Assembly (NCBI GenBank): GCA_905221615.1
Contig: CAJNDT010006144.1
Coordinates: 186,001 to 250,000 of the forward strand
DNA: 64,000 nucleotides
Source: Symbiodinium sp. CCMP2592
Taxonomy: Eukaryota; Sar; Dinophyceae; Suessiales; Symbiodiniaceae
Direction: 5' to 3'
Every line of letters begins with the position of its first letter. The stretch's first letter is position 1. This document shows positions 1 through 64,000 of this stretch, piece after piece. The translations under genes were made by a program, and so were the position numbers. The notes under the pieces are model-generated. The model was not told the origin of the DNA, made no database searches, and was given only the letters and a program-made list of their open reading frames with translations.

Positions 1-4
1 GATC

Positions 5-45
5 CCTAATATGGTGTAAGAGATATTCCTTATTAAAGGGCGTTG
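5..45. repeat. Fragment of MITE family E
   Basis: The stretch around ATATTCCTTATTAAAGGG resembles one arm of the family E element best seen at 48974-49074. The other arm is missing or lies outside the window. Confidence 0.3.
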
Positions 46-141
46 GAAGTTCTGGGTACAGAAGCAGGTTGAGATGAGCAGACTAGAGTTTCCGGGCATA
101 GCTCGGTACAAGTAGCTACGGAACCCTCAGGAAGAAATGTT

Positions 142-340
142 AGAACTATTACCCTAAACCCTAGACTATGTACCCCATAGTCCTGCTATACACTCTAAAC
201 TCTAAACCCTATGCAAAAGCTAACAGGCTGCATTGTAGGAAGGTCTGAACCCTCAAGCCCTAAACCCCTCAAAGCCCAAATCCTAAACCCCTCAAGCCCA
301 AAACCCTAAACCCCAAACACCTCAAACACTTATAGACCAG
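142..340. repeat. Telomere-like CCCTAAA tract with 20-bp flanking direct repeat
   Basis: Degenerate CCCTAAA units. The part at 248-340 lies between two identical 20-bp copies at 228-247 and 341-360. The right copy is the end of the candidate exon at 341-424. Confidence 0.7.
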
Positions 341-424
341 CTGCATTGTAGGAAGGTCTGGCCAGGGCCTCTTTGACCTTCGCTTTCATCTCTTCAGCAT
401 CGAGGAAGACGCGGCTTTTGCTTC
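341..424 (-). CDS. Candidate internal exon, possibly voltage-gated ion channel
   Basis: Read on the minus strand, an acceptor-like TTTCAG is followed by an open frame containing FLDAEEMKAKVKEAL and then RPSYNA. From memory, dinoflagellate voltage-gated cation channels carry a very similar segment (FLDAEEMK...EAL...YNV) shortly before the first membrane domain. No membrane segment is visible here because the frame ends in telomere-like DNA. The next exon would lie to the left. Assignment rests on recall of a short motif only; a protein search is needed. Confidence 0.4.
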
Positions 425-430
425 CTGAAA

Positions 431-640
431 GCTTTAGGGTTTTTAGGGCTTTTGGGGTTTAGGCTTTAGGGGTTTCGTTTGTGTTTAGGGGTTTAGGGTT
501 TTTGGGGCTTGGGGCTTTAGGGCTATTCGTTTCGGGTTTCGGGTGGTTTCGGGTTTAGGGCCATGGCGTTGGGGGTTAAGTCTTTAGGGCACTATTTCAT
601 TTAAGTGTATTTCCGCAGCGACTTGGATTTGAGGGTCGAG
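431..640. repeat. Degenerate TTTAGGG tract
   Basis: Many TTTAGGG variants (TTTGGGG, TTTCGGG, CTTTAGGG) on the plus strand. No gene is seen in it. Confidence 0.75.
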
Positions 641-682
641 GGGTTTAAGGGATCCGTTTCAGGCTGTAGGACTTAAGGATTT

Positions 683-786
683 TGGGAGTTTCCGAAAATA
701 GGGGACCCCAATATAGTACCCTAAAAAATAGGATCCTTATTGTAAGGACCCCAAGCTAAGGTAGCCCTAATTTTTGTAAACTCCCA
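683..786. mobile_element. MITE family C copy 1
   Basis: Family C is about 105 bp with TIRs TGGGAGTTTCCGAAAAT / ATTTTCGGAAACTCCCA and an inner GGATCCTTAT segment. Most full copies are bordered by TA. This copy has a mutated right arm (TTTTTGTAAACTCCCA). Confidence 0.8.
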
Positions 787-879
787 TTTAGGGTGCAGGG
801 TTGTAGGGTCTGGGATCTCGAGGGTTAGGGCTGTGAGAAGCTAAGGCTGGAATTGCGAAAGGAGCTGGAGCTGCAACTA

Positions 880-1060
880 CGGTTGATGATATGAGTCCTA
901 GGGTTTTTTTAAAGGGATCTCTAGGGTACCTTTGAGGGATCTATGAGGGTTTAGGGTTTAGGGCTTATGATATGCATCCTCCATTACCTTAAGGACCCTA
1001 AACTATGGGAATTATGGTATATTCCTTGTTATGGGTATGCAGGATTTGTACCATCAACCG
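880..1060. mobile_element. MITE family A copy 1, extended form
   Basis: Family A has TIRs CGGTTGATGATATAAATCC / GGATTTATATCATCAACCG, is normally 96-101 bp, and is flanked by a TA duplication (878-879 and 1061-1062 here). In this copy the left arm is interrupted by about 80 bp of telomere-like DNA with TAGGG and GGGATCT motifs, and arm sequence recurs after it (TTATGATATGCATCC). Confidence 0.85.
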
Positions 1061-1218
1061 TACTTGTGACCCCCATCAAGGTACGCCAAGCTCGTCTACA
1101 AGAAAACTGCTTGGCATTTCTGGGTCATGGAGTAGGCTTTGGGGCATATTCTAGTATACATCTAATGAAGAACCTGAGGAACCCCAAGGTATTGTGGGCA
1201 ATTACCCAAGCTTCTAAA

Positions 1219-1322
1219 AGGGAGTTTACGAAAATATGGGACCCTAAGATAGTACCCTAAATAGTAGGATCCTTATTATAAGGACCCCTAAATAAGGTAC
1301 CCCTCATTTTCGGAAACTCCCA
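1219..1322. mobile_element. MITE family C copy 2
   Basis: Both arms are present (GGGAGTTTACGAAAAT and ATTTTCGGAAACTCCCA), about 104 bp. Confidence 0.8.
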
Positions 1323-1528
1323 TACTCTGCCTATTCTGCCAATACTGACTGGCAGTGGTGAAAGGGGATATTGCCTGGCCTTGCCAACTTAAACGGGTCG
1401 AGCTTAGACCTTTGAGGGTCTGGGGCTTTAGGGTTTGGGGGTTCAGGGTGGTTTGTTAATTCGGAGCTTCGGCAAAGACGGAGCCCTGTGTAGATGAAGG
1501 GGATCGCAAGTTTAAAGGCCACCGAAAA

Positions 1529-1566
1529 TACACACACGTGCACACACACAGGCACACACACACACA
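1529..1566. repeat. CA microsatellite
   Basis: Imperfect (CA)n with interspersed G. On the minus strand it gives a Cys/Val repeat that should not be read as protein. Confidence 0.8.
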
Positions 1567-1654
1567 AAACAGTGAAAACGCAGCACCCTGCCTAAAACCC
1601 AAAACCCTAACCCTCAACCCAACATTAAAGGAACCCTAATATTTTGGCCAAGTC

Positions 1655-1875
1655 ACTCTCAGCCCCACGGGGCTTTCGAGAACAATGTTGCGAGCAACAA
1701 CGAGCAAAGCTATTCAACGCTCGAGATCGAAGAACTTAACCTAAACGAAACCCTCGTGGGGCCCTTAACAGGAACCCTAAAAGCGGCCATCAAAGCCTAC
1801 AACGGACACAGCCAGGATTCCATGTCGCTGGAATTTCTTCTCTTCCCTGGCGCTTCGGCTGAGGGATTTACGGTT
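1655..1875 (+). CDS. Candidate exon, unknown product (plus strand)
   Basis: Stop-free stretch of about 75 codons in a non-repetitive island, entered after CTCTCAG. It includes NNEQSYSTLEIEELNLNE and KAAIKAYNGHSQDSMSLEFL. There is no start codon, so it could only be an internal exon. The minus strand is also partly open here, so strand and reality are uncertain. Confidence 0.25.
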
Positions 1876-2246
1876 GCAGGGTTTGGGGTTGTAGGTTTTC
1901 GGGCATGGTGGTTTAGCGGTTTAAAACCCTAAACCCTCAACCGTTAGGGTTTCGGTGTTAGTGGCTTAGGGGTCAAGTAGGAGCTCAGGTCTTCGGCTGA
2001 CAGACACAATCCTCCACTTACTCATGCTAAGGTAGATTGTGCTTTAGGGTGTAGGTGTTGGTTTAAGGTTTAGGGTCTACGGTAGATCAGAAACTGACGT
2101 AGCTTAGGATACTGGCGGAAGATAATCTTAAACTCTAAACCGCAACCCTAAGCCCTACACCCTGATTCACATGTAAGGCAAGCTTTCGTCCGTCAGCAGC
2201 TCGATGCTTGAGGTGCCAGCTGGTTAGTGGCTTGGGCTGCAGTCTA

Positions 2247-2366
2247 CTTAGAGGATCATGGGACTTAGTAGGCAGGTTATAATTGGGGTTATAAGTCCCC
2301 TAAGTGGGGTTATCCTAATTATAACCTACTTATAACCTTACTTACTAAGTCCCATGAGCCTTCAAG
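2247..2366. mobile_element. MITE family B copy 1
   Basis: Family B is 100-135 bp and almost a full palindrome. It begins CTTGGAG (here CTTAGAG) plus GATCATGGGACTTAGTAAG and ends CTTACTAAGTCCCATGATCC...CAAG. It is bordered by TA (2245-2246 and 2367-2368). Subtypes have GATCATGGG, GGGCAGGGG or GGTCGGGGG next to the tips. Confidence 0.9.
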
Positions 2367-2415
2367 TAAGATTGTTCAGGCTTTCCGGTCTGGAGCTTGG
2401 GGCCCAGGGCTTCGT

Positions 2416-2546
2416 AATAGGGATCCTTAGGGGTGTAGGGGGGAGGGGTGTAGGGGACTATATTTCCTTAAATAGGCCTTATGAGTCCTTATTATGGGCC
2501 TTAAGGCCCCCTACCCCCCCTCCCCCTACACCCCTAAGGATCCCTA
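2416..2546. mobile_element. TIR element, family Q (single copy)
   Basis: Long inverted repeat: TAGGGATCCTTAGGGGTGTA at the left and TACACCCCTAAGGATCCCTA at the right, with G-rich and C-rich inner arms. Only one copy is seen. Confidence 0.75.
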
Positions 2547-2787
2547 TGAGGCTTCCTAATTCAGAGAGGGCGCGGGGGGTAATCATAGGCTTTGGGGTTC
2601 GGGCTTCTGGGCTTAGGATTTCGGGCTCAGACCTGCACCCTAATACAGGGGATCGGGGCTCAGGGGGCTTCAAGCCCGAAATCCTAAACCCCAAAACCAA
2701 AACCCCAAACTCTAGGTGTTTCGGGCTCAGGGGTTTACGGCTGTAAGGCCCTCGTTCGATATGAGAACACCGACGAGGAGCATTTAC

Positions 2788-2868
2788 ATATCGGTCTTCA
2801 TACTTGGAATGAGCTTCTTTGTTTGCATTTTTAACGGATTCCTTGAAGGGCTTTATCGGCCTCCTTCT
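2788..2868 (-). CDS. Candidate internal exon, unknown product
   Basis: Minus-strand frame RRPIKPFKESVKNANKEAH followed by SKYEDRY, ending at a GTAAAT donor. It is lysine-rich and hydrophilic. It lies in a unique island next to the candidate at 2889-3143. Confidence 0.35.
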
Positions 2869-2888
2869 AAGTGTTTAGTATGGGGGCC

Positions 2889-3143
2889 TTAGTCGGTTCG
2901 GGTCGCACCGTCATTACTATCATACATGGTGGCTACAAGTATTGTCAGGGCAGGCCGCGTCATTTTCCGGGCAGAGGCTGGAATTTCTCGCGTCCCGAGC
3001 CCGGGCGCGCGCAGGGTCTGTCCGACATGGGCAGCGTTGGGCGGAATGTCGGAACAGATAGCAGAAACATGAATCTCTGTGAAAGATGTTCGCTGGCCGA
3101 TTCTCCTTAAAGACACCCTAGCTAAAAACCCTCGCGCTGCCAA
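2889..3143 (-). CDS. Candidate exon, unknown product
   Basis: 84-codon minus-strand open frame in non-repeat DNA, including RTSFTEIHVSAICSDIPPN and REIPASARKMTRPALTILVA. A plus-strand frame is open over the same bases. No family is recognised. The minus reading is preferred because neighbouring islands have minus splice-like borders. Confidence 0.35.
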   Translation of the reverse strand: MAARGFLARVSLRRIGQRTSFTEIHVSAICSDIPPNAAHVGQTLRAPGLGTREIPASARKMTRPALTILVATMYDSNDGATRTD

Positions 3144-3724
3144 TGCAGCCCGATGAGAAAGGGTTTGGGGTTTAGGGAATGGAAAATTTGAACCACATTA
3201 GCTGGCCCTGCCTCCAGCTAAGCTGGCTTCAGTGTAGTAAGCTATTGGCATATGTCACTCGAGACGATGCTGCCGCAGCATGCTATGGGAGACTTGCTCG
3301 ACGAATCTCGTGTTTTTCCGCAGCCCTAACCGCGATACCCTAAACCCTGAACCCTACACCCTGCAGCCATTACCGGCCTCTTACAGTTTTCACCGCAGAT
3401 CCAAGGGTCGATGCAACCAATACCCTGAACCCTAAAGCGTCGTAGAGAAAGCTCCTAGAGAAGGTGTACATAGCGAGAATCGACCATGGCACTGTGCTGG
3501 TGGGGCAGTGCAGCTTCCAATACTAGAGGGCCGTTAATGTTTCGAATAGGTGCCTGTAGTGGGTCTTCAAAAGGTTCCATAAGGGCTGCTAAAAAAGTTG
3601 TAAAGGGTTCTCTAATGTAGGGGCCTGAATAATTCTAACAGGGTTCGAGGATTTATCTACAGGAGAGGTATAAACAGTAACAGCAAACCCAAAAACCCAA
3701 CCTTCCTAAAACCTCACCCTTTAA

Positions 3725-3835
3725 GGCAGCATTCTCGCTGCACTGCCCTCCAAAACAAAGCTCTGTTGAAACTCCTCTTGGCAAGTCTTCTTAGTCTTCA
3801 CTGCTCGTGATTTTCGCTGTCCTGCCTCTGCAGGG
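3725..3835 (-). CDS. Candidate exon, unknown product
   Basis: Minus-strand open frame with a basic run, GQRKSRAVKTKKTCQEEF, then QQSFVLEGSAARMLP. It sits between telomere-like tracts. No start or clear donor. Confidence 0.3.
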
Positions 3836-3904
3836 GTTAGGGTATGAGAAAGTCGAGGGCTTGGGATGTTAAGCTTTGGGATTTTCGGTGTTAAGCTACA
3901 CTTT

Positions 3905-4015
3905 TAATGTAGACCCCCATGAATGAACCCTCTCTCCTTGATGCGGGTTACAGTGGCGATCTTCATCATGAAGGCCGTATAGGACACTGGGTTCAGTGAT
4001 CATGGGTCTACATTA
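3905..4015. mobile_element. TIR element, family R
   Basis: TAATGTAGACCCCCATGA at the left is matched by CATGGGTCTACATTA at the right, with AATGAACCC/GGGTTCA just inside. About 111 bp, single copy. Confidence 0.65.
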
Positions 4016-4167
4016 GTTTTCAGGATCATCCCGATCACGCTGTGGATCGGCACAGGACAGCTCGCAGACCAGCCCCGCAAGGGTAGTTTGGAGTGCACAA
4101 GCGTGGCGGCAAGCACTACTCTACGAACGGGTACTGCTGTAGAAGGTTAGGGTTTAGAGTGCCGCGG

Positions 4168-4296
4168 GTACTGCTACGACTGCTGCTACTATCACTACCA
4201 CTACTACTGCCACTACTGCCACTACTACCACTACTACCACTACTACCGCTACTACCACTACTACCACTACAACTACCACGACGACGACGGCTACTC

Positions 4297-4361
<65 letters not shown>

Positions 4362-4400
4362 GCTACACTGCTACTGCTACTGCTACTGCTACTGCTACTG

Positions 4401-4444
<44 letters not shown>

Positions 4445-4445
4445 G

Positions 4446-4478
<33 letters not shown>
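4168..4478. repeat. CTA/CTG trinucleotide microsatellite
   Basis: About 310 bp of ACT/CTA/CTG triplets, including a (CTACTG)n block. The leucine/tyrosine-rich plus frame and the valine-rich minus frame are repeat artefacts. Confidence 0.95.
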
Positions 4479-4654
4479 AAGTATGAATACTACAATTTAA
4501 ACACAAGTGACTGCTGCTACTGCTGCTGCCAATGCTACTGCTACTACTGCTGCTGCTTGCTTCTATGGCCACGACGACTGCCACTACCACGACCAGTACG
4601 GACACAGTTGCTACTACAGTGCTGCTGCTCCCATAGTAATGTGAGCTCGTGATT

Positions 4655-4776
4655 ATTAAAGGTCCCCTCAATAGAGCTAAACACTCGGCCCGGCACACAA
4701 TAATAAAAGGTCCCCTCAATAGAGCTAAACTCGGCCCGCACACAATAATAAAGACCCCTCAATAGTCCTAAAACCC
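4655..4776. repeat. Tandem repeat, about 45-bp unit, 2.5 copies
   Basis: AAAGGTCCCCTCAATAGAGC recurs with CACAATAATA spacers. The last unit is shorter. Confidence 0.85.
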
Positions 4777-4789
4777 GTCCCGTCCTAAA

Positions 4790-4935
4790 ATACTGTATTA
4801 CTACTGTACTACTGTACTAATTACTGTAGTACTGTACTACTGTAATACTGTATTAGTGTACTACTGTACTACTGTATTACTGTACTATACGATTAATCAT
4901 ACTATTGTGATACTATACTAGTGTACTACTACTGA
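4790..4935. repeat. TACTGTACT-type low-complexity tract
   Basis: Repeated ACTGTACTACTGTA-like units; AT-rich and non-coding. Confidence 0.85.
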
Positions 4936-5321
4936 GAGCCCCAGCCCCCAAACAACTTTGACCCCGGCCCCCCAAAACAACTTCCACCCCAACGCGCAAG
5001 CATGCCATCATTATTATGGATTTTTTCTTGTTTGGGGGGGTTTAATAATCAGGAGACCACATTATCTTCAAGCATCCCGGGATTTCAATAGACCCTTAGA
5101 TATTGGGGTCCGTATTCTAAGCACCCCGGAAACGGAACCATGAGGTTTTATGGGAATGCGGGAATGGATCCCAATGACAGCCCCTTAAGGTCCGGTATAG
5201 TAGTCCCTATAGCCCATTCCCTACTAAGAACCAGAGAGTCTATTATGCCTCGAAACTACTACTACCTTTTGTACGGAAAGCTGGCAGGTCTCTATTGCGG
5301 TACTGTTGGGGGTCAGCACTA

Positions 5322-5510
5322 CGGTTGATGATATAAATCCTGCATCACCCACAAGAAGGAATATACCATAATTCCCATAGTTTAGGGTCCTTAAGGTAAT
5401 GCAGATTCATATCATAAGCCGTAAGCCCTAAACCCTAAGCCCTCATAGATCCCTTACAGGTACCCTTATAGATCCCTTTAAAGGAACCCTAGGACTCATA
5501 TCATCAACTG
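5322..5510. mobile_element. MITE family A copy 2, extended form
   Basis: Reverse-orientation version of the extended structure at 880-1060: a core A element, then a telomere-like block with CCTTATAGATCCCTTT, then a second right tip (CATATCATCAACTG). Left TA at 5320-5321. Confidence 0.8.
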
Positions 5511-5585
5511 GAGGGCTGAAAAAGTTTAGGGTGTAATGATTACTTGTTGGTTAGGGGCCCGGTTCCTGTAGAGCTACTGCTGAGT

Positions 5586-5702
5586 GATTAGGGGTTTAGG
5601 GTTTGGGGTATAGGTTTGGGGTTTAGGGTTTAGGATTTGGGGGTTAGGGTTCAGGGTTTGGGGGTTCAGGGTTTGAGGTTTAGGGTTTAGGGCTTAGGGT
5701 GT
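5586..5702. repeat. TTTAGGG tract
   Basis: Plus-strand TTTAGGG units with TTTGGGG and TTCAGGG variants. Confidence 0.85.
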
Positions 5703-5840
5703 GTGATAATCTCTGTTGATTTCGCTAAACAAAGTAGGTACTTCTCAGCCATTCTGCCAACTCCAACTTCGTCCTCGGAGGCTTCCACGAGACAAAGAGA
5801 CGCGACCAGAAAAGCGGGATACGACCCAGCGCTGGGAGAA
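5703..5840 (-). CDS. Candidate exon, unknown product
   Basis: Minus-strand frame of about 46 codons, including LVEASEDEVGVGRMAEKYLL and CLAKSTEIITH. It occupies exactly the unique gap between two telomere-like tracts of opposite orientation. No family is recognised. Confidence 0.35.
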
Positions 5841-5968
5841 ACCCTGAACCCTAAACCCTGAACCCTAAACCCTAAACCGTAAACCCTAAACCCTGAACCC
5901 TAAACCCTAAACCCTAAACCCTAAACCCTGAACCCTAAACCCTAAACCCTGAACCCTAAACCCTAAAA
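5841..5968. repeat. CCCTAAA / CCCTGAA array
   Basis: About 18 heptamers, mostly CCCTAAA and CCCTGAA, on the plus strand; one of the more regular interstitial telomere-like arrays. Confidence 0.9.
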
Positions 5969-6185
5969 CGAATGGCGCAAGACGAGTTTCAGCTTTGGAT
6001 TTAGGACGAAGGACAGGGTGTCATGCTCAGAGTTTAGGTCTGGGGTCGAGGTCGAAAATGGAGGGTCTAGGACTTAGGCTTTGGGTGTGTAGAGTTTGGG
6101 TTTTAGGGTTGAGGCGCAGGGTGGAGGGTTATTGCTGATGGATCAGGGTTCGATCAAGGCTGGACCGTGCTCGCAGGACAATTAC

Positions 6186-6310
6186 GGGAAGCCGTCCTGC
6201 AAGCTGAGATCTCCCAGTCGCCAAATGTGTGTCCCATCTGTTTCATATCGGGTCTGGGTTCTGAGGTACTGTAGGAGATAGTTGTCTAAGCTTTCATTCC
6301 AAAGTTGTTC
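6186..6310 (-). CDS. Candidate internal exon with both splice-like borders
   Basis: Read on the minus strand: acceptor TCTCCTTGTAG, then 125 nt open as EQLWNESLDNYLLQYLRTQT and RYETDGTHIWRLGDLSLQDG, then donor GTAATT. It is hydrophilic with no membrane segment. This is one of the best-bounded exon candidates, but the product is unknown. Confidence 0.5.
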
Positions 6311-6395
6311 CTACAAGGAGACAAGACGCAAAACAGAAGAGGTGCAGTGCTCCTAAGCCCTACAGTAAAGCCTAAACGGACAAAGAGTACACTAC

Positions 6396-6455
6396 TCCAT
6401 GACCCAGAGACTTAAACGAAATGGTGCAAGCTGCCAGTTCGCCGCTTCCGGCTTG
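6396..6455 (-). CDS. Candidate internal exon, unknown product
   Basis: Acceptor TTCTTCACCGCAG, open frame QAGSGELAACTISFKSLGH, donor GTAGTG on the minus strand; 60 nt. It would lie directly upstream of the candidate at 6186-6310. Confidence 0.4.
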
Positions 6456-6499
6456 CTGCGGTGAAGAACGTGAAAAGTCGTGGTCACCCCAGGCTCCGA

Positions 6500-6725
6500 T
6501 AGCTACACCCAAAACCGCAAACCCTGCAACCTAAACCCCGCACCCAAAGCCCCTAAACCTTGACCCTAAACCCTAAACCCTAAACCTAGACCCTAAACCC
6601 AAAATCACCCCTAGACCCCTAAACCTAGACCCTCAACCCTAAACCCTACACCCCTAGACGCCCTAAACCCCAAACCCTACCACCTTTGTCAGAGCCGAAG
6701 CCCGAAATCGTTCTAAACCCTAAAC
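6500..6725. repeat. Degenerate CCCTAAA tract
   Basis: CCCTAAA, CCCCTAGA and CCCAAAA variants; no gene is seen. Confidence 0.85.
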
Positions 6726-6728
6726 GGA

Positions 6729-6955
6729 AGACTCAGAGATCCCAGTATCCTTTAATTAGGGAATACTTAGGGATCCTTTAAGGGATCTAAGGGATCTATA
6801 GGGTCTGGTTCAAGGTATATTCCTTAATTAAGGGGGTCTTGGGATCTCTGGGAACTTAGTAGTGGAATACCTAGAGGATCTATAGGGTTCCTTTAAGGGA
6901 TCTACAGTGTTTAGGGTATTAAGGGACTCCAGTATCCCTTAATTACGGAAGATGC
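6729..6955. mobile_element. Broken MITE family E copies
   Basis: CCAGTATCCTTTAATTAGGG and AAGGTATATTCCTTAATTAA arms appear with GGGATCT spacers, and an arm recurs near 6926. It looks like overlapping partial copies of the element at 48974-49074. Confidence 0.55.
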
Positions 6956-6966
6956 CTCAAATGATA

Positions 6967-7066
6967 CGGTTGATGATATAAATCCTGCATTATCCATAAT
7001 AAGGAATATATGGGAATTATTGTGTATTCCTTATTATGGGTCATGCAGGATTTATATCATCAACCG
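6967..7066. mobile_element. MITE family A copy 3
   Basis: 100 bp, both TIRs intact, TA on each side (6965-6966, 7067-7068). Confidence 0.92.
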
Positions 7067-7210
7067 TAGGGGCCTTATTTTGCTGGTTCAAGGTATGTTC
7101 CTTAATTGAGGGGTCTGGGGATCTCTGGAGACTTAGTAGTGCTTCTTAGAGGGATCCTTAAAAAAGGCTCCATAAAGGGATCTCTAAGGGCTATTACAAG
7201 GGGATCTATA

Positions 7211-7313
7211 TGGGAGTTTCCGAAAATAGGGGTACCTTATTCTGGGGGCCTTATAATCAGGATCCTGTTATTTAGGGTACTATATTAGGGTCCCCTATTT
7301 TCGGAAACTCCCA
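7211..7313. mobile_element. MITE family C copy 3
   Basis: Near-perfect 103-bp copy with TATA/TAT next to its tips. Confidence 0.9.
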
Positions 7314-7387
7314 TATGCGGAGCTAAAAGGGAGGTATGGGACCTGCTCTGAACTCTTAAACACCTAGACACCAAACCCTCAACCCTA

Positions 7388-7489
7388 CTTAAAGGATCGC
7401 GGGGACTTAGTACCTGGCGTTCTTTAGGGTTCCTTAAACGAATTTATAAGGTTCATAACCTTACTTACTAAGTCCCATGATCCTCCAGG
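7388..7489. mobile_element. MITE family B copy 2, damaged
   Basis: The left arm is shortened (CTTAAAGGATCGCGGGGACT) and the middle is replaced by TTTAGGG-like DNA. The right arm TTACTAAGTCCCATGATCC is intact. TA follows. Confidence 0.75.
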
Positions 7490-7632
7490 TAAATTCAAAA
7501 GACCAAACGCTAACCACCACACCCTGAACCCTGAACCCTAAAGCCTAGACCAGGTCATCTGGTCTTATCGTTTCAGACGACCGATGCGAGCTCTCTGGAG
7601 ATTGGGATGGCCATCCAAAACCACTTCATATA

Positions 7633-7732
7633 GGGGCCTCAATGATTAGAATAGGGTTGCGGGGTCCATCATACTATAACGACAATGAGGAACCCTAAGC
7701 TAGTACCAGTTATTTTGGCCCCTGTATTGGTG
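7633..7732. mobile_element. MITE family F copy 1
   Basis: Family F starts GGGGCCTCAATGATTAGAAT and ends with TATTTTGGCCCC, with an inner GGAACCC segment. About 100 bp, set in TATA-like DNA. Confidence 0.75.
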
Positions 7733-7764
7733 ACTTTTCTTGGCACCGGGCAGCCTAGCCATTT

Positions 7765-7979
7765 CCGGAAAGAACAGCGGAACGGACTTTAAACAAGTTT
7801 GTCATGCTGTAATTCTGGCGCCAATCACAAGGTATGAAGGCAGCCAATTCAAGTCTTGATATGCGATTGAAAAAGCTGCAATGCAGAACAAAACTGGAAA
7901 GCCTAACCCCTTGTAAAAACAACTTCCGTGGCGCAGGTGACCTCGGATGATCAGATGCTGCCGGGACGTCCCGAGGGTC
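7765..7979 (-). CDS. Candidate exon, unknown product
   Basis: Minus-strand frame of about 71 codons after GTCCGTCTAG, including RLSSFVLHCSFFNRISRLEL and DWRQNYSMTNLFKVRSAVL. It lies just downstream of the possible gene end at 8221, so it could equally be 3' untranslated or intergenic DNA. Confidence 0.25.
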
Positions 7980-8220
7980 CTAGACGGACCTCGATCGCGC
8001 GTGCCGTCCAGCTACGCGAGTATGAAACTGGATGAACGTCCGCTCCACGGGACACACTGAAGAACCGTAGGAAACTGCCCGAGCCCACTCCTTAGCGGCA
8101 CCCTTTCCACCGGGTTTGGAAAAATGCTTAGTGGCACCCTTTTCACCGGTTTGAAAAAAACCATTAAACATGCAAGCCCTAAGCAATAAACCGGAATAGC
8201 AGGGGCAAAAGGGTGCTGCT

Positions 8221-8454
8221 CTACGGCCCAGGCTCCGTGCTCAGCTCGCTGATGCTCTCGAGGTCGTCGTCATCGATAGCCGATTCTGTGGTCTGCGAGG
8301 TGCCCTCTAAGCCCTCCTGGGGCCCATTCGGGGCCTTTGAGGCCACCGCGCTGTGGTCCGTAAAGGCCTGGGGGGGACCCGGGACCTGCACGGGTGCAGG
8401 GCCGGGTTGCGGGCCCTGCATCAGGGGCTGCAGGGGCCTCATCTGCAGCAGGGG
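8221..8454 (-). CDS. Candidate terminal exon, Pro/Gln-rich acidic C-terminus
   Basis: After a CATCTCAG acceptor the minus frame reads QPLLQMRPLQPLMQGPQPGP, continues proline-rich, and ends DDDDLESISELSTEPGP with a TAG stop. The composition change (Pro/Gln then Asp/Glu) and the stop outside repeat DNA suggest a real low-complexity C-terminal tail. Likely upstream exons of the same gene lie at 8592-8695 and 8985-9068. Confidence 0.45.
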   Translation of the reverse strand, partial: PLLQMRPLQPLMQGPQPGPAPVQVPGPPQAFTDHSAVASKAPNGPQEGLEGTSQTTESAIDDDDLESISELSTEPGP

Positions 8455-8591
8455 CTGAGATGGAGCAGGCAGGAAGCGTAAGGGTTGCCTTACTCCCCCC
8501 AATAGGCCACGAAAAAAAAAAGGTTCAAGCTTCCCGATTCCTACTAGACTAGAAGAGCCCAAAAAGCTTAAAGATTGGGTATTGGGGATCT

Positions 8592-8695
8592 AAGTTGCTG
8601 AACTTGCATCTGCATGGTGGTCATTGGCATCATCATCGGTACCGCGATGAAGGTCGGAGAAGCGCTGGTAGCCCGGTTCGCTGGACACGCTGGGC
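8592..8695 (-). CDS. Candidate exon, Met/Gln-rich
   Basis: The minus frame includes IAVPMMMPMTTMQMQVQQL, matching the Gln/Met-rich style of the next candidate exon at 8221-8454. Other frames are open too. Confidence 0.3.
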
Positions 8696-8805
8696 TGCCT
8701 TAGGAGGACAACCTAAGTAGCCCTAACCCCAACTTCCCCAAACCCTAAACCCTAAACCAAACTTCCCCCAAAACCCTGATCAGTAATCCCCGAGTTATCT
8801 TATGG

Positions 8806-8975
8806 ATCCATCAAAGGAACCCTCAAAAGAACCCTTAAACTAACTCTTAAATCACCCTTTACGGAATCCTTATAAAAGAACCCTCAAAGGAACCCTTAAA
8901 GGAGCCTCCAAAGGAACCCTTAAAGGAGCCTTCAGAGGAACCCTTCAAGGAACCCTTAAAGGAACCTAGCATCCC
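8806..8975. repeat. Minisatellite, AAAGGAACCCTTAAAGGAGC units
   Basis: Roughly 23-bp units of GGAACCC/GGAGCC separated by TTAAA, about seven copies. Confidence 0.85.
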
Positions 8976-8984
8976 TGAGTTGCC

Positions 8985-9068
8985 TTGAGACATGCCCGGA
9001 GAAGAATTTCCCTGGCATGGCGTCGGCAACGGTGGGCATGGCGAAGCCGAAGCCTCAGTTCGTGCTAA
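8985..9068 (-). CDS. Candidate exon, Pro/Ser-rich
   Basis: Minus frame ASASPCPPLPTPCQGNSSPG then MSQGNSGML, in a unique island directly upstream of the minisatellite. Low-complexity composition fits the exons at 8.2-8.7 kb. Confidence 0.3.
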
Positions 9069-9159
9069 CCCTCAGGGTCCATAGCAAATTAGGGGAATTC
9101 TTTAGAGGGATCCTGTAAGGGGTCCTTAAAGGGCTCCTATAAGGATTCTATACTTATTT

Positions 9160-9250
9160 CGAGGTCCTCATAACAAGGATCCTGAGATTTAAAGTGCCCT
9201 AGATAAGATTTAAGGTATCATACTAGGGTCCCCATCTTCGGAAACTCCCA
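9160..9250. mobile_element. Partial MITE family C
   Basis: Inner GGATCCT segment and right arm CATCTTCGGAAACTCCCA are present. The left arm is absent. Confidence 0.65.
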
Positions 9251-9477
9251 TATCCACTACCACATTGGACATAGGTCCCCAAGACAAAATAGGGATGGTC
9301 TTTGGGGACCTAACCTAATTCCATGATAGCAGTGTGCATGGAGCGTCTGGGTAAGGAACCCAGACAATCGTGTGATTTACGACAGATCCATGTTGCGGTA
9401 ACTTGAAAGAAGCTACCATAATACGGAAACCCTGCTACTTACTATAGATCCCCGCTATGACAGCTTAAATCCTAAGT

Positions 9478-9578
9478 GTCGGGTATCATGGGGAACTACA
9501 GGTTAACCTTTTTGGTTACATAGGGATTATATAGGGACTATACTACCCAAACAAGGTTAAAAGGTTACCACCCCGACT
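9478..9578. mobile_element. MITE family H copy 1
   Basis: GTCGGGTATCATGGGGAACT with AACCTTTTTGG at the left mirrors AAAAGGTTACC...CCCCGAC at the right, around TAGGGATTATATAGGGACTA. A second copy is at 23692-23768. Confidence 0.7.
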
Positions 9579-9589
9579 ACTAGAAAATA

Positions 9590-9800
9590 AAGGAACCCTT
9601 ATGGATCCCTTAAGGGAGCTCTTTTAGATCCTAAAAGGAACCCTTCTAGATCCCTTCAGGGAGCCCTTTTAGATTCCTTAAAGGAACCCTTCTAGATCCC
9701 TTAAGGGAGCCCTTTTAGATTCCTTAAAGGAACCCTTCTAGATCCCTTAAGCGAGCCCTTTTAGATTCCTTAAAGGAACCCTTCTAGATCCCTTAACTAA
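9590..9800. repeat. Minisatellite, 46-bp unit, about 4.5 copies
   Basis: The unit contains AAAGGAACCCTTCTAGATCC and GGGAGCCCTTTTAGATTCC. Each unit is itself made of short palindromes. Confidence 0.9.
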
Positions 9801-9832
9801 TTAAGTTCCGTGATTATGAGAGAACCCAGGCA

Positions 9833-9938
9833 CCGCCCCAGAGGCCTCTTTGCTTTGCTCCTCTTCCAACACCTTCTCAGGGCGGAAAGGCGCTTTAAGC
9901 GTCGAACGAGCTTGTTGCGAAGGGCTTTGCTAAGTCAC
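9833..9938 (-). CDS. Candidate exon, unknown product
   Basis: Minus frame RSTLKAPFRPEKVLEEEQSK followed by EASGAVPG. Charged and soluble. Weak evidence beyond an open frame in a unique island. Confidence 0.25.
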
Positions 9939-10106
9939 GGGTGCCATTTATTGTTGTTTAAGGATTCCTGTAAGGGTTCTATAAGGTCTCTTTTTGGTGT
10001 GGTCGCGTGTTTTTCTTAGGCCCCCTACACCCAAAGCCCTAGAACCCAAAGCCTCTGACCTTAAACCCCAAACCCAAAACTTCAAACCCAATACCCAAAA
10101 ACCCTA

Positions 10107-10218
10107 CTTGGAGGCCCTTTTGACTTAGTAAGTAGGGTTAGTAAGGTGGGTTATGGGGATTATAATGGGGTTTCTAGGGGATACTAAGTAGACTTACTAA
10201 GTCAACAGGGCCTCCAAG
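10107..10218. mobile_element. MITE family B copy 3, divergent tips
   Basis: Tips are CTTGGAGGCCC and GGGCCTCCAAG, with TGACTTAGTAAG inside. TA on both sides. A distinct subtype of family B. Confidence 0.85.
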
Positions 10219-10384
10219 TACACCCCATACCCTCAACCCCAAACCCCGAGAGCTACACCTTAAATCCTAAATAACCCCAAACCTCTCGGCCCCGAAACCC
10301 AAACCCCATCGTGCCCTTATGGATCCCTTCAAGGAACAACCTAAGAACCCCAAGGAACCCTTAAAACGAAGCCCCCCCCCCTCC

Positions 10385-10470
10385 CGAGCCCAAACACCTG
10401 GTAGCGGTCAATGGCTTTTTCAAACTCCTCGGAGGTTAACCTGAGAAGCTCTGTTGTAGAAGCCAGAAAG
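10385..10470 (-). CDS. Candidate exon, unknown product
   Basis: Minus frame TELLRLTSEEFEKAIDRYQV then FGLG. It has an amphipathic helix pattern. Its start overlaps the tip of the element at 10457-10556. Confidence 0.35.
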
Positions 10471-10556
10471 TTGGAACATGGCTTCGGGAGGGCTAGGATC
10501 CTCTATACTTTACCTTAAGGGCATGTGGATAATGATGTTCCAACTTTCTGGTTTCA
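10457..10556. mobile_element. MITE family M copy 1
   Basis: AGCCAGAAAGTTGGAACAT is matched by TGTTCCAACTTTCTGG, around GGATCCTCTATACTTTACC. A half copy lies at 28322-28410. Confidence 0.75.
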
Positions 10557-10591
10557 AAAGGCTCCCAACCCCCCCCCCTTCAAGCATAGAC

Positions 10592-10646
10592 CATAGATGT
10601 TTTCGGCATCCAGGTGATGACTTGAAGGACTATCTCTTTAACGCAC
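10592..10646 (-). CDS. Candidate internal exon
   Basis: Acceptor CATATTTTCAG, 55 nt open as CVKEIVLQVITWMPKTSM, followed by a weak GT donor (GTCTAT) on the minus strand. Confidence 0.35.
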
Positions 10647-10675
10647 CTGAAAATATGATAATGCATCTTAAGTTA

Positions 10676-10850
10676 TAAGGGGACCCCTATTCATGATTAT
10701 GTATTATAGTCTGTTCCCATGTTTCGCTATAAGGGGACCACTATTCTTGATTATGAATTATGATTTAGAGTCTTCTTGATTATGAATTATGATTTAAAGT
10801 CTTCTTGGTTATGAACCATGGTTTAACGTCTGTTCCTATTTTCCGGTTTT
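10676..10850. repeat. Imperfect tandem repeat with TTGATTATGAATTATGATTT units
   Basis: Three TTGATTATGAATTATG-type units plus a diverged pair beginning AAGGGGACC(C/A)CTATTC. AT-rich. Confidence 0.75.
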
Positions 10851-11126
10851 GCAGTCTGAATGTCCGATGGGTCTCGATTTTTTGGGAGGGGAGCGGGGGT
10901 GTTAGGACAATTCTCGAGGTGTGGTTAGGGCTCAAGGCTTCTGGTTTAGGTTTTTGTTAAAACTTAGATTTAGGGCTTAGGGTTTAGGGCTCAGTTTTGT
11001 CTGCGGGTTCAGTTGAAAGGCTAGGGCCTTGGGGTCTAATTAGGGCTCGATTTGGGCTTGGTGTTTCAGGCTTCGGGCTTAGGGCTGTCTCGTCGTACAG
11101 TGCTAGCCTGCAGGATACAAGTCGTA

Positions 11127-11227
11127 CGGTTGATGATACAAATCCTGCATTACCCATAATAAGGAAAGTGCCATAATTCCCATAGTTTAGGGTCGTTAAG
11201 GCAATGCAGGGTTTATATGATTTACCG
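11127..11227. mobile_element. MITE family A copy 4
   Basis: 101 bp with TA at both ends. The right tip is mutated (ATATGATTTACCG). Confidence 0.9.
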
Positions 11228-11235
11228 TAGCTATC

Positions 11236-11430
11236 GTGTGTGCGTCTATCTGCCTCATCCGGGGTAGGTCTCGAGATTGGTCGCATAATGAAAGCTGTGC
11301 AAGTCGAATGCTTGGGATTGAAACAACGATGCACACTGTGAACACCCCCCCTGTGCTCTGGGCCATAGGCAACCGGCGAAACTTTAGACACTGTCAACCA
11401 GATACCTGCTTCAGATATGGATGACCTCAT
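11236..11430 (-). CDS. Candidate exon, unknown product
   Basis: Minus frame of about 65 codons from unique DNA, including EAGIWLTVSKVSPVAYGPEH and KHSTCTAFIMRPISRPTPDE. The frame runs on into family A element 4, so the true end must be before 11228. Confidence 0.35.
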
Positions 11431-11454
11431 TTCAGATCTTCTATCCCAAGAGCC

Positions 11455-11545
11455 CTAAGCTCAAGAACACCCTCAACCCTAAACCCTAGACCCCAAAACC
11501 TTAACCCTCAACCCTAAAACCGAAACCCTGAAACCTTAAACCCCG
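11455..11545. repeat. CCCTAAA tract
   Basis: CCCTAAA / CCTCAAC variants. Confidence 0.8.
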
Positions 11546-11711
11546 CAAAGCGAGATGCGAGTCGAGGATCAACCCAAGACCTGCGAAGGCAGAACCCTGT
11601 AACTTCACAGTACTTGTAATTTAGGCTTGGGTTTAGGGTTCTTAAAGGGCTCCTTAAAGGGATCTATAGGGCTCCTTAAAGGGATCTGTGGGGTTTAGGG
11701 TCTAGGGTCTA

Positions 11712-11817
11712 CTTGCAGGATCATGGGACGTAGTAAGTAAGGTTATAAATACCTTAATTGAGGTAATAAGTATAGTTACTCTAATTATAACCCCAGTTAC
11801 TCAGTCGTATCCGCAAG
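11712..11817. mobile_element. MITE family B copy 4
   Basis: Enters at TTTAGGGTCTA. Left arm CTTGCAGGATCATGGGAC, right arm degraded (CAGTCGTATCCGCAAG). Confidence 0.85.
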
Positions 11818-11869
11818 CACTGAACGGGCATCCAAGCCCAACTTCAAAATCCCTGAGCCCGAACCCCCA

Positions 11870-12062
11870 AAACTCAGAGCCCTAAGCCCTAAGCCCCCAA
11901 ACCCCTAAACCCTGAACCCCTAAACCCCAAAACTCTCAACCCTAAACCCTAAACCCTAAACCCTAAACTCTCAACCCTAAACCCTAAACCCTAAACCCTA
12001 AACCCCAAAACTCTGAACCCTAAACCCTAAACCCCTAAACCCCAAAACTCTCAACCCCTAAG
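11870..12062. repeat. CCCTAAA array
   Basis: About 25 heptamers with CCCCTAAA and AACTCTC interruptions that recur every 35-60 bp. Confidence 0.9.
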
Positions 12063-12085
12063 GCCCAAAAATGTCAGATGCTTAC

Positions 12086-12141
12086 TGCATCCTCGTAACA
12101 TGGACCCGAGCTTTTTGTGCAGGCGCTGACGAACCTGGGCT
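12086..12141 (-). CDS. Candidate internal exon with canonical donor
   Basis: Minus strand: CTTTACAAG acceptor, 56 nt open as AQVRQRLHKKLGSMLRGC, then GTAAGC donor. Strongly basic helix-like peptide. Confidence 0.45.
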
Positions 12142-12335
12142 CTTGTAAAGGGGGTTTAGTTTAAGTTGTCATCATAAGGAAACCATATTATTCATTATGG
12201 GTCCCCATTTGTCTTCTTCTGCAACCGGGCCCCGAAAAGTTCAAAGTTCTTAACATAGAGTTAGAGCTAAAGTATAAGGCCAAAAAGTTTAAAGTTCCCC
12301 CGTTCACTATCTAAGCTTCTATGGTAAGGTCCCAG

Positions 12336-12402
12336 GGACGCGTCGCTTCAGGGCTCGATTGGGTGCCTCTGCGCTCGCGGCGGCAGCAGAGGCCAATATC
12401 TC
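12336..12402 (-). CDS. Candidate internal exon, Ala-rich
   Basis: Acceptor GCTTTGCAG, then EILASAAAASAEAPNRALKR on the minus strand. The donor is unclear. Confidence 0.4.
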
Positions 12403-12814
12403 CTGCAAAGCAAACTCCCTAAACCCTAAACCCCTAAACCCCTAAACCCCTAGACCCTAAATCCCTACACCGCGGAAAAGGCGCTCTCTTCTTGTCTGTT
12501 AGGCCATAGCTGCATGGGGCAAGGCGACTTTAAGTACTATAGGGGCCTAAATAGCTACCTATACTATGGTTCCTAGGGTTCCTTTACGGGTTCATTTATG
12601 GGGGCCTATAAGGATTACTATAGGCGTTACTATAGGGTTTCATATACCATTTGGATACATGCGGGATCTAGGGTTGCTTTTCGGGTGCTCTTGTTTTGGG
12701 ATTGAAATGCTTGGGCGGTGTACGGAAAGGTGGGCGAAGGAAAGTTGGCGAAAACTTGCAGCAATCCTAATTAGCCGGAGCAACCAGGGGCACTGCACCG
12801 ATAAACCCTCAACC

Positions 12815-12954
12815 CAATCTCCTCCACAACCGATGCCGGCAACATGCTGCCGCGCTTCATCATGACAACAGGCTCCATGGCTTTGGTACCAACGGGATGC
12901 GGGAAGAGTGAGCTGATGGTGATTTTCACCTCAACTTTTTGAACCACCTGCTTG
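12815..12954 (-). CDS. Candidate internal exon, unknown product
   Basis: Acceptor TATTTTTGCAG on the minus strand followed by about 46 open codons, KQVVQKVEVKITISSLFPHP and AMEPVVMMKRGSMLPASVVE, ending near GTTGAG. The long alternation of Val/Lys suggests beta structure. It would be upstream of the exons at 12.1-12.4 kb. Confidence 0.45.
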
Positions 12955-13591
12955 CTGCAAAAATAAGCTTATGAGGTGCGAAAGGCAGGGCCTTCTAAGC
13001 CAGAACCCTTTGCCCTGAGGGTTTAGGGTTTAGTTAGGAAAGCCAGCAACGCCGTCAAACCCACATGCCAAACACAGCTTCAAACACTCTGCTGCTTCAA
13101 TTAAAGCGTATAGGAGTCCTTCAGGAATGACCCTTACATAAGGTATCATGAACACAAATAACAGCGTCTGAACCCGTATGGTATGAACGCCCAATACTAT
13201 TTGCTAGGGTTCCTTGTTCTGTTTAAAGTCTAACATACCCCAGACCTCTGCTCCAGACACCCCAAAAACGCCTTATAAAGACCCCCTACGGGAGTTGCTC
13301 CTTTGCCTAACGGGCTTCAAATGCTTTGGGTTTGGGACGTTCCAGGTTTTGGGTTCTAGGGTTTAGCAGTGTCGAGGGTGCAAACCTCCGATTGGAGGCA
13401 TGAAGGACTTGCAACCGGGTACATTTCTGTTTCAGAAGACTAGGGGACCTTAGCATGTACTCCTGGGCATCCTAGTCATCAACCATATTCAAGATTTCCG
13501 GTTAGTCTTACGTCAGAAATTCCTTGAATATCCGGGTTTTTGAGGCTATGTGGGCTCCTCCTGAGCCCTTAACCCGAAACAGCGTCATGTA

Positions 13592-13711
13592 CTTGGAGGG
13601 GCAGGGGACTTAGTAAGTAGGATATAAGTAGAGTTATAAGTACCCTAAATGGAGTTACCCCAATTATAGCCCTACTTATAACCTACTTACTAAGTCCCCT
13701 GCCCGTCCATG
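13592..13711. mobile_element. MITE family B copy 5 (GGGCAGGGG subtype)
   Basis: 120 bp, CTTGGAGGGGCAGGGGACTT left tip, TA-flanked. The right tip is CCGTCCATG. Confidence 0.9.
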
Positions 13712-13928
13712 TAGAGGCCTTAATAATGAAAAGAGGGTTTTGGGCCCCGCTGCATGAATCAGTTGTCTCAGAAAAACAACTATAGTAACAATAACAACAA
13801 GGGGCTGCAAGGAATGACATTGGTAATCATAAAGGATCCTGCCTTAAACCCTCAACCTCTATGGAACATGTCCCTTTTCACCCAATCAGCCCTGAGTCCG
13901 GAGACTTGGCCCTAAACCCTAAACCCTA

Positions 13929-14038
13929 CCTTAACCTACCAAACCCTACTTTTTGTAGGTTCTTATTCTAAACCCTAATATGGAATTTATAGGGACCCTA
14001 CTTTTTTGTAAGTTTTGGTAGGTTAAAGTAATTCCTAA
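13929..14038. mobile_element. MITE family K copy 1
   Basis: ACCTTAACCTACCAAACCC is mirrored by TTTTGGTAGGTTAAAGT, with inner CTACTTTTTGTAGG. A second copy is at 57211-57315. Confidence 0.8.
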
Positions 14039-14349
14039 ACCCGAAACCTCAAACCCCAAACCGTAATCCCCCATTCCTGAGCCGTAAACCCCAATCCCTA
14101 AACATTAAATCTTAAACCCCAAACTCTAATCCCTACCCCCAAACTCTAAACCCCAAACCCACATCCCTAGACGAGCGAGGCCTTGGTGACTCTACGCACT
14201 CCGGGGAATCTTCTTCCACCATTGGCTCAGCCATGGCGGCTTAGGCTTCCGAGGGTTTTGGGTTTTGGGTTGAGGGTTTAGGGTTTAGGGTTGAGGGTAG
14301 GGTTTTGCCGCTTTCTATCCGGCTCTTAAGTTTCAGGGCTCAGGGTTTC

Positions 14350-14518
14350 GGACTCGATGCGGGGTGAAGCAGCTTGTGCCTGGGAGGCCGTACACGGCTC
14401 CTACCCGCATAGCGTGGCTGAGGTCTCGGTCTGTTTTGGTCGGTTGGACGTCCATTGCTCCCTCCCTGCGTTTCAATAGAGTTCGCATGGGGTGGTGGTG
14501 TTTGAGGTGTCAGGGCGC
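14350..14518 (-). CDS. Candidate exon, Pro/Arg-rich
   Basis: After TTTTGAG the minus frame gives TPQTPPPHANSIETQGGSNG and NRPRPQPRYAGRSRVRPPRH. A plus-strand frame is equally open. If real, it encodes a disordered basic segment. Confidence 0.3.
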
Positions 14519-14602
14519 TCAAAATTCTATGTGCGAGGCTTCTTGCAACGAGGCCACTTGGGTTGTTTGTCTGGTTTCAAGAGGCGCTCAGGCTGAGGGA
14601 TA

Positions 14603-14704
14603 TGGAAGCTTCCGAAAATTTGGGTACCTTATTTTGAGCTCCTTATGATAAGGACCCTACTATTTACGGTACTATATATGGGTCCCCGTTTTCGGAAACT
14701 CCCA
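14603..14704. mobile_element. MITE family C copy 4
   Basis: 102 bp; left tip mutated to TGGAAGCTTCCGAAAAT, right tip intact; TATA on the right. Confidence 0.88.
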
Positions 14705-14884
14705 TATAAGGCTTTTGGGGTATAGGGCTTAGGGGTTATCAAGACTTCGGGACATACCCTTCCCTTGTGGTGGCTGCGGGAACACCGGCTGCTTTTGACA
14801 AAGATGGCTTAAACTTGACCCCTAACCCTGAGCCATATACGAACCCTAGCATCCTAAACCTGAACCCTAAACCTTTAAATCTTA

Positions 14885-14955
14885 GGGTTTAGGGTTTAGA
14901 GTTTAGGGTTTAGGGTTTAGGGTTCTAGGGCTTAGGGTTTAGGGTTTAGGGTAAA
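14885..14955. repeat. TTTAGGG array
   Basis: About ten plus-strand TTTAGGG units abutting CCCTAAA units of the opposite orientation at 14956, so the tract inverts. Confidence 0.9.
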
Positions 14956-14997
14956 CCCTGGACCCTAAACCCCAAAACCGCCACAGTCTGAAACCCT

Positions 14998-15090
14998 GCC
15001 CCCCCCTATCCGTCAACCGGCTGAGAACACTACGCTTGTCCCTGGCGTCCGGGGGAGGCTTGGAGATAGGGAGGAGCACGCTGAGGTCAT
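14998..15090 (-). CDS. Candidate exon, unknown product
   Basis: Minus frame LDDLSVLLPISKPPPDARDK then RSVLSRLTDRG. Island between two telomere-like tracts; no clear splice borders. Confidence 0.35.
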
Positions 15091-15280
15091 CAAGGGTGTA
15101 AGGCTTAGGATTCAGGGTTTCGGGTTTAGGGACTAAGGATCGGTGCTGAAGGTGTATATATACGGTTTAGGAATTCGGGTTAAGGGCTTTTAGAGTTGGC
15201 CCAAAACCCTGCGGTCGAAAGTTGTCCCGATCAACAAGGTTCGATCGCTCCCCTGATGCGCGGAAACACCCCAGACGATA

Positions 15281-15383
15281 GGGGCCCTAATGATTAGAAT
15301 AATTAGGGTTCTGGGGTATGTTCTACCGGACCATAAGTATATAATCAGGAACCCCCAAAGTAGTACAGGTAATTATTTCGGCC
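15281..15383. mobile_element. MITE family F copy 2
   Basis: GGGGCCCTAATGATTAGAAT at the left, AATTATTTCGGCC at the right. Confidence 0.75.
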
Positions 15384-15479
15384 ACTGTGTTACACTCCCA
15401 CACCCCTTTCCGCTTCACAAATATCTGTTTGCGCATCTCCTGTCTCTGCGTGCAGATCCCAGTCGTCAAGGTTCGTACC

Positions 15480-15615
15480 CCAAACCCTAAACCCCAAACA
15501 CCAAACCCTAAACCCTGAACACCAACCCCTAACACCCTGAACACTGAACCCCTAACCCCTAACCCCGTGACCCGCAACCCTTAACTCCTGAACCTTGAAC
15601 CCCAAACCTCAAACT
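15480..15615. repeat. CCCTAAA / CCCTGAACACC tract
   Basis: Degenerate heptamers; the reverse strand translates as the GFRVLGFGV-type repeat peptide. Confidence 0.85.
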
Positions 15616-16149
15616 CTAAACGTGCGGAGAGAGGAGAGCCTTTCTCCCGGCGGAGAAGCACTAGAAGCGCCTGTTGGCTAGGGGGATGAAGATTTAGGCG
15701 TTTGGGGCTTAGAGTTTAGGGTTCAGGGATTAGAGTTTAGAGGTTTGGGCTTTGGGGTTTTGGGCTTGGGTTGAGGGCTTAGGGTTTGGGGGGCCGTGAG
15801 GCTGTCCAGTGAACCCCAAAACCTGTCAAAACCCTCTTCTTCGTAAGTGCTCTCTATAGAGGCTTCAGGAATATAGGGGCTTCCGTCCAATAAGGGTCCT
15901 CCTATTTATGCTACATATTTGGGCCCCTTATTATCTGAAACTTCCAAGTTGGGCTGTCTGCGGCCCTAAACACAGGCTGCACCTCCTGAAGCTCTCTGTG
16001 TGACTCATGCAAGATTGGTCTTGGGATCAAGAAGCGTTCTCCGCAAGTCCTCTGGCAGGGCTAGATGCATTCAGAAGAGTTCAAAAGATTTTACTGTTTT
16101 TTGACATGATGGCTGAACCCTATTGGGGTTGCAGGGTACTAGGCTGCTG

Positions 16150-16557
16150 CGGACAAAGGCTTGCATTCGTCCATCTGCCGACAGCACAACCTGAGAATAA
16201 GTTGGCCGCTGATGCCCCAATGCGCCATAAGAGAGAATGGCGAGCTCCCATTGCTCCAAGGAAGAGATTCCCGTCTGATAGTTCCCCCGAAAATTGACTG
16301 GATAGGGCGGGGGCGGCCCCTGCGGGGCAGGAGCGACGGTGGATAACATTTCCAGCTCGAAGAGCACCACCGGGTCGGTCTCCGCAGAGCCATCGTCCAG
16401 TTCAGGCGTGAGGACACCATGTTCCTCGGCATGTCCCGCCGATGCCGACCGCCTCCCCGATGCGGAAGGCACGCGTTAAAAGCGAGACGGCGGCGTCTCT
16501 GTCGGAGTTGGAGAGCGGATCGGTGCCCGCAGCACGATGCCCCACATCGGTGGCCAT
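16150..16557 (-). CDS. Candidate exon(s) with ATG, apparent frame change
   Basis: From an ATG at 16557 the minus strand reads MATDVGHRAAGTDPLSNSDR and on for about 50 codons. From about 16470 a different frame reads HGVLTPELDDGSAETDPVVL then PPPPYPVNFRGNYQTGISSL and SYGALGHQRPTYSQVVLSAD. Together they span about 400 nt without repeats. Either a G-run near 16455 carries a frameshift, a very short intron is present, or only the second frame is coding. Product unknown. Confidence 0.45.
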
Positions 16558-16621
16558 GTTGGAAGGCAAGAGTCAGCGACCGCTTTGATGGCAATGATCA
16601 GTCACAGGCAGCAACCAAAAA

Positions 16622-16700
16622 GCCCTAAACCCTAAACCCTAAACCCTAAACCCTAAACCCTAAACACTAAACCCTAAACCCTAAACCCTAAACCCCTAAA
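16622..16700. repeat. Near-perfect CCCTAAA array, about 11 units
   Basis: One of the most regular interstitial telomere-type arrays in the window. Confidence 0.95.
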
Positions 16701-16710
16701 CCTAACCTAC

Positions 16711-16838
16711 CTTGAGCAGAAGGCGGCCATTGAACCGCTGCTAGGCTCGGGTTTCGCGGCCCTCCTCATCCGAAGGGCCACCGGGGGACGGGGGCCCAAA
16801 AAGGCGAAAATATCAGCTACCCCCGGGAAATACCAACA
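16711..16838 (-). CDS. Candidate internal exon with GTAGGT donor
   Basis: Minus frame VADIFAFLGPRPPVALRMRR then AAKPEPSSGSMAAFCS, ending exactly at CTCAAG|GTAGGT, a good donor. It lies just upstream (on the minus strand) of the candidate at 16150-16557, separated by the CCCTAAA array as intron. Confidence 0.45.
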
Positions 16839-16849
16839 TGGATCGGATC

Positions 16850-16927
16850 AGAGGGTTTAGGATTTAGGGTTTAGGGTTTAGGATTTAGGGTTTAGGGTTT
16901 AGGATTTAGGGTTTAGGGTTTAGGGTC
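16850..16927. repeat. TTTAGGG array with a GATTTAG variant every third unit
   Basis: The order TTTAGGG, TTTAGGG, ATTTAGG recurs, giving a 21-bp higher-order period. Confidence 0.9.
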
Positions 16928-17084
16928 AGCCTGCACATTGAAACCCTGAACCCTAAACCCTGAACTCCAACCGGCTGCAGCTTCCACGAACTCTGGCACC
17001 AAAAACCAGGCTCCCAGCTGTGGCGAAAAAGCCGCCAGCTGGTAAGATCAGCCTTGATACGAAGGTTTGGGTTTAGGGTTTGGT

Positions 17085-17151
17085 ATAGCCTTGCGACGAA
17101 AGTTTGGGGCTTTGGCAAACAGTCTTCCCCATGATGCACACAAGGAGCCTG
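17085..17151 (-). CDS. Candidate internal exon
   Basis: Acceptor GGCTTTTGCAG then APCVHHGEDCLPKPQTFVAR on the minus strand. Alternative frames are also open. Confidence 0.3.
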
Positions 17152-17261
17152 CAAAAGCCAGAGCTTTAAGATCCTAGTTTGGCTTCAAGGGTTCTAGTGA
17201 GGGCTTTAAGATTCTACTTTGGCTTCAGGGTTGCTTTGGTGCATATGCCGCATAGGCTTTA

Positions 17262-17338
17262 GCGCTCGAGGTTCGGGATTGACGAGAGAGAAAGGATTTG
17301 GAGCTGAGGGTGAAGCTCAACGATCGCAGGCAGCATCA
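17262..17338 (-). CDS. Candidate exon, Leu-rich
   Basis: Acceptor GATGCTTTGCAG, then MLPAIVELHPQLQILSLSSI and PNLER, then TAA. The LQILSLSSIPNLE pattern is loosely like a leucine-rich repeat, but one unit is not enough to call it. Confidence 0.3.
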
Positions 17339-17399
17339 CTGCAAAGCATCTGAGTTAAAACTTCTGCAGGACCGTGGCTTCAGATGACAACACGAGCAG

Positions 17400-17545
17400 A
17401 GTTTTGTAGCTGTGGTTGTTGCAGCAGAAGCAGCAGCGGCAGTAGCAGTAGCGGCAGTAGCGGTAGCAGCGGCAGCGCCAGCGGTAGCAGTCGCAGCCGC
17501 AGTGGCAGCCGCCGTCGCCGTAGCAGGTGGAGGAGGTGAGGAGGA
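17400..17545. repeat. GCA/GCG trinucleotide-rich tract
   Basis: AGCAGCAGCGGCAGTAGC-type DNA. In the minus strand it extends the open frame of the candidate at 17630-18249 only because it lacks stops. Confidence 0.8.
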
Positions 17546-17629
17546 GTAGCAGCTTTTGTACGACTAGAAGTAGAAGGAGTGTTGATAACAGGAACAGCAG
17601 CAGGAGCAGTAGCCCCTAAAAGATGATAT

Positions 17630-18249
17630 TGGCAACACGCACCGCCCGAGTAGATGTGAACGTAGCGATCGTCGCAGGATGCAAAACAAGAAGAAGAATT
17701 CACAAATCGAAAGGTCAACCGAAGGAAGAAGAAATTAGAAATGAGAAAGACGAAATGCAAGCTGCAAAAGTCACTCAATGTCAGGCTTGTGGAGTGCAGC
17801 ACCTCCTCAAAGAATTCAGCTGGCATTCCATGCCAACTGAAGGGAACCAAGTCCTTGGACTTGGGTCCTGGATCTTCATCCGGACCTGCATCGCCATCCA
17901 CCGTTCCTCCGACGGCGATGAGCGCTTTCCCGTAAAGACTGGATTTATCTTTATGGCGCACCTGCCACAAGTTCCCCGGCTTGCTGCGCTCAAAAGGGCC
18001 GAGGAAATCGCTGCTGTTGGTTCCGCTGCAATGAAGGTGGTCTTTGTGAAGGAGGTTAAGGGTCTTATTCGTGAAGACTGTCATGCCCTGGACGGTCGAA
18101 AGGGTGCCGATGCCCTTGACCCTTTGATTCACGTGGCGCTCCGACTGCTCCGAGCAATGGACGTAGAAGGAGGACTTGGTCTTCTTCAGCACCTTTCTCT
18201 TGGCATCACTGAAAGCTTTGGAGAGTGGGCTATGTTGAGCCATGGGCAT
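17630..18249 (-). CDS. Candidate first exon, dinoflagellate-type protein of unknown function
   Basis: The longest stop-free stretch of the window. After ATGCCCATGG at 18255-18246 (start near 18249) the minus strand encodes MAQHSPLSKAFSDAKRKVLK, STVQGMTVFTNKTLNLLHKD, FERSKPGNLWQVRHKDKSSL, YGKALIAVGGTVDGDAGPDE and LVPFSWHGMPAEFFEEVLHS. From memory, a segment like WH(G)xPxEFxEELLHS is common in Symbiodiniaceae proteins, so this supports the organism call. Function is unknown. The frame probably stops being coding near 17770. The antisense strand is also open. Confidence 0.55.
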
Positions 18250-18280
18250 GTTTAGGGTTTTAGGTTTAGGGTTAATTATG

Positions 18281-18386
18281 CCCAAAAACTCCAATATCCT
18301 TTAACTAAGGAATAACCGTAAATTATAGTAGGATCCCTTTCTGATTTAAGGAATATTCCTTAATTACGGAACAGGGGAGTCTCTGG
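18281..18386. mobile_element. MITE family E copy
   Basis: ACTCCAATATCCTTTAACTA on the left and TATTCCTTAATTACGGAACA on the right around AGGATCCCTTT. Confidence 0.75.
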
Positions 18387-18574
18387 GAACCCTGAAACCT
18401 AAACCCTATAGATCCCTTAAAGGATCCCTTGGGGAGTCTCTCGTCAAGGGTTGAAACCATGGGCCCCTAGCATGGGCCCTCAACCTTGGGATCCTTATAT
18501 ACCTACCATATACCCGAAGAAAGACTCTTAAGGGCCCCGAGAGCTCCCTCAAAATGGCCTAAGGGTCCATATTA

Positions 18575-18687
18575 CTTGGAGGACTTAGTAAGTAGGCTAT
18601 AAGTGGAGTTAAAAGTACCCTAAATGGACTTACCCCAATTCTAACCCTACTTATAACCTACTTACTAATTAAGTCCCCGCCCATACT
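18575..18687. mobile_element. MITE family B copy 6, damaged tips
   Basis: Left tip lost about 11 bp (CTTGGAGGACTTAGTAAG). Right end has a duplicated AATTAA and a decayed tip. Confidence 0.8.
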
Positions 18688-18817
18688 TCTAACCTTAGAT
18701 CTGGGGAGGAGTTAGGGCTTTTAGGATTTTGGCCAATGTGGCGGTTCACAAGATGGGCCCCCGAGCAGTCCAGATGTGCAAAGCAACATCGCCGGTTCAG
18801 GGCCTGCGACCAGCATC

Positions 18818-18935
18818 GCTTATATATATATATATATATACATACATACATACATATACATATATATATATATATACATATGTACATAAATACATATATA
18901 TATATATATATATACACACATGTTATATAAATGTT
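18818..18935. repeat. TA/CATA microsatellite
   Basis: (TA)n blocks separated by (CATA)n; gives Ile/Tyr-rich artefact frames on both strands. Confidence 0.95.
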
Positions 18936-18999
18936 CATATTTATTCCTTACTTATGAACATCTATTTGTATTTAAACTGAAATGCACCTATACTTACTT

Positions 19000-19132
19000 G
19001 TTTATGTATTTGTTCATAGAGTGGCCCGAATTCCAATTAGAACCCTCAGGCATAGTATTGATAGACTTTTCTGGGGTGCTACTACTGCGGCCCCTGCACT
19101 TCTTTCTCAAAAGATTGCTCTTCACGTTCTCA
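19000..19132 (-). CDS. Candidate exon, unknown product
   Basis: The minus frame includes LLRKKCRGRSSSTPEKSINT and MPEGSNWNSGHSMNK, ending at TAA near 19001. Hydrophilic, Ser-rich. Confidence 0.35.
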
Positions 19133-19146
19133 TTATAGCATCAGAA

Positions 19147-19230
19147 TGGGGCTTTCCGAAAATGGGAAATAGTAGGATCCTTATTATAAGGACCCCAAAA
19201 TAAGGCACCCCTAATTTACGGAAACTCCCA
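19147..19230. mobile_element. MITE family C copy 5, internal deletion
   Basis: 84 bp; about 20 bp of the left half is missing. Confidence 0.85.
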
Positions 19231-19353
19231 AATCTACAGAGAGTTCGGGATACTACGACGGGCTTGATGGTGGGGATGGTATGGAAGGGGATCTAAGGCC
19301 GAAGTTTAGGGTTTAGGGTCTAGGGTTCTCTACACCCCCCTAAGAACCCTAAT

Positions 19354-19432
19354 AAGCATGATAGTTTTAATATTCTCTCGGGTTTTATATGAACAAAAAC
19401 AAAAAACAACAAAAATCCTAAGGAGACAATAG
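19354..19432. mobile_element. Family N element copy 1
   Basis: AATATTCTCTCGGGTTTTAT, an A-rich centre (GAACAAAAACAAAAAACAAC), then GGAGACAATAGTTTAGG. The copy at 30810-30882 has the same layout; the A-rich centre is unlike the other families. Confidence 0.6.
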
Positions 19433-19452
19433 TTTAGGACTTAGGGTACAGG

Positions 19453-19563
19453 TTAGAAGGGGCCCCCACCCTGTAATAGTGACCATAAGGATTATATAGG
19501 ATTACATTAGGGCCCTATTATATTCCTATCATGCCACTATTACAGGGTGGGGGCAGCTTCTAA
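19453..19563. mobile_element. MITE family G copy 1
   Basis: TTAGAAGGGGCCCCCACCCT and AGGGTGGGGGCAGCTTCTAA arms with TGTAATAGTG inside; a second copy is at 36856-36964. Confidence 0.85.
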
Positions 19564-20241
19564 GGTATAGGGTTCAGGGTTCAGACTTTAAGGGTATAGT
19601 TTAGGCCTTTGCTCAGGGTTTACCGTACTTCACAGGTGTCTAAACTCTGCATACCAACGAAGCCCCTCTAAGTCTAAACACAACTTCCCGAAACCCTGAG
19701 CCGTAAACCCTAAACCCCTACCCCAAAACCCTAAAGAAAGAAAATGCAGCTACTCATTCTTCAGACCCCCAATTCAGAGGCCTGACCAATTCGTGAGCAA
19801 AAGTTATCATGCCCTTCCTAAAGGCTCCCTCTTGTAACTATACCGTAACCTAGCCCAAAACCCCAGTCTATGTCTATGCTAAGCCCTCAATTGTCAATGT
19901 TGTACGGCGGCAAGGAGTGCTTGGAGCCCGACCCACTGAAAGCCGCTGGCATAGAGAAACTTACCGAAGCCAAAAGAAGTTTAGGGTTCTGGGTTTAGGG
20001 TTTAGGGTTTAGGGTTTGTTCCAAACTAAAATGCCAACAAACGTTGAGCCCCAAAGTTGTGAACCCTTGTTGCCAGCGTGGGGGTTTAGAATTTAGGCCC
20101 CGCAACCTAAAACCCTTATACCCAGAGTGTAAGATGTAAGGCTTAAAGCTTGGTCAGACAAGTCTCAAAGAAGGCCGCTCACTAATTAAGAGTGCCCTTC
20201 ACACGCAGGCTCAATCATTTTTATTTCTGTGGTACGGGGCG

Positions 20242-20244
<3 letters not shown>

Positions 20245-20306
<62 letters not shown>

Positions 20307-20307
20307 C
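20245..20307. repeat. TC then TA dinucleotide microsatellite
   Basis: About 22 TC units followed directly by about 10 TA units. Confidence 0.95.
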
Positions 20308-20549
20308 ATAACTCATGTTTCACTTTACGCTTCTCAACATGGTAACGCACACCACAAGCCCTGCTAAATCCGTACATCTACAGCCCCTTCAAAAACCTTT
20401 TTGTAAAGGAACCTAGACCCCAAACCCTAAAGCAAAATCCTGATGCCCTAAACCTCAAACACGAAGCTCCAAACCCCAAAGTTCAGTTACCCAGGAGTCG
20501 GCCTTCGAATCGAACCGGCAGCTGTTTAGGATTCACTCACAAACCCTCT

Positions 20550-20641
20550 ACCCGAACGCCAAACTCCAAAGACCGACTCCGTGATGAATGAGGCCTGTCA
20601 TAAATCGGCCCTTGAAAAAGAACCTGTGCAGGGAGTGGGAT
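20550..20641 (-). CDS. Candidate exon, unknown product
   Basis: Minus frame HSLHRFFFKGRFMTGLIHHG then VGLWSLAFG; short and without clear borders. Confidence 0.3.
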
Positions 20642-20765
20642 GGGGTGCTGAGATTTGGTGTTAGGCGCTGGGGGTTTGTAGGTTTCGGGGCTTGGTTTGG
20701 GTTTGGGGTTCGGGGTTTGAGGTACAGCTACAGCGCTTAAGTTTTCGGGTCAAGGGTTCGTTTAC

Positions 20766-20851
20766 GGTATCGTTTATCAGAGCCCGGCGCTTCGGGTAAA
20801 TGACCAAAGCAGTTGATGGTTCTATACTTTCCGGTTTGTGCTTAGCCACTC
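20766..20851 (-). CDS. Candidate internal exon with GTAAAC donor
   Basis: Minus frame AKHKPESIEPSTALVIYPKR then RALINDT, followed by GTAAAC. Unique DNA beside a degenerate TTTGGGG tract. Confidence 0.4.
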
Positions 20852-21047
20852 AGCTCCGACCGGCAACAGCAATGAGCATTCCATAAACCGAAACATTGCA
20901 AATCCCTCTAAACCCTAAACCCTTACGTAACCCTAAACCCAAAACCCTTAACCCCTCAACCCTAAACCCCAAACCCTAAATCGAAAGCAGCACAGCTTCG
21001 TGTCACAGTCAGAGCATGCCAAGCCCCCAGAGTCCGGCAAGGACTAC

Positions 21048-21277
21048 TGAGTGCTGATATAAATCCTGCATTACCTTACTTGGAGCAATCATGGGACTTA
21101 GTAAGGAAGGTTACCAGGAAGGTTATGAGTACCTTACTTCGGGTTAATCATTAGTATAGCTACCTTACTTTTAACCCGAGTTACTAAGTCCCATGATCCT
21201 TCAAGTAAGGACCCTTAACCTCTGGGAGTTATGGTATTTTCCTATGATGGGTAATGCAGGATTTATATCGTCAACCG
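21048..21277. mobile_element. MITE family A copy 5, split by a family B insertion
   Basis: A left half (GATATAAATCCTGCATTACC) and right half (GTAATGCAGGATTTATATCG) are separated by the B element at 21079-21205. Joining across it restores the normal A order CATTACCT-TA-AGGACC. Confidence 0.9.
21079..21205. mobile_element. MITE family B copy 7, nested in family A
   Basis: 127 bp, inserted at a TA of the A element, with TA duplicated at 21077-21078 and 21206-21207. The younger of the two insertions. Confidence 0.95.
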
Positions 21278-21309
21278 CATTGAGTGCTCCCCTGAAAGCC
21301 CTAAAGCCA

Positions 21310-21481
21310 AAACCCTGAAACCATGTAATAACTCTTCTAATCGAAAGTAAAGTAACGCGCATAGTACTCCGAACTGAAGCCTTTTTGGAACCCTGGTGAA
21401 AACCTTTATAGTAGGGTATAGGGTTCGGAACCCTTTTTGGAACACTGATAGACATACAGTACGCCTGATGGACAGCATCCT
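21310..21481 (-). CDS. Candidate exon, unknown product
   Basis: After TATGGGTTGCAG the minus strand is open in two frames, one giving DAVHQAYCMSISVPKRVPNP, the other MLSIRRTVCLSVFQKGFRTL. Splicing phase cannot be decided. Confidence 0.3.
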
Positions 21482-21514
21482 GCAACCCATAAGCAGGAGT
21501 TTACCATGACAACG

Positions 21515-21628
21515 CTCCCAAACCCTAAACCCTAAAACCTATGCCTCAACCCTAAACCCCAAACCCTAAGCCCCAAACCCTAAAACCTAAACCCCAAACC
21601 CTAAGCCCAAAACCCTAAACCCTTACGT
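21515..21628. repeat. CCCTAAA / CCCCAAA tract
   Basis: Degenerate heptamers. Confidence 0.85.
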
Positions 21629-21977
21629 CAAAAGTAGGGGCCCGATCTCGCAGAATTCCCAGGATTCCAGCCTGTTGTTTCCTGGCCAGGCCTGCCAACC
21701 TTTGAAGGCTTCTAAGTTGGGCTTAGGGTCCGTAGTGGTGTCGAGAACACCCAAACCCCAATGAAACTTGGGTTTCCAGGGCTTGTGGAGATGCACAGCT
21801 GCGCATGGTCCGGATGTAGTAGCGTTTCAGCTTAGCAAAAAAAGCACGACTGGCAAGCACTGGCTGCTCCCTGCACGGAATATTTCCCCAAGCTCACGAC
21901 CGCTTTTTCCTCCCGCCGCACCGCTGCCTCTGTACGATATATCAGCCGGCACGGCTCAGCGCGTCGACACGCGACGG

Positions 21978-22442
21978 CTATGGAATGGTGATGGTAATGT
22001 GGTACTGGTGGATCGCCGGGCTACGCCCGAATAAATTGAAAGGCTCGAAGTAAGCAGAATACCGGTATTCGACTTCGATATTCTTGAGGTCATTGTCTTG
22101 GACGTTATCGACGATGGTGTCGTGGATCACGGAAGCTTCGCGCGAGCTTTGGCCAAACTTCATTGCGATCTTCGTGATCACGGCCTCATACTTTCCTTTC
22201 GTTCGCACCTTGATCGTTGCCAGCGCCTGGTTCATGTAACTGCCGACACCGATCGTCGCCGCCTGCAGTGCACCGTGAGCGATGCGGTGCTGCACCGTGC
22301 CAGCACCAAACACTGGGAGGCGGAAGCAGAGAAAGTCGCCTTTCTGCTCATGGATCGTTACGGGCGGGGTGTCATTGAGGGCCTCCGTCACTTTGGCAAT
22401 CCCCGTGCACAGCTTCACTGCTGCCGCAAACGGGTTTGGCAT
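21978..22442 (-). CDS. Candidate coding exon with ATG, unknown product
   Basis: 154-codon minus-strand frame starting MPNPFAAAVKLCTGIAKVTE, preceded in frame by a stop, through EQKGDFLCFRLPVFGAGTVQ, HGALQAATIGVGSYMNQALA, KVRTKGKYEAVITKIAMKFG and DNVQDNDLKNIEVEYRYSAY. No repeats lie inside. Composition is typical of a soluble protein. The last 20 codons look less natural, so an exon boundary may lie near 22040. A following island (about 21840-21960, PADISYRGSGAAGGKSGREL) may be the next exon. The antisense strand is also open. Confidence 0.55.
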   Translation of the reverse strand: MPNPFAAAVKLCTGIAKVTEALNDTPPVTIHEQKGDFLCFRLPVFGAGTVQHRIAHGALQAATIGVGSYMNQALATIKVRTKGKYEAVITKIAMKFGQSSREASVIHDTIVDNVQDNDLKNIEVEYRYSAYFEPFNLFGRSPAIHQYHITITIP

Positions 22443-23209
22443 GGCTCTAAACTCTGACTATCTCGTGGATGTGGCGTGCGTACCCGGTGGAAGTCCAAAC
22501 TTGCAACCCTCCTAAAACTTGCTTGTTTCGGGTTTAGGGTGTTGGGTTTCGGGTATGTATAGCCAAATATGAAACTACATAGCACGTTTGCATGCATGAG
22601 CATTAAAAATTAAACAAATCGCAGGCAACATGGAACCTTGACGTCGATGATGGTTTCACTGCTTTGCACCTACCTTGGTGAGCCGTTTAGAGTATGCCTC
22701 GGATGAACCGGTTCAGAAACACTGACCACATCTCTATCTTAAATGCCTACCCTAAAACCCCCAAGCATATGCATAAGACAAAGATCAAACCTTCGGGCAA
22801 AGACCGATTTATCGATTCCGACAGTGGGCTCTTGTTTGGAATCTTACCCAAATGGCGGAACCGAAGATAGCATCCAGGTGTTAAACCCGGTGTAAGAAAA
22901 CACCTTCACAACCTGTATAAAGCACTACGGAACGTTATAACCCGCGATTAAGTCCCGGATGAATCCTGTTCAAACCAACCTAGAACCGTGTATAAACCCC
23001 ATGCATAATTTTAATACTTAGATCCGAGGCAACACAACCAATCTAAACCTGTTTAGAGCCCTGCATGCACCCCTGGCAATTTCTGTACTTGGCCCAAGGA
23101 TGAACTGCGATTCTAAAAGCCCACACAATCCTAGACCCTACACTAAACCGTAGCAGGTCTTTCCTGCTACGTTGAGCCTCAGGGCCACAGGGGTCGACAC
23201 AGGGTTCAG

Positions 23210-23480
23210 GGCTTTGGGCTTCAGGCTTTGGGGTTTAGCATGCAGTGTTTAGGGTTGAAGGCTCTTGGCTGTACAGGCTTTTATGGGGCTTCGAACCTTT
23301 GTTGAGAACTTTGAACGTTGCCTTGTGGTACATCAGGCTTTGACATGTAGAGTTCATGTGATGTGCAAGAGTTTTACAAAGGTCTTTTACGGCTTTAGAA
23401 GGTTCTTCATTGCGAAGGGTGCAGGTTTTCAGGGCTGTATTGTGGGGTTTATAGGATTGCAAAAGCTTAGAGTTCCATAA
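23210..23480. other. TTT/GGG-skewed degenerate region
   Basis: Repeated GGCTTT, GGGGTTT and AGGTTTT words resembling a decayed telomere-like tract; both strands give open frames (up to 114 codons on the minus strand). I would not call a gene. Confidence 0.4.
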
Positions 23481-23691
23481 GACAGACTTAGCCGGTGTCG
23501 CAGGCATCGAAAACCTCTTCGCATTTTCCATCCTGCACTTCGCACGCAAGCCCTGGATGCTGCACATCAACCCCCACAACCAAACCCCAAAACCTTAAAC
23601 CCGAAACCCTAAACCCAAGACCCTCGTTCACAGGCTCCTACGGTTGCTTAAGTTTGGGGCATGGAGTCCCCTCAACCCTAAACCCCTAGTT

Positions 23692-23768
23692 GTCGGGTAG
23701 CATGACCTTTTCGGCTGTGTAGGGATTATATAGGGACTATACTACCCAAAAGGCTAAAGGTTACCTCC
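23692..23768. mobile_element. MITE family H copy 2
   Basis: TGTCGGGTAGCATGACC then TAGGGATTATATAGGGACTA, identical in its core to 9478-9578; shorter arms. Confidence 0.75.
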
Positions 23769-23821
23769 TAGGAAACCCCTAATCTCTAGTTAGAACATTG
23801 AATGTCAGGTTTAGGGCTTAC

Positions 23822-23855
23822 AAGACCAGTCTGGGGCATCCTTTATCGGATCCAG
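23822..23855 (-). CDS. Candidate small exon with both splice signals
   Basis: Minus strand: TTGCTTTCGCAG acceptor, 34 nt (LDPIKDAPDWS), GTAAGC donor. Confidence 0.3.
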
Positions 23856-24099
23856 CTGCGAAAGCAAAACTTTGCGGGACAGAATTTTGATTTGGGGCTT
23901 AGTAAGGGCTCTTAAAGGGCTCCTTAAAGGGATCTATAGGGTTCCTTAAAGGGATCTGTAGGGTTCCTTAAAGGGATCCCCAAACCCTGAACCCAGGCTT
24001 TGGGGGTAAGCTGCACCCTAAGACTTGGCCTAGATCCCCCTCAACTCAACCCTCGTCCCTGGAGGATGGCTGGCAAGCTCTCTGGAAATTGGGATGCAC

Positions 24100-24203
24100 A
24101 CTTCCCGGGTCATGAGTTGTAGGTACCTTAATTGGGGTTATAGGTCACGATTTTTTCGATTACCTTCTTTAACCCCAGTTACTAAGTCCCAGGATCCTTT
24201 AAG
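24100..24203. mobile_element. MITE family B copy 8, left end lost
   Basis: Begins inside the left arm (GGTACCTTAATTGGGGTTAT). Right arm TTACTAAGTCCCAGGATCC is intact, with TA after it. Confidence 0.8.
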
Positions 24204-24529
24204 TAGCAGTGCAAGGGCGGGGGAAACCTACACTCTGAAGTGTTGGAGCCGCTGGAAAGAATAAACTCTGAACTCCAAAACCCGAAACCCTTAACGCCCA
24301 CGGCCCGAAAATGGACCCGAAGTCTCATGACTAAGTCTAAAAACCCTAAATCCCAAAGCCTCAAACCCCAAAACCATGAAACCCTAAAGCCCCGAACTCC
24401 ACAATCCTAAAAACCAGACCACTCAATCCCTACGAAACCGTTAATTGAAGCCTTAAAGATTTCCCTTAAAGGGACCCCTTGAAGGAACCCCGCAAAGGAA
24501 GCCTTAAGCGTATCCGCTACTTCAAGGAT

Positions 24530-24629
24530 CATGGGACTCAGTAACTGGGGTTATAATTAGGGTAACTATACTTATAACCCGACTCTAGGTACTTATAACC
24601 TTACTTACTAAGTCCCATGATCCCCCAAG
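24530..24629. mobile_element. MITE family B copy 9
   Basis: 100 bp, TA-flanked. The right junction reads CAAGTAGACCCTAAC, that is, a telomere-type unit. Confidence 0.92.
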
Positions 24630-24635
24630 TAGACC

Positions 24636-24725
24636 CTAACCCCTAAACCCTATAGATCCCTATAGATCCCTGTAAGGAGCCTTAAAGGAACCTTATACTT
24701 ACTAAGTCCCATGATCCTCCAAGCA
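24636..24725. repeat. TATAGATCCCT units ending in a solo family B right tip
   Basis: CCCTATAGATCCC words, GGAGCC/GGAACC, then CTTACTAAGTCCCATGATCC without the rest of the element. Confidence 0.75.
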
Positions 24726-24829
24726 AAGGATCCTTTACAAACCCACGAGGACGAAATCTCTAGACCCTGAGCTCTGGACGGGGCACGAGCACCGTGCCGG
24801 ACTGCAGGGCCTCATAGGGTTGGAGGATC

Positions 24830-24910
24830 ATGGGATTTAGTAAGTAAGGTTCCTTTAAGGCTCCTCAGAGGGATCTATAGGGATCTATAGGGTTTAGGGG
24901 TTAGGGTCTA
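24830..24910. repeat. Solo family B left tip followed by GATCTATAGG units
   Basis: Mirror image of 24636-24725: TTGGAGGATCATGGGATTTA then GGGATCTATAGGGATCTATA and TTTAGGG. Confidence 0.75.
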
Positions 24911-25018
24911 CTTGGAGGATCATGTGACTTAGAGTAAGGTTATAAGTACCTTAAGTCGGGTTATAAGTATAGTTACACTAATTAGAACCCCAGTTACTAA
25001 GTCAAATGATCCTTTCAG
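24911..25018. mobile_element. MITE family B copy 11
   Basis: Starts at TTAGGGTCTA|CTTGGAGG; right tip slightly decayed (CCTTTCAG), TA follows. Confidence 0.9.
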
Positions 25019-25024
25019 TATGGA

Positions 25025-25240
25025 GCTGAAAGGGTTTCGGGTGTTAGGGTTTAGGGTTGAGGGTGTTAGGGTTTAGGGTTCAAGTTCAGGGTTTAGGGCC
25101 CAGGGTCCTTCTAGGGTTTATACTTTAGGGTATGGGCTTTAGTGTTGAGGATTTAGGAAGGGCTGATGGTTTAGGGTTCAGGGTGGTCTAGGCTTTAGGG
25201 TTTAGGGTATAGGCTTTATTGGTTAGGAAGGTTTTAGGGT
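25025..25240. repeat. Degenerate TTTAGGG tract
   Basis: TTTAGGG with TTAGGG and CAGGG spacers. Confidence 0.85.
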
Positions 25241-25249
25241 TAGGGATAC

Positions 25250-25740
25250 CCATTGAAAACGTGGTAAAAACTCGTAGAAAACCTTATGAACCTGTACAAG
25301 GCCCCACAGAGACTTATACAAAGGAAGCAAGTTTAGAGCTGAAAAACAAACAAAACATATGAAGAACCAGCTCGGAAGCCACTGTATAAACCCTTTCAAA
25401 CCGCTCAGAAAATCTGGCAGTACACCTAAATATTCGAATTCGGGAGGGGGCTTTGGGGTTTACGTTTTTCGAAGGTTTAGGGTTCTGCAGCCCTTCGATA
25501 GGGTTTTAAAGGGCTCAACAGGCTTTTACACCCTTTTCTAGGGTGTTGTGGGGCTGAAGGTTTTGAAGGGGTTCGGTGAGGTTCCTCGAAAGGGTTCTGC
25601 ACGAGTTCGCTGGAGGTTCTACAAGGGCTTGGGGATTTAAGACCTTTAGGCCTTTAGAGTTTAGGTTTATGATTGGGGACAAAGTGGGGTCTGTGTCTTG
25701 GGGCGATAAGGGTAAAGTAGAGAAGTGTGGGGGCGCCAAC
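25250..25740. other. AACCTTT / GGGTTTT-skewed region, no gene seen
   Basis: Left part rich in CCTTATGAACC-like words, right part rich in GGGTTTTAAAGGG-like words; resembles decayed repeats similar to 23210-23480. Confidence 0.4.
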
Positions 25741-26021
25741 CGGACATCCTAAACCCGATCCGTCACGAAACAAGAGACAGAAGCCAGAAGCCAGAAAACA
25801 AAGTCACACAAAAAAACACGAAAGCACCCAAGAGCTGCATAAATACATCTTCACATAGGAATTGCCCCTAAACCTTTTCAGGGCTCAGTCTGCTACTTGA
25901 TGTACATTCCTGGATTACGGGGTGTTGGCCTCTCTTGAACCGCTATGTGGGCATTTACCTTACATGACAGAGGATTTGTTGCTGTGTAAGATAAGGGTTG
26001 CTGCTTCATTCAAGGTTGCAT

Positions 26022-26107
26022 AAGGGCCTCAACAATTAGAATGGGGTTTGGGGGACCGTTATTGTATATAGTATAACCATAGATATTTGGCGAACTAATT
26101 CGGCCTC
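26022..26107. mobile_element. MITE family F copy 3
   Basis: AAGGGCCTCAACAATTAGAA left, TTCGGCCTCTATA right. Confidence 0.65.
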
Positions 26108-26343
26108 TATAGCGATTTTTATTGGGCTCTCCGAGTTTGCGGAAACAGTCCGAGTCGTGGGTTGAAGCAGCTCTCTCTCGTGCTTGCTGGTATCGGGGCC
26201 TTAATACTTAGAATAGGGGTTCCCTTTGAAGGGTTCCTTAAAGAGCTCTATAAGGGATCTATACCAGGGTGCTGCAACATAGGGGCCCTTAATAGGGGTT
26301 CTATAAGGGCTACTATAATGGATCTATAGTAGGGTTCTATAAT

Positions 26344-26454
26344 TGAGGGACCTTAATGATCAGAATAGGGTTTTGGTGCCTATTATACCATAATTATGAT
26401 AAGGAGCCCCCAAAATAGTATTGGTAATTATTTAATTAAGCCCCTTGAGTCGTG
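26344..26454. mobile_element. MITE family F copy 4
   Basis: GAGGGACCTTAATGATCAGA left; right arm TAATTATTTAATTAAGCCCC contains a small TTAA insertion. A broken F fragment lies at 26196-26230. Confidence 0.7.
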
Positions 26455-26503
26455 AGAGCCAGGCGGCATTCTCCTCTTCCGGCTCCCTTGGGGACTCCTA
26501 GCC
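26455..26503 (-). CDS. Candidate small exon, acidic
   Basis: After CCTGGCTAG the minus frame reads ESPREPEEENAAWLSRL. Confidence 0.35.
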
Positions 26504-26572
26504 AGGGGTCAAAACAGGGCTTGGGGCTTAGGGCTTTGTTTTGAACCCTACAGCTCATAGCCTCGCGCTTAC

Positions 26573-26598
26573 GGGTGAGTGATTTCTGTCCGCTTTGG
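26573..26598 (-). CDS. Candidate 26-nt microexon
   Basis: Minus strand: GTTCTTCACAG acceptor, PKRTEITH, then GTAAGC donor. Good signals on both sides, but too short to test by coding. Confidence 0.25.
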
Positions 26599-27225
26599 CT
26601 GTGAAGAACCTAAAGATTTCGAACATGGCTTGAGGGTTTAGGGTTGAAGGGGGTAGAAGACAAGCAGCAGCCGTTACAACCACATCAAAACCGTGACAAC
26701 TAGCCAGCATGCTTCCCAGGGTTTAGGGTTTAGGGGCTTAAAGTTTAGGGGTTTGTGGCTTAGGGTTTAGGGTTTACCTATAACGCGAACCCGCAACCCT
26801 GAACATCAGGCCCTAGACCGAACCGAACATCCCGTAACCTCCGCGTACCCTAAGCATACTAACATTATAGAGGCTTCATTGTGCCATTAACCACTCCGAC
26901 TCTAATGCGAAACCCTTTTTCAAACATAACCACTTTATACTAAACCTCATCTACTCTAGACACTAAACCCTGAAGAAAAAAGCGCACACAGAGGCGCCTC
27001 ATGGAAGCCCCGCCTCACAGGCTTAGGGCCTAGGGGTCCTTAAGGAATTGCTGAAGGGCTCATTCTAGGGTTCCCTTCAAGGGAACCCGTAATCCTTTCA
27101 GGGTTTCGGGGTTTGGGGTTTAGGGCTTCAGGGATTTAGGGCGATTCGGGGGGTCTCGGAGGCTTCAGTTTGTGGGCTGACTTCGTCCCCGTTTCCGGTT
27201 CCGGGGTGTGGGATTTTGAAAGCTT

Positions 27226-27400
27226 CGGTTGATGATATAAGTCCAGCATTTCCTCAATGACCCTAGACTGTGGGAAATATGGCATATTCCTTATTCTGGG
27301 TAATGCAGGTATATCATCAACCCAAAAAAACCCTAGATCTCTTAAAGGTACCCCCCCTATAGCTCCCTTTAAAGGAACCCCAGGATTTATATCATCAACC
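27226..27400. mobile_element. MITE family A copy 6, extended form
   Basis: Core element followed by AAACCCTAGATCTCTTAAAG and CCCTTTAAAGGAACCCC, then a second right tip (GGATTTATATCATCAACC). Same architecture as 880-1060 and 5322-5510. Confidence 0.85.
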
Positions 27401-27448
27401 CTGCTACTACGCTTTAGGGCCTGAGCCCCCTTAAACTCGTCTCTCCTA

Positions 27449-27558
27449 CTTGAAGGATCATGGGACTTAGTAACTGGGGTTATAATTAGGGTAACTATAC
27501 ATATAACCCCAATTAAGGTACTTATAACCTTACTTACTAAGTCCCATGATCCTCCAAG
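27449..27558. mobile_element. MITE family B copy 12
   Basis: 110 bp, TA-flanked, both arms intact. Confidence 0.93.
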
Positions 27559-27621
27559 TAAGCCTTTTTTGGTGTCGGGCCGAGAGTTCAGAGTTTAGGG
27601 TCTTCTCGGTCTTGTGACTTG

Positions 27622-27745
27622 GAGTCCTAAACCCTAAACCCCTAAACCCTAAACCCCTGAACCCTAAACCCTAAGCCCCTAGCCCTAAACGCCTAAACCC
27701 TAAACCCTAAGCCCTAAGCCCTAAGCCCTAAACCCTAAACCCGGG
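27622..27745. repeat. CCCTAAA / CCCTAAG array
   Basis: About 17 heptamers ending at CCCGGGTTTAGG, an orientation switch. Confidence 0.9.
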
Positions 27746-27881
27746 TTTAGGTGTTTTGATATGAGCTTTTGGGCTGACGTGGGCGCAGCCAAATCCCTGA
27801 ATCCTAGTTTAGACGCCATTAGGGTTTAGGGTTTAAGGGTTTAGGGTTTAGGATTTAGGGCTTAGGGAACTGAATCAATTA

Positions 27882-27991
27882 TACCTATAGTCTCCGTTGT
27901 AGTTCCTTCTTTTGGTTAACCAGTTTTATGGTTAGGATCCTATAGTAGTGATTTTGGTTAACCAAAACAGCAATGGAGACCACAGGCACTA
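27882..27991. mobile_element. MITE family I copy 1
   Basis: TACCTATAGTCTCCGTTGTA left, CAATGGAGACCACAGGCA right, with two GGTTAACCA palindromes inside. Second copy at 35281-35394. Confidence 0.85.
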
Positions 27992-28055
27992 TTTGTCAGG
28001 GTTCCTGATTCTAGGCATACCTAACACGCCCCAGCCGCTATGGTAAGCCAGGTAC

Positions 28056-28101
28056 TTGCCAAATTGTACCCACCTTCTCGTCCACCTTCCTCGCCAGAGT
28101 G
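28056..28101 (-). CDS. Candidate internal exon with both splice signals
   Basis: Acceptor GCATTGCCACAG, 46 nt open as TLARKVDEKVGTIW, donor GTACCT on the minus strand. Confidence 0.4.
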
Positions 28102-28149
28102 CTGTGGCAATGCTGTGCTTTGTCGTACTAAGCCTCCTGAATTACTAAG

Positions 28150-28320
28150 CCTCTTAAATTTTAAAACCCTTAACCCTGAACCCTTAAACCCTAAACCCTA
28201 AGGGTCCCTAAACCCTAAACCCTTGAAACCCCAAACCCTAAGGGTCCCTAAACCCTTAACCCCTAAACCCCTAAACCCCCCTAAACCCTAAACCCTTAAA
28301 CCCCTATACCCTTAACCCTT
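28150..28320. repeat. CCCTAAA / CCCTTAAA tract
   Basis: Includes two copies of CCCTAAGGGTCCCTAAACCC. Confidence 0.88.
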
Positions 28321-28473
28321 CTAGTAGAAGCCAGAAAGTTGGAACCTCACTTTTGGAGGATTAGTGCTAGGATCCCTTATACTTTACCTTAAGGGCATGA
28401 GGATAATGATCTATAAACCCCTAAGTTTCACCCTAAACCAAAAGGCTTTCTGCTGCGGCAGAGCGCTGCCTGC

Positions 28474-28592
28474 TAAGAGGATCATGGGACTTAGTAAGTA
28501 GGTTATAATTGGGGTTACAAGTCCCCTAAGTGGGGTTATCCTACTTATAACCTACTTTTAGCCTTACTTACTAAGTCCCATGAGCCTTCAAG
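28474..28592. mobile_element. MITE family B copy 13
   Basis: GAGGATCATGGGACTTAG left, ACTAAGTCCCATGAGCCTTC right; same internal sequence as copies at 2247, 34050 and 56552. Confidence 0.9.
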
Positions 28593-28626
28593 TGTCCCAT
28601 TCCCAGCCCTTCCTGCTGGTCTTCTC

Positions 28627-28735
28627 GTTTAGGGGTTCAGGGTTTAGGGTTTTAGGGTTTAGGGTTTAGGGTCTAGGGTTTAGGGTTTAGGGGTTTAGGG
28701 GTTTAGGGGTTCAGGGTTTGGGGTTTAGGGTTTAC
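28627..28735. repeat. TTTAGGG array
   Basis: About 14 units, some TTTAGGGG. Confidence 0.92.
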
Positions 28736-28796
28736 CTTAACCCCAAGTAACCATTTCAAGGACTTATATAAAGAAATCCTATTAGGGAACCCTAAA

Positions 28797-28905
28797 AAGG
28801 CAGGTTCCTTAGCGTCCAGGTAGGGTTGGCTGTAGAACGCGAAGACTGCCCCTAGCCCCACGGAGCTTGGTATCTCCGCATTGCTTTTCGACCGGTAGAT
28901 CTTTT
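28797..28905 (-). CDS. Candidate internal exon, unknown product
   Basis: Minus strand: CGTGGTGCAG acceptor, then EKIYRSKSNAEIPSSVGLGA and VFAFYSQPYLDAK. A well-mixed hydrophilic/hydrophobic peptide in a unique island of about 110 nt. Confidence 0.45.
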
Positions 28906-29024
28906 CCTGCACCACGCCAGCTTACTGTTTTACAACAACAATCAGCCCAACTTTGAACAACCTGGGGCCTCAACGCATGTTACCGTCATGTAAAGTTCCC
29001 CTAAACCCTAAACCCTAAGCCTAC

Positions 29025-29078
29025 TTGTTACGTCCATTTCTCCTGCCCTCAAGCTGATAATCATTGTTGCTAGCACTG
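29025..29078 (-). CDS. Candidate exon
   Basis: Minus frame AVLATMIISLRAGEMDVT, then GTAGGC; short. Confidence 0.35.
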
Positions 29079-29180
29079 CTTTGGAGGGTCGGAAGACTTA
29101 GTAAGTTGGTAATGCCTAATTGGGGTTATGGTACCTGTAACTCTATAAAATAACCACTTAGTAAGTCCCCGGACCATCCA
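29079..29180. mobile_element. MITE family B copy 14, diverged
   Basis: CTTTGGAGGGTCGGAAGACT left, CTTAGTAAGTCCCCGGACC right; a solo right tip of the GGTCGGGGG subtype follows at 29218-29246. Confidence 0.75.
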
Positions 29181-29247
29181 TTAAATCCCTCTAAGGGTCC
29201 CTTTAAGGAGCCCAGCTTACTACTAAGTCCCCCGACCCTCCAAGTAC

Positions 29248-29331
29248 TGGTCTCCCATAGCAGCCGAGAGACCCAGAGGGAAGAGACGGCGGAGGGGTGT
29301 AGTCCAGCTCCACCATGGACTCCCGCCTTAG
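29248..29331 (-). CDS. Candidate exon, unknown product
   Basis: Minus frame RESMVELDYTPPPSLPSGSL then GCYGRP. Other frames are open too. Confidence 0.35.
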
Positions 29332-29515
29332 GGTTTAGGGTTCATTTTTTGAAATGCCCTTAAAGGGATCTATGGGGTTTAGGGTTCATTTTTTAAAATG
29401 CCCTTAAAGGGATCTATGGGGTTTAGGGTTCATTTTTTTAAAATGCCATTAAAGGGATCTATGGGGTTTAGGGTTCATTTTAAATGCCCTTAAAGGGATC
29501 TATAGGGTTTAGGGT
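29331..29515. repeat. 44-bp tandem repeat, 4 copies
   Basis: The unit joins TTTAGGGTTCATTTTTT with AAATGCCCTTAAAGGGATCT. Copies differ mainly in the T-run length. A telomere heptamer is part of the unit. Confidence 0.95.
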
Positions 29516-29525
29516 TTAGGGTCTA

Positions 29526-29645
29526 CTTGGAGGGGCAGGGGACTTAGTAAGTAGGTTATAAGTAGAGTCATAAGTACCCTAAAAGGAGTTACCCCAGTTA
29601 TAACCCTACTTAAAACCTACTTACTAAGTCCCCTACCCCTCCAAG
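29526..29645. mobile_element. MITE family B copy 15 (GGGCAGGGG subtype)
   Basis: 120 bp at TTTAGGGTC|TA; right flank TAAGTTTAGGG. Confidence 0.95.
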
Positions 29646-29734
29646 TAAGTTTAGGGTTTATTTTTGTTTAAGTGCACTGGCCCTAGGTCTTTGCCTGCCT
29701 CCACAGAGGCTTGCACTGAAAGGCATGACCAACA

Positions 29735-29840
29735 TGGGAGTTTCCGAAAATTAGGGGTACCTTACTTAGGGGATCCTTATAATGAAGATCCTACTATATT
29801 AGGGTACTATATTAGGGTCCCCTATTTTCGGAAACTCCCA
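29735..29840. mobile_element. MITE family C copy 6 plus solo right arm
   Basis: Intact 106 bp copy. Forty-five bp later (29886-29911) a solo right arm CCATTTTCGGAAACTCCCA is present. Confidence 0.9.
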
Positions 29841-29984
29841 TGTAAGACCCCTTGTGATGAAGCCCAATAAGGTAGGGATCCCTAGAAAATCCCCATTTTC
29901 GGAAACTCCCACATGACTCTTTACAATCCAGTGGCCCACACTCCTACACACAAGGCTGCAACCTTTTCACGCTCAGCCTTCTCT

Positions 29985-30260
29985 GGGTTTAGGGTTTAGG
30001 GGTGTTTAGGGGTTTAGGGTTTAGGCGGTTGGGGTGGTTTTAGGGTGTAGGGTTTCGGGTTTAGGAGCTTGGGGTGTTTAGGGTTTAGGGTTTAGGGGTT
30101 TGGGGTTTAGGGGTTTGGGGTGTTTAGGGCTTAGAGATTTGGGTTTAGGGTTTAATTAGGGGTCTAGGGTTTAGGGTTTGGGGGTGTAGGGTTTAGGGGT
30201 TTGGGGTGTTTAGGGTTTGCGGTGTTTAGGGTTCATGGGATCGCTTGCGGCCAGTTTAGG
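29985..30260. repeat. Long TTTAGGG / TTTGGGG tract
   Basis: About 275 bp of variant heptamers on the plus strand. Confidence 0.92.
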
Positions 30261-30353
30261 GTTTAGGGCTAGAGCGCACGCTAAGGAGCGTAAGTTGAGA
30301 GAATTCGGTGCTGTGACAAGGAATCAAGGCTTAGTTGGGTTGTGGGATGGATA

Positions 30354-30454
30354 CTGTTGATGTACAAAATCCTGCATGCCCCTAAGGACTCTAAACTATG
30401 GGAACTATGGTATATTCCTTATAATGGGTAATGCAGGATTTTGTCCATCAACAG
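30354..30454. mobile_element. MITE family A copy 7
   Basis: Tips CTGTTGATG / CATCAACAG carry compensating changes relative to CGGTTGATG. TA both sides. Confidence 0.92.
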
Positions 30455-30457
30455 TAC

Positions 30458-30575
30458 CTGTCACGCAGAAAGCTACCCAGCTTGATAGCAGCTACGGGTT
30501 CAGAAACAGACTGTGTCATGCTGAACGACACCAAGGCATAGCGAGAGGGTACGCACCCATCTCCTTGGTCGTTTA
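30458..30575 (-). CDS. Candidate exon, unknown product
   Basis: Minus frame VLNDQGDGCVPSRYALVSFS then MTQSVSEPVAAIKLGSFLRD, ending at the family A element. The nearby AT-rich DNA at 30580-30665 holds no gene I can see. Confidence 0.4.
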
Positions 30576-30809
30576 GTACCTACTGTTATTATCGTTGTTA
30601 TGTTTATTGTTGTGAATATCAAGATTCTTCTTATTATTTGTGTGATCGTTAGTATGACTATAAATAGTATGTACGGGTGGGAACATCTGAGACATGCCAG
30701 AAAGGCAGCAGAAAAATATGCTCAAAACCATGGTCTGCGAATTACTCACTGACAGGATGTGGAGTTTCTAAACAACCCACACAGCGACCTCAAAACAGTT
30801 GAGGCACCC

Positions 30810-30882
30810 TCTGTAATACTCTCTTGTGTTTTGTATGAACAAAAATAAAAAAAAAAGTTCCTCAAGAGACTATAGCTTTGGC
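30810..30882. mobile_element. Family N element copy 2
   Basis: GTAATACTCTCTTGTGTTTT, then an A-rich centre, then CAAGAGACTATAG. Confidence 0.6.
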
Positions 30883-30884
30883 AC

Positions 30885-30965
30885 CTGGCCTAAATAGCAT
30901 GGGCCTAGACCCACAAGCCTGCTGCAGAAGCCTCGATAAATGATCCAACGCTTCGAGGGGGGTTA
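30885..30965 (-). CDS. Candidate exon, helix-like
   Basis: Minus frame TPLEALDHLSRLLQQACGSR with regular Leu spacing. Confidence 0.35.
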
Positions 30966-31084
30966 CAGGGGGTTTTGAAAAGGGCTTTAAGGGGGGCTTA
31001 AGGGCAGCTTTAAAGGCGGGCTTGAATCTGAACCCTATCCCCTACAATCTCCATGAGCTTCGAACGATCGCGCGGGCCGCAAGT

Positions 31085-31265
31085 CATGGCCTCAGCCGAC
31101 GCCGACACTTGAAGGGGATACGTAGTGTCTTCAGCACTGCCTCAAAAACAGTAATATTGTTGCCACCTTTTTCTGTGTCAGTATCATTTTCGCGTGCTCT
31201 ATACGTACTGTTGGTGATACTATTTGGTTTCCCCATCACTACTAGCACTGCCAAAGTCCTTAGGA
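31085..31265 (-). CDS. Candidate exon, unknown product
   Basis: Minus frame of about 58 codons: AVLVVMGKPNSITNSTYRAR, ENDTDTEKGGNNITVFEAVL, KTLRIPFKCRRRLRP then stop. The antisense plus frame is open too (it looks like a membrane protein), but the minus peptide has a normal soluble composition. Confidence 0.4.
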
Positions 31266-31439
31266 TTAAACCCTAATTCTGGACCCTAATGATAGCTGGA
31301 GTTTGGATTTGGGTTGGGGATCTTAAAGCTTAGAATGCTATCATACCAGGATCGAGATCTTGCTGGAGGGTTTGGAGTTTGGGATTTAAGGTTATTTAGG
31401 GCTTGCGGTTTTACGGTTACAGTTTAGGGTTTAGGATTT

Positions 31440-31580
31440 CAGGTTTTGCAGGTTTTGCATGCTGCGGGCTTGGCTGGAATGTTTGATATTGATTGCGAAG
31501 TGCGCTGGAGTTGATTCTGTCTTGAATCTGTTGATGTCGCACTTAGCATGAGTATGCTGCACATAAGGCCGCAACTCTAG
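31440..31580 (-). CDS. Candidate exon, unknown product
   Basis: Minus frame LRPYVQHTHAKCDINRFKTE and TPAHFAINIKHSSQARSMQN. Left end merges with a decayed TTTAGGG tract. Confidence 0.35.
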
Positions 31581-31967
31581 ACCCTCAACCTCAAACCCAG
31601 GCCCTATACCCAAAACCCTCCTCCAGATTTAGTCATCGAAGACGTCTACGAGCATTGTTCGCAGCTCACAGCTTTATGGTTCGGGCCACTATGCGGACGA
31701 TGCTTAGGGCCTAAGGGTTTGAGACGGGGTGTTAGGCGGGGTTTCGGAGCGTAGGTATGGGGCTTAAGAATTTGAGATTAAGGGAAACCCTAAACCCTAA
31801 ACCCTAAACCCTAAACCCTAAACCCTCGGTTCTAGTTCTAATTCCCCTTGCAAAACCCAATGTAGCATAAAGCCCTTTAAAGGATCCTTGAACTCGAACC
31901 CTTTAAAGGAGCCCGAGTCCTGCCATGTTCTAATTCTACTCATTAAGGCCTCTTTCCCAGACCATCC

Positions 31968-32131
31968 AACATCCCTTAATGGAGGAATACACCTTAAACC
32001 ATATTATGGATCCTATTCAATTTAAGGTCTATTCCTGAATTAAGGGGTTTGGGAGTTTGGGGACCCTAAAATAGCACCCTAAATAGTAGGATCCTTAAAA
32101 GGACCCAAACACAAGGTACCCCTATGCGGAA
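31968..32131. mobile_element. Family E copy joined to a partial family C copy
   Basis: E arms (CATCCCTTAATGGAGGAATA ... TATTCCTGAATTAAGGGG) run directly into GGGAGTTTGGGGACCCTAAA and GGTACCCCTATGCGGAAA of family C. Confidence 0.65.
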
Positions 32132-32648
32132 AATCTAAACCCTAAACCCTGAGCCCTTTATAAAACCCTTCTGGTACCCTCATAGATCCCTTTAGAAGAA
32201 GGTTAGGGTACCCTTAATTGTCGGAAGGTCTTTTCCTCGCGCACACACAGAATGCGTTTTCCTGGCGATGCAGGAAACAGAAGGCTCCAAGCTTCCCCTG
32301 GTTCGGCTAGTCGGGAGGCCGCCTTTTAAGAGGAAAGGGAACACTTTCATAAAGGAGTTAGGATTAGGGTTTTTTGTTTAGGGTTTAGGATTAGGGGGAC
32401 CCTTGGGGATATAAATCCTCTCAATAAGGTCCCTTTTAAGAAAGCCAGAAGTATGGTGAAGAGGGGTCCCCTTTTCATGGGTCTCCCCAATACTACCTAG
32501 GACCTAGGATTATCGGATTCTACAATGGGGTCCCCGGTAAAGGGTGCTGTAGGGCTTTAAAAAAAGGTCTTGGACTCCTGGAACCCTAAACCTAAACTCC
32601 AAACCCGAACTCCCAAAAACTGACGCCTAAGACCTGCACCCTGCGCTA

Positions 32649-32757
32649 CTTGGAGGGGCAGGGGACTTAGTAAGTAGGGTTACAACTGGAGTAACTCCAT
32701 TTAGGTTACGTATAACTCTACTTATAACCTTCTTACTAAGTCCCCTGCCCCTCCAAG
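32649..32757. mobile_element. MITE family B copy 16
   Basis: 109 bp, TA both sides. The right flank TAGACCCTAAACC is telomere-type. Confidence 0.93.
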
Positions 32758-32872
32758 TAGACCCTAAACCCTGAACCCCATAGATCCCTTTGAGGAACCC
32801 TATAGATCCCTGTAAGGGACCCTATAGATCCCTTTAAGGAGCCCTTACTAAGTCCCCTGCCCCTCCAAGTAG
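32758..32872. repeat. TAGATCCCTTTAAGGAGCC units ending in solo family B right tip
   Basis: Three CCCTATAGATCCC(T) units, then CTTACTAAGTCCCCTGCCCC and TCCAAGTAG, repeating the right end of the preceding element. Confidence 0.85.
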
Positions 32873-32956
32873 AAATCATTAGAGGGCTTCGGCGATTCGG
32901 AGGCTCGGCCCGAAATCGTAAGCCCCTAAAGCGTAACTTCCTAAACCCTATACTCA

Positions 32957-33083
32957 AAGGGGAGAAGGAGGGACCCTTAATGGGGACCCCTACCCTAGAA
33001 TGGGCTACATAATGGGTATATCATAGCTATATTAAGGGTATATACCTACGGGTCCTTATTAAGGGTCCCTCCTTTTACCCTTG
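32957..33083. mobile_element. TIR element, family O
   Basis: AAGGGGAGAAGGAGGGACCC left, GGGTCCCTCCTTTTACCCTT right, about 127 bp, with TATATCATAGCTATA-like centre. Single copy. Confidence 0.75.
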
Positions 33084-33099
33084 GTTAAAAACACCCTAA

Positions 33100-33285
33100 A
33101 CGCAGAGGTTCCCAAACCATAAACCCTAAATCCTGAGCCCCCTACACGCCAAACTCCCAACCCCAAATTCTAAACCCCTGACCTTCATCCTAAACCCCTA
33201 AATCCTACACCCCTAAACCCGACGCCCCTAAATCTCCGAAACCCCTAAACCCCTACACCCCTAAACCCTAAACCCTAAGGTTAAG
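33100..33285. repeat. Degenerate CCCTAAA tract
   Basis: CCCTAAA, CCCCTAAA and CCTACACCC variants. Confidence 0.88.
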
Positions 33286-33477
33286 AGTGTTTCGACCGTA
33301 GCTCGACGCCCTACATCGAAGCGAAGCTTGGGCCTCACAAGTTTACGGCGTGGTAGGGTAATTTAAGGCTTAGCGTAAGAGCCTTCATAACTAAAGTAGG
33401 GTTTTGGGCAGGTATCTTATGGCGCAAGATATTGGGGAACCCTACGGAATCATGTTGGGATGTTGGTGCTTCTTTGG

Positions 33478-33706
33478 GGCCTTTTGGGGTTATGGGACTT
33501 GAAAGAACCTTTGGTCTAATTCAAGCCCGCTCAATCCGAAAGTATGTAGAGGAAGCTCTGATTTTCCTTCTGCCTCTGAGACAAAGCAAAGGCATTTGTG
33601 CTTGAAGTAGAAATGTGTCGGAATTGCATTCAAAAAAGTTCTCATGCAACACGACGGTCTCACAGTTCGGGAGGGATTGCTACGTTCTGGAGCCCGAACC
33701 TTTAGC
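33478..33706 (-). CDS. Candidate exon, unknown product
   Basis: About 75 open minus codons in unique DNA: PERSNPSRTVRPSCCMRTFL, NAIPTHFYFKHKCLCFVSEA, GKSELPLHTFGLSGLELDQR. The plus strand offers two shorter frames, one with ATG (MGLERTFGLIQARSIRKYVE), so strand is not settled. Confidence 0.35.
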
Positions 33707-33950
33707 CCTTAGACCTTCATGAAACGACGAAGCCTTGAACCCGAAACTCTAAGTGATTACATTATCGACTAATGCCCTGAACTAAACTCCAACCAGAACG
33801 GAAAAGCTCGCACCAGCCCCAATGCCTCACACCAAACACCGCCCAAATGCAGGGAATTGAAACCCACACACGCCCCCAGACAAGCACCCGCCTACAGTGA
33901 TTCCAAAACTCTGAACTCCAATCCCTGAACCCGAAACCCAAGACATAGTA

Positions 33951-34046
33951 CATGGTCCTCAATACTTAGAGTAGGATTCGGGGGTATGGTTATAGTAGGA
34001 TTGTAAGCGGAACCCTACGGAACGATGGTGGTAATCACTCAGGTCC
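33951..34046. mobile_element. MITE family F copy 5, decayed
   Basis: GGTCCTCAATACTTAGAGTA and TAATCACTCAGGTCCCT arms. Confidence 0.6.
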
Positions 34047-34049
34047 CTA

Positions 34050-34169
34050 CTCAGAGGATCATGGGACTTAGAAAGTAGGTTATAATTGGGGTTATAAGTC
34101 CCCTAAGTGGGGTTATCCTAATTATAACCTACTTATAACCTTACTTACTAAGCCCCATGATCCTCTAAG
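34050..34169. mobile_element. MITE family B copy 17
   Basis: 120 bp, TA both sides; directly abuts the family F copy. Confidence 0.93.
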
Positions 34170-34245
34170 TATACTCACCCAGCTTGAACCTTTGAGCCCC
34201 TCAAGCCCAGGCAGCAGCATGCGCAAGAACAACTAGAGGTCACTA

Positions 34246-34346
34246 CGGTTGATGATATAAACCCTGCATTACCCATAATGAGGAATATAAAATAATTCCC
34301 ATAGTTTAGGGTCCTTAAGGTAGTGCAGGATTTATATCATCAACCG
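34246..34346. mobile_element. MITE family A copy 8
   Basis: 101 bp, TA both sides, intact arms. Confidence 0.95.
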
Positions 34347-34429
34347 TATGGATCCCTATGCACACCATAAAGCCTTCGAAATGCTGCCCCAAAGTCTTTG
34401 TAAAGCTCATTCAACCCGCGGCAATCCCC

Positions 34430-34545
34430 ATAAACCTTTAACACCCGTGTACCATCCTAATGAAACCTTATAAACCTATAACACCCATATACAATCATAA
34501 TGAAACCTTATAAACTTATGACACCCATACACAATCCTATCTACG
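34430..34545. repeat. Tandem repeat, about 41-bp unit, 2.7 copies
   Basis: AACCTATAACACCCATATAC followed by AATCATAATGAAACCTTATA. Confidence 0.88.
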
Positions 34546-34564
34546 AAACCATGTCATGTACAGC

Positions 34565-34895
34565 CCTCCAAACCCTAAGCCCTAAACCCTAAGCCCTCTA
34601 AACCCCAAACCCTGAACCCTAAGCCCTCTAAACCCTAAGCCCTCAACCCAAAACCGAAAACCCTGAACCCTAAGCCCTCTAAACCATAAACCCTCAACCC
34701 TAAGCCCTGTAAACCCTAAGCCCTACACCCTAAGCCCCCTTAACCCCAAACCCCCAAACCCTCAACCCAAAACCCCAAACCCAAAGCCCTCTCAACCCCA
34801 AACCCTCTAAAACCCAAAGCCCTTAACCCCAAACCCTAAACCCTAAGCCCTCTAAACCCCAAACCCTGAACCCTAAGCCCTCTAAACCCGTCTAT
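34565..34895. repeat. Long CCCTAAG / CCCTCTAAA array
   Basis: About 330 bp. A higher-order unit CCCTAAGCCCTCTAAACCC recurs many times. Confidence 0.93.
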
Positions 34896-34964
34896 AGGGT
34901 TTAGGGTTTAGGAGACTCCAATATCCCAACCCCTAATTCCTCTAAATGCTCTAAAGGAACCCGA

Positions 34965-35053
34965 AGCTCCTCCAACTGTACGCTCCCAAAGCCCTCCAGG
35001 CTTCTACTGGGTGCCGCTGTGATGACATTTCTAACTCCTCTGGGGGCTTAGTA
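34965..35053 (-). CDS. Candidate exon, unknown product
   Basis: Minus frame PPEELEMSSQRHPVEAWRAL then GAYSWRSFG. Confidence 0.4.
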
Positions 35054-35090
35054 AGGATCTATGGGGTTTGGGCCTAGGGTTTAGGGTCTA

Positions 35091-35225
35091 CTTGGAGGGT
35101 CGGGGGACTTAGTAATTAAGTAGGTAGTAAGTAGACTTGTAAGTACCCTAAAAGGGACCCTACTTGGGGTTATGGTACTTATAAGTCCTTAAAATGACCA
35201 GTTACTACGTCCCCGACCCTCCAAG
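35091..35225. mobile_element. MITE family B copy 18 (GGTCGGGGG subtype)
   Basis: 135 bp, at TTAGGGTC|TA; a small AATT insertion in the left arm. Confidence 0.93.
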
Positions 35226-35280
35226 TAGTCATTGCTAATCCATTTAAACTCGTAATAGTAGTTGCTATTCCTTTAAATAG

Positions 35281-35394
35281 TACCTATAGTCTCCGTTGTA
35301 GTTCCTTTTTCTGGTTCACCAACATTTCTTTTCTCGAATCCTAACCATAAAACTGGTTAACCAATAAGCGGAACTACAATGGTGACTATAGGTA
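35281..35394. mobile_element. MITE family I copy 2
   Basis: TACCTATAGTCTCCGTTGTA left, TACAATGGTGACTATAGGTA right. Confidence 0.92.
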
Positions 35395-35438
35395 TTACTT
35401 TTCCTTCGAATAGCAACTTCTAACTCCTTTTAATATAA

Positions 35439-35539
35439 CGGTTAAGGATACAAAACCCCTCATTAGCCACAATAAGGAATATGCCATAAAAACCACATGT
35501 TCCTTATTATGAGTAATGCAGGTTTTATATCATCAACCG
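35439..35539. mobile_element. MITE family A copy 9
   Basis: 101 bp; left arm decayed (CGGTTAAGGATACAAAACC), right arm intact. Confidence 0.88.
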
Positions 35540-35584
35540 GAGTTGCTATTCCTTTAAATGGTTATTACTAGTCCTTGGAAAATC

Positions 35585-35790
35585 CATGGTAGGTGTCAGT
35601 ACATTACCATTCCTGCTAAAAGTACTAGTTAGTATCTTAGTAGTCTTTCTGATAACAGTAGCTAGTGTCTTACTACTCCTTGTAATAGTAGTAGTTAGTA
35701 TCTTACTATTCCTTTTGCTAGCAGTAGTTAGTATCGTGCTGGTAGTTGTTAGTCTCGCACTACTCCTTTTCCTAGTAGTAGTACGGGCGC
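35585..35790. repeat. Degenerate minisatellite, AGTAGTTAGTATCTTACT units
   Basis: About four units of 45-50 bp. It produces a hydrophobic Val/Leu plus frame (95 codons) that should be treated as artefact. Confidence 0.8.
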
Positions 35791-36104
35791 TTTCTGGTTC
35801 CTTAACGGAAAGTTTTGGAAGCTTGCTGTGCGGTTGTTTAAGTCTGTTTCAAGCTGGTATGTACGATGTTTAATACGGGGCCCTAACCAATAGAGTACGG
35901 TTTGGGGGTTTGCTATGTATCATATATTTAGGAGTCATTCTTTCGATTTCTTGTACTGGCACAGCTGCTGCCACTAGCAACAGCGGTGGAAACTGTAATA
36001 GCAATCATCATCACCGTCGCCGTCATATTGGCAGCAGCAGCAGCAACGGCAGGAGTAGGATTGGAGTAGTAGTTAGTAGGAGTGGGAGTGGTAATAGGAA
36101 TGCG

Positions 36105-36205
36105 GAGTAGGAGTAGGAGGAGGAGGAGGAGGAGGAGGAGGAGTAGCAGTAGCAGTAGCAGTCGGAGCATAGGGCGCGGAAGTGTTGTTCTTGCTGCTGC
36201 TGCTG
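36105..36205. repeat. GGA then GCA trinucleotide tract
   Basis: (AGG)n followed by (AGTAGC)n and (GCT)n. Confidence 0.9.
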
Positions 36206-36284
36206 CTGTGGTTGAAGCCGTACACCTAGTGCTCTGCTTTAGTGGATTAGGCGTGAGGGGCCTGGGCGTCCTCTTGGACCCATC

Positions 36285-36400
36285 AGCACCCATCAACCCT
36301 GCCCGCTTGACAGCTGTCCATCATGGTCATCACATCGTCGTCATCATCGAAATCATCTTCGTCAGTATCCTGAGCATTGTTGTCCCTGTCGTTGTTACGA
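36285..36400 (-). CDS. Candidate exon, acidic Asp-rich
   Basis: Minus frame FRNNDRDNNAQDTDEDDFDD then DDDVMTMMDSCQAGRVDG. GAT-rich DNA can give this by chance, but the mixed codons argue for an acidic linker. The plus strand is open as a hydrophobic peptide. Confidence 0.35.
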
Positions 36401-36449
36401 AAAGCATAACAACAAGGTCCAGAGCAAAACCACAATAATGGACATAATA

Positions 36450-36550
36450 CTGTTGATGGTATAAATCAGGAATTAGCTTCAGGACCCTAAACTGTGGGAA
36501 CGATGGTATATTGCTGATTATGGGTAATGCAGGATGTATATCATCAACAG
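36450..36550. mobile_element. MITE family A copy 10
   Basis: Tips CTGTTGATGG / CATCAACAG, TA both sides; same tip variant as copy 7. Confidence 0.92.
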
Positions 36551-36734
36551 TAGAAGCAATGTTCACGAGGACGGCGGCACCCAAGATGCTCCAGCACTTG
36601 GCAAGCCATGCTAGAGATGCTCGGCGCGATGTCAGCAAGGGGTTCCGGATCAGGACCAAAGCAAGAAACGCTCAACACACGGTTTCAGGTTTAGGGTTTA
36701 GATTTTCGGGGATTTGTGGTTTAGGGCTAGCGCC

Positions 36735-36825
36735 TAGGGTCTACCGTGCATGTCACTGTATGTCATGATGTCTTCGAAACTAGGTCCTCGTCGCCGCAGT
36801 GCTACTCCTCCACCTGCTCCTCCAA
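36735..36825 (-). CDS. Candidate exon, unknown product
   Basis: Minus frame GGVALRRRGPSFEDIMTYSD; basic cluster followed by an acidic/aromatic segment. Confidence 0.4.
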
Positions 36826-36855
36826 CCCTAAACCCTAAATCCCAAAACGCTACAA

Positions 36856-36964
36856 CTTAGAAGCTGCCCCCACCCTGTAATAGTGGTATAATAGGAATAT
36901 AATAGGGCCCTAATATAATCCTTAGAATCACTATTACAGGGTGGGGGGGGGGGGCCCCTTCTAA
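36856..36964. mobile_element. MITE family G copy 2
   Basis: Same arms as 19453-19563; the right arm has an expanded poly-G run. Confidence 0.9.
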
Positions 36965-37061
36965 GCTATAACTATGTAACTATGTCGTCTCGCGCCTGAG
37001 CGCGAGCTATGGGCTGAACAGCCAGAACTGTCCATAGCCGGATCATGGCTCAAATCGGCTG

Positions 37062-37137
37062 AAGGTTTAGGGTTTAGGGTTTAGGGTTTAGGGTTTAGGG
37101 TTTAGGGTTTAGGGTTTAGGGTTTAGGGTTTAGGGTT
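37062..37137. repeat. Perfect TTTAGGG array, about 11 units
   Basis: The longest perfect run of the telomere-type heptamer in the window. Confidence 0.97.
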
Positions 37138-37440
37138 TTGGGCAAAAAGACCACAAAACCAGCCAAGCAAACACCTGGACATCAGATGACAAAACGAGCT
37201 ACCACTGGCAGCTCTGGGCCCATGGCAGCAAACGGGACGGGCCAGCTACCAGTGCAATGTCTCTCCGGGCTAACATAGGAGCCCAGGGAAGCACCTGCGG
37301 TGCCACGAAACCTGCGCCAACCTGTTGGGTTTTAAGGGTTTAGGTTTAGGGGTTTAGTGTTTGGGGGTTTAGGGGTTCAGAGCTTCAGGGGTTCAGGGGT
37401 TTAGGGTTTAGGGGTTCAGGGGTTTAGGGGTTTAGGGTCT

Positions 37441-37488
37441 ACTATTTAGGGTACTATATTACGATCCCCCTATTTTCGGAAACTCCCA
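37441..37488. mobile_element. Partial MITE family C
   Basis: Right half only, entered directly from TTTAGGGTCTA. Confidence 0.7.
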
Positions 37489-37548
37489 AATGGTTTTGGG
37501 GTACCTTGTAGCCACTAGAACTTATCATGGAATAGGGACGATGGGGGG

Positions 37549-37657
37549 TTCGGATCTAGAGTTGAATACTGGTCTATATAGTTCAATAAGAACGCTAGGG
37601 GTTTCGGATCTAGGGCTTCATTATGGTCTGTATAATTGAATAGGAACGATAGGGGGG
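37549..37657. repeat. Tandem duplication, about 55-60 bp unit
   Basis: CGGATCTAGAGTTGAATACT... and CGGATCTAGGGCTTCATTAT..., each ending GAACG(C/A)TAGGGG. Confidence 0.85.
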
Positions 37658-37671
37658 GGGGGGGTCCCTAT

Positions 37672-37800
37672 GCTCAGGTGGGTGCAGTTGTGGCACCAGT
37701 CCATGTTTGCCAAGGCTGACTGCCGGCAGGGGCAGCAAACCAAATTGCTGCGTCCCATCTTCCAACCGTGACCGCAGCTTTGCCCGGATGTGGCCTCCGA
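37672..37800 (-). CDS. Candidate exon, Cys-rich (possible zinc-binding)
   Basis: One minus frame reads SCGHGWKMGRSNLVCCPC then RQSALANMDWCHNCTHLSIG, with paired C-x2-C spacing (CCPC ... WCHNC). Another minus frame is also open (PWKGALGGHIRAKLRSRLED). The cysteine spacing suggests a small zinc-binding module, but no named finger fits exactly. Confidence 0.35.
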
Positions 37801-37823
37801 GGGCGCCTTTCCAGGGAACCATA

Positions 37824-37943
37824 CTTGGAGGATCAGGGGACTTAGTAAGTAAGGTTATAAGTACCCTAATTGGGGTTATAAGTAGTTATAACTATAGTTA
37901 CCTTATTTATAACCCTAGTTACTAAGTCCCATGATCCTTTAAG
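37824..37943. mobile_element. MITE family B copy 19
   Basis: 120 bp, TA both sides. Confidence 0.95.
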
Positions 37944-38730
37944 TAAGGATACCGCTGCGCTTTACTTGAGGTTAGACAGCTTAACATTAGCAAGTGCGGC
38001 AGCAAGAAGAGTACAAGTTCTTGTACTAGTCGCCCCTATGCATTTTGTAGCGCCATACAGATACAGACTGTAGGCATAGATCGGGCAAAGGCTGGCGGCT
38101 TCGGAATTTCTTGGGGCTGAGCGACGGCAGACCGCTCGTTAAAGGAAGTGCGGCAGCTTTGGACGTGCAATGATCCTCAGTCGCCCGAGCTCAGTCAGGA
38201 CCGAAGACCCAATTCAGAGACTGAACTTGCCTAGGGCATGCCAAGATCAGACTTCCTCAGAGATCTCAGAAGCCTGAAGCATTGCAAGCCTTTTCTTCCT
38301 ATTGCTAGTCGCAGCGCTGCCACTGTCTACCACCCTGAGTACTAACAGGCCCCTATCGCGTCACACCGTTCCAATGCTCAGGTTCTGCACTCACGAGGAG
38401 TCCGGAAAGCTATCTTGGTATCTCTTGCAGGGTCAGGAAAGGCTTCAAGCCAACATGGGGATGCTAATTCTCGGAATCAACATCCCGTCTGTGCAAGCTG
38501 CCTCGCTGCGATGGAGCGAGGGGCCACGGCGAAACCCTTCCTGGGTTTGCTCATATGGAGCACCCTACATGCTCGTCGATGTGCACGATGCACGCTTCAA
38601 TGGTCAACACGGTCGGACCAACCAGTACACTGTAGCCTAGCAGCATACGAAGATGGAGTCTTGGAAGAATCTGTCGATAGAAGCACTGTCAATATTGCCC
38701 TCCAGGACATAGTTCCTGAATTGAGGATGC

Positions 38731-38975
38731 CTATACCTTCCATGACATGACCCCGATGCAGAATGTTGTGTCTTCCCTGTCTTCCCTCAATAGGGGACGC
38801 TTCTTCCCAATATTGACTGTGCCAATATCGTTGTTGAGCATGCAATCGTCGCGAACGACAATCCGTCGTTCGGAAATCTGCAAAGGCCGCGTGGATAACT
38901 TTTTGAGATACCCAGCGGACACGACCGCAGTCATATCTACAAGGGATCCACCCGTCACAGGCCAGCTGCGACACT
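38731..38975 (-). pseudogene. Degraded retropepsin-like domain (retroelement fossil)
   Basis: The minus frame contains GGSLVDMTAVVSAGYLKKLS, then RPLQISERRIVVRDD and NDIGTVNI. This follows the layout of retroelement aspartic proteases: a (A)LVDTGAxVS active site, then a Y-x-K-x-L helix, S-x-R-R-(I/L)-V, then GTV. The catalytic DTG is DMT, so it is inactive. Further left on the same strand (38300-38640) all frames carry stops. No reverse transcriptase is visible. Assignment is from pattern only. Confidence 0.35.
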
Positions 38976-39142
38976 CACCCGAGGTGTTTCTCAGCCGTTG
39001 GCAAGACGATCTCTGCTGTCTTGGTCTGTGGCCAGGCAGAGATACGCAGAGCGAAAAAGAGGAAGGGAGCGAAGGAGGAAGGGAGAGGGGAAGGAGCGAG
39101 GGAGGGAGGGAGCAATGACAGTAAGAGCAACGATAGTAATGT

Positions 39143-39222
39143 TAGTAATTCATGCTTGCTCTGGGAGTAAACACAGGAGTGCGAGAAACGTCGCGCTTTT
39201 CAGACCACGAGGCACCCTGAAC
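39143..39222 (-). CDS. Candidate exon, unknown product
   Basis: After AAGGTTCAG the minus frame reads GASWSEKRDVSRTPVFTPRA then SMNY and a stop. Confidence 0.35.
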
Positions 39223-39392
39223 CTTTAAGCCCGAACACCGGCAACACCGAGGCCGCAAACCCTGCAACCGCAAGCTGCTAACCCTGTCATATAGGGTTTA
39301 GGGAGTTTCCGAAAAATAAGGGTACCTTAGGGTTCCTTTAAAGGGACCCTTGAAGGGTTCCTATAAGGGTTCTATAAAGGGTTTAGGGTTAA

Positions 39393-39495
39393 GAGAGTTT
39401 CCGAAAATTAGGGGTACCTTATTTTGGGGTCCTTAGAATAAGGATCCTACTATTTAGGGTACTGTATTAGGGTCCCCTGTTTTCGGAAACTCCCA
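39393..39495. mobile_element. MITE family C copy 8
   Basis: 103 bp, intact right tip; a solo left arm lies at 39300-39330. Confidence 0.9.
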
Positions 39496-39498
39496 TAT

Positions 39499-39596
39499 AG
39501 GGGCCTGAATAATTAGAATAGGGTTCTTGGGGTATGGTATATTGTGACGATGATAGCGAACCACCCCAAAAAATACTGGTATTGAGTTAGGCCCCT
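39499..39596. mobile_element. MITE family F copy 6
   Basis: GGGGCCTGAATAATTAGAAT left, GAGTTAGGCCCC right; shares the TATA with the preceding family C copy. Confidence 0.8.
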
Positions 39597-39615
39597 ATAA
39601 TGCCCTAAACCCTCT

Positions 39616-39870
39616 TTGTACCCTTGCAGAACCCTGACAAAAACGCTTCAAGCAAACCTGTTTTGCTGCTATTGGGTTTTATTTAATAAAGAGGCCGTAA
39701 AATCAAAAAGGCAAACGGTACTACTCAGGAACCTAACGCCAAGTGACGTACTTATAACCGTGCTTGCTGATGGAGAAACACCTGCGGGCCGGCTGCATCA
39801 CACGGAGTGCGACCTGTTGCGAGATCCGGACCTGACGTGGACGTGTCGAGGCTTTCTTGGGGGGGCCTTT
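39616..39870 (+). CDS. Candidate exon, unknown product (plus strand)
   Basis: Plus frame KTLQANLFCCYWVLFNKEAV, VLLRNLTPSDVLITVLADGE, TPAGRLHHTECDLLRDPDLT in unique DNA, running on into TTTGGGG DNA. More natural than the minus alternative, so it may belong to an oppositely oriented gene. Confidence 0.4.
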
Positions 39871-40159
39871 CGGCGTCAGGCGTTTATAGGGGTTAGGGTT
39901 CAGGGAACTAGGGTTTGGGGGTTTCAGGGTTTGGGGTTTCGGGTTCAGCCGTTTGGGGTTTAAGGTTTAGGGGTTCGATGGTTCTCTTAAGGGGGCAGTG
40001 GGACTTTCGCTCTGCTAACTACCCGCCCAGTTCGGGCTTGCGCGACTAAGAAAGGAAAAGTAGGCGAAGCCACAATGCTGTTTAGGGGTTTAGGGGTTTG
40101 GGTTAAGGGTTTAGGGTTTAGGGTTTAGGGTTCAGGGTTCAGGGTTTAGGGTATAGGCC

Positions 40160-40255
40160 CCACCGCAAAGCCTTCAAAGTTAGCCCTCGAACTCGACGAA
40201 CTCCCCAACTGATCTCTACAGCATTCATCGCGGACGGTGCAATCAAAGGTGGGTT
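40160..40255 (-). CDS. Candidate exon, unknown product
   Basis: Minus frame PTFDCTVRDECCRDQLGSSS then RANFEGFAVG. Confidence 0.35.
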
Positions 40256-40304
40256 CGGGGTCTAGGGGTTTGCTTTACGTGTTACGCTGATCCCTGAAAC
40301 CTGA

Positions 40305-40468
40305 ACCCTGGAATATGGGACCGGCGCCCAGAATCTAGATGTCTCCAAGCGATGGCACGGTTCATATGAAGACCACCCAAAAAGGGACCCGTCGTGGAGA
40401 ACTGCCCCCGCCCAAACATAAAGGCTTCGTCGGTTTAGCAGTTCCAGAATCAGCATCACCATAATCCA
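40305..40468 (-). CDS. Candidate exon, unknown product
   Basis: About 52 minus codons: MVMLILELLNRRSLYVWAGA, VLHDGSLFGWSSYEPCHRLE, TSRFWAPVPYS. Hydrophobic start. Confidence 0.4.
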
Positions 40469-40579
40469 ACGTCCAATATTCTGGTACCACTTACTTTACA
40501 GCGTCCGCTTTCGAGTTTTTGAAACCCTGAACCCCAAACCGTTTCAGGGTTTAGGGCTTCGGGGTTTCGGGTTACTTTA

Positions 40580-40690
40580 GGTTTCAGATTCGGCTGCTGC
40601 GGCCTGGCCTGCCGACGCAGTAGTGGATGAACGTATGCCTGGGTGATCGTTTCGGGGCGCTTGGAGCACTGAACCCTCTTTGGGAGGGCC
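40580..40690 (-). CDS. Candidate exon, basic
   Basis: Minus frame LPKRVQCSKRPETITQAYVH then PLLRRQARPQQPNLK. The next downstream fragment (QKLESGRCK) ends at a GTAAGT donor near 40497. Confidence 0.4.
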
Positions 40691-40769
40691 AAAGCTTACA
40701 TGTATCCCAAAATTCTGCAACATAGTATCATATAGGTCATGACCCCTTAATTAACGACATTCCTCCTGG

Positions 40770-40864
40770 GCTAAGTCGGTGGTTGGCTTGCTCCAACTAT
40801 CCAGCTAGGGACCTTCAGCCAGTGCTTTAGTACGCAGTCTTCCTGGAGCAGAATGAGAACGGAC
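40770..40864 (-). CDS. Candidate exon
   Basis: Minus frame LSVLILLQEDCVLKHWLKVP then SWIVGASQPPT; begins at the edge of family A copy 11. Confidence 0.35.
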
Positions 40865-40874
40865 AGGGTATCTA

Positions 40875-40974
40875 CGGTTGATGATAGAAACCCTGCATTA
40901 CCCATAATAAGGAATATATGGGAACTATGGTATATTGCTTATTATGGGTCATGCAGGATTTATATCATCAACCG
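40875..40974. mobile_element. MITE family A copy 11
   Basis: 100 bp, TA both sides. Confidence 0.95.
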
Positions 40975-41112
40975 TATGTCTGAAAACAGCAAGCTTTTGG
41001 ATCCCCAGGTATCTCCCCCCCCAAAAAAACCTCTCTAAAGCCGGAGCTTGGCCCTGGATGGTGAGGCCCGCAGCAAGCCCCGAAGAGGTAGCGATTTAGG
41101 GTTTAGGGTTTA

Positions 41113-41350
41113 GGGCAGAGGAGCCCAGACAAGAACGACCTCCCAGTCCCTAAACCTAAGAACAGAGCCATAGGAGTAAAAGACACCTGGCCCTCAACAC
41201 ATGCTAGGGAGAGTAGACACACAAAGATCGAAACCTCTCCACGACCCTTTCGAGGAGAGATGCAAAAACCTAACACTCAACCCAGCATGGCAAGACCCTT
41301 AAGCCATCTGGCAAGAGACAGAATCCCTGAACCCCAGACCCATAGAAGTG
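41113..41350 (+). CDS. Candidate exon, basic/Pro-rich (plus strand)
   Basis: About 79 stop-free plus codons without ATG: QRSPDKNDLPVPKPKNRAIG, DTWPSTHARESRHTKIETSP, SMARPLSHLARDRIPEPQTH. The minus strand is also open over part. May be an internal exon or decayed repeat. Confidence 0.3.
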
Positions 41351-41361
41351 CATCACCACAA

Positions 41362-41462
41362 CGGTTGATGATATAAATCCTGCATGACCCATAATAAGGA
41401 ATATACCATAATTCCCATAGTTTAGGGTCATTCGGGTGATGCAGGATTTATATCATCAACCG
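41362..41462. mobile_element. MITE family A copy 12
   Basis: 101 bp with intact arms, but flanks read AA rather than TA, so the duplication has mutated or the insertion was atypical. Confidence 0.93.
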
Positions 41463-41624
41463 AAGCACCACTAATATCAGAGCAAGAGATCCTTTCAACT
41501 GGAGTCAAGAAACCAGGGCTTTGTAGGGTTTAGGGTGTGTAGGCGGTATATGGTTTTGGGGCAGAGAGTTCAGGGTTCAGGGTACAGGGATTGGATAATC
41601 ATAGTCAGACGCATCCGAATTGGA

Positions 41625-41720
41625 TAGTTGTCAAAATTATGGTCCCTTTTTGGGTACCCTAAATATTAGGCGCGGTATTATATCAAGGACCCAAAAAAAG
41701 ACCCTAATTTTGACAACCAC
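41625..41720. mobile_element. MITE family D copy 1
   Basis: Family D: TAGTTGTCAAAATTATGGTC left, AATTTTGACAACCAC right, inner TTTTTGGGT/ACCCAAAAA pair, about 100 bp. Confidence 0.88.
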
Positions 41721-41925
41721 TCTAATGACGAAGTCCGAGTTGCCGGACTGGCAACGGGCCTTCCCTCCATGCTGCCAGGGCGGCATCTGAAGCGTTCGGG
41801 TTTAGTGCTCAAGGCTTCGTTAGGCTTCAGGTTTTAGGGGTTAGGGGTTAGGGTTTCGGGTTTAGGGTATAGGGTTTAGGGTTTAGTGCTTAAGGCTTCG
41901 TTAGGCTTCAGGGTTTTAGGGGTTA

Positions 41926-42057
41926 CTTGGAGGGTCGGGGGACTTAGTAATTGGTTGATTTAGGGACTTATAAGTACCATAACCCCAAGTAGGGTCCCTT
42001 TTAGGGTACTTATAAGTCTACTTACTAACTACTTACTAAGTCCCCCGACCCCCCAAG
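41926..42057. mobile_element. MITE family B copy 20 (GGTCGGGGG subtype)
   Basis: 132 bp, TA both sides. The TTAGGGGTTA of its left flank recurs after the element. Confidence 0.93.
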
Positions 42058-42193
42058 TAGGGGTTAGGGTTTAGGGTTTAGGGTTTAGGGTTTGGTGGGT
42101 TAGGCTTCAGGGTTTAGGACGACAAAGACATAGCCAGGGTGTATTCTCATATTCGGACCACGCTACCAGGTTTGTAATCATCACCAGGTTCAG

Positions 42194-42502
42194 ATGCATC
42201 AGCCCCATCATAACGCATCTTCTTCATCACATCATCAGCATCTTCATCGTCAGCATCACACGCGCCAACTGCATGCCAACCTGGTGATGATAATCCTTAC
42301 CGCGCTAGGCGTTGCCGTCGTCAGCGTCATCATCCTGACAACATACATGAAAACCATCACCATCACCGCAACGACGAGGACCACAGCGACGACGCCGAGG
42401 ACCACAGCTAGGACGACGGCGGCGACACCAACGACAGCAACGCAGACGACGAAAACCGACCGACACCCACAACCCGAAGTTTTGGCAAACCCTAAACCCT
42501 AA
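42194..42502 (+). CDS. Weak ORF with one possible membrane span, Thr-rich tail
   Basis: ATG-initiated 102-codon plus frame: His-rich start, NLVMIILTALGVAVVSVIIL as possible membrane span, then a Thr-rich ACG/ACC repeat, ending in CCCTAAA DNA. The CAT/ACG-rich DNA makes an artefact likely. Confidence 0.2.
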   Translation: MHQPHHNASSSSHHQHLHRQHHTRQLHANLVMIILTALGVAVVSVIILTTYMKTITITATTRTTATTPRTTARTTAATPTTATQTTKTDRHPQPEVLANPKP

Positions 42503-42705
42503 GCCCTGAAGCCTTAAGGAACCAAATCCTAAACCCGAAGCCCTAAAGCCCTGAAGCCTTAGAGCATCAAACCCTAAACCCGAAGCCCTAAGCCCTAAAG
42601 CCCTAAAAGCATCAAGCTCTAAACCCTAAGCCCTAAAGCCCCAAAAGCATCAAACCCTAAACCCTAAGCCCTAAAGCCTTAAAGCACCAAACCCCAAACC
42701 CTTCT
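42485..42705. repeat. CCCTAAGCCCTAAAGCC minisatellite
   Basis: Telomere-like units organised into a period of about 55 bp, each ending AAAGCATCAAAC or a variant; four copies. Confidence 0.9.
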
Positions 42706-42713
42706 TGGAGGAT

Positions 42714-42823
42714 CATGGGACTTAGTAAGTAAGGTTATGAGTACCTTAATTGGGGGTATATTTAGTTATTAGTATAGCTACCTTACTTATAACCCGAGTT
42801 GCTAAGTCCCATGATCCTTCAAG
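42714..42823. mobile_element. MITE family B copy 21, followed by truncated second copy
   Basis: 110 bp. A copy of the GGGCAGGGG subtype lacking its left tip follows at 42826-42927. Confidence 0.9.
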
Positions 42824-42944
42824 TAGTAGGTTATGAGTAGGGTTATACATGGAGTAACTCCATTTAGGGTACTTATAACTCTAGTTATAACCTATTTACT
42901 AAGTCTCCAGCCCCTCCAACTCCAAGTAAACCCTAAACCCTAAG

Positions 42945-43160
42945 CCTAAACCCCATAGATCCCTTTCAGGAGCCCTTTAGATGCCTTTAAGGAGCCCTAC
43001 AGATCCCTTTAAGGAGCCCTATAGATCCCTTTAACTAAGGAGCCCTATAGATCCCTTTGAGGAACCCCTACAGATCCCTTTAAGGAACCCCTACAGATCC
43101 CTTTAAGAAGCCCCTACAGATCCCTTTAAGGAACCCCTATACATCCCTTTAAGGAGCCTC
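42945..43160. repeat. 24-bp minisatellite, CCTACAGATCCCTTTAAGG units
   Basis: About nine units with GGAGCCC / GGAACCCC variation, directly to the right of tandem family B copies. Confidence 0.95.
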
Positions 43161-43264
43161 CTACTACCATTCCCCAAAACCCTAAGCCCTAAACCCTAAA
43201 CCCTCAGCCCTGAGCCCTAAAACCTAAACCCTAAACCCCAAAACCCTAGTAACCAAAAGTAAGC

Positions 43265-43345
43265 CTATCGCCTTCGAGCTCATCGATCGCTTCGGAGATG
43301 CTGTGGCCCATGGCTTTCATCATCTGGCGGGCGTGCCTTGGCCCG
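43265..43345 (-). CDS. Candidate exon, unknown product
   Basis: Minus frame PRHARQMMKAMGHSISEAID then ELEGDRL; amphipathic helix-like. Confidence 0.4.
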
Positions 43346-43394
43346 GTGGAAAGGTTGTTTTTTGTTTTTTCTTTTTCTTTGAGGGGGGGAGGGG

Positions 43395-43790
43395 AGGGGA
43401 CTGGTTTAGGGTTTAGGGGTTTAAGGCTTAGGACTTAGGGTTTGGGGTGTAGGGGTTTAGGGGTTTAGGGTTTAGGGGTTTAGGGTTCCAGGAATGCTGG
43501 GGAATCTAAGTTTAAGTTATCCTAACAAGGATCTATAAGGGCCCCTTTAAGGGATCTATAAGGGTTCCTTTGAGGGTATAGGGTTTAGGGTTTACCCCAG
43601 GAGTGGGTCGGAACAGAGCGTTGACTCGTGGTTCAAGGCGTAGGGTTTAGGTTTAGGGTTCTTTTTTTTTGTTTTTTTTTCTAGGTTTAGCGTTCAGGGT
43701 TCAGGGTTCACGGTTCTGGGGTTTAGGGTTTAGGGTTTAGGGCTTAGGGCTTAGGGAGCACTTTAAGGCTTTAGGGTCTGGAACTCGAGG
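43395..43790. repeat. TTTAGGG tracts with poly-T interruption
   Basis: 43395-43490 and 43560-43790 are heptamer-rich. A T-run near 43665 and GGGATCTATAAGGG units near 43530 lie between them. Confidence 0.8.
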
Positions 43791-43830
43791 GCTAAGGGTT
43801 TCAGTAGGACTTTCGAGTTGAGGGTTTTAA

Positions 43831-44235
43831 GTGCACCGCTACGTTTTGCGGTGGGACTGTAAACGGCCTCCTTCGCAAAGTACCTTCAGCACCCATCAAG
43901 ACGGCAAAGCGACGGGACAGACTCAAAGCTGCGAAAGAGAGAATCATGCTTGCAACAACTGCCCTAAATCGTATGATTTAAAATACATCGCAGGAGAATG
44001 TCCAAAGAATGCGTTGAACCCTTCCGTGAAATGGATCAAGGAAATCAGACTTCAAAAAGCAACCACGTCTACTGCGGCAGGTAGCCACCACGACAACAGT
44101 CATAACAACGACACAGAGATGCAACCTCAGACGGGGTCACCATCGACAAACCGGTTGCCAGCCGCGGTTCAACCTTACACTAGGTCCCGACGGCACCATC
44201 ATCATCATAATAACAACAGCCATGTCAAACAATAA
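43831..44235 (+). CDS. Candidate exon, His/Asn-rich C-terminus (plus strand)
   Basis: 134-codon plus frame (GTG at the nominal start, so probably entered by splicing) ending in TAA. Includes CERENHACNNCPKSYDLKYI, AGECPKNALNPSVKWIKEIR, and a tail RRHHHHHNNNSHVKQ. Cysteines C-x6-C-x2-C-x11-C may form a metal site. A minus frame is open over the left part. Confidence 0.4.
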   Translation: MHRYVLRWDCKRPPSQSTFSTHQDGKATGQTQSCERENHACNNCPKSYDLKYIAGECPKNALNPSVKWIKEIRLQKATTSTAAGSHHDNSHNNDTEMQPQTGSPSTNRLPAAVQPYTRSRRHHHHHNNNSHVKQ

Positions 44236-44410
44236 CCGCAGTATGTTTAGCAGTAGTGGTAATACATAAGTATAACACGACTATCAAACATGAAACGGAC
44301 ACAGCAATGAGTAACACAGTAGCACAGTCAGAATAGCAAAGGATAACAACCTACCAAAAATAATTAAAACAACAAAAGAGTGGCAACAAACAATGATCAT
44401 GGAGACATGT

Positions 44411-44513
44411 GGGTAGTTGTCAAAATTATGGCCGCTTTTGGGGCACCCTACATATTAGGTGCCGTATCATAATAAGGACCCAAAAAAGGGACCCTAATTT
44501 TGACAACCACCCA
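44411..44513. mobile_element. MITE family D copy 2
   Basis: About 103 bp; GGGTAGTTGTCAAAATTATG left, TTTTGACAACCACCC right. Confidence 0.9.
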
Positions 44514-44534
44514 TATAGTCTAGTGACCATCATA

Positions 44535-44639
44535 TGAAAGCTTTCCGAAAATTAGGGGTACCTTGTTTGGGGGTCCTTGTAATAAGAATCCTACTATTTA
44601 GGGTACTATATTTGGATCCCTTGTTTTCGAAAACTCCCA
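44535..44639. mobile_element. MITE family C copy 9
   Basis: 105 bp, lying between two family D copies; left tip mutated to TGAAAGCTTTCCG. Confidence 0.88.
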
Positions 44640-44680
44640 TAAACCCTAAACCCTAACCCTAAACCCTAAACCCTAAACTA
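44640..44680. repeat. Short CCCTAAA array
   Basis: Five to six heptamers starting immediately at the family C right tip. Confidence 0.9.
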
Positions 44681-44689
44681 TTATGAAAG

Positions 44690-44780
44690 CAAGAGCGCTG
44701 CTTCGGACCCATCGTGGGAGTCGGCTGCCAGTGCAAAGCTCCCGCCGTCTCGTCGGTAGAGACGGGCCTGAAGGCTGTCG
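44690..44780 (-). CDS. Candidate exon, unknown product
   Basis: Two minus frames are open; one reads DSLQARLYRRDGGSFALAAD then SHDGSEAALLLS. Confidence 0.3.
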
Positions 44781-44846
44781 TTTAGGGTTTAGGGTTTAGG
44801 GTTTAGGGTTTAGGGATTGGGGTTTAGGGTTCTAAACTGTCTGCAT

Positions 44847-44956
44847 GGGCGGTTGTCAAAATTATGGTCCCTTTTTGGGTCCTTATTATAATACGGCACC
44901 TAGTATTTAGGAAAATTTAGGGTACCCAAAAGGGGCCATAATTTTGACAACTACCC
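44847..44956. mobile_element. MITE family D copy 3
   Basis: Inverted relative to copy 2 by its internal order. Confidence 0.9.
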
Positions 44957-46086
44957 AAACGGCTTTACAAGGCTATAGTTTGGTTTCATTCGGCTTCGCA
45001 GGGCTTTTTCATAGGGCTGCTATAAGGTTGTATGTGGGCTTATAGCGTGTCAACCGGATTTTGTCAGGGGCTTGTGCTTTAGGGATTAGGGATTAGGGTT
45101 TAGGGTTTTGCGGGTTTAGGAGGATTGTACAAGGCTTTCGAGATTCAGGAACTCTCGGCAGAAACCTCGTAGGAAACCTTCTTTACAAGAAAGGTTTCAG
45201 AACCCTCTAGGAACCCCTGTATGAAGCCTCATTCACTGTACCTGACCTTCCAAAATCCCTCGAGCAAGGAACATACCACAATTCCAAGAAGACTCCTACT
45301 AAAGCTGTAGGTACATTCCCCCAACGTAGGGCCCGTCTTTAGGTCCCCAAATCAATACGGCACCCTCGAAAAGAAAAAGGACCCTTAAGAAACACTGACA
45401 AAAAACCCTATAGAAAGGCGCAAAGATTCTCGAAAGAAAGCCCTCTAGATCCCTTTAAGGATCCCGGTTCTCTTATCAATACTACAGTTTAAGTTTAAGG
45501 TCTATCGCTTGATTAAGGGATTTGGGACAGTCTGGGTAGGCTTGGGACCTGGGCCTTTGGGGTCCAGGGGGGGGAAGCCTTGAAGTTGGGTTGTAGGGCT
45601 TTAGGCTTTAGGGTATTGATCGATCATTTAGGGTTTACGGTGTAGGGTCGGGGGTTCTGTTTACCCCCTTTAAGGGCTCCTCTAGGGGTTGCTCGTAGCG
45701 ATAGTACATAGCATATATCCCAAAGCCCTATTCTGATCATCAAGGCCTCCAAATTATAGAACCAGCATAGACCAAAGGTCCCAGGTCCTGTTGAATCCTT
45801 TTGAACAAAACGGCAATCAACAATAAAAGCCTGAACCCTAAACCCTAAACCCGAAGTCTATTTGCAATCACAGGGCATCGTATGCGAACGTAGAGCGCTG
45901 CCGGTCGGCCTTATTTTGCTCTGCTTTTGTGTGTGTGTGTGGGATGTTGGGGCTTTAGGGTTTTAGGTCATCAGGGCTTTAGGGACTGGGAGCTCAAGGT
46001 TTAGGGTCCTTCTTACTCTACTGTGGTGTTATCGGAGCTCCGGGTTTCGCGCTTCGGGATACCCTATGGGTGGCTTCTGAAAACTG

Positions 46087-46162
46087 GGGTTTAGGGTTTA
46101 GGGTTTAGGGTTTAGGGTTTAGGGTTTAGGGTTTAGGGTTTAGGGTTTAGGGTTTAGGGTTG
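46087..46162. repeat. Perfect TTTAGGG array, about 10 units
   Basis: Uninterrupted heptamers, flanked by non-repetitive islands on both sides. Confidence 0.97.
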
Positions 46163-46324
46163 AGTGTCTCCATTGTGGCCTCTTTTGCCAGGCTCTTAAC
46201 CTCAGTCACACCCCAGGCGTGAAACTACTCTCCCTTGAACAGGTAGGCGCTGGGCTTGGGAGGTGCTGAACAGTTGCGAAATACAAAGGTCTTCAGAATT
46301 AGAATAGGGCTTTGAACGTGCATT

Positions 46325-46573
46325 ATGCTATCAGGATATAGGTGCCACACAGGGATTTTTTACTTGTTGATCAATCCCCCTAACTTGCAGGCGAGCATGG
46401 GTCACCTTGAAACCACGACTGTGCCTCACAAGCTAAGAATTCCAAGCAAGCCCCATCAGCCAGAGATGCAAGGGAAGATTGCTCAGAATTTTAACTGTCC
46501 ACGACACCCTAAATTTCGGAAGCAAGTGATGATCCCGACCCAGGCCATACAACTTAGGCAAGCTCCCCAGTAA
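46325..46573 (+). CDS. Candidate ORF, unknown product (plus strand)
   Basis: ATG frame of 82 codons: MLSGYRCHTGIFYLLINPPN, HLETTTVPHKLRIPSKPHQP, RHPKFRKQVMIPTQAIQLRQ. The first codons overlap remains of a family F element, so the ATG may be accidental; the rest is hydrophilic unique DNA and the minus strand is full of stops. Confidence 0.4.
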   Translation: MLSGYRCHTGIFYLLINPPNLQASMGHLETTTVPHKLRIPSKPHQPEMQGKIAQNFNCPRHPKFRKQVMIPTQAIQLRQAPQ

Positions 46574-46889
46574 TCAAGAGCCTCACCTCCGTCTAAACCT
46601 TGCACCCATACCGGCTCCCCAGATGTTCCGTTTCCAGTGAGTGGCATGTATCCCCTCTCCCATATGCCAAGATCCCTAAACCCTAAACCCTGAGCCTGAA
46701 CCCTAAACTGCGCAACCCTTGCGGTAAGTCGAATCCTACTCCCAGACCCTAAATCGTAAAACCTGTCCAGAATGGTACCCCCGAAGCAAGTTACAGGAAC
46801 CCTTACATAACCCCTGAGGAGCTTGATAAGAACCCTTACAAGGAAACCCGTAACTTAGGTGATGAGTACCCTAGCCCAAAAAAGCTCAC

Positions 46890-47035
46890 CTTCTGAATAA
46901 TGCTAGGGGTTCTCTGTGTCCCAAAAGGTTGAAGGCTACCTACTCCTCTACAAAGCAAAGGACCCGAACCCAGGTTTTGTGATCCCGAGGAGCTGGTCGC
47001 CACTGTCGCCAGATTCACTGCCACTGACTGCCTCT
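46890..47035 (-). CDS. Candidate exon region with GTGAGC donor
   Basis: One minus frame reads VATSSSGSQNLGSGPLLCRG and GSLQPFGTQRTPSIIQK then GTGAGC. A second frame from an ATG reads MKSMEEAVSGSESGDSGDQL. A TTTGCTTTGTAG acceptor in the middle could join two exons here. Confidence 0.45.
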
Positions 47036-47239
47036 TCCATGCTCTTCATGCCTTAGGGTCTAGGGTTTGGGGTCGGTTGTTTAGGTTGTCCCGAAAGGAC
47101 CACTTTAAGGGCATTCCCTAAAACCTAAACCGTAAACCAAAGCCCGGGGTTGTGTCAGGGTTCCCAACCGGGCTACTTAAAGGGTGTAGCGCTTGGGGTT
47201 TAGGGTCTTGACTTACTCACGCGCAGCGATTTGCCAAAA

Positions 47240-47436
47240 CTACTCCGTAACATGTATATCTCTGTAGTTTCGTGCGGTGTATCCGTTGTTACTTGTTTGA
47301 TCCTGTGCGGTTTCATGAAACATGTTGTGTTGAGCGCTACTTTCGTCGTACGGTAGTTCGTACAGCTATGCATGTTCGCTTGTTAGCTGTGTGTACAGCA
47401 AAGATCATTGTGTGCTCTACTGCGTGCATCAAACTT
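47240..47436 (-). CDS. Candidate exon(s), unknown product
   Basis: After GGAAGTTGCAG the minus strand reads AGSLMHAVEHTMIFAVHTAN; from about 47362 a second frame reads LYELPYDESSAQHNMFHETA and SNNGYTARNYRDIHVTE, ending at GTAGTT. Two exons or alternative frames of one. Confidence 0.4.
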
Positions 47437-47589
47437 CCTGCTGCAACTTCCCAGAACGAAAATGGGAAATCTCAGCCTTGACAGACATAGACCTAAACCC
47501 TAAACCCCAGAGCAACGCTGAGCTCCCGGCGTCCCAGTGCCTCCTCTCACATACCCCGAACAGTGATGGCCCGTGTGTCTAAAGAAGCT

Positions 47590-47715
47590 CAGGAGAAAGG
47601 CGGTATCTGTAAGGTTTCAACGACTACTGTTCGCGACTGCATCACAAGATGTGAGACTTGGACTTGGGACATACTTCTCAACCTCTCTAGTTTATGGATT
47701 CGCCTTAAGGATTTG
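47590..47715 (-). CDS. Candidate exon, unknown product
   Basis: Minus frame RRIHKLERLRSMSQVQVSHL then QSRTVVVETLQIPPFS. The plus strand has a 54-codon ATG frame here (MARVSKEAQEKGGICKVSTT), so strand is uncertain. Confidence 0.35.
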
Positions 47716-47864
47716 GGCTATGGGGTTTAGGGTTTAGGGTTTACAGGTTTAGGGGTTTAGGGTTTAGGGCTTAGCCCAACTCGCACAAGTACCCCTCAAA
47801 GGAGACTCCGCAGCCTCGGATCTCGAGGCCTTTCCAAATGCCTCGTAAGCCCTACGTAAGCCTA

Positions 47865-47984
47865 CTTGGAGGATCATGGGACTTAGTAAGTAAGGTTATA
47901 GGTACCCTAATTGGGGTTATAAGTAATTACAAGTATAGGTACCTTATTGATAACCCTAGTTACTAAGTCCCACGATCCTTTAAG
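47865..47984. mobile_element. MITE family B copy 22
   Basis: 120 bp, TA both sides. Confidence 0.95.
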
Positions 47985-48018
47985 TAAGCCCTAAGCCGAG
48001 ACCCCGAAACCCCTCCCT

Positions 48019-48104
48019 GGACCCTGAAGAACCTGCCTTCTTAATGCTTTCTAGAAGGAAATCAGAGTATAAGGAACCCCAAACAAGTAGGTTCTTCAGG
48101 GTCC
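48019..48104. mobile_element. Small TIR element, family S
   Basis: GGACCCTGAAGAACCT left, AGGTTCTTCAGGGTCC right: a 16-bp perfect TIR, 86 bp total. An exon-like frame inside it is therefore rejected. Confidence 0.8.
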
Positions 48105-48297
48105 GAGTAAACTCTAAACCCTAAACCCGAAACTCTGAACTCCAGCCCCTAAGTACCCGAAACCTCAACCCTTGAGCCCAAAACCTGAGAAACGATATGC
48201 CCAACTCGCTGAAGCAGTTTAGCCCGCTCTTGATCCCAAGACGCACCCTAAGGTCCAAATCTATCGAAATTCTGAACTCTACACCCCAAACTCCTTG

Positions 48298-48333
48298 AAA
48301 ACAAATACATATATATATATGTATATATATATA
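48298..48333. repeat. AT microsatellite
   Basis: (TA)n interrupted by one GTA. Confidence 0.9.
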
Positions 48334-48344
48334 GAAAACTATTA

Positions 48345-48460
48345 CAGGAACCTGTTTAGGAACCCTGAAAGGTACCCGCTACGTCCTCGTACTCCTCCGG
48401 TGTCAGCAGCGCACCGAGTTTCTTGTGCAGGCCTTGGAGATCGGAGGTTGTTTTATAGTA
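48345..48460 (-). CDS. Candidate exon, unknown product
   Basis: Minus frame TTSDLQGLHKKLGALLTPEE then YEDVA, before GGTACC. The LHKKLG.(L/M)L string also occurs in the exon candidate at 12086-12141 (LHKKLGSML), which may hint at a repeated domain or chance. Confidence 0.45.
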
Positions 48461-48472
48461 ATAGTGTTTCTA

Positions 48473-48564
48473 CTTGGAGGATCATGGGACTTAGTAAGTA
48501 AGGTTCCCTTAAGGCTCCTTAAAGGGATCTATAGGGATCTATAGGGTTTAGGGGTTCGGGTCTA
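48473..48564. repeat. Solo family B left tip followed by GATCTATAGG units
   Basis: CTTGGAGGATCATGGGACTT breaks off into GGCTCC, GGGATCTATAGGGATCTATA and TTTAGGGG, then the next full B copy begins. Confidence 0.8.
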
Positions 48565-48678
48565 CTTGGAGGATCATGGGGCTTTGTAAGTAAGGCTGTA
48601 AGTACCTTCATTGGGGTTATAAATATAGTTACTTACCCCAACTATAACCCCGGTTACTAAGTCCCAGGATCCTTTAAG
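48565..48678. mobile_element. MITE family B copy 24
   Basis: 114 bp, flanked GGGTC|TA and TA|GAAG. Confidence 0.92.
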
Positions 48679-48720
48679 TAGAAGCTGTTTAGGGTTGTCT
48701 AGGCTGAAGCGGGGATAGCA

Positions 48721-48845
48721 CCTGGAGGGTCGGGGGACTTAGTAAGTAAATAGACTTATAAGTACCCTAAAAGGGACCCTAATTGGGGTTATGGTACTTA
48801 TAAGTCCTGAAAATAACCAGTTACTAAGTCCCCCGACCCTCCAAG
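48721..48845. mobile_element. MITE family B copy 25 (GGTCGGGGG subtype)
   Basis: 125 bp; TA flanks mutated (CA). Confidence 0.88.
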
Positions 48846-48857
48846 CAAGGGCTCCAG

Positions 48858-48960
48858 GTGTAGCGATCACTGATGAGCAGTCGGGGCGCGCTTTCCAGGG
48901 CTTCGGCTTTTCGGCGTACGGGGCGCGACGTTATTTTTTGAGCCTTTGCGGCTTTTGAAG
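48858..48960 (-). CDS. Candidate exon, basic Ser/Arg/Lys-rich
   Basis: Minus frame LDFKSRKGSKNNVAPRTPKS then RSPGKRAPTAHQ; resembles a disordered nuclear-type segment. Confidence 0.4.
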
Positions 48961-48973
48961 TCTAGGCTTCTCA

Positions 48974-49074
48974 GAGACTCCACTATCCCTTAATTAAGGA
49001 ATATACCTTAAATTATAGTAAGATCCCTAATATGATTTAAGGTATACTCCTTAATTTAGGGATATTGGAGTCTC
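48974..49074. mobile_element. MITE family E, best copy
   Basis: GAGACTCCACTATCCCTTAA left, AGGGATATTGGAGTCTC right, inner TTAAGGAATATACCTTAAAT; 101 bp. Confidence 0.88.
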
Positions 49075-49146
49075 AAGGCTTAGGTTCGTCAGTTTAGAGT
49101 TGCGGGCTTGGTGGGTGGCTCAAGGCACTGGGAATCACATACAAAG

Positions 49147-49245
49147 GGTGGAACCTGATTAAGAAACCTTAGGCCTTTATTAGGGTTCCTTATATGAATC
49201 TTAATATTTTGGGGTTATAGGGCCAGTAGTTCCTTTTTGGGGTTC
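49147..49245. mobile_element. MITE family L copy 1, decayed
   Basis: GTGGAACCTGATTAAGAAAC left; the right arm ends in AGTAGTTCC; compare 52172-52280. Confidence 0.6.
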
Positions 49246-49251
49246 ATACAA

Positions 49252-49352
49252 GGGTGGTTGTCAAAATGATGGTCACTTTCCAGGTCCTTAACATAATGCG
49301 GAACCTAATATTTAGGGTACCCAAGAAGGGGCCGCAATTTTGACAACTACCC
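49252..49352. mobile_element. MITE family D copy 4
   Basis: GGTTGTCAAAATGATGGTC left, AATTTTGACAACTACCC right. Confidence 0.88.
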
Positions 49353-49564
49353 ATAAAAGGTGAGAAAGTTTAGGGTTAAGGGCTTACGGGCTGGGGGCGT
49401 TCGGGGTTCAGGGTTTAAGGTTTAGGGTACAAGGTTAGGGAGAGGTTGGCTGAAGCTCACACAAGAATCGAAAAGGGCTCGAAGGATGGAGATCAACGAA
49501 TTGAGCTTCACTGGTGGGTAAACAGAACAAGGTTTCGGTGCACTCCATAGTATAGAACATACTA

Positions 49565-49660
49565 CGGTTGATGATATAAACCCTGCATTACCTTAAGGAC
49601 CCTATGGGAATTATGGTATATTCATTATGATGGGTCATGCAGGATTTATATCATCAACCG
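49565..49660. mobile_element. MITE family A copy 13
   Basis: 96 bp, a few internal bases deleted; TA both sides. Confidence 0.94.
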
Positions 49661-49929
49661 TACGTACAGCTAGGGACTGTGCAGGGTCAAGAGAGGAAGT
49701 GTTGATATTCAGCTCTTGGCTGCCGAACCCTCGTGGAAAACACCCTGAAACCGAAATCCTGCTTCAAACCAAAACCCCAGCCCCTAAATCACTATCCTTA
49801 CAACAATGCTGAGGTCTCCCCAAACCGTACCTGTAGCTGCAAAAACCTACGTTATTTAGGACTCCTTACTAGTTTATGGTTTCTACATAAAACTTCTTAA
49901 AAGGGTCGGTTTGGGGGCTACAGGTAAAC

Positions 49930-50037
49930 CCTATAAACCACACAAAAAGCCGCGTCTCTGCAACAGAGATGCGCTGTCGGAGGCGCCTTTTCACTGATCG
50001 GTTCGGAGCCTCCTGGCCAGCCATTTGAGGATTCAGG
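49930..50037 (-). CDS. Candidate exon, unknown product
   Basis: Minus frame PESSNGWPGGSEPISEKAPP then TAHLCCRDAAFCVVY. Confidence 0.4.
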
Positions 50038-50255
50038 GTTTAGGACATAGGGCTTTAAGTCGAAGCTTTGAGGTGAAGTCTCGAGGATTTCAGGACTAGC
50101 GTGGCATCAACATCAAGTAGATGCATAGATAGATGTGGACATGGATCCAGACGGGTCCAGACACGGACGGTTTATATACAGACAGATCCGGCTAAACACC
50201 GGGTAACGACATAGAGACATGGGCGACATGGCTTGATGCTGCACATGTGTACCAA

Positions 50256-50378
50256 CCCAGACCCCCGGGAGGATCTAGAAAGTAGATCCCCTAATTTAGG
50301 GCCCTTTTTGCTACTAAGGGTACTTTTTAGGAACCCCCATTAATGGATCTACTTTCTGGATCCTCCCGGAAGTCTGGG
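50256..50378. mobile_element. MITE family J copy 1
   Basis: CCCAGACCCCCGGGAGGATC left, GGATCCTCCCGGAAGTCTGG right, inner AGAAAGTAGATCCC pair; 123 bp. Confidence 0.9.
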
Positions 50379-50379
50379 A

Positions 50380-50487
50380 AAATGTCGCTGCTTGATTTCT
50401 GTGGTGCAGGCATGTGCCGACCTTGACGGCGCGAAGAGAAGACTCCAGCAACTCCTCACCGTGTTCTAAGTTTGCTGGTCGTTCCGG
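50380..50487 (-). CDS. Candidate exon, unknown product
   Basis: Minus frame LCPERPANLEHGEELLESSL then RAVKVGTCLHHRNQAAT. A shorter plus frame (ADLDGAKRRLQQLLTVF) competes. Confidence 0.4.
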
Positions 50488-50569
50488 GCACAGTAAGAAA
50501 TCTGAAAACCAAGCCTCAAACCCGAGACCTGCGTCCCAGCCCCAAACACGAGACCTCTACTTGGAGGGT

Positions 50570-50679
50570 CAGGGGACTTAGTACGTAAGTTTATGAGTGC
50601 ATTAATTGGAGTTATAAGTAGTGATAAGTATAGTTACCCTATTTATAACCCTAGTTACTAAGTCCCATGATCCTTTAAG
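50570..50679. mobile_element. MITE family B copy 26
   Basis: 110 bp, left tip CTTGGAGGGTCAGGGGACTT, right tip of the GATCATGGG type (mixed tips); TA both sides. Confidence 0.92.
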
Positions 50680-50689
50680 TAGCCCGACC

Positions 50690-50795
50690 CCAAGCCTCAA
50701 AGCTGAATTCACGGGGCGTGGGCTTTGTGTTTTGTAGTGCAGCTGTGGGTAGGTTACCGAGTTTAGGTATACTTAACCCTCCAAACCTAACCGTA
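50690..50795 (-). CDS. Candidate exon, unknown product
   Basis: Minus frame SIPKLGNLPTAALQNTKPTP then REFSFEAWGRA, immediately next to the family B copy. Confidence 0.4.
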
Positions 50796-50949
50796 CATTC
50801 TCTATATATAACCAAAACCCCAAACCCCGAAACCCTGTATAACAGGAACCCTTCAAGGAACACTTAAAGGATCCCTCAAAGAAGCCCCAAAATCCAAAAG
50901 CCACAGCTGTTGGCGCTTCTGCGCTTCTCCTTCTGGTTGGACACCCCCT

Positions 50950-51090
50950 TCAACCCTAAACCCTAAACCCTAAAAACCCTAAAACTCTAAAAACCCTAAA
51001 AACCCTAAAACTCTAAAAACCACTAAAAACCCCTAAAAACCCTAAAAACCCTAAAACTCTAAACCCTGAATCCCTAAAAACCCTAAACCC
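50950..51090. repeat. CCCTAAAAA tract
   Basis: CCCTAAAAACCCTAAAACTC variants, an A-expanded form of the heptamer. Confidence 0.9.
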
Positions 51091-51199
51091 CGTTCGAGGC
51101 AGAGAGCCGGGCCAAAACCCGAAATCCGTTGAAGGGTTCCCGTAAGGGTTCTCCTTTGGTCCTTTAAGGGATCCTCTAAGGGATCTATATAGTAAACCC

Positions 51200-51292
51200 C
51201 ATAAAGTTGGAAACCCGATTAAGGTCAAATAGTGCTGGGCTTCCCTTTACATTACTCTTCAGGATTGGGGCTATTGGGTTTCCAACTTTTGG
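51200..51292. mobile_element. TIR element, family P
   Basis: ATAAAGTTGGAAACCCGAT left, TTGGGTTTCCAACTTTTGG right; single copy. Confidence 0.7.
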
Positions 51293-51340
51293 GCATGTAC
51301 TGTAGGGGGTCACCTTAAGGGTTCCTTCAAGGGATCTCTC

Positions 51341-51536
51341 CTTGGAGGGGCACGGGGCTTAGTAAGGGCTCTTAAAGGGCTCCTGAAAGGGATCTGTAGG
51401 GTTCCTTGGAGGGATCTATGGGGTTTAGGGTTTAGCGGCTAGTTGGAGGGGCAGGGGACTTCGTAAGTAGGTTACAGGTAGAGTTATACGTACGTTGAAT
51501 GGAGTTACCCCAGTTATAACCCTACTTATAACCTAC
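51341..51536. mobile_element. Two truncated family B copies
   Basis: A solo left tip (CTTGGAGGGGCACGGGGCTT) at 51341 followed by GGATCTGTAGGG units, then a copy from 51442 missing its right tip. Confidence 0.8.
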
Positions 51537-51759
51537 TGGTTCTTTCCCAGACCCCAAAATTCACAAAGTAGATCCCTTAATTGGGGTTCCGATAAAGTCG
51601 GGCTTTTGGGCTTTTGAGGGTTCTACTGAGGGTTCCTTTAATTTAAAGGTTTAGGGCCAATCAGGGTTTAGGGTTTAGGGTCGAGGGTTTAACCTGGCTG
51701 TGGAACCTTTCAGAGCCGGTAAGTAGAGGGGCCCCTAAAAGAAGAATCTGTGGAAGGAA

Positions 51760-51882
51760 CCCAGACCCGCGGGAGCATCTAGAAAGTAGATCCCCTATTT
51801 TGGGGCCATTTTTGCTACTAAGGTTACTTTATAGGAACCCCCATTAAGGGATCTACTTTTTGGATCCTCGCGGGGGTCTGGG
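51760..51882. mobile_element. MITE family J copy 2
   Basis: Same arms as 50256-50378; a decayed fragment lies at 52731-52790. Confidence 0.9.
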
Positions 51883-52171
51883 TAATCGGTGAAGGAAGTC
51901 ATCAAGGCCCCAGGAAACCCAGCCTAGGGTTTAGGGCTTAGGGTTTAGCAAACCCTGCACAGCAAGGACACCTGGTTATCTGCCACTAAACCACGCGCCT
52001 AAACCCAAACCCCGAAATCCCCACACCTAAACCCTAAAGCATACTACAGAGTGGTCTCCCCGACCCTAAACCGCATAAATACTCCCCAGACCCTACACCC
52101 TAAAAGCTAAACCCTAAACCAACCCTATTCTAATCATTAAGGCCCCTTTAGAAGGCATCCAAGCCAAGCAC

Positions 52172-52280
52172 TAATGTAGGAACCTGATTAAGAAACTTGG
52201 CCCTATAACCCCAATATATTAGGATTCATGTAAGGAACCCTAATAAAGACCCAAGTTTTCTTAGTCCAGTTCCTACATTA
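52172..52280. mobile_element. MITE family L copy 2
   Basis: TAATGTAGGAACCTGATTAA left, GTCCAGTTCCTACATTA right. It sits inside an older family F element, whose halves (TTCTAATCATTAAGGCCCC and GGCCCCCAAAAAAATAGC) lie on each side. Confidence 0.85.
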
Positions 52281-52409
52281 GGGATCACATCAACTATACT
52301 ATAATTCTACTAATGGCCCCCAAAAAAATAGCATAGGTAATGCTTGAAGCTCCTATATTGTAGTACCCGTATAGTATCCCTTATAGTAACCCTTATACAC
52401 ACTGTAAAG

Positions 52410-52500
52410 GGACCCAGCCATCTCGTCCTCCACGGTCGGCTCGACCTTGGCAGGTAGTGCACTGCAGGCATCGGCAACCAGCCTCAGCCAGGAAGTGGGG
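52410..52500 (-). CDS. Candidate exon, unknown product
   Basis: Minus frame TSWLRLVADACSALPAKVEP then TVEDEMAGS. Confidence 0.4.
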
Positions 52501-53174
52501 CTGTAGGGTTTAGGGGTTTGGGGTTCAGGAGTCGAGGAGTTTCGGGGCTTTGGGTTTAGGAGGGTTTTGGAGTTTCGGAGTTTCGGGGTGTAGGGTTTGC
52601 GGATTTTAGGGTTTAGGGGTTTTGGAGTATTTTGCGGGCCTCTTCAAAGGGATATGTAGGGTGGGGAAGGAAGAGTGTTGACCTGGGTAGTTGGCTCAGG
52701 GTTTAACATTACGTGACAGCGCGAAAGCCCCGCGGGAGGATCTAAAGAAGTAGGTCCCATACTTCTACGAATTTGATCCTTCCAAGGGAAGCATGCCTTG
52801 ACGATTGATATGACTGCGGCTCAGGACTCAGGTTTCTTTTTTCGGTTTTAGGGTTATGCAAAAAATACACCTGAAAACCCCAAACCCTAAAAACCCTAAA
52901 AACGCTAAAGACCCTAAAGACCCTAAAGACCCTAAAACTCTAAACCCTAACAGCCCCTGTGAGAAATCTCGACAGAGGAACTCAGCGGGTAGGTTCGTGG
53001 GGAGGACCATGGTGTTCCTCTGGAGGCACATGCTTGCCAAGTCCTGTCGCCAGGGCAGGGTCTAGGATTCGGGGTCCAGGGTCTAGGATTTTAGGGTTTA
53101 GGATTCATGGTTTAGGGTTTAAGGTCTAAGGCTTAGGGTGATGTTGATGCAAAGTGGGGGGGGTACGTAATCTA

Positions 53175-53395
53175 GGGCTCCTGGGGACTAGGATTCGTAA
53201 GTGTGTATTCAATACGCCTTGATGCAGCAATGCAGCTAAAATCATCATATGAAAACCTACAATAACTTAAGGTATATGATTTAGCTCCGGCACATGGGGC
53301 TCTCTGAATAGGGGCTCTCATGCTGGGTGCAAGGTTTCGGGGCCGTAGGGTCAGGATTGTCAGAGGAATCAACCGCAACAAACCTCGCTTCCATA
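53175..53395 (-). CDS. Candidate exon(s), unknown product
   Basis: Two minus frames: VAVDSSDNPDPTAPKPCTQH then ESPYSESPMCRS over the right half, and AGAKSYTLSYCRFSYDDFSC then RRIEYTLTNPSPQEP over the left. Confidence 0.35.
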
Positions 53396-53474
53396 AGTCT
53401 CGTTTTAGGGTTTAGGGGCCAGGGGTTTAGGGCCCGAAGCTTAGTGGCTTAGGGTTCGGGGTTAAGGGTTTAAA

Positions 53475-53707
53475 GTGCTCGAGTTGGCTTTGCTCTTGCT
53501 ACAGGTGCTGATGGTCTTGCTGTTGTTGATGATGGCCTGTTGTTGCTGCTGCGCCGAGGTCGCGATGGCGCGGCTGTCGGATGAGAATCCCAGGGCTGGT
53601 GCCGATGTCACTGTCGTCTCGCCGACTTTTGCCTGTGTGGTGCGATGATAAAGCATATGGGTACTAAATAATCCCTTGCAATCCTCGCAGTACCTCGTTA
53701 TAAGCAC
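53475..53707 (-). CDS. Candidate exon, Gln/Ser/Thr-rich
   Basis: About 78 minus codons: RYCEDCKGLFSTHMLYHRTT, KVGETTVTSAPALGFSSDSR, QQQQAIINNSKTISTCSKSK, ending where CCCTAAA DNA begins. The CEDC pair is the only motif. Confidence 0.45.
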
Positions 53708-53749
53708 AGCAGAACTCGAGTTCTAATAGAAAATCGAAACCCCAATTGA

Positions 53750-53880
53750 ACCCTAAACCTCTAAACCCCTACACCCCTACTAAACCCCGAAAATCCTGAA
53801 CCTCTACACCCCTAAACCCCGAAACCCCTAAACCTCTACACCCCTAAACCCCGAGAATCCTAAACCCCTAAACCTTAAGC
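53750..53880. repeat. CCCCTAAA / CCTCTACACC tract
   Basis: Degenerate heptamers with a recurrent CCTCTACACCCCTAAACCCC unit. Confidence 0.9.
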
Positions 53881-53884
53881 CCCA

Positions 53885-53975
53885 AAAAGTCCCAGAAGCT
53901 CCTGGGGCTCAGGGCAGAGGGAGCTTCCTTGGAGGCGAGCCAGAAACTCTGCGGCGCGCAAAGAGGGATTGGGAT
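53885..53975 (-). CDS. Candidate exon, unknown product
   Basis: Minus frame PNPSLRAAEFLARLQGSSLC then PEPQELLGLFG. Confidence 0.4.
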
Positions 53976-54066
53976 CTGGGTTTAGTTAGGGTTTAGGGTT
54001 TAGGGTTTAGGGTTTAGGGACCCCTAATTCCTAGACCCTACATCCTAAACCCCAAGCACTAAATCT

Positions 54067-54176
54067 GACTTTCCGAAAATAGGGGAACTTAAGATAGTAC
54101 CTTCAATGCCTTAAATAGTAAAATCCTTATGATAAGGACCCCAAACTATGGCACCCCTAATTATCGGAAACTCCCA
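54067..54176. mobile_element. MITE family C copy 10
   Basis: 110 bp with a short duplication near TAGTACCTTCAATGCC. Confidence 0.85.
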
Positions 54177-54189
54177 AGGTTCAATGCAG

Positions 54190-54458
54190 CAAACCTGGGT
54201 GTGGGGTTCAGAGCATGGCCTTAGATCGAGGATTTTTAAGGTGTTGGCTTCGCTCCAAAGAAGCGTCTCAATAGAATGTTCCGGGGTTTCAGCAGGCTTT
54301 TGGTGCGTCTTAGTGAAGCTCTGATGACTTATAACAAGGGCTCTCATATGGTAGAAACAGCGTCTTTCCCGCAAGGCGCGGAGTCCGGCGTACTAGAGCT
54401 CTGCCCTCCGGGCAGAGGAAGAGCAATGGGCCCTTCGACACGTGGTCGAGGCCCAGGT
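54190..54458 (-). CDS. Candidate exon(s), unknown product
   Basis: Right part: GLDHVSKGPLLFLCPEGRAL and RLAGKTLFLPYESPCYKSSE. Left part in another frame: FTKTHQKPAETPEHSIETLL and EANTLKILDLRPCSEPHTQV. Two exons or one with a frame problem. A plus frame is open as well. Confidence 0.4.
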
Positions 54459-54561
54459 GAGGGCATTCTGAAAAATGTTTAGGATCTAGGACTGAGGGAT
54501 AGGGGGTGTAGGCCTAGGGGATCTACAAGGGGATCTATAGGGTTTTGGGGTTTTGGGTCTA

Positions 54562-54662
54562 CGGTTGATGATATAAATCCTGCATTACCTGAAGGACCTT
54601 AAACTATGGGAATTATGGTATATTCCTTAATATGGGTAAGGCAGGATTTATATCATCAACCG
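54562..54662. mobile_element. MITE family A copy 14
   Basis: 101 bp, entered at GGGTC|TA, TA on the right. Confidence 0.95.
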
Positions 54663-55150
54663 TAGGATTGAGGGTTCAGAGTTTAGGGCCTAAGGGTGGC
54701 TTTATCAGGAGCATCTTTGATCAGAATGTGGCTTTAAAGGTTCTCATCAGCTTGTTGAGGAGTGTGTTGGGGTTCGATAAAGTTAAAATAGGCCTGGATG
54801 GAGGGTCACAATGTCCTATAGTTTGGGTACTGGCCTGGTCTAAAATGAGGGGTCATGTAAAGGGCTATACATGACTTTATTATACATAGTCTCTAAGCCC
54901 TAAACCACATTATCTTACAGAGTGGAGGCAATACCGACTCTAGGGGCTAGCATTGACAGAGACCTCTACATTAAATCGATGGCCGGCGCTTAGCGCCCGA
55001 ACCCCCCCCCCCAAAGCCCTAATCTACACCGTAAACCCTAAACCCTAAGCTTCGGGTTCAGAGGTTTAACAAGAAGCCTGGCTTTGGGGATAAGGATTTT
55101 TGTGATTGTTGGTGAAGTCTTGGGCCTTGGGTTTGAAGTTCGAAGTTTCT

Positions 55151-55262
55151 GGTTGAGGCTGTCATACGATATTATAAACCCTGCCTTACCCATAATAAGG
55201 AATATACAATAACTTCCATAGTTTAGGGTCCTTAAGGTAATGCAGGATTTCTATCATCAACC
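55151..55262. mobile_element. MITE family A copy 15, left tip decayed
   Basis: GATATTATAAACCCTGCC left, GGATTTCTATCATCAACC right. Confidence 0.85.
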
Positions 55263-55276
55263 TCAGTGGATAATAT

Positions 55277-55377
55277 CGGGGCCCTGATAATCAAAATTCA
55301 AGTCTTTGGCAGCATGTTACAACATACTTATATTGAGCAACCCCGAGGCATAGTAGTGGTAATGATTCAAGCCCCCA
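55277..55377. mobile_element. MITE family F copy 8
   Basis: GGGGCCCTGATAATCAAAAT left, AATGATTCAAGCCCCC right. Confidence 0.75.
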
Positions 55378-55439
55378 TAATAGAGGGTTTACGGGTTTGG
55401 GTATAGGGAATAGGGTTTAGGGTTTGGGTTTTAATTATA

Positions 55440-55843
55440 CAGCGTGTTGAAAATGATGTCGTCCGGCTGCAGTCCCCAAGGGCCGCGCGAAGGGACAGTA
55501 AATTCAGAACACCCTGCGGTGGTAGTCTTTGGGCGCATTGGGCCCGTGCAGACAAATCCTCATCAAGCGTTGAAGATAGCATAGGATCTGCATCGCTTTG
55601 ACTCCTGGGAGAAATCTCCTGACGCCAGTTTTCAACATGTGAGGGTTCTCTAAATCGGGGGGATAAGATGTAACTCTGAGAAACTACGGATCCCCAAAAC
55701 GGAGCCTGATGTACAGAACTCTCCATGTGAAGCCACGGCAGCCGGCACTCCCAGGAAACTCGCCAAGCCTGCTGAGTGTAGCAGAAGCGAAATTCAAACC
55801 TGTACGTTGTGTACTCAGGGAACGAATCATGCCTGTCGGATGG
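55440..55843 (-). CDS. Candidate large exon, unknown product
   Basis: After a GGTAGAAG acceptor the minus strand stays open for about 134 codons in unique DNA: RHDSFPEYTTYRFEFRFCYT, QQAWRVSWECRLPWLHMESS, QSDADPMLSSTLDEDLSARA, LPPQGVLNLLSLRAALGDCS. It includes an internal ATG (MESSVHQAP), so it could also be a first exon. No family is recognised. Confidence 0.5.
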
Positions 55844-56079
55844 TGTCGACCGCTTCTACCATCAAAAGCAGTAGACCCTATAACTACACCCGTAACCCAG
55901 GAAGCCTCGCGTTTCAGAACCTACGCCCTGTCCTTGACAAGGACAAATCCCCAACCACAATCCTTAGAATTCGAATCCTAGAACAGCTTGGAAGTCGATG
56001 GTTTTGCCTGGGGGTCTGCTGGTTTAGCTCTGCACTCGAATGATCGATTCCGGGAATGAGTCTGAAAGACCCACCCATG

Positions 56080-56170
56080 TAGCTCCTTTTTGGGGTTCAT
56101 CTATAGAATTCTATAAGATAATCCCAAAAACCCTAAACCCTAAACCCCTATGTTCCCAAAAAGGAACTAC
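56080..56170. mobile_element. TIR element with TTCCTTTTTGGG arms
   Basis: TAGCTCCTTTTTGGGGTTCA left, TGTTCCCAAAAAGGAACTAC right, with CCCTAAACCCTAAA in its middle: a telomere-like core inside the element. Confidence 0.65.
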
Positions 56171-56319
56171 TATGGGGACTACTGGAATACGCAGGGCACC
56201 CCTCGAGGTCGTGACAACGCTAGACCTCCCTAAGACTTCCGAATAGAAGGGGTGTCTTATATTAGGGTCCCCTATTTTGGTTTAGGGTTTAGGGTTTAGG
56301 GTTTCGGAAACTCCCACAT

Positions 56320-56549
56320 AGTGTGTCCCAACCTGAACCCCCGCATTGCACTTCCAAGCAATGTACCCCACAAGACATGAATACAAAATCTCTGAACTCT
56401 ACACTACAAGACCCCGCGTCTTGAAATGAATCGCCAGGACGTGTAGATCCTAGAGGCAGATATGGCCGGCACCATTCACTCGCATTGAATTCGTGGGCGC
56501 CATCGTGCATGGGACTTTGGCTCCCAGAAACCATCGGAAGCCCGGTCAT
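56320..56549 (-). CDS. Candidate exon with ATG, unknown product
   Basis: Starts MTGLPMVSGSQSPMHDGAHE, then EFNASEWCRPYLPLGSTRPG and RDFVFMSCGVHCLEVQCGGS. It begins at the very edge of family B copy 28 and ends in TTTAGGG DNA. Cys-rich last third. Confidence 0.45.
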
Positions 56550-56551
56550 TA

Positions 56552-56671
56552 CTTAGAGGATCATGGGACTTAGTAAGTAGGTTATTCATGGGGTTATAAG
56601 TCCCCTAAGTGGGGTTATCCTAATCATAACCTACTTATAACCTTACTTACTAAGTCCCATGAGCCTTCAAG
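56552..56671. mobile_element. MITE family B copy 28
   Basis: 120 bp, TA both sides. Confidence 0.94.
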
Positions 56672-56867
56672 TACCCTTCAAGGTGCAGAGTGCAGAGGAG
56701 GAGCCCACCAACCCGAAACCCTAAACCCCAAGGGCCCTGGAGAACACAAGTAGAACTTCTACAGTCCCCACATAATGCTCATAGAGATCTCTCCCTAAAC
56801 CCTGAAACTCTTAACCCTAAAGTCCCTATACTAAACCCCTATGGTAGCCCTTCTAGCCCCGCTTGAA

Positions 56868-56957
56868 AGGAACCCTTTAAAAAAAGAAAGAAAAAGGAAC
56901 CCTTTTTAAAAAAGAAAGAAAGGAACCCTTTTTTAAAAGAAAGAAAAAAGGAACCCA
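56868..56957. repeat. About 32-bp tandem repeat, GGAACCCTTTTT + A-rich
   Basis: Three units of AAAGAAAGAAA with GGAACCC. Confidence 0.88.
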
Positions 56958-57210
56958 AGGGTCTCGAAGAGTCTATAAGCCTAGATCGGACCTCGGGTCG
57001 AGTGCCTGCAGCTTGAAACTTTAGGGACCCCTATAAATCCCTTATTGGGAACCCTTTAAGGAACCTTTTAAAATGAACCCTTTAAGGAACCCTGAACGAC
57101 CCGTTTCTGTCTCGACATGATCAGGGAAGCGGTGTTATGCTGGAGAGTTTAGGCTTGAGACGCTCCGGTTTACGCCTTCAGGTTTGGTAAGGAGTGTAGG
57201 CTTTGAAGGC

Positions 57211-57315
57211 TACCGTAATTTACCAAAACCTATTTTGTTGTAGGGCCCCTATAAACTCCATGTTAAGGTTTGTAATAAGAACCTACATAAAAGTAGGGTT
57301 TGGTAGGTTAAGGTA
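57211..57315. mobile_element. MITE family K copy 2
   Basis: TACCGTAATTTACCAAAACC left, GGGTTTGGTAGGTTAAGGTA right. Confidence 0.82.
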
Positions 57316-57544
57316 GAAGCATAACATACCAGTCGTCCAAATAGAACCCTTTAAAAGAAGACCTTAAGTTAAAGGAACCCTTGCAGGAACGGAACCATTA
57401 TTGTAGGGAACGCTTATATGGAACCGTTATAAGGAACCCTTAAAAGACTACATCAAAGATTTCAGGCTATAGAGCGCGAGGTTAGAGTTTCGGGTTTAGG
57501 GGTCAGGGCTTACGGTTCAGGGCTTCGGGTTTAGGTGTTGCGGA

Positions 57545-57737
57545 TCGATTTCGCGACATGGCTCCGATGATGGCAAACTTCAAAAAATGAAAGCGCGTCA
57601 ACGAATTTGCACCACTGGCGTCTGAAGGACGAACACAACCGACTGTGCCGGAGCACGCAATATGCCGTACAACAGCTGACCTCACTGCAGTATGATTCAC
57701 TCACGCTGCTGTGTTGAACAAGGCTCTCATACTGCAC
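57545..57737 (-). CDS. Candidate exon, frame uncertain
   Basis: Two long minus frames: HTAVRSAVVRHIACSGTVGC and FLKFAIIGAMSRNRSATP, or SYCSEVSCCTAYCVLRHSRL and FVDALSFFEVCHHRSHVAKS. Confidence 0.4.
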
Positions 57738-57867
57738 AGTGCTAGACTTTGCGACAGGAAACCCTAAACCCTATACCCTGAACTCTGAACCCCTAAACCC
57801 TAAACCCTCCATTCCTAGTCCCATGACACACAACAGCAAGGCTTATAAGCTCTCAACCCGGGACTCA

Positions 57868-58030
57868 TCCTTTAAGGGTCCCCTTTAGGGTTCCTTTTTG
57901 AGTCCCCTCTAGGGCCCCTTTAAGACTTTAAGAATCCCCTTTAGGGTTCCTTTAAGGGTCCCCTTTAGGGTTCCTTTAAGGTTCCCCTTTAGGGCTTATT
58001 TAAGAGTCCCCTCTAGGGTTCCTTCAAGAG
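57868..58030. repeat. 24-bp minisatellite, CCCCTTTAGGGTTCCTTTAA units
   Basis: About seven units; the heptamer TTTAGGG is embedded in each. Confidence 0.92.
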
Positions 58031-58244
58031 TAAACCCGGAACCCTGAAAAGCCAACCCACAAGCCATACGTAAACGCTAGCGCTCAAAATCCTGAACTCT
58101 TATGCCCTGAGCCCTGGGCTATTCTACCGTGCCAGACATGACCGTGCGGATACATAGCCCTCATCAGAGTACCCACCATCCTAGTATGTATGTATGTCCA
58201 TATGGATACATGTGCATATAATACACACACAGACATGTGCGTGT

Positions 58245-58366
58245 GCATCTTGGGATCTCTGCGTATCTCTACACAGTCCTTTCGGCCCATACACTACCGA
58301 AACGATGCCTTCAGTCAGTGAGCAATACTCGGGGCTGCTGTGTAAGCCCTCTATGATCAAACACAA
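58245..58366 (-). CDS. Candidate exon, unknown product
   Basis: Minus frame CLIIEGLHSSPEYCSLTEGI then VSVVYGPKGLCRDTQRSQDA. Confidence 0.4.
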
Positions 58367-58459
58367 TGTGAGGCCGAGCCAGCTTGGGATTTAGGGGCTT
58401 AGGCTTCAGGGCTAGGGTTTAGGATATAGGCGGGGCTTCGGGTTCCATAGTGGGGAAAC

Positions 58460-58550
58460 CTTTACACTGTCTTTGATTGCCTTGTACAGGGGCTGTGAGC
58501 TCTAAGCCCGTATCGGCAAGGTGGGGAATCTCGGGCCACTTCAGATTGGG
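58460..58550 (-). CDS. Candidate exon, unknown product
   Basis: Minus frame PNLKWPEIPHLADTGLELTA then PVQGNQRQCK, followed by GTTTCC. Confidence 0.4.
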
Positions 58551-58599
58551 ATTCAGGGTCTAATTAGGATTTCAGTGTGCTGTGGGTAGGCTTTGCGAA

Positions 58600-58735
58600 C
58601 TTCCGATTACGGCCCGGCCTCCAAAATCGATGGGCACTTCGGAAAGACAGTCAGCTCAGACAGACTTTGAGCGGCGACGATGAACATGCGGCCGCGTGTT
58701 GAACTGGATAAAGGTCCTGGCTTGGCACTCCGGCT
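58600..58735 (-). CDS. Candidate exon, unknown product
   Basis: Minus frame AKPGPLSSSTRGRMFIVAAQ then SLSELTVFPKCPSILEAGP. Confidence 0.4.
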
Positions 58736-58889
58736 CTAGGGGCTTAGGCTTTAAGGTTTAATGTGTACGCTTTAAGTTGTGGTTTAAGGTTGAGGGTGTA
58801 GGGAAAAGGCTGTAGGGTTTAGGGTTTACAGGTTTTGGGTGCCTCCTATAGTCCTATAGTGACTCGAAACATTCACAACTAATCCGGAA

Positions 58890-58965
58890 TCCTTCAACCC
58901 GTAAGTCTGTGCTGGTAGCAAAAACATCGAACGCCAGCAGTCGTCAACGATAGTCATGGGTTTTC
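58890..58965 (-). CDS. Candidate exon
   Basis: Minus frame MTIVDDCWRSMFLLPAQTYG; short. Confidence 0.35.
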
Positions 58966-59189
58966 ACTGACGCCCAGAACCCTGGACCCTGGCTCTCATA
59001 AGAAGAAGCATTGCTTCGGACTCACCCGCTGTACATGATACTAAACGATTCCCCAGAACCCTGTTCGAACTATGAAGGCCCCCCGATTAGGTTCCCCAGT
59101 GTCCCCTTAATGATAAGGGTATCCGTTCCGGTTTAGGGTATAGGGTTTAGCATTTTGATCACGGAGCCCTAGAATGAACGGGGCAAAAG

Positions 59190-59290
59190 GGTCCTACCGA
59201 GGAATTTGGCCGAGCCCAGCGTCCTCTCAACTGGCAGCTGCGCGGAACCCTGGCGGAGAACGTGGAATGCACAGCAGAGGACCACAACAA
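59190..59290 (-). CDS. Candidate exon, hydrophobic start, GTAGGA donor
   Basis: Minus frame LVVVLCCAFHVLRQGSAQLP then VERTLGSAKFL, ending at GTAGGA. LVVVLCCAFHVL could be part of a signal or membrane helix. Confidence 0.4.
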
Positions 59291-59292
59291 GG

Positions 59293-59386
59293 TAGCGGCC
59301 TGAATGATTAGAATGGGGCTTTGAGCTCCGTTTTACTATACTTATAATTCGGAACCCCGAAAATACTCATAGTAAGGAATTCCCAA
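59293..59386. mobile_element. MITE family F copy 9
   Basis: GCGGCCTGAATGATTAGAAT left; right arm decayed. Confidence 0.65.
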
Positions 59387-59425
59387 AGGGACCAGATCCT
59401 CGAAGAATCCAAGGACTCTGTGCTT

Positions 59426-59657
59426 CGGCTGTTGATATAAATCCTGCAGTACCCATCATAAGGAATATACCATAATTCCCAGAGTCTACTTGGAGGGTCG
59501 GGGGACTTAGTAAGTAGGTAGTAAGTAGACTTATAAGTACCCTAAATGGGACCCTAATTGGGGTTATGGTACTTATAAGTCCTTAAAAAAAAGTTACTAA
59601 GTCCCCCGACCCACCAAGTAGGGTCATTAAAGTAATGCAGGATTTATATCATCAACC
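59426..59657. mobile_element. MITE family A copy 16, split by family B
   Basis: Halves CGGCTGTTGATATAAATCC and GCAGGATTTATATCATCAAC flank the B element at 59489-59618. A telomere-like block and a partial repeat of the A inner sequence (GGGTCATTAAAGTAATG) follow at 59658-59750. Confidence 0.9.
59489..59618. mobile_element. MITE family B copy 29, nested in family A
   Basis: 130 bp, GGTCGGGGG subtype. It sits at the TA of what is AGTTTAGGGTCC in intact A copies; TA at 59487-59488 and 59619-59620. Confidence 0.95.
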
Positions 59658-59744
59658 CTAAACCCTAAACCCTAAACCCCTATAGATCCCGTAAAGGAAC
59701 CCCTTAAAGGTATCCTTATAGATTAGGGTCATTAAAGTAATGTA

Positions 59745-59825
59745 TCACCTCGAAGAGGTCAATGCGTCACGCTTAGCCTGAAATCTCACGTCAAAGGCCG
59801 GAGATGTACTTCGAAAACCCGAAGG
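59745..59825 (-). CDS. Candidate exon
   Basis: Minus frame GEWPSGFRSTSPAFDVRFQA then KRDALTSSR and stop. Confidence 0.35.
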   Translation of the reverse strand, partial: PSGFRSTSPAFDVRFQAKRDALTSSR

Positions 59826-59874
59826 CCATTCACCCTAAGGCACAAGGTCTCAGGTTTGTATAGGGCAGGGTGTA

Positions 59875-59998
59875 CTTGAAGGCTCATGGGACTTAGTAAC
59901 TCGGGTCATGAGTAAGGTAACTATACTAATAATCAAACATAACCCCAATTCAAGTAATTACTCATAACCTTACTTGCTAAGTCCCATGATCCTCCAAG
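59875..59998. mobile_element. MITE family B copy 30
   Basis: 124 bp, TA both sides; telomere-type flank TAGGGTTTACGG on the right. Confidence 0.94.
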
Positions 59999-60169
59999 TA
60001 GGGTTTACGGTGTTGCAGGTTGACGCATTGCACCTGGGCTTTCTGTAACATGGACAGAAAACAGAGATCACAAACTGAGCTGTGCGAACAAGCCTTCATA
60101 AGCGCATAAGGGTTTATAGGGCCCCCTAACCACTAAAACAGGTTTTGCAGTGCATGGCAATTAATGCTC

Positions 60170-60280
60170 CCTCAATTTGGATTTTGGCTTCCAACGACCA
60201 GAGATTCTGACCGCGGAAAGTGGGCTTGGTCGTGGGATTTGGGAACGCCCTGATTCTGCTCTCCTTGCCGGATAAATGCT
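60170..60280 (-). CDS. Candidate exon, unknown product
   Basis: Minus frame GKESRIRAFPNPTTKPTFRG then QNLWSLEAKIQI. A second minus frame is open too. Confidence 0.35.
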
Positions 60281-60484
60281 CGGTTTAAGGTTCAGAGTCT
60301 CCGGTGAGCCCACGTTCGTCGTGCTGTGCACTCGGAACGACCTCTTCCGGTTTCGGGTTTAGGGTTTAGAGGTTCGGGTAACCTAATCAGCTACGACCCA
60401 AGTATCACCTAGGTAACTTACATGCACAGCTGCAATACGTCCAGAAGCCCGCGGGGGGGGAGGGGGGGTGAAGAGGTTTAAGTA

Positions 60485-60691
60485 GTGTTGTTGATGATGA
60501 CGATCTTCATGATGACGATGGTGGCGATGATGTTGATGATGATGACCATCATCATGATGGCAATTATGACCATGGTGATGGCGGTGATCCTGCTCATCAT
60601 GATGATGATGATCATGTTCATGATGGTCATTATGGTCATGATGACCTATACGACGACGACGACGAGGATGAGGATGATGATGATGATGATG

Positions 60692-60722
<31 letters not shown>
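60485..60722. repeat. GAT/ATG trinucleotide microsatellite
   Basis: About 240 bp of GATGAT/CATGAT words; the Met-rich plus frame is an artefact. Confidence 0.95.
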
Positions 60723-60814
60723 CTGGTACCCGTTGCTACTGGTACTTGCTCAATACAGGTGTTTTGCGACGCTTGTTAAAACTCCGCATACGTTGTTTAC
60801 ATGTTCCTGTGTTT

Positions 60815-61010
60815 CTATGCCCTACTACAATGGTGACCCTCACTTCTTATTCCGACATAGTTCTTCAAATTATTGCCTGAATCCCCGGCACGAGCCTCGG
60901 TAAGCGCTCTGGCCCACTCCGACTCCAGATCACTGACGCTCTCAAGGTCCATCTGCGCAGCTTGGAAACCAGACGTGAACCCGAATGGCAAACCCATTCG
61001 GGACTGTTTC
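60815..61010 (-). CDS. Candidate exon with acceptor, unknown product
   Basis: After GCTACTGCTTACAG the minus frame reads KQSRMGLPFGFTSGFQAAQM, DLESVSDLESEWARALTEAR, AGDSGNNLKNYVGIRSEGHH, to a stop. The acidic helix segment is convincing. A small basic candidate (QRMRSFNKRRKTPVLSKYQ) follows at 60735-60800. Confidence 0.5.
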
Positions 61011-61145
61011 TGTAAGCAGTAGCTCAAAGTCGCAACCCCAAACCCTGAAATCGCAAGGAATCAGGGAAGACACTTAAATGATTGTTAGAAGCCGTACATG
61101 TTTAAGCCATATTTCTTAGCTCAAGGGCATCGGGCTCTCTGGGTG

Positions 61146-61397
61146 CTACTTGTTACGAAGAAGGACCCTAGACAGGACCCGGTCGAGAATAGAACAACTA
61201 CTTTTGGGGAGGGTTAAGGTGTAAAGCGGCAGGCCCAACAGATCTTTCAGGGAAGCGCCGCAGACTTCGTCTTTGGAGTCTGCCGTATGGGATTCGTAAG
61301 GGGGTAGGCTCAACAAGAAATGCGGGCATGGATGATTTCCCACATGAAAGTGTCCTGGCTCTGCATGTGCGGCAATTTTCGGGTGCACCCCAAACAA
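61146..61397 (-). CDS. Candidate exon, unknown product
   Basis: About 80 minus codons: GVHPKIAAHAEPGHFHVGNH, PPYESHTADSKDEVCGASLK, LTLPKSSCSILDRVLSRVLL, then stop. An alternative minus frame is open (PAFLVEPTPLRIPYGRLQRR). Confidence 0.45.
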   Translation of the reverse strand: MFGVHPKIAAHAEPGHFHVGNHPCPHFLLSLPPYESHTADSKDEVCGASLKDLLGLPLYTLTLPKSSCSILDRVLSRVLLRNK

Positions 61398-61439
61398 ACA
61401 CCAATTCAGACGGCTGGTTGCACCACCACATGAGCTGTA

Positions 61440-61560
61440 CTTGGAGGGGCAGGGGACTTAGTAAGTAGTTCATAATACAAGTACCCTAAATGGAGTTACC
61501 CCAATTATAACCCTACTTATAACCTAATAACCTACTTACTAAGTCCCATGCCCCTCAAAG
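61440..61560. mobile_element. MITE family B copy 31
   Basis: 121 bp, TA both sides; CTTGGAGGGGCAGGGGACTT left tip. Confidence 0.94.
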
Positions 61561-61564
61561 TACG

Positions 61565-61767
61565 GTTCTATGAACCGGTGCCTCGTCATCTGCTGTCGTT
61601 TCTGACATCGCGGACGTGTCCCACACTGGAGCTTTCTCCTGGAGGACTGGTTGGTGGGATGTTCGGAATCCGGATCGTCTTTCGGGTACCCACTTGTTCT
61701 CAGGAAATTTTCTACGAGGACTCCTAGTTGCTACCAGGCCTAAAGCAGCATCACCAAAAAAAGACAT
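61565..61767 (-). CDS. Candidate exon with ATG, unknown product
   Basis: ATG at 61767: MSFFGDAALGLVATRSPRRK, FPENKWVPERRSGFRTSHQP, PVWDTSAMSETTADDEAPVH. It runs to the edge of family B copy 31, so the element may sit in the intron or has truncated the exon. Confidence 0.45.
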
Positions 61768-61799
61768 TAAAAGCGACGATGACTATAACGTAGGAGCCT

Positions 61800-61892
61800 A
61801 AACAGTTACCGGTAAACTCTTTTTGGGGGGTCCTTATTATGGCTATAGTCTAATATTCCCCACTACCCTATTCGAAGTATTAAGGCCCCTAT
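61800..61892. mobile_element. MITE family F copy 10, reversed
   Basis: CCCTATTCGAAGTATTAAGG and CCCC at the right; CAGTTACCGGTAAACT at the left is decayed. Confidence 0.6.
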
Positions 61893-62095
61893 ACCAACTG
61901 TAACCGCGGCCAGCGTCACGACGACAACGAAAGGCGACCACAGCCGTGACGACTGTGATGATCACCATCACTGAGGAAAAGGGGATTTAGAGTTTATAAC
62001 CTGGGCTGAGTCATATGAAAATCCTAGGTTCCTTCAAGGGGATCCAAAAGGGTAGCTTTACGGGGCTCCTTTAAGGGATGTATAGGGCTTTAGGC

Positions 62096-62208
62096 TGGTT
62101 TAGGCTGATGATCCAAATGCTGCAATACCTTCATGACCCGAACCCTAGACTATGGGAAATGTGGTATATTCCTTCTTACGGGTATTGCAGGGTATATATC
62201 ATCAACCG
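62096..62208. mobile_element. MITE family A copy 17, decayed
   Basis: GCTGATGATCCAAATGCTGC left, GGTATATATCATCAACCG right. Confidence 0.85.
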
Positions 62209-62209
62209 T

Positions 62210-62330
62210 ACAACTGCTTTGTCTTGCTTGTGATTCTACCTCCTCCCGGCATTAGCTCCTCCTCGCAGAGGCCATGAATCACACATTCTGTAGAGCACCC
62301 ACCTACCGATTGGACTCTGCGACTTTTTTG
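62210..62330 (-). CDS. Candidate exon, Cys-containing
   Basis: Minus frame YPCQKSRRVQSVGGCSTECV then IHGLCEEELMPGGGRITSKT; four Cys with no recognised pattern. Confidence 0.4.
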
Positions 62331-62744
62331 GCAAGGATACTAAAGGCCGGAGGCTCCAAGCCATAAACCCCACACCCAGAACTCTAAACCAGAAACAGTA
62401 ATCCCCACGGCCTGAACGTCCCGTGCTTGGGGAATTCGAAAGTAGGGATACCTTATACAAGACCTTGCCTTAGGGATCCTACCGTTTCAAGACGATGTGG
62501 GCTCCCTTCTTCTCTGAAACTCCAATATCTGGACACCCCCTTTACGGTTTAGGCTTCAGGGTGCAGGGTTAAGGGTTTGGGATTTGGCGTTTACATGTAA
62601 AAAATTACGGTTCAGGGTTTGGGGGTTAGGGTAGTCTTGCCTCCGGGTAGTTTCTAGCCCCATAAACCGAAGCTTTTGATGACCCTTCGCAAACCCTTAC
62701 GAAACCTGAACTAATTCATCTTGTGCGATCTCCCCCTACCCCTA

Positions 62745-62870
62745 AACCCTAAACCCCGAACCCCGACACCCCCAAACCCCGATAAACCCCCAAACCCCAA
62801 ACCCTAAACCCCTAAACCCTAAACACCCTAAACCCTACACTCCCAAACCTCTGAAACCCTAAACCCCCGA
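62745..62870. repeat. CCCTAAA / CCCCAAA array
   Basis: About 17 variant heptamers. Confidence 0.92.
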
Positions 62871-62879
62871 AATACCCCT

Positions 62880-62938
62880 TTGAAGCAAGTCTCGGGGACG
62901 ATGTGCACGGTAGCCGCCACAGGCTCCTGGCGGCTGCT
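62880..62938 (-). CDS. Candidate small exon
   Basis: Minus frame RQEPVAATVHIVPETCFK between a CCCTAAA array and a family B copy. Confidence 0.35.
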
Positions 62939-62940
62939 TA

Positions 62941-63040
62941 CTTGAAGGCTCATGGGACTTAGTAAGTAAGGATATAATTAAGATAACCCCAATTAGGATA
63001 ACCCCCCTTAGGGGACTTATGACCCCCTAAGTAAGGACTG
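62941..63040. mobile_element. MITE family B copy 32, right end lost
   Basis: CTTGAAGGCTCATGGGACTT left arm; breaks off after CCCCCTAAGTAAGGA. Confidence 0.85.
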
Positions 63041-63084
63041 TAACCGGTCTGGGGGACCCTGAGCCCTAAACACTGAAACCTGAA

Positions 63085-63230
63085 GGACTTGGTGGGGCTT
63101 AGGGTTTAGGGGTTTAGGGGTTTAGGGTTTGGGGGTTTAGCGGTTTGGGGGTTTAGGGGTTTTGGGGGTTTAGCGGTTTGGGGGTTTAGAGGTTTAGGGG
63201 TTTAGGGTTTAGGGCTTAGGGCTTAGGGCC
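63085..63230. repeat. TTTAGGGG / TTTGGGGG array
   Basis: Higher-order period GGGGGTTTAGCGGTTTG repeated three times. Confidence 0.93.
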
Positions 63231-63234
63231 TAAA

Positions 63235-63540
63235 CCCTGAAGCCTGGACCCTAAACCTTGAAAGCTGAGCCCGAAACTCCAGAGGCACTGTCCAGGGGTT
63301 CGGAGTTCCGTTACTTGAAGGACGTGGGGACAGGACGGTGGGGGAGGGGAGGATCATCAACCGTTTCGCTGGGACCACCACGGCACAAGCCACCTGTTCG
63401 ACTCTTCCTACAGCACGTGCCCACAAGAGCTGGGAAGAAACAACAACAGCGAGCAACGGATCTGCCAGTGCTGGGTACTTCTCACGATGGCCCTGGACGT
63501 CGCGAAAAAACGCAGAAGCGCAAAAATCAGCTAACAGCTC
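63235..63540 (-). CDS. Candidate large exon, unknown product
   Basis: About 100 open minus codons: FCASAFFRDVQGHREKYPAL, ADPLLAVVVSSQLLWARAVG, QVACAVVVPAKRLMILPSPT. Two plus frames are also open here, so strand is not certain. Confidence 0.4.
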
Positions 63541-63631
63541 AAACCCTAACCCCCCAAACCCCTAACTAAACCCTGAACCCCACAGCTCAAACCCTAAACC
63601 CACTAAGCTTAGGGTTCGGTGCAAAGGTAAA

Positions 63632-63750
63632 TACCGGAATTGCTCTTCGTCTTCGGGGTTGCCCGGTCCTGCTCCCTTGGCTGCTGGTTCACGACTTGCA
63701 TGCAGGGCATCATCGTTGGCGACGGCCTCTTTCCGGGACGTGGTGTAGTA
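63632..63750 (-). CDS. Candidate internal exon, GTATTT donor
   Basis: Minus frame YYTTSRKEAVANDDALHASR then EPAAKGAGPGNPEDEEQFR, ending at GTATTT. Highly charged, Ala-rich. Confidence 0.45.
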
Positions 63751-63751
63751 T

Positions 63752-63833
63752 ACGGGCGTGATAATTAGAATAGGGTTTCGGGGGACATTATACTTTCATC
63801 GTCACAAGGAAACCCCAAAACAGTATAGGTAAC
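63752..63833. mobile_element. MITE family F copy 11
   Basis: GGGCGTGATAATTAGAATAG left, AGTATAGGTAACTAGG right; decayed. Confidence 0.65.
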
Positions 63834-63916
63834 TAGGTCACACGCGCGTGAGGCCACCAACTCTTTAGGCCGCTGTATGAACTCGCTTCCTTGCTGATAA
63901 TATTACTTGTGACATA

Positions 63917-64000
63917 TGGGGGTTTCCGAAAATAGGGGACGCTAATAAAGCACCCTAAATAATTAGTAGGATCCTTTTTATAAGGGCCCCGAAATAAAGT
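63917..64000. mobile_element. MITE family C copy, cut by the window end
   Basis: TGGGGGTTTCCGAAAATAGG left arm and inner GGATCC; the right arm lies beyond the window. Confidence 0.85.

Follow-up and report, generated by a model that had tools for sequence, protein, structure and literature searches.

One TA within a short repeat of Symbiodinium sp. CCMP2592 is occupied repeatedly by a second short repeat. In the 64,000-nucleotide stretch of DNA analyzed here (the window, C5282:186001-250000 of a source assembly of 1.098 Gb in 5383 contigs), a family B MITE lies inside a family A MITE at 21 kb, and across the source genome B is found in this same A site in 15 nests. Nested TA-duplicating MITEs are of a known kind; the unusual part is the recurrent landing site. 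Our main reading, to which we give a probability of about 0.8, is that A and B are gene-less hairpin MITEs moved by TA-inserting transposases encoded elsewhere, that B entered older A copies, and that one TA of A, at consensus position 32 (site 32), is preferred and was hit independently.

The two families and their setting

Family A is about 100 bp long and family B mostly 108-135 bp; the two differ in sequence, and no gene is seen in either. Their ends start with CGGTTGATGA (A) and CTTGGAGGAT (B). The end words match the window 57 times for B and 33 times for A; 20 base shuffles gave on average 0.05 and 0.1. Hairpin folding is predicted for five copies of A and B, with z from -7.5 to -13.8, and for three further A copies, with z from -9.0 to -10.5. 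As for abundance, a 19-base A junction string has 5706 exact matches in the 1.098-Gb genome. Both families have terminal inverted repeats, short length, many dispersed copies and a target duplication of fixed length, 2 bp, although of the 47 B copies located elsewhere than in A, 10 have unequal flanks. We file them as TA-duplicating MITEs, neither Stowaway nor proven Tc1/mariner derivatives.

The window is about 48% G+C, with few long frames (four of at least 150 aa) and many TTTAGGG-like arrays. The telomere-like repeat, the G+C and the size of the genome would be in keeping with a dinoflagellate. An Rfam search of it gave no match, and Pfam, run on 14 of its frames, gave two, both under the curated cut-off. 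The dinoflagellate spliced-leader word had no match. The end patterns of A and B had no match in viral contigs, nor that of B in prokaryote genomes, two sets from which the window's own genome is possibly absent. One open frame of 159 aa at 21981-22457 (reverse strand) is protein-like, with weak PHROG and PDB matches; its 154-aa ATG form has no Pfam match.

The telomere-like arrays have a feature of their own: 13 of 125 carry flanking direct repeats at a score of at least 36, where 1.7 would be expected from mismatched flank pairs, although the 13 include some tandem-array effects. Such arrays lie in the window at 227-247/340-360, 39327-39361, 41832-41885 and elsewhere, and they resemble interstitial telomeric insertions at break repair, as these appear in the relevant passages of PMC2246262. 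A copy of the B3 subfamily (41926-42057, reverse strand) is located within a telomere-like array, and its flanks, when joined, read ...aggggtTAggggtt....

Anatomy of the nests

The host A copy at 21 kb spans 21048-21279, and the B MITE inside it, 127 bp long, occupies 21079-21205. Both elements are on the forward strand. The left part of the host (21048-21076, its outer ~10 bp worn) and the right part (21208-21279) were delimited by BLAST against the other window A copies and by the restored alignment. The latter, together with the sequence itself, also places the two strandless TA pairs of the target duplication, at 21077-21078 and 21206-21207. The insert is of the B1 subgroup with CCGAG, folds with a predicted hairpin z of -7.5, and has W_42704 and W_27449 as its nearest fetched copies. 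Wear at the left end of the host is located at GATATAAATCC, where TGAGTGCTGATATAAATCC is found in place of the consensus TACGGTTGATGATATAAATCC. In addition, the 8-bp TGAGTGCT, read from the sequence at 21048-21055 (forward strand), is repeated directly at 21281-21288, past the right end of A, and stands on both sides of the host copy.

The initial annotation had proposed that removing B plus one TA regains the order of an intact A copy, and this proved correct. The excision regains the A junction CATTACCT-TA-AGGACC, and it is also the best fit to the A consensus (score 151, in three equivalent registers), while keeping both TA gives 146 and two other cuts give 147 and 136. Which TA is called the duplicate is arbitrary, as for any 2-bp duplication. 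The joined flanks have 16 spanning matches elsewhere in the window (best E 4e-18), all 16 outside telomere-like arrays. Other A copies carry the junction without a break: CATTACCTTAAGGACC runs through the copies at 968, 49567 and 55261, and the copy at 34344 is one base off this string. The copy at 49565-49660 (forward strand) is intact. The 21-kb nest is confirmed as real and is ordinary in kind.

The window holds a second nest of this type. The A copy at 59424-59660 (reverse strand) contains a B of the B3 subfamily (59489-59618, forward strand) at a different TA, consensus position 41, and with this B taken out the host is again an A of 105 bp free of gaps. Another layer is added by family D, the third palindromic one: one window A copy is nested in a D copy, and here too the site is restored. 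The nested element is an A2 variant, palindromic, with TA on both sides and a predicted hairpin z of -13.8 (6967-7066, forward strand); it splits a D copy with approximate limits 6909-7135 (forward strand). An uninterrupted and palindromic D copy lies at 48960-49080 (forward strand), and five aligned D copies have a mean column identity of 68%. As for A2, found at 6967-7066 and 40875-40974, its left half is approximately the inverted right half of an ordinary A, and the first of these copies is a nearly perfect palindrome.

Other arrangements are composites, in which a partial A or B end (~20-39 bp, at or near the TIR tip) is followed by a CTTTAAAGGGATCTATAGGG/TTTAGGG-like spacer and then by a full element. 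They occur in A, B1 and B2, at window positions 24518-24725, 24817-25020, 48471-48680, 32647-32871, 840-1062, 5324-5512, 27224-27403 and 59424-59742; at 51339-51472 the second end alone is seen. They may stem from gap repair that was aborted, from the use of other ends once nesting had occurred, or from filler DNA at breaks.

Length of the target duplication

The flanks of other copies bear out the 2-bp TA duplication that had been attributed to B. Of the 22 complete window B copies counted, 19 have TA/TA at their sides and one each has TG/TG, CA/CA and TT/TA; among 10 window A copies, nine have TA/TA and one AA/AA. These counts omit single-ended copies and the B near 7380-7491, and some of the 22 sit in composites. 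Window comparison gave intact copies with TA on both sides at 54562-54662 (A) and 47865-47984 (B); the non-TA direct repeats belong to a B3 copy at 48721-48845 (CA/CA) and a B copy at 28473-28592 (TG/TG), all four on the forward strand. A duplication of 3 bp is unsupported, as third-base matches are near chance (4 and 3 of 22 for B, 1 and 2 of 10 for A).

A wider set comprises 75 complete B copies from the window and 42 fetched stretches; the B of the 21-kb nest is absent from it because of a left-end indel. Inside A, 24 of 28 B copies are flanked by TA/TA. Outside A the figure is 32 of 47, with the same dinucleotide on both sides in 37 and unequal flanks in 10. A-end pairs show TA/TA in 17 of 35, equal flanks in 19 and unequal flanks in 16, but 17 of the 35 pairs are long (nested or otherwise) and some look mispaired. 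Decay or mispaired ends may be the cause of unequal flanks. Restored empty sites add to this evidence, two in A with B removed and one in D with A removed. Both A and B make 2-bp, usually TA, duplications; since A duplicates TA too, the TA does not set B apart.

Recurrent landing at one TA of A

Site 32 reads CATTACC-T-TA-AGGACC. When the nest was used as a genome query, six of the seven fetched relatives (L002-L007) were cut at this TA and held different B subfamilies, the seventh (L008) being a B outside A. Over 28 nests, the A sites are 32 (13 nests), 41 (five), 72 (three), 46 (two), four singles and one unplaced, where 6 of the 13 at site 32 come from the nest query, which is biased to that site.

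A less biased count uses anchored patterns, in which the insertion may fall anywhere up to 30 bases from the A motif CTGCATTACC or from CTGCAYTACC. They gave 20 and 34 matches, overlapping, with no control or mirror-control matches; the matches were sorted by hand and checked on fetched loci, and the rest were not B-in-A. Read from the left motif, the insertions fall 12 times on site 32, four times on site 41 (one weak) and once on site 60, with none at 46 and 55. Read from the right motif, the mappable nests are at sites 46, 55, 62, 69, 71 and 72. Strings lacking an A end before the motif or a B after it, such as C2446:1530737 and C2702, were left out; the unplaced A nests C5225 and C4002 are not among the 17, and the weak site-41 assignment, C1491, was kept. 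Loci L001, L012, L025 and later L031 were excluded because they repeat the window or L005, L002 and L007. At C5099, a TA-flanked B occupies site 32.

At each of the left sites, a similar share of intact A copies has the TA (13-15 of 19). The excess at site 32 has a p of 8e-6 for 12 of 17, and of 5e-5 for 12 of 19 with the two unplaced nests counted against it. Few sites are occupied, about 0.2% when exact patterns are counted, against the 5706 copies of one uninterrupted form. In the 15 site-32 nests, B is represented by several subfamilies and by both orientations. For all 15, with a tie in one case, the nearest fetched relative of the inserted B lies outside nests.

Why is this TA favored? 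The bases beside it do not give the answer. A weight matrix built from 19 B targets outside A, after removal of 13 composite-like targets, puts site 41 at the top of 14 sites; site 32 comes third, which is the 58th percentile among all TAs. An earlier matrix with composites kept also had 41 first and 32 third. Flanking-base preference fails to predict site 32. Nor is there a significant excess of palindromes at the window targets (fraction of simulations 0.29 for B and 0.72 for A). Perhaps A is a landing pad, whose hairpin or cruciform stem edge is read by the B transposase in preference to the bases beside the TA. What suggests it is the place of site 32, barely within the main hairpin stem predicted for A, and of site 72 near the other edge, folds beyond the stem varying between copies, and that the matrix misses 32; we regard the idea as tentative and rather doubtful.

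Candidates for the mover

IS630-Tc1-mariner enzymes insert at TA and leave a 2-bp duplication. A and B duplicate the same target, and the initial annotation had called this typical of Tc1/mariner. The duplication does fit, and the superfamily is a probable assignment. A search of the genome for one transposase family, DDE_3 (PF13358), gave 10 matches above cut-off. The transposase with matching ends that the annotation had suggested looking for did not emerge, as 0 of the 10 own A or B ends within ~1.5 kb. At nine of the loci no such ends occur in the fetched flanks of ~1.5 kb, a length perhaps too short to reach them. The tenth, L053, was considered as an autonomous relative of B and rejected: the DDE_3 fragment between its B ends is part of a different element, E (1297-2358), inserted in the B copy at a TA and bounded by a separate set of ends and a separate TA pair. 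A TA-flanked DDE_3 element does exist in the source genome, and mobilization of A and B by a Tc1/mariner enzyme is what we infer.

Element E shows further peculiarities. At L057:259-4058 its DDE_3 transposase is located in a 3.8-kb unit, and L058 has tandem units. The L057 element has 250-bp terminal direct repeats, 100% identical, each with inverted AGGACGAAAG ends. L054:7-2058 is a single frame of 683 aa that by eye begins like DnaJ, continues with a Rep-like section and finishes as DDE_3, the last being the one part matched by search.

Relative age of the families

In both window A-B nests, B lies within A, so the claim that B moved after A stands for the copies entered: at each of these nests, it is well supported that B is younger than its host. 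One nest dates one pair of copies. For nested copies the order D, A, B is established, and for the whole families it is likely. The reverse arrangement was also sought: for 13 A copies tested, no joined flanks led to a B among the spanning matches listed, and direct comparison of these flanks with 22 B copies gave scores between 23 and 35, much as shuffled flanks do (up to 26-35).

For the families as such, that A is the older is weakly supported by divergence. Mean pairwise identity is 0.838 for A (10 copies) and 0.885-0.928 within B subfamilies (3-4 copies each), where B alone was split, by eye, and A was left unsplit; D, with its column identity of 68%, is more diverged still. From a single consensus, all B diverge by 15.5% and A by 9.4%, a difference that weakens the age argument. 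The B tree has 3 of 19 inner branches well supported.

Alternative explanations

Could the many nests descend from one? An A[B] nest formed once might have spread as a composite through its outer A ends, which would account for the same TA being occupied in 15 nests and for the several nested A copies that retain both A ends. The variety of B subfamilies and orientations at site 32 speaks against such copying, and so does the comparison of nearest B relatives among the fetched copies, on which we rejected it as the origin of the recurrent nests. L011, L015 and L020, which share subfamily and orientation, could include a copied composite, and for the nests in general we hold this origin to be very unlikely. 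A different objection concerns the TA itself, which might belong, as its final pair, to a terminal inverted repeat longer than assumed; there would then be no target duplication, and the junction would be restored by luck. As TA...TA is also an inverted repeat, TA/TA copies such as the 32 of 47 B outside A are ambiguous when taken alone. However, direct non-TA pairs (CA/CA in 3 and TG/TG in 2 of these 47, AA/AA in one A) are not expected of an inverted repeat, and at two separate sites A is regained when B plus one TA is removed, which leaves this objection with hardly any credibility.

A or B might instead be introners, the intron-forming elements, and not plain MITEs. Those of Symbiodinium microadriaticum are TIR elements (PMC9860276), those of Amoebophrya carry inverted and direct repeats (PMC7789003), and in the passages on them both resemble A and B as short TIR elements of high copy number. 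Their duplications, 4 bp in the S. microadriaticum example and 3-5 nt in Amoebophrya according to the same passages, differ from the 2 bp found here, and this identity appears highly improbable. The last alternative keeps the MITEs and changes the enzyme: the mover would duplicate TA but be a transposase from outside the Tc1/mariner group. The DDE_3 search gave no cognate transposase, as this proposal would have it, but the genome does have DDE_3 transposases, and the DDE_3-bearing element in L053 is itself flanked by TA. Such a mover is unlikely, and still worth keeping in mind.

Comparison with known systems

A close likeness is with the carrot Stowaway elements DcSto (PMC3695323). The passages on DcSto describe short elements with 2-bp TA duplications and thousands of copies, insertions that cluster and nest, single positions entered independently by different copies, and a copy with a duplicated terminal piece. 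However, the Stowaway TIR given there, 5'-CTG CCT CCR T-3', is matched by eye neither by A CGGTTGATGA nor by B CTTGGAGGAT, and DcSto is described as AT-rich, in contrast to the ~48% G+C here, a value for the whole window and not for the elements themselves. With IS630-Tc1-mariner elements (Pfam DDE_3) the families share the TA target, and the genome has DDE_3 transposases, one of them in a TA-flanked element. Unlike those elements, A and B are ~100-135 bp long with no gene seen, and none of the 10 DDE_3 matches has their ends as its own. A search of openly licensed papers, made without sequences, found nothing recognized as A or B elements.

Proposed mechanism and outlook

Taken together, the data favor the following course of events. 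Each of A and B would be moved, probably by cut and paste, by a transposase encoded elsewhere, which, in the manner of IS630-Tc1-mariner enzymes, would insert at TA and duplicate these 2 bp. B copies of several subfamilies would have landed in A copies already present. Site 32 would be a preferred landing site in A, and the 21-kb nest one of many independent insertions.

What does this nest offer? With no second genome to hand, it lets the target duplications be read exactly and two insertions be put in order. Beyond it, A provides thousands of near-identical targets, a panel supplied by nature, and the recurrence at site 32 makes target choice testable. Counting how often each of the 16 TAs of A is used could separate a preference for sequence from one for DNA structure in TA-specific transposition.
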